Assembly (NCBI GenBank): GCA_947453445.1
Contig: CANGGP010000002.1
Location: forward strand, 1 to 64,000
Reading direction: 5' to 3'
Source of the DNA: Sphingobacteriaceae bacterium
GTDB lineage: Bacteria; Bacteroidota; Bacteroidia; B-17B0; Aurantibacillaceae
DNA length: 64,000 bases
Made by a program: the position numbers and the translations under genes. Below are positions 1 through 64,000 of the stretch, one piece after another. The notes under the pieces are model-generated. The model searched no databases. It had not been told where the DNA came from and was given only the letters and a program-made list of their open reading frames with translations. Every line of letters begins with the position of its first letter. Positions within the stretch are counted from its first letter, which is position 1.

Positions 1-1
1 A

Positions 2-145
2 TTGCGTGAGGCCATTGTGAAGTTTGCACTGAAACCAAATGCTTTTGATCACTTATATTTGCGAAGCTTCGCCGAAAAATTCAGCTACCAACATGTAGGT
101 CAGCAACTCAGTAAAATTTATCAAGAAGCGATATTAAAACTATAG
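2..145 (+). CDS. C-terminal fragment of a protein, probably a glycosyltransferase (runs off window start)
   Basis: Open frame from base 2 to TAG at 143-145 (LREAIVKFALKPNAFDHLYLRSFAEKFSYQHVGQQLSKIYQEAILKL). The GT assignment rests on its position before a flippase and is weak. Confidence 0.45.
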   Translation: MREAIVKFALKPNAFDHLYLRSFAEKFSYQHVGQQLSKIYQEAILKL

Positions 146-148
146 ATT

Positions 149-1378
149 TTGATTAAAAACATCATAAGCTCTTTTTTTGCACGTGCCGGGGTAGCGCTTA
201 TCAATTTGTGTATTTTATTAATTGCGTCAAGGCAAATGGGCAGCGAAGTGGTAGGTCAAATATCGCTTTTGATTCTTAACATCGCTGTCATTCAAAGCGT
301 AGTTGAAATATACAGTGGCTCAACCTTAATTTATTTTATACCTAAATTAAATGTGGTTAAAGTTTATGTTGTTGGCTTGCTTTGGATCGTATTTGTGGCT
401 TTGGCTTGTAATCTCTTGTTATTGATCTTGGGCATTGTTGAGTACACCTTTGTACACCATGTCATCATTCTGTCGATTTTATTTTCATTGCATGCATTTC
501 ATCTGATTGTAATTTTAGGTAAAGAGAAAATAAAACACTACAATTTTTTAGCCGTGCTACAACCCATTATGTTGTTAATATTCCTGTATCAATTTGTACT
601 TGTGCAAGGCGACAAATCATTCTCTGCCTACTTATCGGCGCTTTATTTTTCCATTGTACCTGCTTTTATTGTATCAGGACTTACATTTTGGTTTGGTCAA
701 AAAAATAAAACATCGGCAAATGAAAGTTTTCAATTCAAACAAATTCTAAGCAATGGATTCATCAATCAAATGGCCAACTTATCGCATACTTTAAGCAACC
801 GATTAAATTACTATGTATTGGGTGCATCTGCCTTGGTAGGGGTTTATGCCAATTCTACATCATTGGTTGAATCACTTTGGGTCATCAGTGCCAGCATATC
901 ACCTTTGTTGTTAACGCATGTGGCCAATCAACGTGATGAGCATAACCAAGGCCGATTGACCTTGTTGTTGGCCAAAGTTTGTTTTTTGTTGAGTTTGGTG
1001 GGTGTTGTAACTCTTTATTTTTTACCGGCAAGTTTTTTTACCTATTTATTGGGGAAGGATTTTTATGATACAAAATACGTGATGCTTTATTTGGCTCCGG
1101 GGGTTTTATGCATTAGCTTTTCGAGTATTTTATCGCATTATTTTTCCGGCCGTGGAATGCAGAGGGTGCAGCTTTCGGCAAACCTTTCGGGATTAATTAT
1201 GGCCGGTTTAACTTCCTATATTCTAATTTTGAAATTTGGTCTTATTGGTGCATGTATTTCAGCTTCACTTTCTTATTGCACACAAGCATTGGTATTAATT
1301 TTCATCTTCATGAATAAGAATAAATTAAGGTGGATTGAATTGATAAAATTTAGTTTCGACAAACATTTACTGAATTAA
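149..1378 (+). CDS. Polysaccharide/oligosaccharide flippase-like multi-TM protein (MATE/Wzx type)
   Basis: 409 aa, about 12 hydrophobic segments, N-terminal FARAGVALINLCILLIASRQMG typical of Wzx-like proteins; TTG start 3 nt after the upstream stop. Confidence 0.75.
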   Translation: MIKNIISSFFARAGVALINLCILLIASRQMGSEVVGQISLLILNIAVIQSVVEIYSGSTLIYFIPKLNVVKVYVVGLLWIVFVALACNLLLLILGIVEYTFVHHVIILSILFSLHAFHLIVILGKEKIKHYNFLAVLQPIMLLIFLYQFVLVQGDKSFSAYLSALYFSIVPAFIVSGLTFWFGQKNKTSANESFQFKQILSNGFINQMANLSHTLSNRLNYYVLGASALVGVYANSTSLVESLWVISASISPLLLTHVANQRDEHNQGRLTLLLAKVCFLLSLVGVVTLYFLPASFFTYLLGKDFYDTKYVMLYLAPGVLCISFSSILSHYFSGRGMQRVQLSANLSGLIMAGLTSYILILKFGLIGACISASLSYCTQALVLIFIFMNKNKLRWIELIKFSFDKHLLN

Positions 1379-1674
1379 ATAAAACCATCATACAATTTGG
1401 TATATGCTCACTTTACGTAAATGCTTTTTTATTTACTTACCGTATCAATTACAATTGATATGAATTACATAAATGATTTATTACTCAGGGCTAAGAAGCA
1501 GAGTGAATATATTGATAGATGCTTTTGTTAAAATACTATCTCAATGGGCTTTTATAGAATTAATTTCTTTTCATTTACGGCACAGATTTTGTAGCTGCGG
1601 GTTTAAATATTATTAATTTAATCAATAATATTTTGTAACTTTTCATTATTCTAAAACCTTTAAATCCATAACCT

Positions 1675-3960
1675 ATGAAAAAAACATTACTCCTTTTGCT
1701 TTTTGCAATTTTGAATTTGCAAAATAAAGCACAAACCAGCGCCACCATTGCCATTCAGTTTTACGTTGACGCCAATAACAATTGTGCTTATAATACAGGC
1801 GAACAATTAATATACAACATTCCTGCTAATTTGTTATTCATGGCAACCACAGGAAGTGTGCAATCGGCTTATATTTCAACACCTACAATTACTACTTGCA
1901 ATGCAAGCACCGTTTATGTATTTAGTCAATCCTTAACCCCAACAAATACTTTGTCCATTAATGCACCTTTATTTGGGATTAATGCTAATATAAGTTGCGG
2001 AAATTATACTAACTTACCTTATAATACCAATACAATTCAGTACTTGCCTGTAACACTTTCAAACACCTTAAATTTGGGAACCCAGGTGGGTTATTTAAAT
2101 TATTATTCAAGCGCAGGCACTTATACTTATGGAAATCTTACATCTATTAATAATACAATAGGCATTTGCTCAAACATTGGCAGCGATTCTATTACCATGT
2201 ATTTTAATATTTTTAATTATTTAAATTGTAATACCACTGCATCCATAAGTCCACGCACTTATAGTTTGTTTTTAGATGGAGTTAATTATGATAAAATTAT
2301 TACCACAGGTGCATTCGGTTCATACAATAGTACAGTTGGCATCAATGCACTTTCTAAGGCTAATGAATATTATTGGAACAGCCAAACCTATCTTTATTTG
2401 TACCCTAAATTGCCGACAACTTTTAGCGCATTAGGGGCTCATACTTTCGAAGTGAAATCAAGTATGATTTATAATAATGTACTTTCTACTGTAAATTTTA
2501 GCTGCATTTTAAATTCAATTCCATGTAGTAAAGTAAGCGGTAGATTTTACAATGATTGTAACAGTAATTGTGTATTTGATGGTTTAGATAATTACGGGGT
2601 AGGCTGGTATGCAACGGGGAAAATTTATAATGCCTCAGGTTTTAATGTGTTGTTTCATCCGAATTACTTCGACGGGAAATTTTCGGTGTATATACCTTCA
2701 ACCGCAGCTTATTCTTTAACCCAATATCCAACTTACACAAGCAGTTCAATATTTAATTTTACAGCTTGCACAACAGGAACAACTACCATCCCAATTTCTG
2801 CAAATACTAATTCTTTATTATACGGATACAAAAATTCTGCTGCATCCATTGTAGATCCGGGAATTTGGTTCTGGCGAACCGCTAGCACCTCTGCTTCATT
2901 AAGTCCAATGGTTGGTGTTACTTTTGGGGTATCTCTTTTCAACAATTGGTGGAATATTTGTAATACAAGTACTTTAAATCCGGGTAAAATTAAAATTACC
3001 CTTCCAAAACAGCTGAATTATGCGGGCGCATTAAGTGGTCCAACGCCAACTTTTGTTTCGGGGGCTTTGGCGGATACTTTAATATGGGCTGTGCCAAATT
3101 TTTCGAATGTGAATGGGTGGTGGTCTAATTACTATTCTACTTTTAGTCTTGTTGTAAGCGCTACAGCAGTTCCTAATTCAACCATAGGTATTTACGCGAA
3201 CATTACGCCTTTGACGGATGTTAATTTAAATAATAATTCTTACAATTGGGTAAGAACCATCGGCGGGCCTTTTGATCCTAATGGCAAAATAACAGAAGCA
3301 ACTGGCCTTAAATCGAATGGCGATGTGCCATATGGTACCCAGCAGTTTTATTATACCATCGGCTTCCAAAATGTAGGAAATGCGCCGGCAATAAACGTTA
3401 AAACACTTGATACCATTGATGTTAATTTTGATTTAAATACATTGGAGGTGTTACAAAGTTCATATCCTGTAAATACACAAATAGATAATGTTTCACGCGC
3501 TGTTATTTTTAATTTCGATGGCATCAATCTTCCTGAAGCCAGTGCAAATGAAGTCAAAAGTCATGGTTTTGTACGCTATGGGATAAAGTTAAAACCGGGA
3601 GTTCCTAATAACACTGTTCTAAAAAACCGCGCGCATAATTATTTTGATTTTAATGCGCCGGTACCAACAAATCAAACAGATAATAAATTAATTTTTGTTA
3701 CTTCTATAGAATCTACTGATAATTCATTAAACGTACTGAAAGCAATTCCAAATCCTATTATTGCACTGCTTAATTTGCAATCACAGAAGGTGATTAAAAA
3801 TGTACAAGTGTATAATATGCTAGGAGATTTAATGATGGAAGTTTATTCTGATTCAAACGAAATGAACTTAAGCTTCGAAAATCTTCCTTCGGCAGTTTAT
3901 ATTATTAAAGTAAAAGCTAGCGACGAAACCACTTCAACGGTTAAGATCATTAAACAATAG
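1675..3960 (+). CDS. Secreted protein with conserved-repeat (DUF11/DUF7619-like) region and T9SS type A sorting domain
   Basis: Signal peptide MKKTLLLLLFAILNLQNKAQ; GGPFDPNGK...TIGFQNVGNAPAINVKTLDTID block; C-term AIPNPI...LPSAVYIIKV..IIKQ. Confidence 0.85.
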   Translation: MKKTLLLLLFAILNLQNKAQTSATIAIQFYVDANNNCAYNTGEQLIYNIPANLLFMATTGSVQSAYISTPTITTCNASTVYVFSQSLTPTNTLSINAPLFGINANISCGNYTNLPYNTNTIQYLPVTLSNTLNLGTQVGYLNYYSSAGTYTYGNLTSINNTIGICSNIGSDSITMYFNIFNYLNCNTTASISPRTYSLFLDGVNYDKIITTGAFGSYNSTVGINALSKANEYYWNSQTYLYLYPKLPTTFSALGAHTFEVKSSMIYNNVLSTVNFSCILNSIPCSKVSGRFYNDCNSNCVFDGLDNYGVGWYATGKIYNASGFNVLFHPNYFDGKFSVYIPSTAAYSLTQYPTYTSSSIFNFTACTTGTTTIPISANTNSLLYGYKNSAASIVDPGIWFWRTASTSASLSPMVGVTFGVSLFNNWWNICNTSTLNPGKIKITLPKQLNYAGALSGPTPTFVSGALADTLIWAVPNFSNVNGWWSNYYSTFSLVVSATAVPNSTIGIYANITPLTDVNLNNNSYNWVRTIGGPFDPNGKITEATGLKSNGDVPYGTQQFYYTIGFQNVGNAPAINVKTLDTIDVNFDLNTLEVLQSSYPVNTQIDNVSRAVIFNFDGINLPEASANEVKSHGFVRYGIKLKPGVPNNTVLKNRAHNYFDFNAPVPTNQTDNKLIFVTSIESTDNSLNVLKAIPNPIIALLNLQSQKVIKNVQVYNMLGDLMMEVYSDSNEMNLSFENLPSAVYIIKVKASDETTSTVKIIKQ

Positions 3961-3976
3961 TGTTTATTCAATAAGG

Positions 3977-4006
3977 GCGAGGCATTCACAAAATGCTTCG
4001 CTTTTT
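3977..4006 (+). terminator. Intrinsic terminator between convergent genes
   Basis: GCGAGGCATT / AATGCTTCGC stem (9/10 plus a G-T pair) followed by TTTTT, immediately after the 3960 stop. Confidence 0.65.
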
Positions 4007-4790
4007 ATTTGATTTTGATGCCGTTTTCTTCAACAAATTTTGTCAGTTCCACAAACTGTGCAACGGATAATTGTTCAGGTCTTTTATCCAATAAGGGATG
4101 GCGTATTTCGTTGTTGTTAAACAAAGAGCGGATTGAATTGCGAATGGTTTTTCTTCTTTGATTAAAGGCAGTTTTTACAATACTCTTAAAAAGCACTTCA
4201 TCACATTCTAATTTTTGAACTTGATTTCTGCTTAAACGAATCACAGCACTTTGCACTTTTGGCGGCGGAGTAAAAACGTTTGCATTTACCGTAAATAGAT
4301 ATTCTATATCGTAATATGCTTGCAATAAAACGCTTAAAATGCCGTATACCTTTGAACCAGGACCTTCTGCCAATCGCATGGCTACTTCCTTCTGAAACAT
4401 GCCTACGACGTAATCAACATTGTTTTTGTGTTCCAATGCTTTAAACATGATTTGACTCGAAATGTTGTATGGAAAATTTCCGATGATGTTGAATTTATTG
4501 CCGGCCAATTTAATCAAATCGCTTTCTAAAAAATCGGATAATAAAATTTGATCTTTGTGTTGCGGGTATTTTTCTTTTAAAAAAGCCACCGAGTCGGTAT
4601 CAACATCCAAAGCCAAAAAATGGGGCTGTTCAATTAAAAACTGAGTTAAGATGCCGGTGCCCGGTCCAACTTCAATAATGGCAGATTGTGCATCTTTTTC
4701 AAGCAATGCCTGCGCAATGTTATTGGCAATATTGGCATCATTTAAAAAATGTTGGCCCAGGTGTTTTTTTGCGTGAACAGTGTGTTTCAT
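4005..4790 (-). CDS. rsmA: 16S rRNA (adenine1518-N6/adenine1519-N6)-dimethyltransferase
   Basis: KKHLGQHFLND, IEVGPGTGILT, GNFPYNISSQI motifs of the KsgA family. Confidence 0.95.
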   Translation of the reverse strand: MKHTVHAKKHLGQHFLNDANIANNIAQALLEKDAQSAIIEVGPGTGILTQFLIEQPHFLALDVDTDSVAFLKEKYPQHKDQILLSDFLESDLIKLAGNKFNIIGNFPYNISSQIMFKALEHKNNVDYVVGMFQKEVAMRLAEGPGSKVYGILSVLLQAYYDIEYLFTVNANVFTPPPKVQSAVIRLSRNQVQKLECDEVLFKSIVKTAFNQRRKTIRNSIRSLFNNNEIRHPLLDKRPEQLSVAQFVELTKFVEENGIKIK

Positions 4791-5888
4791 TATTTTTTGT
4801 GGATGCCGCCGTAAGCCATCAAATAGGTTTTTATCAACTCATCCAAATCCCCATTTAAAACGCCTTCGGCATTTGTAATTTTTAACTCAGTGCGGTGGTC
4901 ATTCACCATTTTATAAGGATGCAAAACATATGATCGAATTTGCGATCCCCATTCAATTTTCATCTTATTGTCTTCAACAGCTTGTTTACTTTCGTTGCGT
5001 TTGCGCATTTCAAGTTCGTACAATTGTGAACGCAGCATTTGCATGGCTCTTTCGCGATTACCGTGTTGTGAGCGCTCAACCTGACAAACCACCACAATGC
5101 CGGTAGGTTTGTGTAATAATTGCACCTTGGTTTCTACTTTGTTTACATTTTGTCCGCCGGCACCACCGCTTCGCGAAGTCGAAATTTCGATATCAGCCGG
5201 TTTAATGTCGATTTCAATGGTGTCATCAACAATGGGATAAACATAAACAGAGGCAAAGCTGGTATGGCGTTTGGCGTTGGCATCAAAAGGACTGATACGC
5301 ACCAAACGATGCACGCCATTTTCGCCTTTTAAATAACCATAGGCAAATTCGCCTTCAATTTGAAGTGATATGGATTTAATACCGGCTACGTCGCCTGCAT
5401 TATAATCTAATTCAGAAACTTTGAATCCGTTTTTTTCAGCCCACATTAAATACATGCGCATAAGCATTCCTGCCCAATCGCAACTTTCAGTACCGCCTGC
5501 ACCGGCATTAATTTGTAAAACACAATTCAAGTGGTCTTCTTCACCCCTGAGCATGTTTTTAAATTCAATTTTTTCTAAGTCATGCAAGCAGTTTTTGAAT
5601 TCTAGATCAGTTTCAGCCTCAGTGGCATCACCCGATTTGTAAAATTCATACAAGGTATTTAAATCATCAACCTGACGTGATAATAATTCATAGGCAGAAG
5701 TCCAGCTTTTAATTTGCTTGACTTCGTTTAATATTTTTTCTGCTGCTTTAGAATCGTTCCAGAAATTGGGATCGAGTGTTTTTTCTTCTAATAATTCTAA
5801 ATCGTGTTTCTTTCTATCGAAGTCAAAGAAACCCCCTTAACGCGATACTGCGATCATTTAGATCTTTTAATTGCTCGTTTGTAAACAT
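4790..5888 (-). CDS. prfB: Peptide chain release factor 2, +1 programmed frameshift (zero frame 5888-5823, shifted frame 5824-4790)
   Basis: Minus strand ATG TTT ACA AAC GAG ... TTA AGG GGG TTT CTT TGA C; shifted frame GAC TTC GAT AGA AAG runs open into the ORF-track frame; GGQ motif in [16 protein letters not shown]. Confidence 0.95.
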
Positions 5889-5904
5889 GCGCAAATATAA
5901 GCTT

Positions 5905-6747
5905 TTATTTTGTTGTTGATTTTAATGGCCAAAAGAAAACGTAGGTCATGATCATGATGGTTCCAAACCAAAACAGACCCATGAAAGCAATGATGTACAA
6001 ATGCATGCCGATGCCAAAAATTAAAACTATTTTTTTGATTCTTTGATTAAAAACCAAAACCGGAAACAAAACTTGGTAAGTTAATATCAAGTAATTTAAT
6101 ATTAATAACAGAGCCTTGCTGATAGCGCTCTGGTGCGGCGTTTCAATTAATTTAAATTGTTCCACAGCCGAAATAATTTCGAGCGCATTGCCGCTTTGCC
6201 AATTAAAATCAATTAATTTGGCCAAACCCGATAAAAAGTAAAGCAAACACACTTGAGTGATAATGGCAATCACAGCACCGTTATGAAGTATTTTGGTGAT
6301 AAAGTTTAATTTCTCCGGTACTTTAAAGGAATAAAGACCTATGCCAACATTAAAAAACAACAATTGATTGATTAAGTAGTCGCCGCCTGTGAGCGAGGCA
6401 TAAATTTTGTAATGCAAGTTAATCACCAGCAACCATATCAAAATATCGGCCACCGGTCTTGCGGCGCGCACAAACAGCGATAAAGCACAAAGTAGCAGCA
6501 AACCAAACAAAAAATAATAAGCCAATGTACTCGAATGGCTATTCATCAGTATAAATGCTATATCCTTGTAATTACCCATGCTTCGGAAGCTTGAATAAAC
6601 CAAGGCATTTTCGCCAAAGAACAAATTGTATTGATTCAACCAAAACGTGACACGCAAAATCAAATAAATGTAAAGCCACTGCTTAAATTTTGCAGATTGC
6701 ACTTCAAAAAGTGTATTTTCTGAAAATATTTTAACGAGCCTTTGCAT
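5905..6747 (-). CDS. HTTM-like multi-TM membrane protein
   Basis: 280 aa, multiple TM segments, pattern resembling HTTM/vitamin K-dependent gamma-carboxylase-like proteins. Confidence 0.5.
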   Translation of the reverse strand: MQRLVKIFSENTLFEVQSAKFKQWLYIYLILRVTFWLNQYNLFFGENALVYSSFRSMGNYKDIAFILMNSHSSTLAYYFLFGLLLLCALSLFVRAARPVADILIWLLVINLHYKIYASLTGGDYLINQLLFFNVGIGLYSFKVPEKLNFITKILHNGAVIAIITQVCLLYFLSGLAKLIDFNWQSGNALEIISAVEQFKLIETPHQSAISKALLLILNYLILTYQVLFPVLVFNQRIKKIVLIFGIGMHLYIIAFMGLFWFGTIMIMTYVFFWPLKSTTK

Positions 6748-6783
6748 CTAAAAACTTAAATTTAGCTTTAATTCCTCTTTGTT

Positions 6784-8034
6784 TTGTTCCGCAACATAAA
6801 AAATAAATACCTTTTTCTTGGCATTGCATTATTTGCAATTGTTTACTGTTTGATAGAGGCCGAGGGCAATGGCGATTTTTACATTTTTATGTGGGCAGCC
6901 GGAGAATTATCGAAAGGTTTAAATATATACGACCACAAATACAACAACGATTATAGTTATTATTATTCTGTATTGTTTGCTCTGTTTTTAAAGCCTTTTT
7001 ACACTTTGTCTTTTTTTTGGGTGAAATTTTGTTGGTTGTTACTCAATTTGTCTTTGTTTATACACCTGATGGTTTTATTAATTCAAAGTTCATTTTATAA
7101 AATATTAAGTCAACAACAAAAAAATTGGTTCTTAATTGGGGTTTTTGCTTTTTCATTCCGGTTTTTGCACGAAAACATTCACCATGCACAAATTACCATA
7201 CTTATGTTATGGACATGTATTTACGGCATTTACAGCATCTATACCGGGCGATCGATAAGTGGAAGTGCATTGCTTGCACTTGGCATCAATATTAAACTCT
7301 TTCCTTTGGTATTTATTCCGTACTTAATTTATAGGGGCTTTTTTAAAGAGGTTTTTTATGTATTTTTCTTTTATGTTTTGATGATGTTCTTGCCTTCTTT
7401 GTTCATTGGCCATCAATATAACCTTAACATGCTTCAATCGTGGTGGTTATTGGTAAATCCCACTAAAACCAACCATGTGTTGGATGTTGATGAAAGAAGT
7501 TTCCATGGCTTATCGACGCTGTTGGCCACATTGCTTATCGAGAAAGTACCTGATTATTATGCCATGTCGCTGAGAAGAAATATCCTTGATTTGCCCTACC
7601 ATGTTTTTTCGATGGTTTTATTATTTGCCCGCTTGTTCATTGTGTCATTGGTATTAAAATTTCTTAAATGGCCGCCTTTTAAAAAACAGCAAGCCGGTTT
7701 CGCAACCAAGCTTGAAATAGCTTATATCTTATTGGTTATTCCGATTATTTTTCCGCATCAGCAGCATTATGCTTTTTTATTCGCAACGCCTGCCTTTGCA
7801 TGTGCTTGGTATTACTTTGTCCTGAACAGGAACAACATGTTGCAGGCCGAAAAAACTTTAATGATTATTTTGCTTTCGCTTAGTTTTATTTTTTGCACCA
7901 TTAAAATGTGGCTTGGGGAATTCAATGCTTATTACGAACATTTTAAAATTCTTACCTATGGTGCTTTACTTTTAATACCCATTTTATTCAAAGTATCGAA
8001 CGGCATTAAACAAAAAGCAGAACAGGATTTTTAG
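6784..8034 (+). CDS. GT87-family (DUF2029) mannosyltransferase-like membrane protein
   Basis: 416 aa polytopic; GDFYIFMWAAGELSKGLNIYD and ALGINIKLFPLVFIPYLIYRG are typical of GT87; TTG start. Confidence 0.7.
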   Translation: MFRNIKNKYLFLGIALFAIVYCLIEAEGNGDFYIFMWAAGELSKGLNIYDHKYNNDYSYYYSVLFALFLKPFYTLSFFWVKFCWLLLNLSLFIHLMVLLIQSSFYKILSQQQKNWFLIGVFAFSFRFLHENIHHAQITILMLWTCIYGIYSIYTGRSISGSALLALGINIKLFPLVFIPYLIYRGFFKEVFYVFFFYVLMMFLPSLFIGHQYNLNMLQSWWLLVNPTKTNHVLDVDERSFHGLSTLLATLLIEKVPDYYAMSLRRNILDLPYHVFSMVLLFARLFIVSLVLKFLKWPPFKKQQAGFATKLEIAYILLVIPIIFPHQQHYAFLFATPAFACAWYYFVLNRNNMLQAEKTLMIILLSLSFIFCTIKMWLGEFNAYYEHFKILTYGALLLIPILFKVSNGIKQKAEQDF

Positions 8035-8101
8035 TTTGCAATTAGCTGTTAAAAATCACTATTGATGGTTTAATCGGCACGATAATTCCATATTTTTGTA
8101 T

Positions 8102-10366
8102 ATGATGAAAAGGTTGATAGCCCTAACCCTGATGAATGTATGGATTGCTTTTTTATCTGCGCAATTGCCCATTGCTAGAGATACTATTACTGTGATCGAA
8201 AACAATGTGGTTTTAAAAATGCCTTGGGCCAATGGCCTTAATTTTGCAAATGTTTCGGCCTTGGACGTGAATTTAGACGGGCTTAACGACTTGGTGATTT
8301 ACGATAAAAGCAACCAATACGCAACCGGCCGATTCAGGTGTTTTGTCAATACCGGCGGCTCCGGTTCGCTTCAATATCGAGCCTTACCGGATGCATCTTA
8401 CTTTTTTCCGAATGTTAAAAGTTGGGCTGTTTTTTACGATTATAACGGTGATGGTAAAGCAGATTTATTTTGTTCAACTGATTTAGGTATTAAAGTTTTT
8501 AAAAACACAAGCAGTTCAGCGGGTTTAAATTTTACTTTAAGCAAGGCTTTGTTGTATTCGAATTACAACCCGGGTGGACAAGCCATGTATTTGAATTTAT
8601 ATGCCAGCAATGTAGCTGTGCCCGGCATATCGGATATTGATAATGACGGGGATTTAGATATTTTATCTTTCGCGCCGCAAGGCATTTTTGTTGAATACCA
8701 CAAAAACTTGAGTCGCGAACTGTATGGCCACTCCGACAGTTTGGTGTTTGAACGCAGCAGCAATTGCTGGGGCAATGTATCGGAAAGTAATTGTGGTGTT
8801 GATTTTGGTTTGTGCACTGGTAGCAAACCTTTGGCTTTTACTACATCAACACTTGTGGGTGATCATCAGGTTCAATCTAAACCATATCATGCCGGCTCAT
8901 GTTTAACCTGTTTCGATAACGATGGTGATGGCGATAAGGACTTATTGATGGGAGATATTTCTTGCAATTTAATTCAGTTTGTAAAGAACAATGGCACTGC
9001 CACAAACGCCTCGTTTAATGATACCACCAAACTATATCCCAATTTCCCAAATAAAAATTCAACACAATTAATACGGATGAACAATTATCCATGTTCGTAT
9101 TTTGTTGACGCCGATAAAGACAATAAAAGTGATTTGTTTGTTTCTCCCAACGCCTCAAATTCGGAGAATTACAGAAGTTTATGGCTGTATAAAAATATTG
9201 GCACGGCTAGTCAGGTAAATTTTCAATTTGTAAAAAATAATTTTTTGCAAGATGAGATGATAGATGTTGGTCAAAATTCGTACCCCGTGCTTTTTGATTA
9301 CAATGCCGATGGAAAAAAGGACTTATTAATTGGCACATACGGCTACTATAATAACAACACTTTAAATGCAAGATTAACTTTGTATGAAAACGTTGGTACT
9401 GCAAGTGTTCCGAAATACCAATTGTTGAGCCGTGATTACGCAAATTTGTCGGCGCAATCATTAAACAATGTGATGCCTTGTGTGGGCGATGTTGATGGCG
9501 ATGGTGATACAGATATTTTGATTGGCACTTCCAGCGGTCAAATCCACTGGTTAAAAAATACCGCAGGCCCCAACAATGTTTGCAATTTTTCGGTATTTCT
9601 CAATAATCCTTTTTCTTTTACAACTGCCTCGGGTGCCGCTTCGCCACAGCTATTTGATTTGGATGGCGATGGCTTGTTGGATTTAATGATTGGCACGATG
9701 AGTGGCAAAATTGCTTTTTATAAAAATACCGGCACCGCCACTAATCCTGCATTTACAAACATCACCAATGGCATAGGAAATGTGGATGTGACCACTGAAC
9801 CATTGTTACAAGGATTTAGTTTTGCTTCGCCTTTCTTTTACAAAGAAAATGGCAATACCTTTTTATTGGTTGGTTCAATCAGTGGACAAATATTTCATTA
9901 CAGTGTTCCCGCAAACATTAACAATGCCTTTACTTTAATCAGCAATTCGGTTAACCATTTGCTCGAAGGACCTAATTCTACTATTTGTTATGAAGACGTA
10001 AATGGGGACAATAAGCGAGATTTGTTTATTGGTGGTGCTTCGGGCGGCTTAAGTTTTTTTTCTTCAGCTTCACCTTATGTGGGATTGTTAGAACAATCGA
10101 GCTCAGACTTGAGCAATCAAGTTGAACTGTTTCCAAATCCATTTCAATCTCGTGTCACCATTTCATTTATGAATGCGCAAGCAAATGCAGGTCAATTTAC
10201 GGTTGAAAATATGGTTGGTGAAGTTGTGATGCAAGGGCAAATTTATCAGAACAATCAAGAACTTGATTTATCCAACTTAACAACCGGGATGTTCATCTTC
10301 AAACTGAATTTAAGTGGCGATTTTCAAGCTAAACCAATCATCAAGAAAATCATTAAATCAATGTAA
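8102..10366 (+). CDS. FG-GAP/VCBS repeat secreted protein with T9SS sorting domain
   Basis: Repeated DxDxDGxxD motifs (DVNLDGLNDL, DYNGDGKADL, DIDNDGDLDIL, DVDGDGDTDIL); C-term LFPNPFQSRVTI... Confidence 0.9.
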   Translation: MMKRLIALTLMNVWIAFLSAQLPIARDTITVIENNVVLKMPWANGLNFANVSALDVNLDGLNDLVIYDKSNQYATGRFRCFVNTGGSGSLQYRALPDASYFFPNVKSWAVFYDYNGDGKADLFCSTDLGIKVFKNTSSSAGLNFTLSKALLYSNYNPGGQAMYLNLYASNVAVPGISDIDNDGDLDILSFAPQGIFVEYHKNLSRELYGHSDSLVFERSSNCWGNVSESNCGVDFGLCTGSKPLAFTTSTLVGDHQVQSKPYHAGSCLTCFDNDGDGDKDLLMGDISCNLIQFVKNNGTATNASFNDTTKLYPNFPNKNSTQLIRMNNYPCSYFVDADKDNKSDLFVSPNASNSENYRSLWLYKNIGTASQVNFQFVKNNFLQDEMIDVGQNSYPVLFDYNADGKKDLLIGTYGYYNNNTLNARLTLYENVGTASVPKYQLLSRDYANLSAQSLNNVMPCVGDVDGDGDTDILIGTSSGQIHWLKNTAGPNNVCNFSVFLNNPFSFTTASGAASPQLFDLDGDGLLDLMIGTMSGKIAFYKNTGTATNPAFTNITNGIGNVDVTTEPLLQGFSFASPFFYKENGNTFLLVGSISGQIFHYSVPANINNAFTLISNSVNHLLEGPNSTICYEDVNGDNKRDLFIGGASGGLSFFSSASPYVGLLEQSSSDLSNQVELFPNPFQSRVTISFMNAQANAGQFTVENMVGEVVMQGQIYQNNQELDLSNLTTGMFIFKLNLSGDFQAKPIIKKIIKSM

Positions 10367-11826
10367 TGCATAAAACAACTTGGCTCATCTTGTTTTTAAC
10401 CTTATTGATTGCATCTTGTCGAAAGGAAGTTGGTAAGGCCAGTTATGGCAATTATCCATATGAAGTTGGGAAAATTATTTCCAACAATTGTGCTGTATCG
10501 GGTTGTCATAACGCACAAAGTTATTTGGCTGCCAGTGAATTGAATTTAGAATCCTGGGAAAGTTTGTTTAAGGGCTCAGTGAGCGGCTCCCCGGTAATCC
10601 CCTTTAGCAGCCGTTTTTCTTCTTTGTGTTATTTTATCAATACCTATGCCGATTTGGGTCCGCAAAATGTACCACGCATGCCCCTTAACCGAAATGTGTT
10701 AAGTTTTGATCAGGTGAAAACGATTAAGGATTGGGTAGATGCAGGGGCGCCTAATATCAATGGCGAATTTAGGTGGCCAAAAAATTCTTTGCGAAAAAAA
10801 TTATATGCTGTTAATCAAGGCTGTTCGGTGGTAACCGTTATTGATGCCGAAACCCAATTACCAATTCGATACATTGATGTTGGTAACAAAGGAGGAAGCG
10901 ATACACCCCACCAAGTGCGAGTTTCGCCCGATGGATTGTATTGGTATGTTATTTTTGTCAATAACAACATTTTACAAAAGTACAGTTGCATTAGCGATGA
11001 ACTGATTGCACAAATTCCCCTCACGCCTGCGATGGCAGGAACAGGCAGCAGCGATGCCTTAAACTGGAATACATTTGTGATAAGTGGTGATGGCAAACGG
11101 GCTTATGCCGTGTCGTGGAGCGAAAGCGGGGCGGTGGCCGCACTCGATTTGGAGCACAATAAATTGTTGCACTACATGGCTTTTGTTTACAATCCGCATG
11201 GTGTGGCGTTAAATGGCAATGAAGATAAAATATATGTTACCGCCCAACAAGGAAACTACATTATGGAAATTGACACGGCCTTAAAAACCCGCAACAACCT
11301 TTCGTTGGAAAATGGTTTGCCGCCAAACCCGAATTCAATTTTGGATGCGCATGATATTCTGCTGTCTCCAAATCGACATGATTTATGGATTACCTGCCAA
11401 GCATCGAATCAGGTTAGGGTTTATAATTTAACGGCTGCAGCAGTAACAAGTATACTTCCATGCGGCACTTTCCCACAGGAAATTGTATACTCCTCATCGA
11501 AGGATATGTATTATGTGGCTTGCATGAATGATACAAGCGCCAGAGGCAGTTGGGGTAGTGTTACACGCTTAAGTGCTAGCAATCAACTCGACCGACAGAA
11601 TATGGCCTGTGGTTTTCAACCGCATGGTATATGCGTAGATGAGAGGAATAAATTGATTTATGTGCTTTCACGCAACCAATCCTCTAAAGGTCCGCCGCCG
11701 CACCACAGCAGCCAATGCGCCGGAAAAAACGGATTTATGAACTTTATTGATTTAAATACGTTTAAAGTATTAGAAAAGAAATACGAATTAAGTGTTGACC
11801 CTTATTTTATTTGTCCGCAACCATGA
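10366..11826 (+). CDS. Lipoprotein: cytochrome c-like N-terminal domain fused to YncE-like beta-propeller
   Basis: Lipobox LLIASC; NNCAVSGCHN (CX4CH) plus NVPRMPL; propeller motifs VTVIDAETQLPIRYIDVG, PHQVRVSPDGLYWYV, VYNPHGVALNGNEDKIYVTAQQ. Confidence 0.7.
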   Translation: MHKTTWLILFLTLLIASCRKEVGKASYGNYPYEVGKIISNNCAVSGCHNAQSYLAASELNLESWESLFKGSVSGSPVIPFSSRFSSLCYFINTYADLGPQNVPRMPLNRNVLSFDQVKTIKDWVDAGAPNINGEFRWPKNSLRKKLYAVNQGCSVVTVIDAETQLPIRYIDVGNKGGSDTPHQVRVSPDGLYWYVIFVNNNILQKYSCISDELIAQIPLTPAMAGTGSSDALNWNTFVISGDGKRAYAVSWSESGAVAALDLEHNKLLHYMAFVYNPHGVALNGNEDKIYVTAQQGNYIMEIDTALKTRNNLSLENGLPPNPNSILDAHDILLSPNRHDLWITCQASNQVRVYNLTAAAVTSILPCGTFPQEIVYSSSKDMYYVACMNDTSARGSWGSVTRLSASNQLDRQNMACGFQPHGICVDERNKLIYVLSRNQSSKGPPPHHSSQCAGKNGFMNFIDLNTFKVLEKKYELSVDPYFICPQP

Positions 11827-12278
11827 ACATTGATGTAAATGAATTATTAAAGAAACAGCCCATTTTATTGTTCGACGGAGAATGCGGTTTTTGTAACCGG
11901 GCGGTGCTTTTCTTCCTGCAATATGAAAATAAAGCAGCCCATCAAAGAGCAAACCGAAAAATGCATTTTGCTTCTTTACAATCACCTGAAGGCATAGCCT
12001 TAAAAAAGTATTTTGAATTGAATGACGACATCGACAGTATTATTTTAATTAAAGATCATTCGGCGTTTATTAAGTCATGTGCGGCGCTTCGATTAACCTT
12101 ATACATGCGCGGCTTATGGCCTATTTTGTCAGTTTTTGTTATCATTCCTCCCTTTTTAAGAAACATTGTTTACCAATTTATTGCAAAGCGCCGTATGAAA
12201 TTTTTTGGTAAAGTGCAGCACTGCACCCTATTATTGGAAGTTGAACAAACACGCTTTTTAAATAAAACTTCATTGTAA
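11823..12278 (+). CDS. DCC-family thiol-disulfide oxidoreductase (DUF393)
   Basis: PILLFDGECGFCNRAVLFFL hallmark motif. Confidence 0.9.
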   Translation: MNIDVNELLKKQPILLFDGECGFCNRAVLFFLQYENKAAHQRANRKMHFASLQSPEGIALKKYFELNDDIDSIILIKDHSAFIKSCAALRLTLYMRGLWPILSVFVIIPPFLRNIVYQFIAKRRMKFFGKVQHCTLLLEVEQTRFLNKTSL

Positions 12279-12300
12279 TAATCAAATGCCTCTTCTTCGC

Positions 12301-12987
12301 TTAGCTTTTTTTGGCAAAAGCAATGGATGCCACCGATATTTTTATTCCCTCTACATCTTTTAACGCTTGCCAGGCTGCTTCAATGGTGGCGCCGGTGGTC
12401 ACCACATCATCCACCAACATCACATGTTTGTTTTGAATGCTTTCATGATTTTGCAAATGAAAAATGCCCTCTACATTTTCCCAACGTTGGTATTTCTTTT
12501 TTTTTGTTTGGGTTGTTGTTTCAACTTTTCGAATTAAATTATCCAACATCATGCTTTTTCCCAAAGCCTTGGCAATTCCACTGCCAAAATATTCACTTTG
12601 GTTAAAACCTCTTTTCTTAATTTTTTTAGGATGTAAGGGTATGGGTACAATGATATCGAACAAAACCGGGTTATTTGTGAACTCCTTGGCCATTAATTCG
12701 CCTAAATAGGCAGCCAGCTCCTTGCGACCTTGGTATTTTATGGCATGAATGATATTTTGAATTTTTCCGCTTTTTTCAAAGGTGTACAAATACTTGGCCT
12801 GCACTAGTGGCACGCGCGCAGCCAAAATATCGTGAACAGCCCGGCCATTCGAAAAATCTTGATGACCTTTGGGCAAAGCGTTTTCACAGTTTAGACATAG
12901 AAATTCTTCTTGTTCAATAAGCACATTTGAACAGGCGGCACAATGCCTGGGATAAATTAATGACATGAAATCGTTGAAAAGTGTCAT
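12301..12987 (-). CDS. comF: ComF family phosphoribosyltransferase
   Basis: Zn-finger CAACSNVL..CLNCENAL; PRPP loop VMLVDDVVTTGATIEAA. Confidence 0.9.
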   Translation of the reverse strand: MTLFNDFMSLIYPRHCAACSNVLIEQEEFLCLNCENALPKGHQDFSNGRAVHDILAARVPLVQAKYLYTFEKSGKIQNIIHAIKYQGRKELAAYLGELMAKEFTNNPVLFDIIVPIPLHPKKIKKRGFNQSEYFGSGIAKALGKSMMLDNLIRKVETTTQTKKKKYQRWENVEGIFHLQNHESIQNKHVMLVDDVVTTGATIEAAWQALKDVEGIKISVASIAFAKKS

Positions 12988-13031
12988 TTGCCGTACACTA
13001 AAATAAGCTTTTAATCGAGTATTTTTGATAC

Positions 13032-13952
13032 ATGAGCGAAGAAAAAGAAAAATCCGGCAAAAAAAGGGCCATGTTTTTTTGGTTAATCATTGTAGCCTTA
13101 ATGGGTACAAATGCCTACACATTGTGGTTGTTATTGAAAGAAAAAGAGAACGGGGTGAAGGAACGTGTGATTACCGAAAAGGTGGTGGTTGAACGTGATA
13201 ATGTTCAGGCAGATTTATTGGCTTTGCAAAAAGATTATGCCACTTTGCAAACCAGCGATGCCGCAATGCAAAAAGACATTGACGAGAAGAAAGCCAAAAT
13301 TGAAGAATTATTAAAACAGGCCGCAAAACACAAAGGGGATGCACGCATTATTGCTGAATTAAAAAAGGAAACAGAAACCTTGCGCACTATTATGAAAGGC
13401 TATGTTCGCACCATCGACTCGCTAAATACCTTAAATCAAGCATTGGTGGCAGAAAAGAAAACGGTTTTAAAACAATTGGGCAACGAAAAGGAAAAACAAC
13501 AAACTTTGATTAAAGAAAAAGAAGAATTAAAAACCACTATTGCAAAGGGAAGTGTGTTAAGTTGTTTTAATGTTTCTGCAAAAGCAGTATTGTATAAACG
13601 TGGTGGCAAGAAAGAATCTGAAACCACCAAAGCACGTAAAACGCAAAAAATAAAAGTGAGTTTTAGTTTGGGTGAAAATAAAATCGCCAAAGCCGGCGAA
13701 AAAACGGTGTTTATCCGCATCATGACACCTGATGGCAAGGAGCTGGCTAAAAATTATGACGATACATATAAGTTTACTTTCAATGGCAGCTCAGGTTATT
13801 TTGCAGGTAAAACCGAATTAAATTATGCCAATACCGAAATTAGTGGTGTTAGTTATTGTGAAGGACAAGGTGAATTTGTGCCGGGTAATTATTTAATTGA
13901 AATTACTTGTGATGGTGTAGTAATTGGAAACACGAGTTTAAAACTGGATTAA
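13032..13952 (+). CDS. Single-pass membrane protein with long coiled coil and C-terminal beta domain
   Basis: TM FFWLIIVALMGTNAYTLWLLL followed by K/E/L/Q-rich coiled coil. Confidence 0.6.
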   Translation: MSEEKEKSGKKRAMFFWLIIVALMGTNAYTLWLLLKEKENGVKERVITEKVVVERDNVQADLLALQKDYATLQTSDAAMQKDIDEKKAKIEELLKQAAKHKGDARIIAELKKETETLRTIMKGYVRTIDSLNTLNQALVAEKKTVLKQLGNEKEKQQTLIKEKEELKTTIAKGSVLSCFNVSAKAVLYKRGGKKESETTKARKTQKIKVSFSLGENKIAKAGEKTVFIRIMTPDGKELAKNYDDTYKFTFNGSSGYFAGKTELNYANTEISGVSYCEGQGEFVPGNYLIEITCDGVVIGNTSLKLD

Positions 13953-13988
13953 TAAAACACAATCCAATTAGCATACAAGCAATCGCCA

Positions 13989-16900
13989 TTATTCGTAACG
14001 GGTACCTATAAGCAACACGTCGTCAACTTGTTCTAAATTACCACGCCAAGCATTAAAAGTATTTTTAATCAACTCTCTTTGCTCGTGCATTGGTTTTGGC
14101 GCAATTTCAGTTAAAAGCTCTTTTAATTTTTTGTACATGTATTTTTTGCCTTTTGGTCCGCCAAACTGATCAGGCATACCATCGGTTAAAGTATAAATAC
14201 AATCGCCCTTTTCTAATTTAACCAAGTGCTGGGTAAATGGTTTTTGATCAAAGTCGTGTTTACCTACCGGCATGCTGTCGCAGTCGTATTCAATAAACTC
14301 TTTACCACGAACAATCCAAATTGGATTATTGGCTGCTGCATAAGTAATTTGTTTGTTTTTAAAATCAAATGAAATAAAACTGCAGTCCATACCATCTTTA
14401 CCGCCATGTTCACTGCCATCATTTTTTAATCTTTCGATGATGGTTTTGCGCGTGTGGTTTAAAATATCAGCCGGTTGATTATGAAACTCAATGGCTTTTT
14501 CTAAGCTTGTAATGTTTAACAAACTCATAATGGCACCCGGCACACCATGTCCTGTACTGTCGGCAGTTACCAATCCAAACTGACCGTTGTTGAGTTGCGA
14601 AGCCCAGTAAAAATCTCCACTTACAACATCTTTTGGTTTAAAGAACACAAAATGTTCGCCCAAATTTTTATCCAAAATTTCTTTCGATGCCAAGAAACTT
14701 TTTTGGATGCGTTCGGCATAATTGATACTGTCGGTAATTTCTTTGTGCTTTTCTTGCACCAAATGTTTTTGTTCATCGGCAATCAAACGTTGTTTTTCAG
14801 CCTCGTTTTTTTGCTCCACCACCTCGGCAGTTCGCTCTGTTACCTTGTCTTCAAGTATTTTTTTCTCAATTAACAGCTGACGTTCTCTGATTTTGATGTA
14901 GCTGAACAAGGCCGATGCCACAACAACAAAAACAACTAAATAAAACCACCAAGTTTTCCAAAAAGGCGGCTGAATCATTAAGGTGGTAACGGTTATCGCA
15001 TTGCCGCACACATTTGAGCCATTGCATGTTTTTAATTCAAAACTATACTTGCCGGGGTCTAAATTTGAATAAACAACTTCATTGCTTTTGGTGAGGGCTT
15101 TCCAATCTTCATCTAAACCATTTAATTTATACTGATAAGTCACCCCATCAGGGTTGGTCATTGAAATACCGATAAACTTAAACGAGAAGGTGTTTTCTTT
15201 GTACGACAAGGAGATGTTTTTTTCAATGGCAACATCATTTAAATTCACTTTAAATTCTAGCAATTGCAATGCGGGCGGCACTTTGTTTTCAAAATCTGAA
15301 CTGAATTGGTATTTGTAAACACCATTTACGGTACCAAACCAAATGTTTTTGTCCATGTCCTCAAAAACAGATCCCGGTTTGGTTTCCAGACCGGTAAAAC
15401 CGTCGTTTTTGGTGTAGGTTTTAATGGTTTTTGTTTTCGGGTTGTATTTGTTTAAACCTTTGTTACTGCCCATCCATATCATGCCTTGGGCATCTTTGCT
15501 CACCAAAGTAATGTAATCAGACAACAAGCCGTCTTTGGCTTTTATGTTTTTAAATGCGCCATTCTCCAGCACAAATGCACCACCACCTTCGGTACCTAAC
15601 CAAATGTGCTTATCATTGTCTTCTGTGATTGAGGAAATACTTGAATAGGTTAAGCCCTCGCTTTTATTGTATTTTTTAAAAGATTTACCATCGAACTCTG
15701 TAATGCCTTTTTGATTGGTGCCTATCCAAATGTGGTGATTACTTTGCTCAAACAAACAAGAAATATCATTGCCGCTTAATCCATCAATGGTTCTTAATGT
15801 TTTGATTATAGCCGTATTCAGATCATACAAAACAATGCCTTCGATTGTTCCAATCCACAATCGGTTTTGTTTGTCAATCATCAAACAACTCACCAAAATA
15901 TTAACTATGTCGTCGAGGGCCGGCACATTCACGATTTTCTTTTTGAGATAATCATACTTCACAATTTTTCCGCCCCAAGTGCCAATCCAAATATTATTTG
16001 CATTGTCTTTTACCAAAGCCCTAATGTTGTTTACCCTTAAACCTTTATCAGCGGTTAAATATTCGAAGCTTTGATCTTTGGGCTGATAAATGGTTATGCC
16101 TTCGTTGGTGCCTAACCAATAACGTCCGTCGGCATCGCTACAAATCGACCATACCTGGTTATCCGACAATCCGTTTTTCTTTGAGAAAGAAACAAATCGA
16201 TCGCCTGAATAAACATCAATGCCTTCACCGGATGAACCAAATAAAATATTGCCTTCTTTATCTTCGTGTATGGCTTTTATTTTATTTAATGAAAGGCCAT
16301 TGCCGGTATTAAACAAACTCAAGGATTGATTGCTGAGGTTGAAGCGGATGACACCAAAATTCCATACCGACATCCATAAATTATTTTTTGAATCGGGGTA
16401 AATCGACCAAATCACTGCAGGCCCTTGTCCTTTCAGCAATTGAAAAGTACTGCTTGAATTGATGATGGGTTCAAAAATTTTCTTTTTAAGATCGTATTTC
16501 GTTAGGCTGCCATTTGTTGTACCTATCAACACTGCGCTTCCATTCACAATTGTGATGGCTGAAACCTGGCCCATAGGCATGCCTTCGGGACGGAAAAAAT
16601 CAAATTCTTTTGTGTTTGGATTATAAATTTTAATTCCCAAATCGGTTAAAAACCAAATTTGATTTTCACTGTCTTCATCAATTGAAAGAACCAACTGACT
16701 TAAGCCTTCTTTGCCTGTGAACGATTGGCTATTAATTTTGGCGACGTCGGCTTCATATGGATTGCTGATCAACACAGCCCCAACATTTTCGGTGCCAATC
16801 CAAATCTGTCCTTTGTGATCTTCAAAAAAGCTATAAATTTTTTTGTCTTGCGGTAGGAGTTTTGATTTAACTTCCTCAAATTCTTTTCCGTTAAAACGTG

Positions 16901-17201
16901 TTACTGTGCCGTTGTCGTGGCCAAGCCAGATAAAATTCTTTTTATCTTTATAGATGGCACTCACATTGTTTTCGGCCAAGCCATTTTCTGTGCTGTAATT
17001 CACGAAATTTTTTCCGTCGAACCGTGAAACACCACCTGCTGTGGCAAACCAATAAAAGCCTGCGCTGTCTTGAATAATACCCGAAACATTCGATTGCGCC
17101 AAACCATCCTTCACGCCATAGTTGGCAAAATAGTACGATTGGGAATAATTAAAAAACGGTATTAAAAAGAAGAGACAAAAAAGATACTTGTTTTTTTGCA
17201 T
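13989..17201 (-). CDS. Two-component-regulator-propeller / Y_Y_Y domain sensor with C-terminal SpoIIE (PP2C) phosphatase
   Basis: About 14 propeller repeats (DSAGFYWFATAGGVSRFDG, NNIWIGTWGGKIVKYD), Y_Y_Y domain, TM, coiled coil, then GDFYWA, VTADSTGHGVPGAIMSLL, YTLTDGMPDQFGG. Start placed at MQKNKYLF signal peptide. Confidence 0.9.
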   Translation of the reverse strand: MQKNKYLFCLFFLIPFFNYSQSYYFANYGVKDGLAQSNVSGIIQDSAGFYWFATAGGVSRFDGKNFVNYSTENGLAENNVSAIYKDKKNFIWLGHDNGTVTRFNGKEFEEVKSKLLPQDKKIYSFFEDHKGQIWIGTENVGAVLISNPYEADVAKINSQSFTGKEGLSQLVLSIDEDSENQIWFLTDLGIKIYNPNTKEFDFFRPEGMPMGQVSAITIVNGSAVLIGTTNGSLTKYDLKKKIFEPIINSSSTFQLLKGQGPAVIWSIYPDSKNNLWMSVWNFGVIRFNLSNQSLSLFNTGNGLSLNKIKAIHEDKEGNILFGSSGEGIDVYSGDRFVSFSKKNGLSDNQVWSICSDADGRYWLGTNEGITIYQPKDQSFEYLTADKGLRVNNIRALVKDNANNIWIGTWGGKIVKYDYLKKKIVNVPALDDIVNILVSCLMIDKQNRLWIGTIEGIVLYDLNTAIIKTLRTIDGLSGNDISCLFEQSNHHIWIGTNQKGITEFDGKSFKKYNKSEGLTYSSISSITEDNDKHIWLGTEGGGAFVLENGAFKNIKAKDGLLSDYITLVSKDAQGMIWMGSNKGLNKYNPKTKTIKTYTKNDGFTGLETKPGSVFEDMDKNIWFGTVNGVYKYQFSSDFENKVPPALQLLEFKVNLNDVAIEKNISLSYKENTFSFKFIGISMTNPDGVTYQYKLNGLDEDWKALTKSNEVVYSNLDPGKYSFELKTCNGSNVCGNAITVTTLMIQPPFWKTWWFYLVVFVVVASALFSYIKIRERQLLIEKKILEDKVTERTAEVVEQKNEAEKQRLIADEQKHLVQEKHKEITDSINYAERIQKSFLASKEILDKNLGEHFVFFKPKDVVSGDFYWASQLNNGQFGLVTADSTGHGVPGAIMSLLNITSLEKAIEFHNQPADILNHTRKTIIERLKNDGSEHGGKDGMDCSFISFDFKNKQITYAAANNPIWIVRGKEFIEYDCDSMPVGKHDFDQKPFTQHLVKLEKGDCIYTLTDGMPDQFGGPKGKKYMYKKLKELLTEIAPKPMHEQRELIKNTFNAWRGNLEQVDDVLLIGTRYE

Positions 17202-17217
17202 GCTTAAATTTGCAAAA

Positions 17218-19566
17218 TTATTTCTTAATGAAGAAGAAAGTTCCGCCTTCATCTTCAAGATCTTTAATCTTACCAAATTTAGGCGCTTGATTTCCTGCTG
17301 CTGCTACCGCGGCAGTTACCTTTTTTACAATCTTTTCAATTGGTAAACAAGGCTCTACATTAGTGTTTAACGCTGATACAAACGATTTGGTAAATTGCGA
17401 ATTGTCAGATGCCAATTCAAATCCCGCTGAAGTAAATACTTGCGATGATTTGGCTTTGGTTAATTCGAAATTATCACATTTTTGACCATCAGCGCCGCCT
17501 CTCATGGCCATTAAGAATGTTGCACCCGATTCACATGCATCTGTAATCACCAATGTGTGCACCAATTTACCGGCATACGATTGCATGGCAGCTTTCAGGT
17601 TGTTGATACCAAAATAACTAAACTCATCATCCGGTTTTCCGTCAGATGGCACCCAATAACCGGTTGGACTTACGTATTTACCGTGACCGGCATACCAAAT
17701 TACCAAGGAATTAATGTTATTGTTCTTTACGTAATCGCGCAATTTAATTGAGAAAAATTTATCCATGGCCAATTTAGTCATGTCTTTTTCATGAACAATT
17801 TGAGTGATTTTATAATTGGCCAAAGCTGCTTTCATGGCTAGTACGTCTTTTGCAGGACCTTCGAGGCTTGGGAAGTTCACATATTTACTGTTTTCAATAA
17901 ATATCACCCAGGTGTTACCCATTGGATTATCTAATCCGGCCATGGCTCCACTGCGGTTCAAATTATAAGTGGTTACTGTTTCATTTCCATAAATATCACG
18001 CACCATCATTTTTAATTTGTCCTTATCGGTAATGTTAATTTGCGCCGAAAATTCAGGATTAATGCTCGATGGACTGAAAGAGGCGTTAATACCGTCAATC
18101 ACAATGGCTTCAATTAAACTGGCATCTTTAATCTTTCCTTGAATGTAAAGGTTGTTGCCGGCAATGTCGATCGACATTTCATTTTCAAAAGAAGTATAAG
18201 GCGTTTCGATGGCGATAATTGGTTTATCACTTTCTGTTCTTTCAATGGCATATTTTGATGCGCATGTGTTGTTGTAATTGTCGGTAGCATAAATGGTGAT
18301 GTCGTTTAATTTAGAGCCATCACTCACTTTTAAAATAAACTCAGGATTTAAGGAATCGCTTGAGAATATAACTTTTCCGACACTTGCTGTAATTTGAATG
18401 ATTTGGCTATTGTCTTTCACGCGGCCCCTGATGATAAAGTCTTTTTTATCGGCCGCCACTTTAATACCATTTTTTTCTGTTTTAGCCGAAAGGATTTCAA
18501 CTTCAGGCTTCACCGTTTCGCGATTTAATTCATACGCTTTTGATTTGGCTTGTTTAATCATGGCTTGCACGGCAGGTGTGTTGCCGGCTATTTGCAATAC
18601 TTTGTTATAATCTGCAATGGCTGTGCGCACATCGCGGGTTTGCTCGTAGCAACTTGCTCTTTTTAAATAAGCCTCAACGTTTTTAGGACTGTTTTTAATT
18701 GCTTGAGAATAATCGGCATTTGCATTTTGAAATTCACCCAAGGCTTCGAAGTAAGAACCTCTTTGAATAAGTGCTTTGTTATTGGTAGGCGTTGCCATGA
18801 TTACTTTTGAAATATCTTCAATGGCAGCTTGAAAACTGTTTTTGCCGGCATTGTAAACGCTTCTTGCAAACAAGGCATCACTATTAAACGGATCTTTGCC
18901 TAAAATGTAATCGATGTTGTTTTTTGCTTCATCCAATTTGCCCAATTTTAAATCGGTGTAGGCTAAAGCAATGTAAGCAGGCATAAATTTCGAATCGTGT
19001 TCTTTGGCGTTGCGATAATATTTTTCAGCTTCTTCAGGATGGTTTAAACTATCATGAAATACGGCATGACGGTAATAATTGTTTGCGTTGATTTTTACGT
19101 CCAATGCCAATTGGGTGTAGTTTAATCCTGTTGCAAAATCTTTAAGTTTGGTTAATACTGTAATTTCAGCTTCAATGGCTTCAACGTAAGTGCGGTCAAT
19201 TTCTAAAGCCATGCGAAGCATATGATCGGCTTCACTGAGTTTATTAGCCTCGGCCAATGCACTACCTACTTTGGTTAACAATTGCTTGTCCTTGTCATTA
19301 ATCATGATGGCCTTGTTATAATCGGCCATGGCCAAATCAAATTTATTTAATTTTTGATTACAATATCCACGCGAAGCATAGGCTTTGTAATAATTGGCAT
19401 CGGCTTCAATGGCTTTATTATAATTTTCAATGGCTTCAGCGTAGTTTTGTGTTTTTTCTAACTTTTCTCCCGCCTCCCATAATTTCTTTGCCGATTGCGC
19501 GAAATGGCTGAACGGCAAAACGCAGAATATAAAAACTGCTATTATAGAGAAATTAAAATTTTTCAT
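17218..19566 (-). CDS. TPR repeat protein with two Ig-like domains and C-terminal caspase (C14) domain
   Basis: TPR array; catalytic His in VIWYAGHGKY and Cys in LVITDACESGATF; VIFIENSKYVNFPSLEGPAKDVLAM start of caspase fold. Confidence 0.88.
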   Translation of the reverse strand: MKNFNFSIIAVFIFCVLPFSHFAQSAKKLWEAGEKLEKTQNYAEAIENYNKAIEADANYYKAYASRGYCNQKLNKFDLAMADYNKAIMINDKDKQLLTKVGSALAEANKLSEADHMLRMALEIDRTYVEAIEAEITVLTKLKDFATGLNYTQLALDVKINANNYYRHAVFHDSLNHPEEAEKYYRNAKEHDSKFMPAYIALAYTDLKLGKLDEAKNNIDYILGKDPFNSDALFARSVYNAGKNSFQAAIEDISKVIMATPTNNKALIQRGSYFEALGEFQNANADYSQAIKNSPKNVEAYLKRASCYEQTRDVRTAIADYNKVLQIAGNTPAVQAMIKQAKSKAYELNRETVKPEVEILSAKTEKNGIKVAADKKDFIIRGRVKDNSQIIQITASVGKVIFSSDSLNPEFILKVSDGSKLNDITIYATDNYNNTCASKYAIERTESDKPIIAIETPYTSFENEMSIDIAGNNLYIQGKIKDASLIEAIVIDGINASFSPSSINPEFSAQINITDKDKLKMMVRDIYGNETVTTYNLNRSGAMAGLDNPMGNTWVIFIENSKYVNFPSLEGPAKDVLAMKAALANYKITQIVHEKDMTKLAMDKFFSIKLRDYVKNNNINSLVIWYAGHGKYVSPTGYWVPSDGKPDDEFSYFGINNLKAAMQSYAGKLVHTLVITDACESGATFLMAMRGGADGQKCDNFELTKAKSSQVFTSAGFELASDNSQFTKSFVSALNTNVEPCLPIEKIVKKVTAAVAAAGNQAPKFGKIKDLEDEGGTFFFIKK

Positions 19567-19747
19567 AGTTTAAATTTTGATACTACTAAATTACACAATT
19601 ATTCGTTTGTACAGCTTAAAAAACCAATTAATTTGTGCGCATAAAATCTGTTTAAAGCCACGTTAATTCTCTTATTCGAAATTATTTTACCGGAAGTTTT
19701 GAGAAATAAAATTAATTGAATAGCTTTATTACTTACACTTTTTTGCA

Positions 19748-21658
19748 ATGAAAAAATTTCTACTCATTTTTTTGAATTTTTCTTTTCTTTTTGCTTCCAC
19801 TTTGCTGCAAGCACAAATGGGTCAAATAGACGGCCACCAAAATTTATGCGGCAGTCCTGTTCCTGACCTGGCTTGGGAAGCCCAGCTACAAGCGCTCATA
19901 AGCCAAAATAAAGTATCGCAATCCGGTCAAAAGCAGCAAAGTTTGTATACCATACCGGTGATTATTCACGTGATACATGGAGGCCAAGCCGTTGGCACCT
20001 ATCCTAATTTGTCGAACGGACAGTTGGTTTCACAAATTCAAACTTTAAACAATGATTATGGCGGAATTGGATACAATTCGGGTATTTATCCCCTCAACGC
20101 ATTCAGTGCCTATGCCATGAGCCAAGCCTTACCCAGCAATAATCTTGATCAAATTAACCGTGTAAAAATCGCGAATTGTGGTGTGCAATTTTGTTTGGCC
20201 ACCAAAGATACCAATGGCAATGCTTTGCCTGAACCGGGCATCGACCGCATCAATTATGTTACCCGTAATTGGAACAACCCGGGCACCATTAGCGGCCTCA
20301 CCACTTTTCAAAATTACGTGAACAGCACCATCAAACCCCAAACCATTTGGAACGTTTCGAAATACTTAAATATTTGGGTTACCGACGAAAACATTGCTTC
20401 GAATGGATTGCTGGGTTATGCCACTTTTCCGGTACTTAGTAATTTAACCGGTTTGGGTGGTAATTTGGTCAGTTATGCCGGCACAAATATTTCTGATGGT
20501 TTATGGTGTTACGCAAAAGCTTTCGGTTCCTCCATTATTTATCCTGCAGGCACCTATTACCAAAACTATACTTTTGGCAGAACAAGTACACACGAAATCG
20601 GCCATTGGCTTGGTTTACGCCATATTTGGGGTGATGCCAACTGCGCCACCGATTATTGTGATGACACCCCGCCGGCCAAAACCAGTAATTTTAATTCCAT
20701 TTTCGCCTACCCTTACCATTCAGGCACTTGCACCGGTAATAGTCCCGACGGTGAAATGGTGATGAATTTTATGGATTACACCAACGACAATGCCAAATAC
20801 ATGTTCACTACCGATCAAGCTACCCGTATGCAAACCGCCATGCAAAACAGTCCTTACCGTAAATTTTTAGGCAGCCATAATTTATGCTCGGTTGCCGATA
20901 TTGCTGCCATCGCCAATTTTACAAGTGTAAGTAATGTTTGCGTTGGCGCTTCCTTAAATTTGGTGAATCAAAGTTTGGGTGTACCTGTGCCATCCTTCAC
21001 TTGGTCGTCGAACGCTGCTGCTGTATTTAATCCGAATAATTCTTTGGCATACACCGTTACCTTTCCTACGGCCGGTATTTTCACCATCTCTCTAGCTGCT
21101 TATAACGGTACTTTAAGTACTGTGACAAAAACTGTAAATGTTTTAGCTGCACCTTCCCTTACATTAAATCCTTCACGCACCAATTTTTGTTTGGGTGAAA
21201 ACGTGACCCTTGACATGCAAGGCGCTAATACTTATTACTGGCAACCGGATTCTTTACTCACCAGTTATATTTCTTTACCATCTGATCATCCGGCCGAATA
21301 TTCATACACTTGCGTAGCCACGGGTGCCGGTGCCTGCAAAACCACCACCGTACTGAATATCACCATAAGAGATTGCACCGGATTATTGGATGCAAATGCC
21401 TTAGACAATCGTTTTGATATTTATCCCAACCCAAGCAATGGTTTAATTACTGTGCAATCAAAACAAAATTTTAACGAGGCATACGACATCGATATTTATG
21501 ATCCTTTGGGGAAATTAGTCATGAAACAAAGTGTTGCTAAAAACGCTTCCGCCAAACCAATCACAATCGATGTGTCGGCGCTCAACAAAGGCATTTACCT
21601 GATGCGATTTAAAGATGCAAGCGGTAAATTAGGACACAAAACAATAGCCATCGAATGA
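19748..21658 (+). CDS. M43-family (pappalysin-like) zinc metalloprotease with PKD-like domain and T9SS sorting domain
   Basis: HEIGHWLGLRHIWGD; VMNFMDYTND Met-turn; C-term IYPNPSNGLITVQS. Confidence 0.93.
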   Translation: MKKFLLIFLNFSFLFASTLLQAQMGQIDGHQNLCGSPVPDLAWEAQLQALISQNKVSQSGQKQQSLYTIPVIIHVIHGGQAVGTYPNLSNGQLVSQIQTLNNDYGGIGYNSGIYPLNAFSAYAMSQALPSNNLDQINRVKIANCGVQFCLATKDTNGNALPEPGIDRINYVTRNWNNPGTISGLTTFQNYVNSTIKPQTIWNVSKYLNIWVTDENIASNGLLGYATFPVLSNLTGLGGNLVSYAGTNISDGLWCYAKAFGSSIIYPAGTYYQNYTFGRTSTHEIGHWLGLRHIWGDANCATDYCDDTPPAKTSNFNSIFAYPYHSGTCTGNSPDGEMVMNFMDYTNDNAKYMFTTDQATRMQTAMQNSPYRKFLGSHNLCSVADIAAIANFTSVSNVCVGASLNLVNQSLGVPVPSFTWSSNAAAVFNPNNSLAYTVTFPTAGIFTISLAAYNGTLSTVTKTVNVLAAPSLTLNPSRTNFCLGENVTLDMQGANTYYWQPDSLLTSYISLPSDHPAEYSYTCVATGAGACKTTTVLNITIRDCTGLLDANALDNRFDIYPNPSNGLITVQSKQNFNEAYDIDIYDPLGKLVMKQSVAKNASAKPITIDVSALNKGIYLMRFKDASGKLGHKTIAIE

Positions 21659-22026
21659 AAATAAAATCAATCGTTATAGGATTTTTTTTATTGTGTTTTT
21701 TATGGTCTTGTTTAGGCAAGGCGCCAATTGTTTGCACCCAAGAAGCCAAGGCCGGCTTAAACATCATTGTGAAGGATGCTCAAAGTAATTTGTATTTATC
21801 TGATAGTCTAAAGATTATTGCCAGTAGTGGCACTTATACCGAAAGTTTAGAGAATTTTCCGGGCAACCCGCCAACTTTTTCGGGTGCTATTGAAAGAGAA
21901 GGTACATACACGGTTAGCATTACTCGCCCGCGTTACCAACCATTTGTTACCGCAGCAATTGTGGTTGCCAAAGATCAGTGCCACGTGATTCCGCAAACAC
22001 AAACTGTTGCTTTAATTCCAAAGTAA
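21655..22026 (+). CDS. Small lipoprotein with carboxypeptidase-regulatory-like fold
   Basis: Lipobox LLCFLWSC; start overlaps upstream stop (ATGA). Confidence 0.6.
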   Translation: MKIKSIVIGFFLLCFLWSCLGKAPIVCTQEAKAGLNIIVKDAQSNLYLSDSLKIIASSGTYTESLENFPGNPPTFSGAIEREGTYTVSITRPRYQPFVTAAIVVAKDQCHVIPQTQTVALIPK

Positions 22027-22100
22027 AGCTACTTAGTAGACCCTCAAAAAGTCCTTTATTTTTTTGGCGCCTTAACACGCTTTCCGCTTCAAGCCTGTTT

Positions 22101-22176
22101 GTTCTTTGCCATGTTTGTAAGGCTCCGGTGGCTTCTTTCAGTCGCCTCCTCGCCTAACAAACATTTTGCAAATAAC
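22101..22176. repeat. Imperfect inverted repeat inside GC-rich intergenic element
   Basis: GTTCTTTGCCATGTTTGTAAGG vs reverse complement GTTATTTGCAAAATGTTTGTTAGG. Confidence 0.6.
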
Positions 22177-22511
22177 TTCACAGGGCTTTCAGCTACTGCC
22201 GCTATCGGCACGCGGGCGCTCATTGTATTTTAACAGCAGTTTTTTTAGGATATTGTATCTTCATTTTATAATTCAAATCTGCCGGATTTTTAAAGCTTGA
22301 TTAAAAATTCAAGCAATTTAAATATCCTATTTTTTCATTATCGATTCTTTATTAACAAGGCTTTCAGAGTATTTGAGAGTGGACTACTTAAACAAGCATT
22401 TGATTGTTGATGAAAACAACGTTTTAGGTCATTTTAAGTCAAGTAGAATTTACAATTCAAGGATTTCTTCATTCCCTCATTTTTTATTTTTTATCTTTGG
22501 CTGAAGCAACA

Positions 22512-24173
22512 ATGAAATATCTCCTTAGTACACTCAACGCAAAATATATTCATAGCAATCTTGCAATTCGTTTGCTTTATGAGCTCAACCAAAGTCACAA
22601 TGGATTGGCTTGGAAAGAATTTACCATCAAAGAAAATCAAGATGAGGTGGCAGACTATTGCAAAGATTTTGATGTGGTGGCCTTTAGCTGTTATATATGG
22701 AACATCACCCAAACACTTGCAGTGGCAAAAAAAATCAAGGCACTGAACAGCCACACCAAAATTTTGTTAGGCGGTCCTGAGGTAAGTTACGAGTACGATG
22801 ATATTATTTGTTTGCCGGAAGTGGATTACATTATTATTGGGGAAGGTGAAATTCCTTTCGCTGAATTTTTAAAATCATTTCCCGAAGTGCAAGCGGTTCC
22901 CGCTTTGGTGCATAAAGTGAATGGAGAAATAAAGGTTAACCCAATGCCGGCCATGTTTAATGTGGCTTTGTACGAGGGCCGCATGCCTTATCAATTCGAT
23001 GAACCGGAAGCACTCAATAACAAAGTGCTTTACCTCGAAACATCCAGGGGCTGCCCCTACAAATGTGAATTTTGTTTGGCCAGTTTAGACAATAAAGTGC
23101 GCTACCTGCCCATGAGCACCATCAAAAACACTTTGTTGCATTTGATGCAACATGGCAAGGTGATAAAATTTTTAGACCGCACTTTTAATGTGAAGCGCGA
23201 TTTTACATTGGAGATTTTTCAATTTATTTTAGACCATCATCAACCCGGCAATGTTTTTCAGTTTGAAATCACGGCCGATATTTTGCACCCCGACATTATT
23301 TGCTTTATTCACGAAAAAGTGCCAAAAGGATTGTTTCGCTTTGAAATTGGCATACAGACGGTGAATCAAAAAGCCAATTTGGAAGTGAGTCGCAAACAAA
23401 ATTTTGAAAAAACAAAAAAGATCATTCTTGATTTGTCTTACAAAATTGAAATGCACCTCGATTTGATTGTGGGTTTACCACTGGATTATTGGGATGACAT
23501 CCGATTTAGTTTTAACGAAGTATTTCATTTATTTGCCCCCGAAATGCAATTGGGCTTTTTAAAATTTTTAAAAGGTACCACCATGCGCAATAAACCTGAG
23601 CATGGTTTTGTGTTTGATCCAATGCCCCCTTATCAATTGATTGAAAGCAAGTATTTGTCGAAGGAGCAATTGGGAAAAATAGTACAATTGGAACATGCCC
23701 TTGAAATTTATTGGAACAGCGGCAAGGCCATCAACACCATGAAATACGTGGCGCTGCGTTATGATGCCTTTGATTTTTTGTTGGGATTGGGCATTTATTT
23801 CGGCACGCAAAAACCGTATCACAAGTATTCATTGAATGATGTTTTTCAAATTGTGCAAGACTATGCGAAACAGAAATATCCTGACGATATTATTCTTCAA
23901 GAATTAATTGGCATTGATTATTACCTGCATTTTAAAGTAAAGCCGCAGATTTTATTTTTGCAAGAATTGAATAAAGCCGAACGCAACGAATTGATTGCGC
24001 TGCATCAATTAAACCACCACCAATTTCGCTTTGCCATGTTGCCCATCCACTTTGATTTTCATGTTTTTCAAAAGGCAATGGACATTGTGGCTTACGAGCA
24101 AGTTTTAATGATTCAATACAATGGTATACAAAAAGCAAAAGTGGTAGAAACAAAAATTCAATTCATCAATTAA
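22512..24173 (+). CDS. B12-binding-domain radical SAM protein (DUF4080 type)
   Basis: N-term cobalamin-binding-like fold; SRGCPYKCEFCLA (CxxxCxxC). Confidence 0.9.
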   Translation: MKYLLSTLNAKYIHSNLAIRLLYELNQSHNGLAWKEFTIKENQDEVADYCKDFDVVAFSCYIWNITQTLAVAKKIKALNSHTKILLGGPEVSYEYDDIICLPEVDYIIIGEGEIPFAEFLKSFPEVQAVPALVHKVNGEIKVNPMPAMFNVALYEGRMPYQFDEPEALNNKVLYLETSRGCPYKCEFCLASLDNKVRYLPMSTIKNTLLHLMQHGKVIKFLDRTFNVKRDFTLEIFQFILDHHQPGNVFQFEITADILHPDIICFIHEKVPKGLFRFEIGIQTVNQKANLEVSRKQNFEKTKKIILDLSYKIEMHLDLIVGLPLDYWDDIRFSFNEVFHLFAPEMQLGFLKFLKGTTMRNKPEHGFVFDPMPPYQLIESKYLSKEQLGKIVQLEHALEIYWNSGKAINTMKYVALRYDAFDFLLGLGIYFGTQKPYHKYSLNDVFQIVQDYAKQKYPDDIILQELIGIDYYLHFKVKPQILFLQELNKAERNELIALHQLNHHQFRFAMLPIHFDFHVFQKAMDIVAYEQVLMIQYNGIQKAKVVETKIQFIN

Positions 24174-24178
24174 AGGTC

Positions 24179-24793
24179 ATGAAAAACACCTCGCAACCAA
24201 TTGATCAGTATATCAATCAATCAGCCGATTTTGCGAAACCCATTCTTCAACACTTTCGCCAATTGGTGCATGACGTTTGTCCGGATGTTGAAGAAAAAAT
24301 AAAATGGGGCTTTCCGCATTTTGATTACAAAAACGAAATGATGTGCAGCATGGTATCATTTAAAAAGCACTGCGCCATTACTTTTTGGAAAGCTGCTTTG
24401 ATGCAAAAGCGAGATGCTCTGGTGGCCAAGGCCAAATCGGAAGAAGCCATGGGTCATTTGGGCAAGATCAGTGCCAAAAGCGATTTGCCAAAAGATGCAG
24501 TGTTGAAGGCCTATATTAAAGATGCCATGCGCTTAAATGATGCCGGCATAAAATTACCGGCGCGTAAAAAAAATGCTGTTACAAATGCAATCAGCATACC
24601 CGATTATTTTGAAGCAGCGTTGAAGAAAAATAAAAAAGCGGGGCAATCATTTGCCAAATTTCCGCCGAGTCATCAAAACGAATACATTCGTTGGATCACT
24701 GAAGCTAAAACTGAAGCCACACGCCAAAAACGCATGGATACAGCCATTGAATGGATAGCGGAGGGGAAGGATCGGAATTGGAAATACCGGTAG
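24179..24793 (+). CDS. DUF1801 / YdeI (OmdA)-family protein
   Basis: CPDVEEKIKWGFPHFDYKNEMMCSMVSFKKHCAITFWKA and FAKFPPSHQNEYIRWITEAKTEATRQKR. Confidence 0.85.
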   Translation: MKNTSQPIDQYINQSADFAKPILQHFRQLVHDVCPDVEEKIKWGFPHFDYKNEMMCSMVSFKKHCAITFWKAALMQKRDALVAKAKSEEAMGHLGKISAKSDLPKDAVLKAYIKDAMRLNDAGIKLPARKKNAVTNAISIPDYFEAALKKNKKAGQSFAKFPPSHQNEYIRWITEAKTEATRQKRMDTAIEWIAEGKDRNWKYR

Positions 24794-24821
24794 ATTTCTT
24801 TGAATTGCATTAACCACTCAG

Positions 24822-24901
24822 AATCTGCAATCTGGGCTTCGACGAGCTCAGTCACCATTAATCTGAAATCTGCAACCTGGGCTTCGACGAGCTCAGCCAC
24901 C
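24822..24901. repeat. Two 35-bp direct repeats, period 45 bp
   Basis: AATCTGCAA(T/C)CTGGGCTTCGACGAGCTCAG(T/C)CACC at 24822-24856 and 24867-24901. Confidence 0.9.
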
Positions 24902-24923
24902 GGTCATCTGCAACTTATCCCCC

Positions 24924-25442
24924 TCACGGCGGCATTGGTCCTGTATAAGTTAAACAAGGCATGTCGCCCGATATAAAACAGCGCTGCTGAAAATGAAATT
25001 GTAAATCTTCAATGTTTTTATCTTTTATTTCTAGGTTCAAATAGGGTTTTTGCCACCATTGTTGTACACAGGTTTTGTCGTACGTGATGTTCGTTAATTT
25101 CGACAAGGCCTTAAAATCAATGGGCTTTAATTGTTCAGCTAGCAGCAAAACATAATTGCCGGGCGGCAAATGAAATGAAAAATGGCCGCTCGAATCAAGC
25201 ACAATTTTCATGAGTATTTTTTGTTTGGCATCGTTGCTTTTTCCTTTTTTCACATAAAAAATTTTCCCTGCATATGGCTTGCTTTTCGTTAGTTCATTTA
25301 ACATCTCCTCACTTGGTCGCATACCGCCGCAATAAGCACTGCTTTGGGTGACCTTGCCTGAAACTGTATATTCCTTTATATTTTGTTTCTGCCCCAACAA
25401 GGCAAAATGTATCAAGAAAATAAAAACGCTTAAATGTTTCAT
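24924..25442 (-). CDS. Secreted carboxypeptidase-regulatory-like protein
   Basis: Signal peptide; YTVSGKVTQ...GHFSFHLPPGNYVLLL. Confidence 0.5.
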   Translation of the reverse strand: MKHLSVFIFLIHFALLGQKQNIKEYTVSGKVTQSSAYCGGMRPSEEMLNELTKSKPYAGKIFYVKKGKSNDAKQKILMKIVLDSSGHFSFHLPPGNYVLLLAEQLKPIDFKALSKLTNITYDKTCVQQWWQKPYLNLEIKDKNIEDLQFHFQQRCFISGDMPCLTYTGPMPP

Positions 25443-25451
25443 TGTGACTCA

Positions 25452-25612
25452 GAGCCTGTTTAAATTTTATCTAATTATTTTGTTATACGTTTTTTTGGCT
25501 GCAACTTCGTTAATTTTTTCGCCGAATATACCCGATTTCGACTGCAAAAATTGCCTCGTTTCGCCTAAAAAAACGTTATAACAAATCTAAAATATAAAAC
25601 TTAAACAGGCTC
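25452..25612. mobile_element. MITE, 161 bp, about 49-bp imperfect terminal inverted repeats, 3-bp TCA target duplication
   Basis: GAGCCTGTTTAAATTTTAT... and ...AAAACTTAAACAGGCTC; TCA at 25449-25451 and 25613-25615. Confidence 0.85.
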
Positions 25613-25671
25613 TCAAATTAAAAATTTTGTTATCGTCGATAAATCTAATGCTTATTCAAGTATATTTGATT

Positions 25672-26151
25672 ATGCATTTAAAACAATTATTATACCGATT
25701 TTGTATAATCCTATTTATCGCAGCATTGCCTTTTCTTTTTTTTGCTTGCGCCAAGGCTTCCAGCGATCCCGATAAAAACGTATCAACCACCCCGGCGGGT
25801 AATACCAGCACCACTTCTTTTCAGTGGACACCGGGTGTAGGCAACAGCATTACCGCCGATTCCTCAAATTACTACAGCAGTTTCACCACCATTTTTGCCT
25901 TTAAAAACGGTAACAACAATTCATTGGAAATTAATCTTTCTTCATTGGCTGTAGGGTCGTACACCTTGTCGAGCGCCACCGGAAATGCGCTTACCTACAT
26001 TGCCAATTCAAGCACTTACACGGCCAAATCGGGCCAAGTGAACATTACGGCGAATAGTTCTACCAATATTTCCGGCAATTTTACCTGCGCTTTAAGCGGC
26101 GGCACCTTGACTACTTTAAGTGGTCAGTTTGTTGATATTCCAAAACGTTAA
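25672..26151 (+). CDS. Small lipoprotein, function unknown
   Basis: Signal plus lipobox LPFLFFAC; beta-rich S/T/N-rich body. Confidence 0.55.
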   Translation: MHLKQLLYRFCIILFIAALPFLFFACAKASSDPDKNVSTTPAGNTSTTSFQWTPGVGNSITADSSNYYSSFTTIFAFKNGNNNSLEINLSSLAVGSYTLSSATGNALTYIANSSTYTAKSGQVNITANSSTNISGNFTCALSGGTLTTLSGQFVDIPKR

Positions 26152-26220
26152 AGCATTTCCTTTTTATTAACATTAGTTTAAGCGTTTTTTTCTCAATTTA
26201 GGCTCCTCAAAACACATGCC

Positions 26221-27315
26221 GTGAAGGGTTTCCGATTTAAACATTATACACCAGATCCAAAATCGAAGTTTGAAGAACTCTTTAAGATCTTTAAGCAACT
26301 CATCACGCATACCAGTGGCGATGTGCAAGAGGCATTGGATTGGTTTAAAGAATTGGATAAAGAGTATGATCTCACCAACAAAGATTATACGCTTGATGAT
26401 TTTATCGCCGATTTAAAAAAATTGGGTTATTTGCGCGACAAAGAAGATGGCAAAGGCGGCATGGTGATAACAGCCAAAACCGAGCAAGCCATTCGCAACA
26501 ATGCATTGGAACACATTTTTGGAAAATTAAAAAAAGGCGCACCGGGTAATCACAAAACGAAATTCAGCGGAAAAAATGGTGAAGAATTAAGTGATGTTTT
26601 GCGTTCTTATGAATTTGGTGATGCCCCGCAAAGCATTGCCATGCTTGAATCGATTAAACAAGCACAAATTAACCACGGCTTAGATGATTTTAAACTAACC
26701 GAAAACGATTTATTGGTTTCGGAGCAAGAATTTAAAACACAAACAGCCACAGTGTTAATGATTGATATCAGTCACAGCATGATCTTATACGGCGAAGACC
26801 GCATCACCCCTGCAAAAATGGTGGCCATGGCTTTGGCTGAAATGATTAAACGCAATTACCCGAAAGACAGTCTCGACATTATTGTTTTTGGCAACGATGC
26901 ATGGCCCATTGAATTAAAAGAGTTGCCTTATTTACAAGTTGGGCCTTACCACACCAACACGGTGGCAGGCCTCGAGCTGGCATCATCAATATTGCGCAAG
27001 AAAAAAGCAAGCAACAAACAAATATTTATGATCACCGATGGCAAACCATCTTGCCTAAAAGAAAACGGTGAATATTACATGAACAGTTTTGGCCTCGATC
27101 GGCGCATTGTAAACAAATGCTTGCAGTTGGCCGCCTCGTGCAAACGCAGTAAAATCGACATCACCACCTTTATGGTGGCGCGTGATCAATTTTTAATTGA
27201 TTTTATTGATGAGTTTACCGAAGCCAACCAAGGCAAAGCATATTTTACCGGCTTAAAAGGTTTGGGCGAAATGATATTTAGAGATTACACCAACAAAAAA
27301 AGAAAGAAAGTATAG
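26221..27315 (+). CDS. VWA-domain protein (MoxR/ChlD-like partner)
   Basis: MIDAS motif VLMIDISHSM; GTG start. Confidence 0.85.
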   Translation: MKGFRFKHYTPDPKSKFEELFKIFKQLITHTSGDVQEALDWFKELDKEYDLTNKDYTLDDFIADLKKLGYLRDKEDGKGGMVITAKTEQAIRNNALEHIFGKLKKGAPGNHKTKFSGKNGEELSDVLRSYEFGDAPQSIAMLESIKQAQINHGLDDFKLTENDLLVSEQEFKTQTATVLMIDISHSMILYGEDRITPAKMVAMALAEMIKRNYPKDSLDIIVFGNDAWPIELKELPYLQVGPYHTNTVAGLELASSILRKKKASNKQIFMITDGKPSCLKENGEYYMNSFGLDRRIVNKCLQLAASCKRSKIDITTFMVARDQFLIDFIDEFTEANQGKAYFTGLKGLGEMIFRDYTNKKRKKV

Positions 27316-27386
27316 AACACTGATCACGCGATGAAAAATTTCATCATTATCCACGAAAATCATAAGCATTAGCGTCATCAGCGTTC
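27315..27386. repeat. Palindromic repeat copy 1
   Basis: Ends GAACACTGATCACG / CGTCATCAGCGTTC are inverted repeats (12/14). Confidence 0.8.
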
Positions 27387-27415
27387 CATTAAAATTAACC
27401 AATAAAAGAAATATT

Positions 27416-27489
27416 GAACAGAGATCACAAGGATGAAAAATGATTAGAATAATCCGCGAAAATCATAAGCATCAGCGTTATCAGCGTTC
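27416..27489. repeat. Palindromic repeat copy 2
   Basis: GAACAGAGATCACAAGGATGAAAAAT...GCGAAAATCATAAGCATCAGCGTTATCAGCGTTC, same layout as copy 1. Confidence 0.8.
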
Positions 27490-27506
27490 CATTAACAAAA
27501 TACACC

Positions 27507-28970
27507 ATGGCAGCACCAACAATTAAAACCCTCGGCGAATTAAAAAAGAGTGGCTACAAATACCTGAGCATTAAAGAAGAGTTGAGAAACAATTTGATTG
27601 CAAAACTAAAAAACAAGGAAGATATTTTTGACGGCATTTTCGGTTATGAGGAAACCGTTATACCTGAACTTGAAAGGGCCATTTTAAGTTCGCACAATAT
27701 TTTGTTACTGGGTTTAAGAGGACAAGCCAAAACAAAAATGGCGCGACAATTGGTGAATTTATTGGACGAATACATTCCCGTTGTTGCAGGCAGTCCGCTT
27801 AACGACGACCCTTTGCAACCAATTTCTTCATTTGCAAAACATTTAATTGCCGAAAAGCAAGATGAAACACCAATTGCCTGGATACACCGTAATGAGCGCT
27901 TTGCCGAAAAATTAGCAACACCCGATGTAAGTGTGGCCGATTTAATTGGTGATGTTGATCCAATCAAAGCGGCCAGCATGAAATTATCTTTGGCCGATGA
28001 AGGGGTGATACATTATGGAATTATTCCGCGTAGCAACCGATTTATTTTTGTGATCAATGAATTACCCGATTTACAAGCCCGTTTGCAAGTGGCATTATTC
28101 AACATCTTGCAAGAAGGTGATGTGCAAATCCGTGGCTTTAATGTGAGAATCCCGCTCGATATGCAGTTCGTATTTACTGCCAATCCTGAAGATTATACCA
28201 ACCGTGGCAGCATTGTAACACCTTTAAAAGATAGAATTGGTTCTCAAATTTTAACGCATTATCCTAAAACCATTGAACATTCATTAAAGATTACAAACGA
28301 CCAAGCCAAATTGAGTGTGGCACAAAAACAAATTCATGTGACCGAGGTTTTAAAAACCTTGGTTGAACAAATTGCTGTTGAAGCGCGCAGCAGCGAATAC
28401 GTTGACCCTAAAAGTGGGGTGAGTGCGCGCTTAACCATTAGTGCTTACGAATGTTTGGTAAGTGCAGCTGAGTTACGCTTTTTAAAAAGCGGATCAAAAT
28501 ACACCTATGCACGCATGAGTGATTTATACGCTGCAGTGCCTGCCATTAATGGTAAGATTGAATTGGTGTATGAAGGCGAACAAGAAGGTCCTGCCGTGAT
28601 TGCCCAAAATTTAATCAGCATCGCCATTCGCAATTTATTTGTGCAATTGTTTCCTGATCCCGCCAAATTAAAACGCAAGAAAGAAGGCTCTGAATACGCT
28701 GAAATCATCAATTGGTTTTCGAATCACAATATTTTGGATTTGCTAGACCATGAACAAGACAAGGTTTACAGCTCGGCATTAAAAGTAGTGGATGGTCTTG
28801 AAGAGCTGGTAAAAAAACACCATCCTGATTTGCATGACACAGAAAAATATGTGATGATGGAATTTGTATTACACGGCATGGCCGAACATTCCTTGTTAAG
28901 CAAAAACAAATTGGTTTCGGGTGTGAGTTTCAAAGATTTATTTGGCTCATTGCTGAACCAAAACTTATAA
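27507..28970 (+). CDS. AAA+ ATPase, Mg-chelatase subunit I / MoxR-like
   Basis: Walker A LLLGLRGQAKTKMA; VADLIGDVDPIKA; FIFVINELPDLQARLQVALFNILQEGDVQIRG. Confidence 0.88.
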   Translation: MAAPTIKTLGELKKSGYKYLSIKEELRNNLIAKLKNKEDIFDGIFGYEETVIPELERAILSSHNILLLGLRGQAKTKMARQLVNLLDEYIPVVAGSPLNDDPLQPISSFAKHLIAEKQDETPIAWIHRNERFAEKLATPDVSVADLIGDVDPIKAASMKLSLADEGVIHYGIIPRSNRFIFVINELPDLQARLQVALFNILQEGDVQIRGFNVRIPLDMQFVFTANPEDYTNRGSIVTPLKDRIGSQILTHYPKTIEHSLKITNDQAKLSVAQKQIHVTEVLKTLVEQIAVEARSSEYVDPKSGVSARLTISAYECLVSAAELRFLKSGSKYTYARMSDLYAAVPAINGKIELVYEGEQEGPAVIAQNLISIAIRNLFVQLFPDPAKLKRKKEGSEYAEIINWFSNHNILDLLDHEQDKVYSSALKVVDGLEELVKKHHPDLHDTEKYVMMEFVLHGMAEHSLLSKNKLVSGVSFKDLFGSLLNQNL

Positions 28971-28983
28971 GCCAAAAAAATTC

Positions 28984-29478
28984 TTAGTGATTAAAACTGT
29001 TGCGTAAGTGCAACATTTTAATGGCGGTAATGGCGGCTTCATCGCCCTTGTTGCCGTGTTTTCCACCGGCGCGGTCAATGGCTTGTTGTTGGTTGTTTGG
29101 CGTTAATACACCGAAAATAAAAGGTTTGTTGTATTTTATGTTGAGGTCGGTGATGCCTTTGGCTACCGCATCGCAAATAAAATCAAAATGACGCGTTTCA
29201 CCTTGTATCACGCAACCCAAACAAATAATGGCATCTACATCACTTAATTCAGCCATGTATTGCGCACCTAAAGTCAATTCAAAACTACCGGGTACCGATT
29301 GTATATGGATGTTTTCTTTTTGGGCTCCATATTGTAAAAGGGTTTTAACAGCACCTTCTTTTAAAGCATTGGTAATTTCAAAATTCCACTCCGAATACAC
29401 GATGCCAAATTTGAAGGCTTTTGCTGAAGCCACTTCGCTTCCCTCGCTAACTGATAAATTTTTATTTACACTGCTCAT
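28984..29478 (-). CDS. ribH: 6,7-dimethyl-8-ribityllumazine synthase
   Basis: VPGSFELTLGAQYMA, CLGCVIQGETRHFDFICDAV, FGVLTPNNQQQAIDRAGGKHGNKG. Confidence 0.97.
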   Translation of the reverse strand: MSSVNKNLSVSEGSEVASAKAFKFGIVYSEWNFEITNALKEGAVKTLLQYGAQKENIHIQSVPGSFELTLGAQYMAELSDVDAIICLGCVIQGETRHFDFICDAVAKGITDLNIKYNKPFIFGVLTPNNQQQAIDRAGGKHGNKGDEAAITAIKMLHLRNSFNH

Positions 29479-29494
29479 GATAATTGACAAAAAA

Positions 29495-29521
29495 AAAGTC
29501 TGCTTTTTGGAGGCAGACTTT
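29495..29521 (-). terminator. Intrinsic terminator downstream of the TPR gene, directly upstream of ribH
   Basis: Perfect 9-bp stem AAAGTCTGC/GCAGACTTT with a T-tract on the minus strand. Confidence 0.75.
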
Positions 29522-29538
29522 AATGATTTAATGTTTGA

Positions 29539-30294
29539 TTATAAATTCCCTAAGGCTTTTACCCTTGCAATCGCTTTGTCCATTTCAACAGCTTCTTGCG
29601 ATTTTTGGTGTTCCTTTTGAATGCGTTCGTAAACTTTTAAAGCTTCAGCAAAATTGCCGCTTAATTCATAAGCCAAGCCTGCTTTCTTTAAATACAAAGG
29701 TGTGGTAAATGTATTGTTGCTGTTTTCGGCTGCCTTTAAGTAATATTTAATGGCATCGGCCGAGTGGTTTAATTCCATGTGTGCATCACCAATGGCGCCA
29801 ATGGCGATAGAAGAGATGATTTCATCTTTTCCATTGAATTTACCCAAACACTCAATGGCTTGCTCAAATTTTCCGGTTCTTAAATAACAGATACCTGCGT
29901 AATAGTTGGCCAAGTTGCCGGTTTTGGTCATGCCATATTCTTCAGCAATTTGTTCAAAGCCTTTCATTGGTTTTTGTCCTTCTGAACTAAATACCATGTT
30001 ACCGCCTTTTAAAGCCAAGTTAAAGCTGTCTTTGGCAAAAAATTCTTCTGCCCAAAAAATCTCGTTCGATGCTTCGGTTTCTTGCTCAGGCAAGTAGTAA
30101 AATTTGAAAAAACAAAAAATACCGATTATCACGATAAGTCCACCACCAACGTATTGAACCAATTTCTTATTGTTTTCATAAAAAAGTTGAAGCCCGTCTA
30201 AATTTGGGTCAATCGACTTGCGCGGTTGTTCTACCGTTTCTGAAGCAACATTCTCAGTGTTGTCAACTGAAGTTTCGTCTTTTAAATCAGCCAT
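29539..30294 (-). CDS. Membrane-anchored TPR protein (YfgM-like)
   Basis: TM LVQYVGGGLIVIIGIFCFFKFYYL then TPR units; start at MADLKDE. Confidence 0.8.
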   Translation of the reverse strand: MADLKDETSVDNTENVASETVEQPRKSIDPNLDGLQLFYENNKKLVQYVGGGLIVIIGIFCFFKFYYLPEQETEASNEIFWAEEFFAKDSFNLALKGGNMVFSSEGQKPMKGFEQIAEEYGMTKTGNLANYYAGICYLRTGKFEQAIECLGKFNGKDEIISSIAIGAIGDAHMELNHSADAIKYYLKAAENSNNTFTTPLYLKKAGLAYELSGNFAEALKVYERIQKEHQKSQEAVEMDKAIARVKALGNL

Positions 30295-30395
30295 TTGAAA
30301 TTTTAAAATTAGAGGGCGAAGATAGTATTTTTTAGTACAAAACGGAATTTTTAAGGACCTGAAGCCTAAAAATAAGCGTATTTTTGTCAAAATAC

Positions 30396-31487
30396 ATGTT
30401 TCTTAAGCAAATATCCCTGATAAACTTCAAAAATCACGCTGAATTTGAGGCCCAATTTTCTGAAAAGATCAATTGTTTTGTAGGGAACAATGGCATGGGC
30501 AAAACCAATTTATTGGATGCCATTTATTATTTATCCTTTTGCAAAAGCTTTTTTAATGCCGGTGATTTGCAAAACATCAAACACCATCAAGATTTTTTCG
30601 TAATCAAAGGTAACTTCGAAAAGTTTGAAGAAGAAAGTGAAGTGTATTGTGGCATTAAACGAAACCAAAAAAAGGTATTCAAAAAAAACAAAAAAGAATA
30701 CAGCCGTTTAAGTGAACACATTGGGCAGTTTCCATTGGTGATGATTTCGCCCAGCGATGCAGAATTGATCAATGGCATTTCGGAAGTGAGGCGTAAGTTT
30801 TTAGATGGCATCATTGCCCAATACAATGCCCCTTACCTTGAAAAACTCATTGCCTATAACCAGGTGCTTAAACAACGCAATGCCTTGTTAAAGATGTTTC
30901 ACGAAAACCATTACTTTGATGCCGAAACACTGGATATTATTGACGAGCAGCTTTGTAATGCCGGACGAGTAATTTTGCAAACACGTTTGGAATTTTTAAA
31001 AGAATTTACGCCCATTTTTAATAAACACTACCGCTTTATTTCGAATTTACATGAGGAAGTAAGTTTGCATTACGAAAACAGTTTGGATGAGAGAGATTTC
31101 AAAACAGCGCTCATGACATCCTTAGCAAGGGATAGAGCGGTTCACCATACAACGGTTGGTCCACATAAGGATGATTTGGAATTTAAAATTAACGGCTACG
31201 ATTTAAAAAAATATGCCTCACAAGGTCAACAAAAATCGTATTTATTGGCATTAAAATTGGCACAGTTTGAGTTAATCAAACAACATAAAAACACCAAACC
31301 ACTTTTGTTATTGGATGATGTGTATGACAAGTTGGATGAGGAGCGTTTCACCAAATTATTGGAAATGGTGAGTTCAGAAGATTTCGGACAGGTGTTTATT
31401 ACCGATACCCATCCTGAGCGCATGCACGAGCTATTGAATCAAAAAAAATTGGCGCACAAGATTTTTTTGGTGAACAGAAGCGCGTAA
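30396..31487 (+). CDS. recF: DNA replication/repair protein RecF
   Basis: MFLKQISLINFKNHAEFEAQF, GNNGMGKTNLLDAIYYLSFCKSF, QGQQKSYLLALKLAQ, LLLLDDVYDKLDEER. Confidence 0.97.
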   Translation: MFLKQISLINFKNHAEFEAQFSEKINCFVGNNGMGKTNLLDAIYYLSFCKSFFNAGDLQNIKHHQDFFVIKGNFEKFEEESEVYCGIKRNQKKVFKKNKKEYSRLSEHIGQFPLVMISPSDAELINGISEVRRKFLDGIIAQYNAPYLEKLIAYNQVLKQRNALLKMFHENHYFDAETLDIIDEQLCNAGRVILQTRLEFLKEFTPIFNKHYRFISNLHEEVSLHYENSLDERDFKTALMTSLARDRAVHHTTVGPHKDDLEFKINGYDLKKYASQGQQKSYLLALKLAQFELIKQHKNTKPLLLLDDVYDKLDEERFTKLLEMVSSEDFGQVFITDTHPERMHELLNQKKLAHKIFLVNRSA

Positions 31488-31496
31488 TTTAAAAAA

Positions 31497-31547
31497 TTAA
31501 AATTCACAATTATTCGGGGTTTTTGGAAAAGGAATGATGTCGCGCGA
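31497..31547 (-). pseudogene. Detached asnS 3'-end remnant (copy B)
   Basis: Minus strand encodes RDIIPFPKTPNNCEF* matching the asnS end [15 protein letters not shown]. Confidence 0.9.
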
Positions 31548-31730
31548 ATTAGATGAAATACTCTCATCAAAGCCAAGCCCTACTTTAATAAAATCATTAT
31601 TTAAATGGCTTTAATTATACCAATACTTGAGGTGAACGCCTTTGTCAGTATTGGATTGAGAGAATGTGCATAGAGCTTTAAACAAGAATCAAATGGATAT
31701 TTTAACAACGTTATTCATAAATAAATATTA

Positions 31731-32267
31731 TTATCTTTTCCATAAAATTTTATATGTAACACTATCAATTATAAGTTTAGTGTAAAATGAATTTTTATAT
31801 AGCTTAGTAATTTGCCAAGTGGCTGTTTTATTATATTTTGTTTTAGAGGATGGATTATTTAGCCAGAAACAGAAAATCGAATCATAGCCCCATGGGATAA
31901 ATGACTGATTGTTTAAATCAAAATACCAAGGCCAAGGATAAATTTCTCGGGATTCATTCCAACCATTATTTTTATTGGCCATTGTGTAAATAAAATACAC
32001 ATTATCTAAAGTAATACTGCTGTTCGCGGTTGCATTCATTTGATTGTACACAGAAACACCATCCTTTAAATAATCTTCTATGTGCCACTTTCCTTCTAGC
32101 CTTTCAGCAGTTGTCCCCCGCTCCGGCCCAGGGTCTTCTTCGTATTGCGGGCCAAAAGGACGTGTGTCTTTTTTTGGTTTACAATTGACGGCAAATAAAA
32201 TGAAGGCTGAAGCAATTAGAAGTACAAATAGATTTGAACCTTTCTTGTACGCGATTTTGATTTTCAT
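31731..32267 (-). CDS. Paralogous lipoprotein 1
   Basis: MKIKIAYKKGSNLFVLLIASAFILFAVNCKPKKDTRPFGPQYEEDPGPERGT; near-identical N-terminus to paralog 2. Confidence 0.75.
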   Translation of the reverse strand: MKIKIAYKKGSNLFVLLIASAFILFAVNCKPKKDTRPFGPQYEEDPGPERGTTAERLEGKWHIEDYLKDGVSVYNQMNATANSSITLDNVYFIYTMANKNNGWNESREIYPWPWYFDLNNQSFIPWGYDSIFCFWLNNPSSKTKYNKTATWQITKLYKNSFYTKLIIDSVTYKILWKR

Positions 32268-32491
32268 GCCAATGGATTAAATTCTGACAATCTAATTTAC
32301 GAAATTATTGCTATAATATTAAATCCCTGCTTGTTTAATATCTTCAGGAGTGTATTTAAGCAAATTGTGAAGTTGGCGTGAAAATATGGTTTTGCGCAAC
32401 ATTAAAAATGCAGCGATGCGGAAATTTACATATGGGTACTACAACGACACAAGTGAAAAGTAGCGATTTGTATGCCAAGCTTTTTTGTGAA

Positions 32492-32524
32492 TTAAAACTC
32501 ACAATTATTCGGTGTTTTTGGGAA
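32492..32524 (-). pseudogene. Detached asnS 3'-end remnant (copy A)
   Basis: Minus strand encodes FPKTPNNCEF*; exactly 831 bp from the asnS stop at 33323. Confidence 0.9.
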
Positions 32525-32561
32525 AGTTAGTTTAAATGGTTTATTAATATAAATATTAGAA

Positions 32562-33098
32562 TTATTTTTTCCAGAATATTTTAAAAATTCCCCTTTGCGT
32601 ACTAAGTTTAACATGAAGTGAGCCTTGATATAACTTGGTAATTTGCCATTTTCTATCCAAAATTTGATTCGATTTAATTAATGGATCAGTAAACCAAAAG
32701 CAAAACGTTGAATCATATCCATCGAAGGTTATCGTGTCTTTTGAAATCAAAGCATACCATTTCCATGGATAGACTAGGTAAGATTCATGCCAATCATTAT
32801 CCTTCGTAGGCATTATATAATCCCAATGAACATCTTTAATACTAATACTTCCTGATGTGGCTACAGATGATTGGTTGATAATAGAAACATCGTTCAACAA
32901 GTAATCTTCAATTTTCCAAATGCCATTAAGCCGCTCAGCAACAGTTCCCCTCTCCGGTCCCGGATCTTCTTCGTATTGGGGACCAAAAGGACGTGTATCT
33001 TTTTTCGGTTTACAATTGACGGCAAATAAAATTAAGGCTGAAGCAATTAGAAGTACAAATAGATTTGAACCATTCTTGTACGCGATTTTGATTTTCAT
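32562..33098 (-). CDS. Paralogous lipoprotein 2
   Basis: MKIKIAYKNGSNLFVLLIASALILFAVNCKPKKDTRPFGPQYEEDPGPERGT; start codon offset by exactly 831 bp from paralog 1. Confidence 0.75.
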   Translation of the reverse strand: MKIKIAYKNGSNLFVLLIASALILFAVNCKPKKDTRPFGPQYEEDPGPERGTVAERLNGIWKIEDYLLNDVSIINQSSVATSGSISIKDVHWDYIMPTKDNDWHESYLVYPWKWYALISKDTITFDGYDSTFCFWFTDPLIKSNQILDRKWQITKLYQGSLHVKLSTQRGIFKIFWKK

Positions 33099-33322
33099 GC
33101 CAATGGATTAAATTCTGACAATCTAATTTACGAAATTATTGCTATAATATTAAATCCCTGTTTGTTTAATATCTTCAGGAGTGTCTTTAAGCAAATTGTG
33201 AAGTTGGTGTGAAAATATGGTTTTGCGCAACTTTAAAAATGCAGCGATTAAGAAATTTACATTTGCTTACTGCAACGACACAAGTGAAACGAAGCGATGA
33301 GTATAACACACTTTTTTATGAA

Positions 33323-34756
33323 TTAAAACTCACAATTATTCGGCGTTCTTGGAAAAGGAATTACATCGCGTACATTGCCCATGCCGGTTACAAACATGAT
33401 CAATCGTTCGAAGCCTAAGCCAAAGCCAGCATGTTCGCAGGCCCCAAAGCGGCGGGTATCGAGGTACCAATCTAATTCGTGGTGTGGAATGCCGATTTCT
33501 GTCATGCGTGCTTCCAATTTATCTAAACGTTCTTCGCGTTGTGAGCCGCCAACAATTTCGCCAATGCCCGGAAATAAAATATCCATGGCGGCAACGGTTT
33601 TACCGTCTTCGTTTTGACGCATGTAAAAGGATTTAATTTCTTTCGGGTAATCGGTTAAGATCACCGGTTTTTTAAAATGTTTTTCAACCAAATACCTTTC
33701 GTGCTCGCTTTGCAAATCAACGCCCCATTTATCAACGAGGTACTGAAATTTCTTTTTCTTGTTGTGATTGCTTTCACGCAAAATGTCGATGGCTTGTGTA
33801 TAGGTAATGCGCTCAAATTGGTTGTCTAAACAAAATTGTAATTTGTTCAGCAAGTTCATTTCGCTGCGTTCGTTTTGGGGTTTTTGTTTTTCTTCTTCCT
33901 CTAAACGGGCGCTTAAAAATTCAATGTCTTCGCGGTTTTTCTCTAATGCTGTTTTAATCACATATTGCAACATTTCTTCGGCCAAATCCATGTTGTCTTT
34001 TAAATTGCAAAAAGCCATTTCGGGTTCAATCATCCAAAACTCGGCCAAATGTCTGGCGGTGTTGCTGTTTTCGGCCCTAAAGGTTGGTCCGAATGTATAA
34101 ATATCGCTAAAGGCCATGGCGGCTAGTTCACCTTCCAACTGTCCGGAAACCGTTAGGTTGGTTGATTTGCCAAAAAAATCTTGTTTGTAATCAACGTTTC
34201 CGTTTTCATCTTTTGGCGGATTAGCGATATCAAAATTGGTGACGCGAAACATTTCGCCGGCCCCTTCGGCATCGCTTGAGGTGATGATGGGGGTGTGGAT
34301 ATACACAAAACCTTTTTCATTAAAAAACTGATGGATGGCGAAAGCCAAGGTGTTGCGCACGCGGAACACGGCGCCAAAAGTATTGGTACGAAAACGCAAG
34401 TGGGCGATTTCGCGTAAAAATTCTAAGCTGTGTTTTTTTGGTTGCAGAGGATATTTTTCGGCATCGCTGTCGCCAAGGATTTCAACCTGTGTGGCTTTTA
34501 ATTCAACGGTTTGTCCTTTGCCTAAGGATGGCACTAAAATACCAGTAGCACTAATTGCCGCGCCGGTAGTGATGCGTTTTAAAATGGATTCATCGGTGGT
34601 ATTAAAGTCAACCACCACTTGTAAATTGTTATTGGTAGAGCCATCGTTGAGGGCGATGAATGAATTATTTCTGAAGGTACGCACCCAGCCTTTAACGGTA
34701 ATGCTTTGTTCGGCTGCAGGTGTTTTTAAAATATCTTTAATACGTAATCGGGCCAT
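33323..34756 (-). CDS. asnS: Asparagine--tRNA ligase
   Basis: [97 protein letters not shown]. Confidence 0.97.
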
Positions 34757-34828
34757 TGTTGTTGAATTTGAGATGGTAAATTTAATAAGATTTTGCGATT
34801 CACTCGGCCTTTAGATTTTCTAAATCAT

Positions 34829-34990
34829 CTAAATTCCATGTCCAACGAGGTTGCGTCTTAACCAAATATCTAAGTCGCCAGTAAATCTTGGGTGTCCATG
34901 AACACCAACAGCATAACCTCCAACGATTAGGTATTCAACCTTGTGTTTTTGTAACAATATGACAAATTCTTTGAAGTCTTGGCTGAACAT
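34829..34990 (-). pseudogene. Truncated MNT-type nucleotidyltransferase (DUF6036/AbiEii-like) N-terminal relic, 53 aa
   Basis: MFSQDFKEFVILLQKHKVEYLIVGGYAVGVHGHPRFTGDLDIWLRRNLVGHGI*: GG..(x)..DLD hallmark, then stop. Confidence 0.8.
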
Positions 34991-35123
34991 TATTATTTAA
35001 ACTAAAATAGTGTTGTCTTAATATTTCAATAGCGGAAAGTCTATCCATATCGCTCCTCGTCAGCCAATAATTAAAAGTTGATTCTTTCGCCTTTAAACTT
35101 GTTATTTTCAAGATTTTCTCCAC
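34935..35123 (-). CDS. Small partner protein preceding the nucleotidyltransferase (GTG start)
   Basis: MEKILKITSLKAKESTFNYWLTRSDMDRLSAIEILRQHYFSLNNNVQPRLQRICHIVTKTQG; YW...ERL.A.E.LR..Y....PRLQR layout typical of the ORF upstream of such NTases; TATCTTTG box 5 nt upstream. Confidence 0.6.
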   Translation of the reverse strand: MEKILKITSLKAKESTFNYWLTRSDMDRLSAIEILRQHYFSLNNNVQPRLQRICHIVTKTQG

Positions 35124-35296
35124 TATAACAAAGATACAAAAATTTGAGGGTTTTGAACGCCTTTCTATCAATCAATCAGGCTAATTAGAATTATTAAAGC
35201 ACTATATATTGAGTTAAAAATTGCGATTCTAACCCCAAATAGTTTCCTATTTTATAACACTTGCAATTATTTAAAATTAAACGCTGTTCTCCCGAA

Positions 35297-35497
35297 TAAA
35301 ATTAATCGCCAGAAATGAAAGTTTGCGACAGGGACTGAACGAAAGCCCACACGCAGACAAATGCTATGATTTTGTTGGTTGAAGCGGCGACCGGAGGAAG
35401 CCCCTGCAAACCTACAAAATCAGCATTTGGCAAGCGTGGCTGAAGAGAAGGCCCGGTGGCAATTGGCTTTTTTGAATTTACAACAGCCAATTGACAG
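35297..35497. repeat. Degenerate copy of the 268-bp module with a different hairpin insert
   Basis: AATTAATCGCCAGAAATGAA...GCGACAGGGACTGAACG parallels AATTAATCTCCGGAAACGAA...GCGCAAGGGATGGAGCGG; inner IR CAAATGCTATGATTTTGTTGG/CCTACAAAATCAGCATTTG. Confidence 0.65.
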
Positions 35498-35765
35498 GCG
35501 CCCAAAAAATATAATCACTAAACTTTGGCCTTCACTTCCTTAAAGACCGTCACGTCAATATCATCCGCCATCGCCTGATAATTAAAAATCAAATCGTGTA
35601 TAAAATTAATCTCCGGAAACGAATTGCTGCGCAAGGGATGGAGCGGTTTGTTTGAGCTCCTTTATCGCGGGGTTCTTTTTTCCCGCGATAAAGAGCGAGC
35701 CGCGAGAGCCCGACCCATGATTGAAAAAACTTCCAGAGATTTTTAGGTTTTTTCAATCATGGGAT
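35498..35765. repeat. 268-bp tandem module copy 1 (3' end of small gene plus hairpin element)
   Basis: GCGCCCAAAAAATATAATCACTAAACTTTGGCC... identical to the next copy except about 5 positions. Confidence 0.97.
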
Positions 35766-36033
35766 GCGCCCAAAAAATATAATCACTAAACTTTGGCCTT
35801 CACTTCCTCAAAGACCGTCACATCAATGTCATCCGCCATCGCCTGATAATTAAAAATCAAATCGTGTATAAAATTAATCTCCGGAAACGAATTGCTGCGC
35901 AAGGGATGGAGCGGTTTGTTTGATCTCCTTTATCGCGGGGTTCTTTTTTCCCGCGATAAAGAGCGAGCCGCGAGAGCCCGACCCATGATTGAAAAAACTT
36001 CCAAAGATTTTTAGGTTTTTTCAATCATGGGAT
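35766..36033. repeat. 268-bp tandem module copy 2
   Basis: Same as copy 1; period exactly 268; a third partial unit begins at 36034 inside the intact small-gene locus. Confidence 0.97.
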
Positions 36034-36047
36034 GCGCCCAAAAAAAA

Positions 36048-36293
36048 TTAAACCTTTTGTTTTAGCTCTTCAAAGTCTTTAGCATCAATATCATCCGCCA
36101 TCGCCTGATAATTAAAAATCAAATCGTGTATAAAATTAATCTCCGGAAACGAAATGGCCCGAATTTTATGCAACACCACCTTAGTACCAAGCATTTGTAG
36201 TTCTTCAAAATTTCGTTCATCCAAAATTTTAAAATAGCTCTTGTTATTTTTATACATACGGTACAGGGGAAAGTTTATATCTTCGGACTTCAT
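36048..36293 (-). CDS. Small conserved protein of unknown function (81 aa), intact parent of the duplicated 3' ends
   Basis: MKSEDINFPLYRMYKNNKSYFKILDERNFEELQMLGTKVVLHKIRAISFPEINFIHDLIFNYQAMADDIDAKDFEELKQKV. Confidence 0.75.
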   Translation of the reverse strand: MKSEDINFPLYRMYKNNKSYFKILDERNFEELQMLGTKVVLHKIRAISFPEINFIHDLIFNYQAMADDIDAKDFEELKQKV

Positions 36294-39150
36294 GGCCAAG
36301 GCGTTTTTAAAATCGGTTGCTGATTATGTTTACGAGCATCACAAAGATACGGTAGATAAGTTATGTATTGTACTGCCAAATAAACGTGGGGCATTATTTT
36401 TAAAAAAACACCTGGCCCAAAGTTTCGGTAAAAGCATTTGGTTGCCCACCATCATTAGCATTGAAGACTTAATTAACCAACTCAGTGAATTACAAATTTT
36501 AGAGGAAATTGATTTGGTGTGTTTGCTTTACGAAAGTTACCGTGTTTGCTACGGTGCAGATGCTGAGCCTTTTGAAAGTTTTGCAAAATGGGGACAAATT
36601 ATTTTGCAAGATTTTAATGAGATTGACCGTTTTTTGGCCGATCCAAGTCAGATTTACGACAACTTAAAACACATTAAGGAAATTGAAAATTGGAGTTTGG
36701 GTGAAGAAAATTTAAGCGAATACCAAAGCAAGTATTTGCACTTTATGAATAGTTTGGGTCCGATTTACCAACATTACACCCGCCGCTTGTTATCGAAACA
36801 ACAGGCCTATCAAGGTTTGGCGTATCGACAGGCGGTAAAACATGTTGAAGTATCAGATTATCCGAATCAATTTTCTTGTTTGCTTTTTTGTGGTTTTAAT
36901 GCCTTGAATGCGGCTGAAATAAAAATTATTCAAACACTTAAAAACAAACAAAAGGCCGAGTTGTTGTGGGATGCAGACGATTATTATCTCAACAACAAGA
37001 ACCAAGAGGCCGGTGATTTTTTACGGCAAGACTTTGCTTTGTTTCCTGCCAAGCAACAATACTTTATTGAAGAAAATTTTAAAGCAGAAAAAGACATACA
37101 GATATTATCGGTGCCTAAACAAATGGGTCAAGCCCAAGTGGTGAAACAAAGCTTGAATGCATTGTTGCAACAGGGTGTGCTGGCCGATAAAATTGCCATT
37201 GTTTTGGCCAACGAAAAAATGCTTTGGCCGGTTTTGAAGCAATTGCCTGAAACAATTGAGCATGTCAACATCACCATGGAGTATCCGATTCAGTTTACCT
37301 CGTGTTACGAACTCATTGATCAACTCATTCAGTTGCAAGTAAATTTCGCCAAACTAAATCGCCGCGAAAAAGTTATTTATCACAAAGATTTGTTGGCCTT
37401 GATGCGGCATCCCATTTTTAAATCCATTGCTCAAGCGCATGGGGCCAAACCGAATTGGAATTTGATGATTAAACAAATTAATCAACGCAATTTGGCATTT
37501 ATTACTGCAAAACATTTGCAGGAAATTTTTGGGGATGATTTACCGATTTATCAGAACCTGCTTTGGGCTTACGACTCAACGCTTGCTTTTTCGGTTGGCG
37601 TGCAAAACATGATAGAAGTACTTACCGGCTATTTTGTGGCCCAAGCACAAAACGCGCAATTGGCTTTGGAATTGGAGTATCTGCATGTGTTGTCGCTTAA
37701 CTTTAACCGCTTGATTGAATTACTCAAACAATACAGCTATTTTTCAACCTGGCCGGCCTTTAAACAATTGTTCACACAAATCATTGGGCATTTAACTTCG
37801 CCCTTTGTTGGTGAGCCATTGCAAGGTTTGCAAGTAATGGGTGTTTTAGAAACCCGTACCCTTGATTTTGATCATTTAATTTTGGTGAATGTAAATGAAG
37901 GGGTGTTGCCGGCTGGTAAAACGGCAGGTTCATTTATTCCGAATGATTTAAAACGTGCCTTTGCCTTGCCCTTGTATTCAGAAAAAGATGCCATTTACGC
38001 CTATCACTTTTACCGCTTGATTCAAAGGGCAAAAACCTTGTTGGTAACATACGACAGTGAAACCGATTCGATGGGCAAGGGTGAGAAAAGTCGTTTTGTG
38101 ACCCAGTTGCAACTCGAATTAAAAGCCTACAATCCATTGATAAAAATTGAAGAGCGCACTGTGGTTGATGCAAACAAACTCAGCGAAGCTTATCAAAAAA
38201 TTAGCATTCAAAAAAATGAAGAAAACTTAAAAGCCATTTACGATAAGGCTTTGAGCAGTGAAATGTACGCGTCGTTATCGCCTTCATCACTCACTGTTTT
38301 TAAAGAATGCAGTTTAAAATTTTATTTTCGATACGCGGCAAATTTAAAAGAAACCGAAACGGTAGAGGAGGTCGCCGAGGCAAACACTTTTGGCTCTATT
38401 CTTCACAAAGCCTTGGAATTAATTTATGCCGACCAAATTCAATTACAAGTTGAGAAAGGTGTTTTGCAAAACAAATTAAAACAAGTGAACACCTTTGTGC
38501 GCACTGCCTACATGGCCTTTTTTGATGACAAGGAACCACTCGGGAAAAATATTTTGCAGGAGGAAGTGATTAAAGTGTATTGCAAAAAAGTGTTGCAAAA
38601 CGATATGGCTTTGATTGCATCTTTGGAGGCTTCGAAACAACATTTGCAGATTGTTGATCTTGAAAAGGAATTTGTGGCAGCCATTGAAGTGCAGATCAAG
38701 GGGCAAAAGCAAACTGTTTATATCAATGGTAAAATGGACAGAATTGACAAGGTGGGGGAGCAGTACCGAATTATTGACTATAAAAATTCGGTAAAGGCCG
38801 GCGACAAATTTCAATTCACAAGTTTTGATGATTTGTTTACTGATGTGAACTACAATAAACAATTGCAATTATTCATTTATGCCTGGTTGCTCCATAAAAA
38901 TAATTTTTGTCCTGCCGAAATGCTGCAGCCTTGTATTGTGCCTTTAAAAGTATTTGAAAATGAACCCAAGTTCATTAAAAACGATAAAATGCCTTTGCTT
39001 TTTAATGCTTCTTTTTTGTTAGAATTTGAAAATGCTTTGTCGGTTTTTATTGCAAAAATTTTTGATAAAAACAATGCCTTTGAACAATGTGATGACAAGG
39101 ATATTTGTTTGTACTGCGCCTACAACAGTATTTGTAATATTCCGAATTAA
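36292..39150 (+). CDS. AddB-like PD-(D/E)XK nuclease-family protein
   Basis: Start MAKAFLKSVADYVYEHH; nuclease motif KMDRIDKVGEQYRIIDYKNS; Fe-S-type cysteines CSLKFYF and CDDKDICLYCAYNSICN. Confidence 0.85.
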   Translation: MAKAFLKSVADYVYEHHKDTVDKLCIVLPNKRGALFLKKHLAQSFGKSIWLPTIISIEDLINQLSELQILEEIDLVCLLYESYRVCYGADAEPFESFAKWGQIILQDFNEIDRFLADPSQIYDNLKHIKEIENWSLGEENLSEYQSKYLHFMNSLGPIYQHYTRRLLSKQQAYQGLAYRQAVKHVEVSDYPNQFSCLLFCGFNALNAAEIKIIQTLKNKQKAELLWDADDYYLNNKNQEAGDFLRQDFALFPAKQQYFIEENFKAEKDIQILSVPKQMGQAQVVKQSLNALLQQGVLADKIAIVLANEKMLWPVLKQLPETIEHVNITMEYPIQFTSCYELIDQLIQLQVNFAKLNRREKVIYHKDLLALMRHPIFKSIAQAHGAKPNWNLMIKQINQRNLAFITAKHLQEIFGDDLPIYQNLLWAYDSTLAFSVGVQNMIEVLTGYFVAQAQNAQLALELEYLHVLSLNFNRLIELLKQYSYFSTWPAFKQLFTQIIGHLTSPFVGEPLQGLQVMGVLETRTLDFDHLILVNVNEGVLPAGKTAGSFIPNDLKRAFALPLYSEKDAIYAYHFYRLIQRAKTLLVTYDSETDSMGKGEKSRFVTQLQLELKAYNPLIKIEERTVVDANKLSEAYQKISIQKNEENLKAIYDKALSSEMYASLSPSSLTVFKECSLKFYFRYAANLKETETVEEVAEANTFGSILHKALELIYADQIQLQVEKGVLQNKLKQVNTFVRTAYMAFFDDKEPLGKNILQEEVIKVYCKKVLQNDMALIASLEASKQHLQIVDLEKEFVAAIEVQIKGQKQTVYINGKMDRIDKVGEQYRIIDYKNSVKAGDKFQFTSFDDLFTDVNYNKQLQLFIYAWLLHKNNFCPAEMLQPCIVPLKVFENEPKFIKNDKMPLLFNASFLLEFENALSVFIAKIFDKNNAFEQCDDKDICLYCAYNSICNIPN

Positions 39151-39472
39151 TGAAGTGCTTGGCTTTTTCGCCGTTTTTGACTCATTGCTATCCGAAATAA
39201 ATCTTGCCTTACAGTTGTGTCATTCAATTTGAAAGGGTTTCAGGTTGCTAAACAGCGAGTGGTCTTGATTTTATAAAAGGTGCACAGTAAACCTTTTAAT
39301 TGAAATCGGTTAGCATTTTCAGCCGCATCGTCAATTAATTTCTTACTTTCTTTTTTCTTGATAATGACAAATGTGCATTGGCACATTTGAGCGGGGTTGA
39401 GCGGTGGCCAAAAATTCAAGGCAATGCGATTTTCTTTGCTTTTTTAATTTGTTTAGCAAAAAATTATTTCTT

Positions 39473-39501
39473 CTTACTTTTTTCTTAGTCAAAAAAGTAA
39501 G
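39473..39501. terminator. Perfect 11-bp hairpin, terminator-like
   Basis: CTTACTTTTTT cttagtc AAAAAAGTAAG. Confidence 0.5.
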
Positions 39502-39934
39502 CAAAAAGACAAGCCAAAAATATTGCTAACGCGCCTCTTGGAAATCTACGATTTTTACGCGCGCTTGCGCACAAGGCTAATTTGCACTAAAATCTTGATT
39601 TCTCAATTCACCCCGACTCGGCTCCTATTTTTGGCAGGCCAGCGCACTCTAATTTCTATTCTTTTAGCATTGGTGCGTTCAATAAGTACCTTAAATTAAT
39701 TGGCCAGAGAATAGTTGATATAAAAAATTCAAATCACGCAGAGTTTCGCCGCGCTTGCCCTGGCCTGCGCACTTGGATTTTCCATAACTTTAAAATTGAC
39801 ATTGCCTTTGAATTTATTTTTTAAACGTCACCTACACCCAGTTCTCAAATACAAAAAGTTTCAAGCATCTCGATTCCCCGTGCGGTGGGCTTGGCGCGGC
39901 GCGATGCCTAAGCGGGTGAATTGATTTTTAGTAG

Positions 39935-40045
39935 AAAGACAGCAAAGGCCGCAACGCGAAGGCTTTGCGCAAGCTGCGGTTTCAAAGCTGCTGTGTGCGA
40001 GAGACAGTGTGATTGAATGCAGCTTTGGTTACTTTGCTAGTCTTT
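39935..40045. other. Predicted three-way-junction nucleic-acid element
   Basis: Outer stem AAAGACAGCAAAG/CTTTGCTAGTCTTT (13 of 14, one bulge); inner stems CCGCA/TGCGG and AAAGCTGC/GCAGCTTT. Confidence 0.55.
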
Positions 40046-40411
40046 CAACAAAAAACAAGAGCGGGAAGCGTTCGCCGTGCCTTGTTTTCTTTTGTTTCTT
40101 TTCTTTAACAAGAAAGAAAAGAAAGATTAGGATAATTTCTACCTTCTTTTGTCTTTACACAAAAGAAGCAATACCAAGATAAACTCAGGATGAAATTTCT
40201 TGAAAACCACTCCTGACCACCAAATCTCGAAAGCCTGTTAGGGCTTCAGAAAATTACAGTAATAGCTCAAAGCCAATTGTGGCCTTGCTTATTATCTTAA
40301 AGATTCGTAAGCGCCATGTGGAAAATCTAGTCTTGTTCTTAAAAATTTAATTTAAATTATCCCTGACAGTAGTGTTTTTGAATCAAACAGCAGCTTGGTG
40401 TTAAATCAATT

Positions 40412-42484
40412 TTAGTCTGCCAACACCAAGTTTTCCATGCCCACGGTGAGTTTCATCAAGCCCATTTGAATTTGAACTTTTTCATCTTTAATGCTTTCAA
40501 CAATGCCAATTTCTTGGCCGTTCAGCACACGTACTTTTGAGCCTACTTTTAATTGTGGTTTTATTCTTTCAATTTTTTTGGCAGCGAAATTGTTTTTTAA
40601 ATTTTGTTTTTTTAGCTGTTCCTGTTTTTTTGTTTCAGCGGTCACGCCGTCAATAAAGCGTTGAATCACCAGTTTGCGATCTTTTTTGGCATTCCAATCT
40701 TCCATCAAACGCAGGTACTTTTGACCATATTCGGCCAAGTGACTGAGTTCAATTTTCTTTTCACGTTCCTTCTGCATTTTTTCTTCCCAGGTATTAAACA
40801 GCGTGTGGTATTTTTCTTTGGCCATTTTCATCACAAAGGATTCATGTTCCATTTTTTGTTCTTGCCACTCCAATTTAAGTTTTTGTTCTTGCAATTCTGA
40901 TAACAATTTACTTAAGCGAAGTTCGTCCTTGTTTATTTTTTCTTTTGCTTGTTTAATCAAATGCAGCGGAAAACCAATGCGCTCGGCCACTTCAAAGGTG
41001 AAGCTGCTGCCCGGTTCGCCAATAATGAGTTTGTAATATGGTTCGAGTTTTTCAACATCGAACAGCATACTTGCGTTTACGCAACCCTTTAATTTATCGG
41101 CCAATAATTTTACTTTTCCAAAATGTGTGGTGATGATGGCCTTTGCTTTTGAATTCACAATGCTCTCCAAAACGGCTTCAGCAATGGCGCTGCCAAGGTC
41201 GGGATCGGTGCCGCTGCCAAATTCATCCATCAAAATTAAACAGGCTGCATTGGCCTCATTTAAAATTTGTGTCATCGATTTTAACTTGGCGCTATAAGTA
41301 CTTAGCTCATTTTCGATGCTTTGCGTATCGCCAATATCAATGAGTATTTGTTCGAAAAATGAAAAGCTGCTGTTGGCATTCACCGGAATCAACAATCCGC
41401 TTTGTAGCATCAATTGCAATAATCCAATGGTTTTAAGCGCCACGGTTTTACCCCCTGCATTCGGGCCGCTAATGACAATCACGCGCTGATCATCGTTTAG
41501 TTTTGCATTTAGCGGGATGGTTTTTTTGCCTGTTTTTTTATTTTGCAAAAAAAGCAAGGGGTGATATCCATCAATAACATGTAAGGCGTAATCGTTTGTA
41601 AGGCTTGGTAAACAAGCATCCATTTCTTTTGCCAATTGGGCTTTGGCTTTTATAAAATCAACTAAATTTAAAAATTGATGCGATTTTTTTAAGGCTTGGG
41701 CATATGGTTTTATCTCGGCACATAGCGCGCGTAAAATGCGATTTACTTCACGATTTTCATCAATTTCTAATTCGGCCACTTCATTGTTAATGCCCAAACT
41801 CACAAAGGGCTCAATAAAAATGGTTCTTCCGCTTTCACTCTTGCCGTGCACCAAGCCGTTTACCTGCGATTTAAATTCGGCCATTACCGCCAAAGTTCTG
41901 CGGCCGTTGAAAAAACTTTCTTCGTTTTCGCGTAGGATGTCCAATTTTTTTAGTTCCGACACCAGGCTGTAAAAACGCTTGTCGCTTTCTCTTCGTTTTT
42001 CAATTATTTTTTTACGAATTTGATTTAATTCGGCGCTGGCATTGCTTTTTACTTCAGTTTCTTCGTTGATTACTTTGGTGATGGCTTCATTCACAAAGGT
42101 GTTTAGCTCTAATTCCTTGGCCATATCGTGCAAAAATGGCAAGCCTGCTTTGTTGTTTTTGATATAACGAATCAAGGTATTGCAACCTTCAACGGTTTTG
42201 GTTAAGCCTAATAATTGCGCTGCAGGCAGGGCATTGCCGTCGATCAACAAGTAATTTAAGCTGTCGTAAACGCTGTTGTATTCAACCGAAGGAAAAAATC
42301 CTTGGCCATTTAAAACATCAAGTATTTCGCGGCATTGATTTAATAAGGGCCAAATATCTTCGGGTTCTGAAGAAGCGCGCATCTCATCCACCATGGCTTT
42401 TGCTTCGTTGCTAAAACAATTTTTTTTCAGCAAGTCACGGATCTTATTAAACTGAAGCAGTTCGAGGTATTTCTCTTCAAGCAT
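40412..42484 (-). CDS. mutS2: MutS2-family ATPase lacking a Smr domain
   Basis: VISGPNAGGKTVALKTIGLLQLM, LILMDEFGSGTDPDLGSAIAEAVLE, TTHFGKVK; ends after a KOW-like segment GSKVRVLNGQEIGIVESI. Confidence 0.9.
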   Translation of the reverse strand: MLEEKYLELLQFNKIRDLLKKNCFSNEAKAMVDEMRASSEPEDIWPLLNQCREILDVLNGQGFFPSVEYNSVYDSLNYLLIDGNALPAAQLLGLTKTVEGCNTLIRYIKNNKAGLPFLHDMAKELELNTFVNEAITKVINEETEVKSNASAELNQIRKKIIEKRRESDKRFYSLVSELKKLDILRENEESFFNGRRTLAVMAEFKSQVNGLVHGKSESGRTIFIEPFVSLGINNEVAELEIDENREVNRILRALCAEIKPYAQALKKSHQFLNLVDFIKAKAQLAKEMDACLPSLTNDYALHVIDGYHPLLFLQNKKTGKKTIPLNAKLNDDQRVIVISGPNAGGKTVALKTIGLLQLMLQSGLLIPVNANSSFSFFEQILIDIGDTQSIENELSTYSAKLKSMTQILNEANAACLILMDEFGSGTDPDLGSAIAEAVLESIVNSKAKAIITTHFGKVKLLADKLKGCVNASMLFDVEKLEPYYKLIIGEPGSSFTFEVAERIGFPLHLIKQAKEKINKDELRLSKLLSELQEQKLKLEWQEQKMEHESFVMKMAKEKYHTLFNTWEEKMQKEREKKIELSHLAEYGQKYLRLMEDWNAKKDRKLVIQRFIDGVTAETKKQEQLKKQNLKNNFAAKKIERIKPQLKVGSKVRVLNGQEIGIVESIKDEKVQIQMGLMKLTVGMENLVLAD

Positions 42485-42539
42485 GGCGCTTATTTTACAA
42501 ATTACTGTGTTTTTAATAAAAAAGCAATAAAATTAATCA

Positions 42540-42570
42540 TTTGCTTAACGTTTGAATTGTTTTATTTTTG
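42540..42570 (+). promoter_or_regulatory. Bacteroidota-type promoter TTTG-N19-TATTTTTG upstream of the DUF349 gene
   Basis: TTTG 42540-42543, TATTTTTG 42563-42570. Confidence 0.7.
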
Positions 42571-42653
42571 GGCTTTACAATAAAAATTTGGGGCATTTTC
42601 TATAACTTTATAAAATTAACCGCCAAGCAAACATAGTAACTAAAGAACTTGAA

Positions 42654-44384
42654 ATGAAAAAAGAACTAATTGCAAAACTTGAAGAACTGTTGTTGAAAGA
42701 CACAGGTGAAGTGGCTTCTGAAGTGCGCGCTCTGCAAAAAGAGTATCAAAAATTGTGGACTTCCGAATTCGAAAAAGCCCGTCAAAGCTTTATTGACGAA
42801 GGTGGCCACGTAAAGGAATTCGACTATCCAAAACAAGCCGATGACCATGAATTTGAAAAATTGATTGAAAAATACAATCAATTAAAGAAACAAAACGATG
42901 CTAAAATTGCAGCCGAACAGGCCAAAAATTTAATCATCCGCCAAGAAATTATTGACAAAATAAAAGACCTTACCCACGTGAGCGATCACGTTGGCGCGGC
43001 TTTAAGAATGTTGCAAGAATTGCAAACACAATGGAAAGAAGCCGGGCAAGTTTCTTCACACAAATACAAAGACATTCAATCTGAATACAGCCGCGCGGTA
43101 GAAGACATGTACTACAACATCAAAATTTACCGCGATTTACAGGACCACGATTTAAAAAAGAACTTTGAACACAAAACTGAATTAATTGAAAAATTAAGGG
43201 CGATTCAAAGTCTTGATAACATTAAAGAAGCCGAGCGTTTAATCAAAGTTTATCGCAACGAGTGGGAAGAAATTGGTCCGGTGCCAAACACCAAATGGGA
43301 AGCTTTAAAACACGATTTTAAAACGGTTTTAGATGAAACCTATGCCAAAATAAAATTACATTATACGGGCATTGAAGATCAAAAGGAACAAAATCTTCAA
43401 AGCAAGTTGGTGTTAATTGAAAAAGCCAAAGAATTAATTCAATCGATGGCACAAGCCGGTAAAGCAGCCAAGTGGAACGAAAGCACCGAGAAGTTGATTG
43501 AATTACAAAATGCATGGAAACAAATTGGTAGAACTACTGAAAAGGACAATGAAAAAATTTGGGCCGAGTTCAGAGCGATTTGTGATGATTTTTTTGAGAA
43601 GAAAAGAGAATTTTTTGCAGGCTTAAATGAAAAGTTTGCCGCTAACCGCAAAATAAAAAATGAGTTGATTGCTAAAGCTGAGGCCTTGAAAGACAGCACT
43701 GACTGGCAAAAAACAGGTTTGGATTTAATCCGTTTGCAAGACGAATGGAAAAAATATCCAAGCAATGGTGATAAAGAAGAACCTCGCTTGTTTCAAAAAT
43801 TCAGAAAAGCTTGCAATACATTTTTTGAAGCCAAGAAAAAACAGCAAGAAAGTCTTGAACAAGCCTATGAAGGCAATTTGCAACTGAAGGAAGGTATTCT
43901 TGTAAAACTGCAAGAATTTAAATTGGGTGAAGACAACAATGCCAACCGCGAAGCATTGAAGCAAATCAACCACGAATGGAACGAAGCAGGACATGTGCCG
44001 ATGAAAGACAAAAAGCGTTTAAACGATGCCTTTTATAATTTGTTGGATGGCTTCTACGATCAATTGCACCTCGACAAAAAGGAAAAAGCCGTGATGCAAT
44101 TCAAGAGCAAAGTTGATCGCATGGTGTCGTCGGAAAACAACCATGACCAATTGCGCAAAGAATCTGATTTTCTCCGCAAGCAAATTGAAGAAATCAACGG
44201 TCGCATGCGCACCTACGACAATAACTTGGGTTTCTTTAAAACTGCCAAAGGCAGCAGCAATGCATTTATGAAAGAAATTGAAGAGAAGATTGAAGCGGAA
44301 AAAGCAAAAATTGCAGACTTAACAGCCAAGCGTAAAATTGTAAACGAAGAGTTGGCTAAATTAAGAGAAGGCGAAACAAAATAA
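42654..44384 (+). CDS. DUF349 repeat protein
   Basis: Repeated W.EIG/W.E.G units: RNEWEEIGPVPNTKWEALKHDF, QNAWKQIGRTTEKDNEKIWAEFRAICDDFF. Confidence 0.9.
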   Translation: MKKELIAKLEELLLKDTGEVASEVRALQKEYQKLWTSEFEKARQSFIDEGGHVKEFDYPKQADDHEFEKLIEKYNQLKKQNDAKIAAEQAKNLIIRQEIIDKIKDLTHVSDHVGAALRMLQELQTQWKEAGQVSSHKYKDIQSEYSRAVEDMYYNIKIYRDLQDHDLKKNFEHKTELIEKLRAIQSLDNIKEAERLIKVYRNEWEEIGPVPNTKWEALKHDFKTVLDETYAKIKLHYTGIEDQKEQNLQSKLVLIEKAKELIQSMAQAGKAAKWNESTEKLIELQNAWKQIGRTTEKDNEKIWAEFRAICDDFFEKKREFFAGLNEKFAANRKIKNELIAKAEALKDSTDWQKTGLDLIRLQDEWKKYPSNGDKEEPRLFQKFRKACNTFFEAKKKQQESLEQAYEGNLQLKEGILVKLQEFKLGEDNNANREALKQINHEWNEAGHVPMKDKKRLNDAFYNLLDGFYDQLHLDKKEKAVMQFKSKVDRMVSSENNHDQLRKESDFLRKQIEEINGRMRTYDNNLGFFKTAKGSSNAFMKEIEEKIEAEKAKIADLTAKRKIVNEELAKLREGETK

Positions 44385-44474
44385 GCCGCGAATTTTTTTG
44401 ATTGAATGATAAGGTGATGGGGAAGAATGTAAGCTCACTTAGCTTCAACTTTTCCTCAACCTTAGCCTCAACAC

Positions 44475-45050
44475 TTACACAACATTCATAAAATCTTGAA
44501 CAATTTCTTCGGCTTTGGCACAGGCCTCTTCAAGATTTTCATTTAAAATAAACACATCGAATAACTCGGCGGTTTTCAATTCTTTTTCAGCTTTGGCAAT
44601 ACGGCGTGCGATGCTTTCTTTACTATCTGTGCTACGCGAATGCAAACGTTCTTCCAAAATTTTAATGCTGGGTGGCATAACAAAAACGGCAAGGGCTTTT
44701 TCACCAAATTGGTTTTTTAAATTCAAACCACCCTCCACATCAATGTCAAATATCACGGCCTTGTTTTTGGCCCAAACGCGCTCCACTTCTGCTTTTAAGG
44801 TACCATAATGGGTGCCTGCATACACTTCTTCCCATTCTAAAAACTCGTTGTTGGCCACTTTTTGCTTAAACTCATCTACACTTAAGTAATAATAGTCCTT
44901 GCCATTCACCTCAACGCCGCGTTTAGGTCTGCTGGTGGCTGAAATCGAAAATTCTATTTGATCGGGAAAAGTTTTTAAAATATGACGCACCAAGGTGGTT
45001 TTACCCGAACCCGAAGGGGCAGAAAAGATAATAAGTTTACCACTTAGCAT
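44475..45050 (-). CDS. gmk: Guanylate kinase
   Basis: KLIIFSAPSGSGKTTLVRHIL, SATSRPKRGVEVNGKDYYYLS, VIFDIDVEGGLNLK. Confidence 0.96.
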   Translation of the reverse strand: MLSGKLIIFSAPSGSGKTTLVRHILKTFPDQIEFSISATSRPKRGVEVNGKDYYYLSVDEFKQKVANNEFLEWEEVYAGTHYGTLKAEVERVWAKNKAVIFDIDVEGGLNLKNQFGEKALAVFVMPPSIKILEERLHSRSTDSKESIARRIAKAEKELKTAELFDVFILNENLEEACAKAEEIVQDFMNVV

Positions 45051-45053
45051 CCA

Positions 45054-45082
45054 CAAATATACTAGAAATACCCAAATTCAAA
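45054..45082 (-). promoter_or_regulatory. TTTG-N17-TATATTTG promoter of gmk, 3 nt from the ATG
   Basis: Minus strand TTTG (45082-45079) and TATATTTG (45061-45054); ATG at 45050. Confidence 0.7.
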
Positions 45083-45195
45083 TATTTTAGCCCCCTAAGC
45101 TTGTCGACCTCTCATATCTACTTTGGGCCATTGATAATAAATTCAAAGGAAATAAGCTACTTTAGTATATTTTTGCATTGGTTTTAAACCTTTTG

Positions 45196-47757
45196 ATGAA
45201 ACGATTATCTATATTTCGCCCCAAAATTAAATTGAACATGTTTCGTATTGCTCTTTTTTGTCTCTTTCTATGCTCATTCAAACTCCAAGCGCAGTTTCCG
45301 GGTGGGGGAGGAAAAGACATGATGAAGGTAATGAAAGATATCAAGGGTCGCGTTTACGGTAAAATTATTGATGCCAAAACCAAAAAACCGGTGCCATATG
45401 CCACCGTGATGGTACTTTGGTATAATAAAGACAGTTTATTGGGTGGCGGATTAACAGGCGAAAATGGTGAATTTAATGTCGAGAATTTACCTTCCATGGG
45501 CGGCTTCCGCTTTCGGGTGTCGCAAATTGGATACAAGCGATATGAGATGAAAATTTACATTCAAATGCCAAATAAATTGGAGCAAGATTTAGGGGATTTA
45601 CCGCTTGAATTGGATGCAAAGGTGTTGAATGAAGTAGAAGTTACCACAGAAAAAAATGCAGTGGTGATGTCGATTGATAAACGAACCTACAATGTCGACA
45701 AAGATATTTCAGTGCGCGGTGGTACGGCAGTGGATGTGATGAAAAATGTGCCGGGCGTTACTGTTGATGCCGATGGCAATGCCCAGTTGCGAAACCAAAG
45801 TCCAACCATTTTTGTGGATGGACGACCATCAAACCTAACATTGCAACAAATTCCTGCCGATCAAATTGATCGGGTTGAAATAATTACCAACCCTTCAGTG
45901 AAATACGATGCAAGCGCTACAGGTGGAATACTCAATATTATTTTGAAGAAAAATTTAAAACCCGGTTACAACGGTATGTTTATGACCTATGCCGGCACAG
46001 GCGATCGTTATGGCGGAATGGTGAACCTAAACTTAAAAGAAGGCAGATGGAATTTTACAGGCATGTACAATTACAATCAAGCCATCAACAAAACATTGGG
46101 TTACACACGACGCAAACAACTCGATAGTCTTAAAAATGCCAGCGGCTATTTTAACCAAGACAATACCAGTTGGCAAAGAAACATTTTTAATTTCGGCAAA
46201 GTTGGCGTTGAATACATGATCAACAACCGCAACAGCATTTCGTTAAACACCATGTTAATGGGCGGTCAATTTAAAACCAGCGATGTGCAAATGTTTAGCA
46301 TTCAAGACAAAGACCAAATTGAACGATTGCATGGAAAACGTGTAAATGATCAAAACGCACAATTTCAAAATAAAAACTTGCAATTGCTTTACAAAAAAAC
46401 CTATCCAAAAGCAGGCAAAGAAATTACTGCTGATTTAAACGGTAATTTTAACCGCTCCGATAACGGTTATCTCTTTACCACCTATTCATTTTTAAATCCG
46501 GATACAATCAGTATACCAACCAGCTACCAAAAAAATGTTGGAAGCACCGATGCCACTCAAGGTGTTTTTCAAGTGGATTACACCAATCCAATCACCGAAA
46601 CAAAAAAGTTTGAAGCGGGTATAAAGGCATTTTATAAAGAATCTACGAGCATAAACAATACCTCAAGGGCCAGTTCAAACAATGATGTTTACAAGGCTGA
46701 TAGCATTATGAGCAACCATTATTTTATTCGCGACATGGTAAATGCAGCATATGTGAATTACAACGACAAAACAATTTGGAATATTTCATACCAAGCCGGT
46801 TTAAGGTTCGAGCACTCTTATTACAAAGGGACCATCATCGATAAAAAACAAAGTTTCTCTTACAATTATCCTACCCATCCCGAAGATCTTTTTAAATCGT
46901 TATTCCCCGGCGTTTACCTTTCGAAAAAGATGAGCAATGGTAGCGAATGGCAATTAAACTTTAGTAGAAAAATTCAAAGGCCAAATTTTTTCCAAATGAT
47001 GCCTTTTGTGATGTTTGCCGATAAACAAAATTATAGAATTGGCAATCCGCAATTAAAACCTGAATTCAAAAACATTGGTGAATTAAATTACAACAAAACG
47101 TATAGCAAAGGCAGTTATTTAGGTTCGGGCTACGTACGTTACGAAGAACAACCCATTACCGATGTGGCTTATCCGTCGTTGGGCGACCCAACTGTTTTGG
47201 TGAACACCACCGTAAACGGTCGCAATAGCTGGCGATACGGCATGGAACATACATTTAAATATACTTGGTTTAAAAACTTAGATGCCACCCTAAATCTCAA
47301 TGCATTTTATATTTACATGAAAGGTTTTGCTGATCCTTCGCAACCCGAAATCACAGCCAAAGGTTACGCCGGTAACATCAAAGGCAATGTATCGTATCGG
47401 TTTCCAAAACAGTTAACCTTGCAAGTAAATGGTAATTACGAAACACCTAAAATTTTACTCTTGGGTTCAACAATTCCTGTGTATTCGATGGATGTGTCGA
47501 TTAATAAAATGATTGGCACCAAATGGATACTCAATGCCACACTCAGTGATGCATTTAATTCTCGCAGAATGGGCACACATTACGATACACCATTTTATGT
47601 TCAGGATTTATCGCGTCGCCGTGAAACCCGCTACGTGCGGTTTAACGTAACTTATATTTTTGGTAAAATGGACGCCTCAATTTTTAAACGTGTTAAACAA
47701 AACCGAAATAATTCGAATGATCAAGGTAATCAAGACGGACTTGATTTTGGAAAATAG
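45196..47757 (+). CDS. TonB-dependent outer-membrane beta-barrel protein with carboxypeptidase-like N-domain
   Basis: GRVYGKIIDAKTKKPVPYATVMV; plug GGTAVDVMKNVPGVTVDADGNAQLRNQSPTIFVDGRPS. Confidence 0.92.
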   Translation: MKRLSIFRPKIKLNMFRIALFCLFLCSFKLQAQFPGGGGKDMMKVMKDIKGRVYGKIIDAKTKKPVPYATVMVLWYNKDSLLGGGLTGENGEFNVENLPSMGGFRFRVSQIGYKRYEMKIYIQMPNKLEQDLGDLPLELDAKVLNEVEVTTEKNAVVMSIDKRTYNVDKDISVRGGTAVDVMKNVPGVTVDADGNAQLRNQSPTIFVDGRPSNLTLQQIPADQIDRVEIITNPSVKYDASATGGILNIILKKNLKPGYNGMFMTYAGTGDRYGGMVNLNLKEGRWNFTGMYNYNQAINKTLGYTRRKQLDSLKNASGYFNQDNTSWQRNIFNFGKVGVEYMINNRNSISLNTMLMGGQFKTSDVQMFSIQDKDQIERLHGKRVNDQNAQFQNKNLQLLYKKTYPKAGKEITADLNGNFNRSDNGYLFTTYSFLNPDTISIPTSYQKNVGSTDATQGVFQVDYTNPITETKKFEAGIKAFYKESTSINNTSRASSNNDVYKADSIMSNHYFIRDMVNAAYVNYNDKTIWNISYQAGLRFEHSYYKGTIIDKKQSFSYNYPTHPEDLFKSLFPGVYLSKKMSNGSEWQLNFSRKIQRPNFFQMMPFVMFADKQNYRIGNPQLKPEFKNIGELNYNKTYSKGSYLGSGYVRYEEQPITDVAYPSLGDPTVLVNTTVNGRNSWRYGMEHTFKYTWFKNLDATLNLNAFYIYMKGFADPSQPEITAKGYAGNIKGNVSYRFPKQLTLQVNGNYETPKILLLGSTIPVYSMDVSINKMIGTKWILNATLSDAFNSRRMGTHYDTPFYVQDLSRRRETRYVRFNVTYIFGKMDASIFKRVKQNRNNSNDQGNQDGLDFGK

Positions 47758-47760
47758 AAA

Positions 47761-48111
47761 ATGAATAAAATAAATATTGAAGGAATAAAATTGTATGCAT
47801 ACCACGGCTGCTTAAACGAAGAAGCCATTATTGGCGGAAATTATATTGTGGATGTGAACATGCTGACTGATTTTTCAGAGGCTGCTGAAACCGACGACCT
47901 GCTTAAAACCATTGATTACTGTGCCATTTATGAAATTTGTAAAACAGAAATGGCCATTCGCAGTAAACTCATCGAGCAAGTTGGTCAACGCATCTTTGAG
48001 CATATTAAAAAAGATTTTCCCCAAGTAACAAAATTGCATGTTAAATTAACCAAACTGGTTCCCCCAATCAATGGCAATGTTGAACGCGTAAGCATTGAAA
48101 TAGCCGACTAA
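47761..48111 (+). CDS. folB: Dihydroneopterin aldolase
   Basis: IEGIKLYAYHGCLNEEAIIGGNYIVDV; DDLLKTIDYCAIYEI; IEQVGQRIFEHI. Confidence 0.95.
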   Translation: MNKINIEGIKLYAYHGCLNEEAIIGGNYIVDVNMLTDFSEAAETDDLLKTIDYCAIYEICKTEMAIRSKLIEQVGQRIFEHIKKDFPQVTKLHVKLTKLVPPINGNVERVSIEIAD

Positions 48112-48121
48112 ATAAAACATT

Positions 48122-49168
48122 ATGGAATTTGATAACTCAACACGCACAGAACTGTCGCAATTAGGCGAATTTGGATTGATTCAACACCTTAGCCAATACG
48201 TTGAAATAAATCAAGAGTCAACATTAAAAGGCATTGGAGATGATGCCGCGGTGTTGGATTACGGCAATCTGAAAACCGTTATCAGTACCGATATGTTGGT
48301 GGAAGGCGTTCATTTTGACTTAACCTACATGCCGCTAAAACATTTGGGTTACAAAAGTGTGGTGGTGAACTTAAGCGACATTTATGCCATGAACGCCCAA
48401 CCACGCCAAATATTGGTGTCGATTGCGCTTTCGAGCCGCTTTAGTTTAGAAGCTGCTGAAGAATTGTACGCGGGGATGCTGTTGGCCTGTAAAAAATACA
48501 ACATCGATTTAGTTGGTGGCGATACCACATCAAGCCATAGCGGCTTGGTGATCAGCATCACTGCTTTGGGCACTGCAAACGAATCAGATTTGGTTTACCG
48601 CAATGGCGCAAAAGAAGGAAATTTATTGTGTGTTAGCGGTGATTTGGGTGGCGCTTACATGGGATTGCAAGTATTGGAGCGAGAAAAAGCCGTGTACAAA
48701 GAAAATCCAAAACTTCAACCTGATTTAGAAGGCAAAGATTATATTCTGCAACGTCAATTACGACCAGAAGCCCGTCAAGACATTATCGACTTACTCAAGA
48801 ATATACAAGTGAAGCCCACAGCCATGATCGATATCAGCGATGGTTTGTCTTCCGAAATATTACACCTCTGTACACAATCTAATGTAGGTATTGAGTTGTA
48901 TGAGGAAAAAATTCCAATCGATCCATTAACATACGATACGGCCCGAGAATTTAATTTGGATCCCACACTTTGTGCCTTAAGCGGCGGCGAAGATTATGAA
49001 TTACTTTTTACGGTTGATATGAAGGACTATGATAAAATCAAAAATTCATTGGATATTTCAATCATTGGTCATATCACCAATTTTTCAAAAGGAAAATTGA
49101 TGGTATCTAAATCGGGAACTGTACACGAAATCACGGCACAAGGTTGGAATGCTTTGTTGAAAAAGTAA
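48122..49168 (+). CDS. thiL: Thiamine-phosphate kinase
   Basis: GIGDDAAVLD, STDMLVEGVHFDL, VGGDTTSS, MIDISDGLSSEILHL, GGEDYELLFT. Confidence 0.97.
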   Translation: MEFDNSTRTELSQLGEFGLIQHLSQYVEINQESTLKGIGDDAAVLDYGNLKTVISTDMLVEGVHFDLTYMPLKHLGYKSVVVNLSDIYAMNAQPRQILVSIALSSRFSLEAAEELYAGMLLACKKYNIDLVGGDTTSSHSGLVISITALGTANESDLVYRNGAKEGNLLCVSGDLGGAYMGLQVLEREKAVYKENPKLQPDLEGKDYILQRQLRPEARQDIIDLLKNIQVKPTAMIDISDGLSSEILHLCTQSNVGIELYEEKIPIDPLTYDTAREFNLDPTLCALSGGEDYELLFTVDMKDYDKIKNSLDISIIGHITNFSKGKLMVSKSGTVHEITAQGWNALLKK

Positions 49169-49180
49169 AAACGAAAAGGT

Positions 49181-49654
49181 TTATTTACTCTTTTCAATTT
49201 CAAATCCAAAATCCATCACCAAAGGCAGTGGATCAACACGCATGCCTTGTTCAAATTCAAAATGGTATTTTCCAGCCAATGGAAAACGAACATTTTTCTT
49301 GATTGGTACTTTAAAGTCGAAAATGTCTCCGGCGCCACTTCCCAACCATTCGCCTTTTTGATTGGATAAAATGACTTCCATGGTGTCGTTGGTGGTTTTT
49401 CCGTCGGGATAAACAGTTTTTACGAATAAAAAAATATTGTTGTAGGGATATGAATCGGCATGACGCACCATTAATGACACATTGTTCAAACTTTGGGTAT
49501 CGGTAATTTCCAAATCAAAAACAGCCTTTTCTTTTGCAGGCCATTCATTGTCGTTAAAGGTATAATACTTACTAAACACAACTTGTTTGCCGCATGAAAT
49601 AAAAAGCGCCATCATTGCTAAAAAAAACAGCGACTTCAGGTTTTTAGTTTGCAT
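49181..49654 (-). CDS. gldH: Gliding motility lipoprotein GldH
   Basis: Lipobox ALFISC; KQVVFSKYYTFNDNEWPAKEKAVFDLEITD; NVSLMVRHADSYPYNNIFLFV. Confidence 0.9.
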   Translation of the reverse strand: MQTKNLKSLFFLAMMALFISCGKQVVFSKYYTFNDNEWPAKEKAVFDLEITDTQSLNNVSLMVRHADSYPYNNIFLFVKTVYPDGKTTNDTMEVILSNQKGEWLGSGAGDIFDFKVPIKKNVRFPLAGKYHFEFEQGMRVDPLPLVMDFGFEIEKSK

Positions 49655-51011
49655 CACTTTTAGTTTCATTGTTGTTAGGTTTTTTATGATTGCTCTGATT
49701 TCCTCTGTTTTGCGGTCGTGGTTTAGCGTTTTGATTGTTTGGTTTAGGCCCTTTGTTTTGTTGGGGTGCTTTATTGCCTTGTACTTTGTTTTGTTGTGGC
49801 TTGGCTTGATTGCTTTGGTTGGCCTGTTTTGGCTTTTGTGCTTGCCCTTCTTTGTTTCTATTGTTTCTGTTTTTGTTTTGATTGTTTGGTCGCGATTTAT
49901 TGCCTTTACGATCAAAACGGGTTAAGCTGTCTTGGCCTACCGTATTTTCAAAACTTGGTTCAACTGCAATTACTTTTTGATCGATGGTAATCGACGGAAT
50001 TAATTCTCCGGGTGCTTCACCTTTTGCATTGTCTTCCATAATGCTTTTAACCGATTCAACACTTAATGGGATAAAAACCCCTGGTTCGTGTTTGTAGCTA
50101 AACCACATCATTTTTTTAAAAATATCTGTCTTTTGCAAAAACGCTTCACCTTTTTTGGTTAATAGCTTTTTGCCATCCATATCAGGAAATACCTTTAATG
50201 CATCCAAATAACTGTCGAGCTCATAGTTTAAACAGCATTTTAACTTACCGCATTGTCCGGCTAATTTTAAAGGATTTAAAGATAACTGTTGGTACCTTGC
50301 CGCACTGGTGGCCACTGTTCTAAAATCGGTGAGCCAGGTACTACAGCATAATTCGCGACCGCATGAGCCAATACCGCCCAAACGTGAGGCTTCTTGACGG
50401 GCACCTATTTGACGCATTTCAATACGTACCTTAAATTCATCAGCCAATACTTTTATCAATTCTCTAAAGTCAACACGTGCATCGGCGGTATAGTAAAAAA
50501 TAGCTTTCGATTTATCGCCTTGGTATTCAACATCACTGAGTTTCATTTCTAATCCCAATTTCAAGGCAATGGTTCTGGCGCGGTACATGCTGTCAACTTC
50601 AAGCGATTGTGCTTCACGCCATTTATCAATATCAGATTGTTTGGCCTTTCGGTAAACTTTTTTTATTTCTTCGTTATCGGCACTGATGTTGCGTTTTTTC
50701 AATTGTAGTTTCACCAATTCACCGGTGAGTGAAATGGTGCCAATATCATGTCCTGAGCCGGCTTCAACCGCCACTACATCACCAACATTTAAACTTAAAG
50801 TATTCACGTTTCTAAAAAACTCTTTTCTTGAATTTTTAAAACGTATTTCAACGATATCGAATGGTTTTTGCCCATTTGGCAAATTCATGTTACCCAACCA
50901 ATCAAATACCGAAAGTTTATTGCATCCGCTTTCGGTGCCACAAGAACCATTACTATTACATCCGGCCGGAACGCCATTTGTACTTGTTCCGCATCCACTA
51001 CTACATCCCAT
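49644..51011 (-). CDS. PSP1/RicT (YaaT)-family protein with Cys-rich N-terminus and N/Q/K/P-rich tail
   Basis: GCSSGCGTS..GCNSNGSCGTESGCN; KAIFYYTADARVDFRELIKVLADEFKVRIEMRQIGARQEASRLGGIGSCGRELCC. Confidence 0.92.
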   Translation of the reverse strand: MGCSSGCGTSTNGVPAGCNSNGSCGTESGCNKLSVFDWLGNMNLPNGQKPFDIVEIRFKNSRKEFFRNVNTLSLNVGDVVAVEAGSGHDIGTISLTGELVKLQLKKRNISADNEEIKKVYRKAKQSDIDKWREAQSLEVDSMYRARTIALKLGLEMKLSDVEYQGDKSKAIFYYTADARVDFRELIKVLADEFKVRIEMRQIGARQEASRLGGIGSCGRELCCSTWLTDFRTVATSAARYQQLSLNPLKLAGQCGKLKCCLNYELDSYLDALKVFPDMDGKKLLTKKGEAFLQKTDIFKKMMWFSYKHEPGVFIPLSVESVKSIMEDNAKGEAPGELIPSITIDQKVIAVEPSFENTVGQDSLTRFDRKGNKSRPNNQNKNRNNRNKEGQAQKPKQANQSNQAKPQQNKVQGNKAPQQNKGPKPNNQNAKPRPQNRGNQSNHKKPNNNETKSDAN

Positions 51012-51128
51012 TTAAAGAAAAATTAGACTTAAAGATACATACTTTAGGGCTGTCAACAAAATGTGTAATGGATGTTTTTTAGCCTTTGAATGGCGCTGTT
51101 TTAATGATTTTAAGGGAGCGTTTTGAAA

Positions 51129-52061
51129 TTAAAGCAAGTGGTAGCGCTTTTCAAATGCTGCATTGCCTTGTAAGCCACCTGTATGGATCACCAGCATTTT
51201 TGCATGTTCAGGCAATTTATTTTTGCGCAGTATATCTTCAAGCGCATAAAATAATTTATTGGTGTAGAGGTAATCTAAAACAAAATCATTCTGCCTTTCA
51301 AATTCTCTTTTATAATCGATTAAAAAGGGATCGAATTTAGCAAAGCCTGAAAAAGCATAATTATTCAAAATACAATTCTTGTGAATTTGATTTTCTTCCA
51401 AAGCCTTGTTATCATGAATTTCAAAATGTTTTTCGGGGAACATAAGTTCCAATTGATTTTGTACTTCTGTCACCAATTTATTTTCACCTTTCAAAACTGA
51501 AATGCCAATTATTTTTGTGTTTGTTTTTTCAGAAGCCACCAAACCTGCATAGGTGGCGCCACTGCCACAGGCACAGAATACATAATCATATTGGTCTATG
51601 CCCTCTAAAATGTCCATGCAACCTAAAATACCTTCCGCATTGTTGCCGCCTTCGGGTACCAGATAGAAGTCTCCAAATTTTTCTTGCAATGTCTCAATAA
51701 AATGCGCTTCATTTTTTTGATTGTATAAGTCGCGGCTTATCGGGTAAACGTGGGTGCCTGCTTTTGATGCGGCCAATAGGGTTTCACTTTGTATGCTTGC
51801 ATCTTCGCCCCTCACAATTGCAATGCATTGAATGTTGGCTTCTTTACAGGCTGCTGCTGCTGCTGCCAAATGATTCGATTGTGCTCCGCCAAATGTGAGT
51901 ATGCTTTTTTTTCCTTCATTTATGGCGCGTTGTAAATTGTTTTTTAGTTTAAACCATTTGTTGCCGCTAATAATAGGGTGTATAAGATCCAATCGCAAAA
52001 CATCAATTGTTTTTCCAATAACAAGTTGGGCAGGTTGTATAATTGGCAAATAGTTCAGCAC
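51129..52061 (-). CDS. PLP-dependent ACC deaminase/D-cysteine desulfhydrase-family protein
   Basis: HPIISGNKWFKLKNNLQRA, LTFGGAQSNHLAAAAAACKE, VPEGGNNAEG, CGSGATYAGLV. Confidence 0.9.
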   Translation of the reverse strand: MLNYLPIIQPAQLVIGKTIDVLRLDLIHPIISGNKWFKLKNNLQRAINEGKKSILTFGGAQSNHLAAAAAACKEANIQCIAIVRGEDASIQSETLLAASKAGTHVYPISRDLYNQKNEAHFIETLQEKFGDFYLVPEGGNNAEGILGCMDILEGIDQYDYVFCACGSGATYAGLVASEKTNTKIIGISVLKGENKLVTEVQNQLELMFPEKHFEIHDNKALEENQIHKNCILNNYAFSGFAKFDPFLIDYKREFERQNDFVLDYLYTNKLFYALEDILRKNKLPEHAKMLVIHTGGLQGNAAFEKRYHLL

Positions 52062-52062
52062 T

Positions 52063-53934
52063 TTAATTTCGCATCACATCTCCACGCAATTCTCTAAATC
52101 GTTTGCGTGCCTCTACAGCGTAGGTGCTGCCGGGATAATTTAATAATACTTGTTCGTAGGCTTGTTTGGCTTTCTCCTTATCGTTAAGGCTTTTATCGTA
52201 CAATTCTGCCAATTTAAATTGAGCATCGTCACCGTATAATTCAGTTGGAAAATAATCCAAAATATTTTTATACATCAATTCTGCATCTAAATATTTTGCT
52301 TGCTTCATAAATATATCAGCTTTTTTATAATAGATGTCGTCAACCAAAGTATTGTTGCTGAACAACAAATTGATACTGTCTAATTTAATAATGGCTTCTT
52401 GGTATCGGTGCTGTAAAATAAGCAAATCGGCTGCGGCATATAATTTTAAGGGCGCCGCGTTGGTATCAATGCCAATGGCATCGCTAATCACCAAGCTTAA
52501 ATCAATGGCATCGTTCGAAATGAGTTTTGAGGTGGCTCCTTTTAAAACATCGGCCTGTACCTTCGCCCAAGCAAAGTCGCCGGCATAAAAACTTAATTTT
52601 GCATTTCTAAATTTTGCATCTTGTCCTATGGGTTCGTATTTAAAATCTTTTTCTACTTGTGAATACAATAAAGAAGCATCCCATATTTCTCCTTTAATTA
52701 AATAAATATCGGCCAGCATAATTTTGTATTCGGCTCTCACAATTGCCTCAATACCGGGTATCTGAATAAAACTTTCCAACAAGCGAATGGCATCTGTGGT
52801 TTTGTTCAAATAGTAAGCTTGTAATTGAATTAAATCTTTTAAAATCTGACTGCGGTACGAACTCTCTTCGTATTTTTTATAGGCGGTCAATAGTTTCTGT
52901 TCCAATTCCAAAAGCAATGCTGTATTGACTTGTGTTGTTTCGGTTAAAGCCAAAAAATTTACATGCAGTCCGTCAATTTTGGCTAACTCGTAAAAGAAAC
53001 TATCCTGCCCTTTTTCCAACAAATAATCGAAACATTTTTGGGCTGTTACATAATCTTTGTTTTCATAACAGGTGTGCCCCAATTCATAAATTCTTTGACC
53101 GGTTTCTTTTAAGCGTTTATCTAAAGCTTTTGATTGAATAAAGGCACCATTAAAGTCTTTTTGCTGTTTTTGAATGAAAATTAGAAACTCTATTAAAATG
53201 GGTTTTTCAGGATTTTTGATAATGCGTTTTTGAAGTTCTTGTTTTAACAAAGGATTTTTTATGCCGCCATTTTCATCATCATATCCCAAAGAGTTTTGTA
53301 AATTAATTTGTACTGTTTGCAATTCGGTGTCTCTAAATTCCAAGGCATCCAAATACTCATTGATCATGGCCGGCAAGTCGTTTTTTAATTTATAAATTTC
53401 AGCTTTGTTGTAATAATAGGTATAGTTGCTGTTGTTTTTTTTAACACGATCATAAACCTCCAAGGCATAATCATACAATTTTTCATCAATAAAGGCTTGG
53501 GCAAGATTTTCAATGTAAGGCGAACTCATTGGCATTTCTTTCAATGCCTTTTCATAACAATCTTTTTGTTTCTTTTCTTCATGTTGCAATCCATATACTT
53601 TGGCCAAATTCACGTACCAATTGACTTCATTTTTTGAACGCTTGATTTTTTGTTTTGTAATTTTTTCGGCCTTTGCGTAATCTGAAACGGCAATTAAACT
53701 TTTGAAATACATGCCATACCAAGCATCGGGATTTTTATCATGCAAACCATTTAATAAACTATTCGCTTTGTCGTATTCTTTTTGTTCAAAATAATAAAAG
53801 GCTAATTTTTGATTGTCTTTTTCTTCCTTGTTTGTAGGGGTATTTTCAGGCATGGTAATTTCAATCTGTGATTGCATCAATACCGGCATGAAACAAACCA
53901 GAAAACTTAACAAAATATTTTGCTTTGCGCTCAT
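52063..53934 (-). CDS. TPR-repeat secreted/periplasmic protein
   Basis: Signal peptide MSAKQNILLSFLVCFMPVLMQSQ; many TPR units. Confidence 0.8.
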   Translation of the reverse strand: MSAKQNILLSFLVCFMPVLMQSQIEITMPENTPTNKEEKDNQKLAFYYFEQKEYDKANSLLNGLHDKNPDAWYGMYFKSLIAVSDYAKAEKITKQKIKRSKNEVNWYVNLAKVYGLQHEEKKQKDCYEKALKEMPMSSPYIENLAQAFIDEKLYDYALEVYDRVKKNNSNYTYYYNKAEIYKLKNDLPAMINEYLDALEFRDTELQTVQINLQNSLGYDDENGGIKNPLLKQELQKRIIKNPEKPILIEFLIFIQKQQKDFNGAFIQSKALDKRLKETGQRIYELGHTCYENKDYVTAQKCFDYLLEKGQDSFFYELAKIDGLHVNFLALTETTQVNTALLLELEQKLLTAYKKYEESSYRSQILKDLIQLQAYYLNKTTDAIRLLESFIQIPGIEAIVRAEYKIMLADIYLIKGEIWDASLLYSQVEKDFKYEPIGQDAKFRNAKLSFYAGDFAWAKVQADVLKGATSKLISNDAIDLSLVISDAIGIDTNAAPLKLYAAADLLILQHRYQEAIIKLDSINLLFSNNTLVDDIYYKKADIFMKQAKYLDAELMYKNILDYFPTELYGDDAQFKLAELYDKSLNDKEKAKQAYEQVLLNYPGSTYAVEARKRFRELRGDVMRN

Positions 53935-54057
53935 CGGAAGATTTTTAAAGATACATGCAAAGCCATGGATAATAAAATGAAATGTGTTTTTTTCGTTTTT
54001 TTTCACGTTTAGCAGGAAATAACATTGGGTTTGAACACACATTCAACCAATGCGGAT

Positions 54058-54471
54058 TTAAGCGTGGTATTTAAAGCCGATAGAAACTTTTGATCCGTTA
54101 TTATCGAATTTAATGGAATCAGATAAACTGCTCATTAAAAAAACACCGCGACCATTTAATTTGTCAACATTGTTCGGATCGGTAGGGTCGGGAAGGGATT
54201 GAAAATCAAAACCGGGACCTTCATCTGTAACTGAAAAAACCAATTGGCCATCATTGACCTCAAATCCAATTTTAATGAGTTTTTCGGGGTTATTTTGATT
54301 GCCATGAAAAATGGCATTATTTACAGCTTCGGTTACCGCAATTAACATGTTGCCATAACAATCTTCATTCAAATTATATATTTGGCTAACGTCTTCAACC
54401 AACCGTTCAACCAAACGCAGGCTCTGGGGATGTGAATTTATTTTTAGGGTTTGGTTTTTCGCTGGTATCAT
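54058..54471 (-). CDS. RsbW-like anti-sigma-factor kinase (HATPase)
   Basis: NMLIAVTEAVNNAIFHGNQNNPEK N-box; VTDEGPGFDFQSLPDP; NGRGVFLMSSLSD. Confidence 0.9.
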   Translation of the reverse strand: MIPAKNQTLKINSHPQSLRLVERLVEDVSQIYNLNEDCYGNMLIAVTEAVNNAIFHGNQNNPEKLIKIGFEVNDGQLVFSVTDEGPGFDFQSLPDPTDPNNVDKLNGRGVFLMSSLSDSIKFDNNGSKVSIGFKYHA

Positions 54472-57400
54472 TACTTCTCAATACTATTAAAATAGTTGTT
54501 CACCTTTTCCTTGTAGTATGGCGTTAAGCTAGGAGGAACAGTATTTAATAACTCCATTTCTTTTTCTTTTAGTCTTTTATACTCTAAAAATTGCGGAGGG
54601 TTGCTATTTTCTTGATTTTTTGCCTCATTACTCTTCCTTTTTTCATCCTGTTCGCGTTCTTTTTCTGCTTTTTCGCTCTCTAAAAGCCTTGTGAGGATTT
54701 CTTGTTGCCTGCGCATGGTTTCTGAGTTCAATCGTTTGTTAACTAGTTCCTTTTCAGTTTGTTCCATCAATTGTGCCATGTCGCCACCCGGGTTTTTGCC
54801 TTTGTTTTTAAGTTTGCCCATTAAGGATTCAATTTGTCTTCTGATGGCCTCTTGCTGGGCCGCCATTTTAGCGAATTGCTCGCTGCTGCCGGGCATTCCC
54901 AAGCCCGATTTGCCGTTTTGACCCTTCCCGTTTTCACCCTCTTTGCCTGGTTTATCGCCCGGTTTTTTGCCTTTTTCTAAACTTTCCTTCAATTCCTGCA
55001 ATTGTTTATTTAACTGCTCTTGCATTTTTCGCAAATTGCCCGAACTGGGCTGACCACTGCCACTTGGATTTTTTCCTGAACCCTTACCCGGTTTTTTACA
55101 TTTTCCGCCTTTTTGAGATTTGTTCTCATTTTGCTTTTTCATTTGCTGCTGCATGGCCTCTAACGATTCATTAAGCAATAAAGCCAAATTATTCACCGAC
55201 TTCATGCTTTCTTGCATGTTCATCGCACTCAAGCCAACATTTCTTTCTGCTAAATTTTTCACAGTTCTGTCCATGTTCGCATGAATGGCATTGATTTCGC
55301 GGTTCACAATGGCACTAATGCTCGGTGCCCGCTTGCTAAGGGCCAATAAACTGTCTTCAATTAACTTACTGTCGTCTTTTAATTTGTTTTGTTTTTTAGG
55401 AATATCTGTATACAAAGGATTGTCGATGCGTGTGGTGTTTAAATCATTGATCAAGGCTTCTTGCGAAAAAGATAATTTTAAAAGATTCTCTAAAATTTGT
55501 CGTAACGACTCTGCGTTCTCCTCTGCTTGTTGATCGGCTTCATCCGACATGGCTTTCTCCATCTCCTCTTGCATTTCTTCCATTTTTTCAGCCGCCTTTT
55601 TTTGCGATTGAGAAGCTGCTTTTTTATTGCTCTTGCTTAAGTTGTCGGAACTTTTTTGCAATTCGTTGCTAATTTCATTTTGCTTTTGCTCAGTGTTTGG
55701 AAGCTTCATCGGCTCTTCAAGCTGTTTGTTCTTTTCTTCCAATGCCTTTAAATCTTTTTTTAATTCCTCAAATTGCTTTTGAATATCTTCCTGTTTTTTT
55801 TCGAGTGATTCTTGATTCTTTCCATCCTGCATTTTGCCGTCCTGCAACTTATCATCCTGCTTCTTGCCATCCTGCATCTTATCCTCCGGCTTCTTGCCGT
55901 CTTGCATCTTATCATCTTGCTTCTTACCATCTTGCTTCTTACCATCTTGCATCTTGTCCTCTAGCTTCTTGCCGTCCTGCGTCTTATCATCCTGCTTCTT
56001 ACCATCTAGCGTCTTATCCTCTTGCTTCTTGCCATCCTGCATCTTATCCTTCGGCTTCTTGCCTTCTGTTTCCTTATTCAATGCGTTTTCTTTTTCTTTT
56101 AATTCATTTAATTTATCAATTGCATTTTGCATTTTTTCTTGCATTTCCAATTGTTTGAAGGCTTCTAAATTTCGATCTAATTCTTTTTCAATGTCTTTGT
56201 TGCTTAATTTTAGTTCTTCAAGCTTTTCTTGTACTTGATTTTTATCGAGTTTTTCTAATAATTTATTGAGTTCATCAAACAACTTTTTCATTTCAGGTGT
56301 CATCACATTTTCAAAAAGTTTTTCAAGTTCTTGTTGTTTTTCTAAAATTGTTTCGTCGGTTTGACTAAACTCACTTTGTTGTTTGTTATTGAGCTCGTTT
56401 TCTTGTTTTATTTCTTCAATTTTGTTTTGAAGTTCATTTTGTTTTTTAATCAAATCTTCAAGCTTCTTTTTTTCTTCATAGCCCAATTGTTTTTTCTCAT
56501 TTATCTTCTTAGAAATTTCATTGATGTCTTTTTGTAATTGTTTTGTTTTCTTAATACTTTCTTCAAGGTCTTTTTTAATTTCGCTGTTGTTTTTTTCAGT
56601 GTTTTGATTGATTTCATCGCGACTAGGCGCTTTAAAGGCCATGGTTTTTGTTTTTGAAGATTTTGGACCATGCACGCCGTCGTTGTCGAACACCTCGAAA
56701 TAATATTCTATTTTATCGTTCGATGATAATTTGAATTGATCTAAATCCAAGAAATAATAATAGCTCTGATTGACATTGGTTTTGGAAATATGAATGGGAT
56801 AAGCGCCCGATGTTTCCATGCTTTTGCCATTAGAATCAATGTATGTTTTGTGAAAATGAAACAACAAATCGGTGAAGCCGTAATCATCTTTTATTTCACC
56901 ATTAAAATAAATGTTTTTGGGATTAAGCGAATCGGCTTTTTCACTCACATCAATTTGAGGCAGTTGATCGGCAATCACATTAATGTTATAACTGACCGAG
57001 TCGCCACTGCTTGACACCAATGCATTGGAGGCCTTTACCGTGTATTGATTGCTTTGAATAAATAAACGACTAAAGGTAAACTGATTATCATTACTTTCTT
57101 TGAGGGTGCATGCGGTATCAATAAAATGTAATTTTAATTCCTCCGTGTTTTTGGTATTAAACAACCATTTTATTTTTGTGCCTTGCGGAATTTCAATGTC
57201 GCCGGTATTACTCACTGTTTGATTTTGCATTTTAAGATATGCCGGATAAGTTAACTGCAGATTAAATTGTAACAAACTGGGTTTAGGCAATACTTTTAAA
57301 TGATAGTCTTCAGAGGTATAGCCGGCTGCCATTAAATTGAATTCTAGGTCTTGCTGCGGATTGGTGATTGTGAAATGAAAATGACTGTTGTTTTCTTTTT

Positions 57401-58124
57401 CAAGTTTATATTCTACTTTATTGAGCTCAATATACACTTCATTTGGCAGCTCAGCGCCTTTTATTTCAAGATCAAGCACAAAGTCCTGCGATTGCAAGGT
57501 GCTCAGTTCTTTGTTTAATAAATGAAAGGCGAAAGGCATTTCCTTGGCGTAATAACGGTTGTAATGCACCAAGCGGGTGGTGCTTTTGGAAAGAATTTGC
57601 GGCCAAACAATGGCAATGAGGATAAAAAAAATAAAAACAGGACCAACATATTTTAAATATTTTACATTGTCTTTTAAATTGATGGCACTCACAAAAGGAA
57701 TGGGTTTTAATTCGTTTATTTTTTGATTGATGCCGGCCAATAAAAATTCTTCGGAAGCAATGGTATTTTGATGATTTTGTAATTGCAACACATTAATGAG
57801 TTTATCTTGCACCGATGAAAAATGACTGCCAATAATGCTTGCCGCTTCCTGATACGAAATAATGGCGCCAATGCGGTATAATTTTAAGGCAGGTAACACA
57901 ATGTATTTGATAATCACAAAAAGGCTAACTGTTAGGAAGCCAAAAAATAATATTGCTCTAAGGATGCTGCCGAATTCAGCAAAATATTCAAGCAGAGCAA
58001 AACTCAAAAAAATGGTCAATACAATACCCGCCACATACAAAGCCCCTTTGATTAATTGGTTTTTGTAATAACGACGAATAAACTCATCGAGCTTTTGAAT
58101 AAGTATGTGCTGTTCAGATTGCAA
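54471..58124 (-). CDS. DUF4175-type membrane protein with long coiled coil and tandem-repeat linker
   Basis: N-terminal TMs, beta-rich segment, then E/K/Q-rich coiled coils; 1217 aa. Confidence 0.8.
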   Translation of the reverse strand: MQSEQHILIQKLDEFIRRYYKNQLIKGALYVAGIVLTIFLSFALLEYFAEFGSILRAILFFGFLTVSLFVIIKYIVLPALKLYRIGAIISYQEAASIIGSHFSSVQDKLINVLQLQNHQNTIASEEFLLAGINQKINELKPIPFVSAINLKDNVKYLKYVGPVFIFFILIAIVWPQILSKSTTRLVHYNRYYAKEMPFAFHLLNKELSTLQSQDFVLDLEIKGAELPNEVYIELNKVEYKLEKENNSHFHFTITNPQQDLEFNLMAAGYTSEDYHLKVLPKPSLLQFNLQLTYPAYLKMQNQTVSNTGDIEIPQGTKIKWLFNTKNTEELKLHFIDTACTLKESNDNQFTFSRLFIQSNQYTVKASNALVSSSGDSVSYNINVIADQLPQIDVSEKADSLNPKNIYFNGEIKDDYGFTDLLFHFHKTYIDSNGKSMETSGAYPIHISKTNVNQSYYYFLDLDQFKLSSNDKIEYYFEVFDNDGVHGPKSSKTKTMAFKAPSRDEINQNTEKNNSEIKKDLEESIKKTKQLQKDINEISKKINEKKQLGYEEKKKLEDLIKKQNELQNKIEEIKQENELNNKQQSEFSQTDETILEKQQELEKLFENVMTPEMKKLFDELNKLLEKLDKNQVQEKLEELKLSNKDIEKELDRNLEAFKQLEMQEKMQNAIDKLNELKEKENALNKETEGKKPKDKMQDGKKQEDKTLDGKKQDDKTQDGKKLEDKMQDGKKQDGKKQDDKMQDGKKPEDKMQDGKKQDDKLQDGKMQDGKNQESLEKKQEDIQKQFEELKKDLKALEEKNKQLEEPMKLPNTEQKQNEISNELQKSSDNLSKSNKKAASQSQKKAAEKMEEMQEEMEKAMSDEADQQAEENAESLRQILENLLKLSFSQEALINDLNTTRIDNPLYTDIPKKQNKLKDDSKLIEDSLLALSKRAPSISAIVNREINAIHANMDRTVKNLAERNVGLSAMNMQESMKSVNNLALLLNESLEAMQQQMKKQNENKSQKGGKCKKPGKGSGKNPSGSGQPSSGNLRKMQEQLNKQLQELKESLEKGKKPGDKPGKEGENGKGQNGKSGLGMPGSSEQFAKMAAQQEAIRRQIESLMGKLKNKGKNPGGDMAQLMEQTEKELVNKRLNSETMRRQQEILTRLLESEKAEKEREQDEKRKSNEAKNQENSNPPQFLEYKRLKEKEMELLNTVPPSLTPYYKEKVNNYFNSIEK
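55815..56068. repeat. In-frame minisatellite encoding DGKKQ(D/E)DKMQ repeats
   Basis: Protein segment DGKKQEDKTLDGKKQDDKTQDGKKLEDKMQDGKKQDGKKQDDKMQDGKKPEDKMQ... Confidence 0.9.
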
Positions 58125-58221
58125 ATTGAAGTTTCAGCACAAATGATGTGCTCTTACAAATATAACATTGACGCAGGTTTAACAAGGAAAAATTTTGTTA
58201 AACTTTGGTGTGAAAAAGGCC

Positions 58222-59337
58222 TTAATTCGACTTTAATATTTTTCGATATGCCACTGCATCACCACTTGTAATTTTAAGCAAATACAAGCCATTGTTGAGT
58301 TGTTTGGTAGAGAATTCAATTTTATCTTCATGTATTGTGCCGATCATCAAAAGTTTACCATCTAAGGATAATAATTCGGCCTTGCTTGTTTCAGCTTTTA
58401 AACCTTCGGTGCTGATGCTAAGTTGTGATGAAAAAGGAATGGGATAAATATTTAAGGCCTCACCCATGGGGCTTGTATTCGATAAACCCAACACACCAGA
58501 TCTTACCAAAATTTGTAAATCACGTTCAATAAGTCCGATGATTTGGTAAACACCGTTAATTTTTCTCCACTCACGTACATAAAAAGCAATGCTGTATTCG
58601 CCAATGTTCGGCGGCGTACACCAACTGATTAATCCTGAAGTGTTCATGTAGTAATAGCCGTTATTACTAATGGGTGGTTGGGTATAGCCGATAATTGCCG
58701 CTCCGTTTTGGCCTTTGCAACTTATTAGTTCATACGACAAACTATCACCATCGGCATCAAACGCGCCGGGTTGGTGATAAAAGCAAGTAACGTTATAAGC
58801 CATATCGATTGGCGGATTGTTTAACACCGGCGATGAATTGGTTCCAATGCTTGCATTCGCAATAATTAATGCCTCAATATAAAATGGTGTGTTCACCGAA
58901 TTGGGTATGTTATAAATGCCCGAGTTTCTGTTTCTGTCTGCTGTAAATGCCACGTATTGTCCGGGGCCGGGGTATGTGTGTACGGCAGAGTAAATGTTTT
59001 TCTTTACGTTGTAACCGGGTTGGTTCACAATTATTTCGCCACACTTGGGCGCACATTGACAGCCCGCAATTGAAGCGTTTCCATTTTCACGGTTAAGCAC
59101 GGTTTTACTGCCATCGCCAAAATACAAGGTGTCCTGACAACGGTCTGCTGTTTGATCACCAAAATCAGTGTAAATGGTTACAGTGATGGAGTATGTATAA
59201 ACTTGCACTTGTACACCGCCAACGTTAGCGGTGAATGGTTGAATGCGTTTATAAGTTATTTCACCTGCCCTGTTGTGGGTGGCATTGATTTCACCTGCAA
59301 AATAAAAGCAAGTCAATAAGAAAATGAGTTTTTTCAT
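58222..59337 (-). CDS. Secreted PKD/Ig-like protein with T9SS sorting domain
   Basis: Signal peptide; C-term IYPIPFSSQLSIS...LNNGLYLLKI..KILKSN. Confidence 0.75.
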   Translation of the reverse strand: MKKLIFLLTCFYFAGEINATHNRAGEITYKRIQPFTANVGGVQVQVYTYSITVTIYTDFGDQTADRCQDTLYFGDGSKTVLNRENGNASIAGCQCAPKCGEIIVNQPGYNVKKNIYSAVHTYPGPGQYVAFTADRNRNSGIYNIPNSVNTPFYIEALIIANASIGTNSSPVLNNPPIDMAYNVTCFYHQPGAFDADGDSLSYELISCKGQNGAAIIGYTQPPISNNGYYYMNTSGLISWCTPPNIGEYSIAFYVREWRKINGVYQIIGLIERDLQILVRSGVLGLSNTSPMGEALNIYPIPFSSQLSISTEGLKAETSKAELLSLDGKLLMIGTIHEDKIEFSTKQLNNGLYLLKITSGDAVAYRKILKSN

Positions 59338-59394
59338 AATGAATGGATTATAACCAAATGTAATAAAAAAAAGCTGTGTTTTTTGCGATGAATG

Positions 59395-60162
59395 TTAATT
59401 CAAAGAAAATACAAGGAGAGAGTCTTTAAAGGCTTGGTAAATCTTTCCGTTTCCATATTTGGCTTTATTGTTTTGTTTAAAGTATGGAATGCTTTTACAT
59501 GATTCTTCGAACAACTTTAAATTGTAGCTGCACATGCTGCTGTCTTTTTGATAATACAAAATATTATCGTTTACCTTAAAATGCCGAATAAAGCGAATAC
59601 CAATAAGCTTCACATATCCGCCAAACATATCGAATACATAAATGCCGTTATCAGGACAGTTGAGGTACAAATATCCATTGTGTTCGGTCATGAAGTTTGG
59701 ATTTAAATCGTTTTGCAAAACTTGTTTTAAATTGCCGGTATTGGCAATTTTTTGAGAGTTTTCGTTAAAACGCAAAAGCTCGTTGTTTTGTTTATTGTAA
59801 ATCCAAAAACTATTATTGGTGCTGCTGCAAACCAAATCACTTTGCTCGTAGCCTAAATTTACCAGTGAAACATTTTCGCTGTTGCCCGATAATTGGTTGT
59901 CGAGAAAAACAATTTGTTGCAAATCGCGGTAATACAACAAAATTTTTAGTGGATTGGTGGCATCCACCGAACTGATTTCACCCAATTGTAAATTGCTGTA
60001 CCTGGCAAATAATTTTCCGTTGGCATTGTATTTTTGTAATTCAGATTCATTGATCAAATACATGTTCCCTAAATTATCGACGTTAAAATCAGTAAATGCA
60101 GATTTTATTACAAGCGGTTTTTCATCCTTTTGCAAGGCAGGTGTATATGCACACAAGAGCAT
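59395..60162 (-). CDS. Hypothetical beta-propeller-like protein
   Basis: 255 aa; repeated short beta motifs (NLGNMYLINESELQKYNANGKLF); start uncertain. Confidence 0.5.
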   Translation of the reverse strand: MLLCAYTPALQKDEKPLVIKSAFTDFNVDNLGNMYLINESELQKYNANGKLFARYSNLQLGEISSVDATNPLKILLYYRDLQQIVFLDNQLSGNSENVSLVNLGYEQSDLVCSSTNNSFWIYNKQNNELLRFNENSQKIANTGNLKQVLQNDLNPNFMTEHNGYLYLNCPDNGIYVFDMFGGYVKLIGIRFIRHFKVNDNILYYQKDSSMCSYNLKLFEESCKSIPYFKQNNKAKYGNGKIYQAFKDSLLVFSLN

Positions 60163-60190
60163 TACAGCGATTAAATATTTTAAATTCTTT

Positions 60191-61705
60191 TTAATGGTTT
60201 TGTAAATTTAAAATTTCTTCAACCAAGTGCCTGTTATTGCTTAAACGCGGAATTTTAAATTGTCCGCCCATTTTGTTGTGTTTTTTTAGCCAAGTTAAAA
60301 AGCTGCCCGATTTCATTTTATTGATTTTAGGGGCATGTAACACATAATTATTGTAACGTTTGGCTTCATAATCGCTGTTTTGTTCTTTTAAGTATTTGTC
60401 TAAAACATCAACAAAAAAATCAAAATTATTGGGTTCTCTTTCAAACTCAATCAACCATTCGTGTGCGCCTGAATTTTCTTTCATAAAAATTGGGGCTACA
60501 GTATATTCTCGCACCAAGGCATGTGTTTTGTCGCAGGCCAAAGCCAAGGCTTCATCGGTGTTGTGTACCATTAGTTCCTCTCCAAAAACATTGATGTGTT
60601 GTTTGGTTCTGCCCGATATTTTAAAGCGATAAGGATTGGTACCTGTAAATTGAATCACATCGCCAATTTGATAACGCCATAAACCTGCATTTGTTGTGAT
60701 AATCAACGCATAATCAATGTTTGTTTTCACATCTTCTAAGCCGATTATCTTGTCGTAATTTTTTAGGTGCAAGTCTTTCAAGGCAATAAATTCATAAAAG
60801 ATGCCATAGTCTAACATCAACAACATTTCATCACTCTCCAATTGGTCTTGTATGCCAAAAAACCCTTCTGAAGCGCTGTACATTTGCATGAATTTTGTTT
60901 TTCGGTTGTCGAATAATTCTACAAATTGTTCTTTGTAAGGCGAAAAACTTACACCACCGTGAAAATATACTTCCAAGTTGGGCCAAATGTTTCGCAAGGT
61001 ATCAGCGCCTTTTTTTTCTAAAATGCGCTTGATTAAAACCAACATCCAACTGGGCACGCCTGCTAAGCTGGTTACATTTTCATTCATCATCAACAAGGCC
61101 ATTTTTTCAAGCTTGTTTTCCCATTCATCCATTAAGGCAATGTTCACATCGGGTGCCCTGAAAAATTCAGCCCACATCGGTAAATTTTGTATAATGATGG
61201 CACTTACATCACCATGAAATGATCGGTGATCTTCAAAAATATCTTCTTTGAAACTTCCACCCAAGGCTAAATTTTTTCCGGTGAACAATTGTGTTTCGCT
61301 GTTATTGTAACAGTGCAAAGTCACCATGTCGCGGCCTGCGTTATAATGGCAGCCATCAAGGCTTTCAACGCTTACGGGAATAAACTTACTTTTATCGGTG
61401 GTGCCGCTACTTTTGGCAAACCATTTAATATCGGTGTGCCACAATAAATTTTGTTCTCCTCGACGTGTTCTATCGATGTAAGGTTTTAAACTTTCATAAT
61501 CGTTTAAAGGCGTTTGATTTTTAAAGTGCTGGTAAGTTTCAATGTCTTTAAAGTGATGTTTGATGCCGTATTCCGTAGATTGCGCATCTTTCACCAAACT
61601 CAACAACCACTCATTCTGTACATCGTGCGGGTATTTGATAAAAAGCTCAATTTGATGCATGCGCTTTTTCATCAACCAACTCGCTATTGAATTAATGATG
61701 GCCAT
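60191..61705 (-). CDS. GH3 auxin-responsive-promoter-family protein
   Basis: WFAKSSGTTDKSKFIPVS, YSASEGFFGIQD, GLWRYQIGDVIQFTGTNPYRFKISGRTKQHINVFGEELM. Confidence 0.92.
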   Translation of the reverse strand: MAIINSIASWLMKKRMHQIELFIKYPHDVQNEWLLSLVKDAQSTEYGIKHHFKDIETYQHFKNQTPLNDYESLKPYIDRTRRGEQNLLWHTDIKWFAKSSGTTDKSKFIPVSVESLDGCHYNAGRDMVTLHCYNNSETQLFTGKNLALGGSFKEDIFEDHRSFHGDVSAIIIQNLPMWAEFFRAPDVNIALMDEWENKLEKMALLMMNENVTSLAGVPSWMLVLIKRILEKKGADTLRNIWPNLEVYFHGGVSFSPYKEQFVELFDNRKTKFMQMYSASEGFFGIQDQLESDEMLLMLDYGIFYEFIALKDLHLKNYDKIIGLEDVKTNIDYALIITTNAGLWRYQIGDVIQFTGTNPYRFKISGRTKQHINVFGEELMVHNTDEALALACDKTHALVREYTVAPIFMKENSGAHEWLIEFEREPNNFDFFVDVLDKYLKEQNSDYEAKRYNNYVLHAPKINKMKSGSFLTWLKKHNKMGGQFKIPRLSNNRHLVEEILNLQNH

Positions 61706-63309
61706 TATTTTTTAAATGCTGTATAAAGTTCATTCAGTGAAAGTGCATTTAAACAATGTTCCTTCGATAACATGCCTTTTCTGGCCACACAAACACCATA
61801 ATACATGTCGTGAAAGCCTTCCATTTGGTGTGCATCAGGATTGATGGATATTTTAACACCCTTTTCAAGGCAATACGGAATCCAACGCCAATCAATATCT
61901 AAGCGATAAGGATGCGCGTTTAATTCAATGCTTACATTGTTTGCGGCACAGGCATCAATAATTAATTGATGATTGATGGGATAACCCGGGCGGGCCAATA
62001 ATAATCGCCCTGTTGGATGGCCTAATATACTGGTATAAGGATTTTCGATGGCTTTGATTAAACGTTGATTGGCTTTTTCTTCGCTCATTTTTAAGTTCGA
62101 ATGCACCGAGGCAACTACAAAATCAAATGTTTTTAAAATATCGTCAGAATAATCCAATGAACCGTCGTTTAAAATATCACTTTCAATGCCTTTTAATATT
62201 TTAAAATTTTGGTATTGCGCATTGAGCTGATCTATTTCTGCCTGCTGGGCCAAAACCCGCTCAACACTTAAGCCATTGGCATAAAAGGCCGATTTTGAAT
62301 GGTCGCAAATACCGAAATATTCATAACCCAAGGATTGGCAATAATCGGCCATTTCTTTCAAGGTATTCACACCATCGCTATAGGTTGAGTGGTTGTGTAA
62401 AATGCCTTTTAGATCTTTTAATTCAATTAAATTTGGAATTTTATTTTGTTTGGCAGCATCAACCTCCGTTAGTCCCTCGCGTAATTCGCTTTGAATGAAT
62501 GGCAAGCCAAGTTTGGCGTATACCGCCGACTCGTCGCTGTAATAGGCTGGCGCCAAACTGCCAAAATTTATTTTTTCGAGGTGTTCATTTGTTGAACTGC
62601 CTTCGATGCACTTGTAATAAAATTGATTGGCTTCACAAAAGTGATAGTTTATTTTTAAAGGAATCAACTGCTCCAAAGCCGAATAATCTTTTTGCAGTGT
62701 TTGATCAATTAAAATATCGATGCTGTCAATTACTTCCAGTTTGCGAGCCATGGCACCAATTAATGCTATTTGAACATTTTTTTCATTTGCTCTTATGGCA
62801 TCAATGAGTTGATAAACCGGCTTTTCCAATGCCGCATAATGAAATTTATTGTTGTTCGAAATTTTAAATTCTATGCTTTGTTTTACGGCCTTTTGCGTTT
62901 TATCACCAAATCCTTTCAATGTCACCAATCGGTTTTCGTTGCAAGCATATAATAATTCACCAACACTTTCAATGTTTAATTCCTGCCACAGGGCCCGAAC
63001 TTTTTTCGGACCAAGGCCTTTAATGCCCATCATGTCGATAACGCCTGCGGGTGTTTTGTCAACCAATTCTCTAAGCTCTTTTAATTCGCCTTGTTCAAGC
63101 AACTCCATGATTTTGGCTGCCATGCTCTTGCCGATGCCTTCAATGCTTTCAATGTCACTTTTCGTTTTTCCTTCAAAATGATACCGCAGTTTATTGAGCT
63201 TAAATGCCGCATTGGCATAAGCTTTCGACTTAAAAGGATTGTCTTCGTGCAAATCAATTAATTTGCCGGTTAATTCGAGGCTTTCAATTATTTCGTCATC
63301 GCCCATCAT
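61705..63309 (-). CDS. polX: PolX-like protein (HhH + degenerate polymerase palm + PHP exonuclease)
   Basis: IEGIGKSMAAKI HhH; PHP motifs LHNHSTYSDG, ICDHSKSA, ILGHPTGRLL, ELNAHPYRLD, INPDAH. Confidence 0.88.
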   Translation of the reverse strand: MMGDDEIIESLELTGKLIDLHEDNPFKSKAYANAAFKLNKLRYHFEGKTKSDIESIEGIGKSMAAKIMELLEQGELKELRELVDKTPAGVIDMMGIKGLGPKKVRALWQELNIESVGELLYACNENRLVTLKGFGDKTQKAVKQSIEFKISNNNKFHYAALEKPVYQLIDAIRANEKNVQIALIGAMARKLEVIDSIDILIDQTLQKDYSALEQLIPLKINYHFCEANQFYYKCIEGSSTNEHLEKINFGSLAPAYYSDESAVYAKLGLPFIQSELREGLTEVDAAKQNKIPNLIELKDLKGILHNHSTYSDGVNTLKEMADYCQSLGYEYFGICDHSKSAFYANGLSVERVLAQQAEIDQLNAQYQNFKILKGIESDILNDGSLDYSDDILKTFDFVVASVHSNLKMSEEKANQRLIKAIENPYTSILGHPTGRLLLARPGYPINHQLIIDACAANNVSIELNAHPYRLDIDWRWIPYCLEKGVKISINPDAHQMEGFHDMYYGVCVARKGMLSKEHCLNALSLNELYTAFKK

Positions 63310-63991
63310 CACAAAACGCTTTAGCAATAATTAAATCAGAAGGTGTAGTAATCTTAATATTCTCAACATTGCCTTCTACCAAGTTGATTTTTTCTCCGGC
63401 AGTTTCAAGTACCGAAGCGTCGTCGGTAAAGGCCAATCGATATGTTTGATCAAATGCTTTACGGATAACACTCAATTCAAAGCATTGGGGTGTTTGAATA
63501 ATTTTAAATGCATCGCGGTTTACAATATGACTGCCTGAGGTGTTCATCTCCCGCAAACTTTCATGTATTGATAAACATGGTGTGGCATTGCCCAGTTTTG
63601 CGGCAGTTTGATAACAGTTAGTAATGGTGGCAATCGAAACAAAAGGACGTGCGGCATCATGAATGCCAACAATGCCTGTTTCATTTTCCAAACAATTCAA
63701 TCCGTTTTTTACGGAATCAAATCTGGTGGCGCCACCCAAGCATATTTTAATTTTACCAACATCAATAGTCGATTCTTTCAGTGTTTCGATGAGCAATGCT
63801 TGGTAATCGGCATGCACCACAATTACCATGTTGATTTCAGGATTGTATGTGAAAAATTTTTCGATGGTTCTTGTGATAATTGGCTTCCCCAATATTCGCA
63901 TGAACTGTTTAGGCACATCGCTTTTCATGCGTGTTCCGCTTCCTCCGGCAACTATAATCACATGTTGTTTCAAAATCTTTACATTATTCAA
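63296..63991 (-). CDS. ispD: 2-C-methyl-D-erythritol 4-phosphate cytidylyltransferase
   Basis: VIIVAGGSGTRMKSDVPKQFM, GGATRFDSVKNGL, GIHDAARPFV, IIQTPQCF, FTDDASVLE. Confidence 0.95.
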   Translation of the reverse strand: MNNVKILKQHVIIVAGGSGTRMKSDVPKQFMRILGKPIITRTIEKFFTYNPEINMVIVVHADYQALLIETLKESTIDVGKIKICLGGATRFDSVKNGLNCLENETGIVGIHDAARPFVSIATITNCYQTAAKLGNATPCLSIHESLREMNTSGSHIVNRDAFKIIQTPQCFELSVIRKAFDQTYRLAFTDDASVLETAGEKINLVEGNVENIKITTPSDLIIAKAFCDDGR

Positions 63992-64000
63992 TTTCTAATA

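Follow-up and report, generated by a model that had tools for sequence, protein, structure and literature searches.

Tandem duplication of a gene end together with a Flavo-1-like structured element in a Sphingobacteriaceae genome

Introduction

The Flavo-1 RNA (Rfam RF01705) was defined computationally (Weinberg 2010, PMC2864571), and in RNA-seq of Flavobacterium psychrophilum its matches were sense, antisense or untranscribed alike, with no function drawn from them (PMC9723704). For the REPINs of Pseudomonas, tandem clusters that take in flanking sequence have been described (PMC3116915). Here we analyse a window of 64,000 nucleotides (positions 1 to 64,000 of contig CANGGP010000002.1, assembly GCA_947453445.1, from a Sphingobacteriaceae bacterium), in which copies of a gene end alternate in a tandem array with copies of a structured element whose 5' domain is the same as that of Flavo-1 (AGGGAT-GNAGCGG ... 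GCGGAAAGCCCG), within the same phylum.

The element resembles REPINs and BIMEs in being short, extragenic, hairpin-forming and dispersed, sometimes in inverted pairs, and in forming flank-including tandem clusters at this array and at other loci; the tandem element-plus-flank arrangement thus has a precedent in Pseudomonas (PMC3116915). It differs from them in being longer, in having a three-way junction with covarying termini, in lacking a consistent RAYT neighbour and in pairs that mix two subtypes. With MITEs it shares small size, non-coding, dispersed and non-autonomous character and matching inverted ends, but these ends measure only about 5 nt, there is no constant target duplication, and no parent transposon with the same ends was encountered at the loci examined. 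The arrays recall integron cassettes in combining a payload with a folded element in a uniform orientation, although the payloads here are gene fragments or spacers. Identity with integron attC was rejected: the pattern RYYYAAC...GTTRRRY is absent, and the element ends are GCGNNAGGG...NNCGCCC in alignment A1.

Results

The intact gene beside the array (36048-36293, minus strand) encodes 81 aa and belongs to a conserved single-copy family of unknown function, with orthologues in 31 of 41 genomes; it has no Pfam match and nothing near cut-off in NCBIfam. Several of the orthologues are directly followed by asnS, which in our window (33323-34756, minus strand; Pfam tRNA-synt_2, synteny in relatives) lies about 1.3 kb from the gene, the interval being filled by the array and by a broken two-gene unit. 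The latter, at 34829-35171 between asnS and the array, resembles a nucleotidyltransferase-type toxin–antitoxin pair, and in the relative G009 (L049) a similar reading frame directly follows the same gene. Three copies of the 3' tail of asnS itself, at 31500-31544, at 32495-32539 and at the end of the gene (33326-33370), bracket two copies of a 178-aa lipoprotein-like gene, a further case of payload between repeated gene ends, here with no element.

From position 35296 onwards the order of the array is remnant tail, element E1, tail, element E2, tail, element E3 and intact gene. As the first-pass annotation had described, positions 35498-35765 and 35766-36033 form two tandem 268-bp units (together 35498-36033) of 98% identity; we count five differences, at 35541, 35554, 35560, 35656 and 35736. 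Direct comparison bears out its further claim that each unit carries, on the minus strand, the 3' tail of the gene at 36048-36293, joined to an element that does contain two perfect hairpins. The sequence GCGCCCAAAAAA, reported as the opening of each unit and as recurring at 36034, is indeed found there; its recurrence follows from GCGCCC being the 3' terminus of the element itself, the remainder being A-rich flank, and a unit is therefore most aptly noted as [gene tail + element]. The gene-tail copies lie on the minus strand at 35518-35623 (copy A, FPEINFIHDLIFNYQAMADDIDVTVFKEVKAKV and a stop; direct repeat D2, tblastn match 72%) and at 35786-35891 (copy B, ending in VTVFEEVKAKV and a stop; direct repeat, tblastn match 76%). 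Elements E2 (35629-35771) and E3 (35897-36039) lie on the plus strand, are almost identical, and each score 41.8 bits with our model R1; E2 adopts the predicted three-way-junction fold and consists, in order, of a GCGCA-A-GGG core, hairpin 1, a GCCCG core, hairpin 2 and TGCGCCC.

Two further parts lie beyond the 268-bp units. Element E1 (35325-35503, plus strand) is of the same element type and of a different, diverged subfamily: it resembles at least seven other places in the genome at 70-86% identity, most of these matches beginning at the GCG near 35325, and it ends in GCGCCC at 35503, while a search with model R1 at E<=1 misses it. Abutting this oldest element is X0 (35296-35319, minus strand), a decayed gene-tail remnant (ATAAAATTAATCGCCAGAAATGAA) in which 21 of 24 positions agree with the terminus of the gene tail and which stands in the same register to its element as the tails within the two units; in shuffled sequence no such 24-nt match is expected by chance, and a low-scoring alignment continues further. 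With three elements and the remnant X0, the array is older than it looks and has grown in more than one round.

The tail copies are 99% identical to the gene over about 72 nt before the junction, and then diverge over the terminal 36-43 nt (the last 11 or so codons and the stop), where identity is about 60% by eye and the reading frame is kept. The tail of the intact gene is the one closer to the tails of relatives, which have an acidic residue before the aromatic one. The first-pass annotation had proposed that the copies derive from a full paralog or evolved as coding sequence; the coding-like, separately evolved character of the tail fragments holds, and the paralog was dropped as their source, since a genome search including tblastn found no other copy of the parent gene. 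On the most economical reading, the two tail versions would be two alleles of the gene joined by recombination within the array.

The 268-bp unit, taken at first as a mobile module, is not present elsewhere; what recurs is the element plus its local flank. A search with the hairpin part gave a dispersed family in the genome and in the class, so that the element is not confined to this locus. Copies (consensus TGCGNN-A-GGG ... CCC-G-[hairpin]-NNCGCCC-AAA, length about 55-180 bp) are scattered across the genome itself and are present in 31 of 60 near relatives and in 46 of 119 genomes drawn class-wide; the pattern of the 3' half reaches 47 copies per genome, against a reversed-pattern control near zero in all but one GC-rich genome. 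Eighteen IMG/VR contigs, as catalogued (L186-L203), contain this 3'-half pattern; a blastn search for plasmid or phage carriage was without match. A scan of contigs with an 18-base pattern gave 39 matches, most of them apparently due to chance, four in Flavobacteriaceae being real elements.

The element has fixed ends: in 325 pairwise comparisons of similar copies from unrelated sites, the matching drops to background 1-2 nt before GCG and is lost within a few nucleotides after CGCCCAAA. Its predicted fold is a three-way junction, in which the terminal stem (GCGNN/NNCGC) closes over the Flavo-1-like domain (GGG...CCC) and the second hairpin; conservation lies in the junction core and termini, and variation in the arms of the hairpins. 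When matches were chosen without regard to the 5' end, the variable bases of the terminal stem paired in 20 of 22 (8.2 in shuffles, maximum 16), the two non-pairing matches being apparently one mis-parsed copy and one non-element. An alignment of 32 copies has 110 cells with two-sided changes, against 34 in shuffles; since this alignment was partly selected by terminal-stem pairing, the count favours the first helix and is less affected in the others. Wobble pairs make up 3 of about 548 paired cells in the conserved helices and 6% in full minimum-energy folds.

RF01705 models only one of the three stems and has neither the terminal stem, the second hairpin nor the fixed ends. Its scores for E2 (17.6 bits) and E3 (15.2 bits) are under the curated cut-off of 42, and a scan of the whole window with RF01705 gave nothing at cut-off. 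Sibling copies in the same genome pass it (G000:C14, 62.3 bits; G000:C48, 59.0 bits), and L172, L183 and L254 are further sister copies with the same ends that match RF01705. Weak Rfam matches to eukaryotic snoRNA and miRNA families were set aside as chance.

Repeated flanks also occur at other loci. Among 106 elements whose left and right flanks were compared, 6 (at 4 loci) have direct repeats scoring >=30; when placements were drawn at random within these sequences, 19 of 6000 reached this score. Roughly 5% of elements, a minority, have such flanking repeats. The anatomy of our array is found at two loci of other genomes: at G041:C154 the terminal 67 nt of a reading frame of 185 aa flank one element on both sides, each copy with a stop, and at G009:C244 copies of a 159-nt block, which includes a gene tail and extends past the stop codon into non-coding sequence, surround two elements. 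Element-plus-spacer arrays are present at G000:C33 and, in another family, at C12 and C154 of G143. Most copies have no target-site duplication, the flanking repeats, where present, measuring 19-159 nt, and target-site duplication was dropped as a general rule because such repeats occur in a minority of elements. In the tandem 89-bp units of L320 (G143:C12) the Flavo-1-like domain of some elements lacks its inner hairpin, apparently through recombination of its internal repeat. At L174 (G021:C10) a stretch of about 510 nt that includes an element occurs twice, 2051 bp apart, behind an Rhs-like C-terminus, an arrangement resembling displaced Rhs tips.

Comparison among relatives gives some measure of mobility. 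At one G007 locus (L255) about 300 bp with a head-to-head element pair lie where the congeneric genomes G006, G018, G020 and G050 have abutting convergent genes (L272, L274, L277, L278), and a second G007 pair has no counterpart in five relatives. Orthologous copies are, on the other hand, kept across several species (L109/L113/L117/L119; Mesonia and Salegentibacter). With insertions in some relatives and orthologous retention in others, the element has moved, either rarely or long ago. Our genome gives no sign of recent transposition, the nearest relatives of E2 elsewhere being only about 80% identical, and this counts against a mobile-element explanation.

Head-to-head pairs, present in G041, G007 and G011 (L166-L171, L254, L255), have 11-29 bp between the 5' ends with spacers that are not conserved, and usually combine one GAGCTC-subtype and one Flavo-subtype element; at the array studied here the copies run in the same direction and there is no inverted doublet. 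L254 (G007) and L265 (G011) are pairs at the same place that differ completely in the second hairpin of one element; the hairpins appear to have been exchanged or rebuilt.

Discussion

We suggest that the element is probably a short, dispersed, non-autonomous structured DNA of MITE/REPIN-like kind, the site of which has been tandemly duplicated together with the neighbouring gene end. The element would have settled just downstream of the stop codon of the parent gene, and repeated tandem duplication would then have copied, in each event, the element and the neighbouring gene end. Such duplication may have arisen from stalling or breakage of replication at the hairpins or from unequal recombination between repeats, and the resulting repeats would permit further unequal exchange, with the two tail alleles joined through recombination. 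Since only its 3' end was duplicated, the intact gene would have kept its full reading frame, and the tail copies would be by-products. The array is thus not a new gene but a local duplication centred on a small element that looks mobile. That E1 and E2/E3 belong to different subfamilies at equivalent sites is a feature that simple tandem duplication fails to explain, and it suggests that elements may have been exchanged at their ends.

The abrupt passage from the near-identical block of about 72 nt to a diverged, in-frame tail looks like a crossover, and might instead reflect a cassette that targets gene ends, in which circles of [gene tail + element] integrate at the 3' end of a gene by site-specific or homologous recombination and replace its tail. 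Integrative elements likewise act at gene 3' ends, in the arrays the payload is bordered by repeats at either side, E1 and E2 are of different types but have a site and flanks in common, and the three asnS tails surround two copies of another gene. Yet no recombinase or circle is known, the ends are unlike integron attC motifs, the repeat at G009:C244 runs on beyond the stop, and ordinary tandem duplication with recombination of alleles gives the same picture; we therefore regard such a cassette as rather unlikely. The element might also act as RNA, that is as a Flavo-1 non-coding RNA, a cis-regulator or a terminator, with the tandem copies representing a duplicated regulatory 3' region. Its first domain is that of Flavo-1, siblings score well above the Rfam cut-off, pairing is strongly conserved and the elements are intergenic, often between convergent genes. 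Orientation to the neighbouring genes is, however, not fixed (33 convergent, 42 same-strand, 14 divergent), and this, with the mixed orientation of the matches in F. psychrophilum (PMC9723704), favours an element acting at the level of DNA; the near lack of wobble pairs in the conserved helices, the sharp DNA boundaries and the appearance of the element as an insertion argue in the same direction, and we consider the RNA explanation unlikely.

The copies might also be REPINs proper, mobilized by a RAYT (Y1) transposase, given that head-to-head pairs resemble REP doublets, that RAYT genes exist in this genome and that at L302, L303 and L321 a few hundred bp separate an element from a Y1 gene; the first two of these loci carry little weight, having been picked from result lists for their nearness to such a gene. 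Of 30 Y1 loci from genomes that have the element, not one has a copy within 1.5 kb (a count that covers the subtypes found by model R1, which misses some), and over these and about 38 more loci, which include a few chosen for proximity, a RAYT-type gene is not consistently beside copies. Genomes G033 and G039 are rich in elements and have no Y1 gene, and the two RAYT-like genes of our genome (L037, L038) are flanked by different, unrelated palindromes, TTTTGCCTCTCTGAGGCAA and TTTCCAAAGTTTAGGAACTTTGGAAA. RAYT as the mobilizer is unsupported at the 30 and roughly 38 Y1 loci, the one-sided neighbours being isolated and in other families, and REPINs in the strict sense seem to us quite improbable. 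An artefact of assembly, finally, might be suspected in a draft with many contigs and with repeats at several contig ends, but the two units differ at five positions, the array lies away from the ends of its 130-kb contig, and other genomes have arrays like it; this makes a plain artefact very improbable.

Returning to tandem duplication around a structured DNA element, the arrangement is real and recurrent and involves a widespread, little-understood element, and its interest lies chiefly in recasting Flavo-1. Tentatively, and as a possibility to which we give distinctly less credence than to the duplication itself, Flavo-1 may not be an RNA gene but one arm of a class of mobile structured DNA spread across the Bacteroidia; this class, moved by an enzyme other than RAYT, would promote duplication and replacement of neighbouring gene 3' ends and so swap C-terminal tails between alleles. 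Flavo-1 has been a candidate non-coding RNA without a function since 2010, and the full element described here makes a mobile reading at the level of DNA directly testable. Such a reading would account for the inconsistent orientation of Flavo-1 in transcriptomes and, if the link to duplicated gene ends holds, the element would offer a simple route for changing the C-termini of neighbouring genes.
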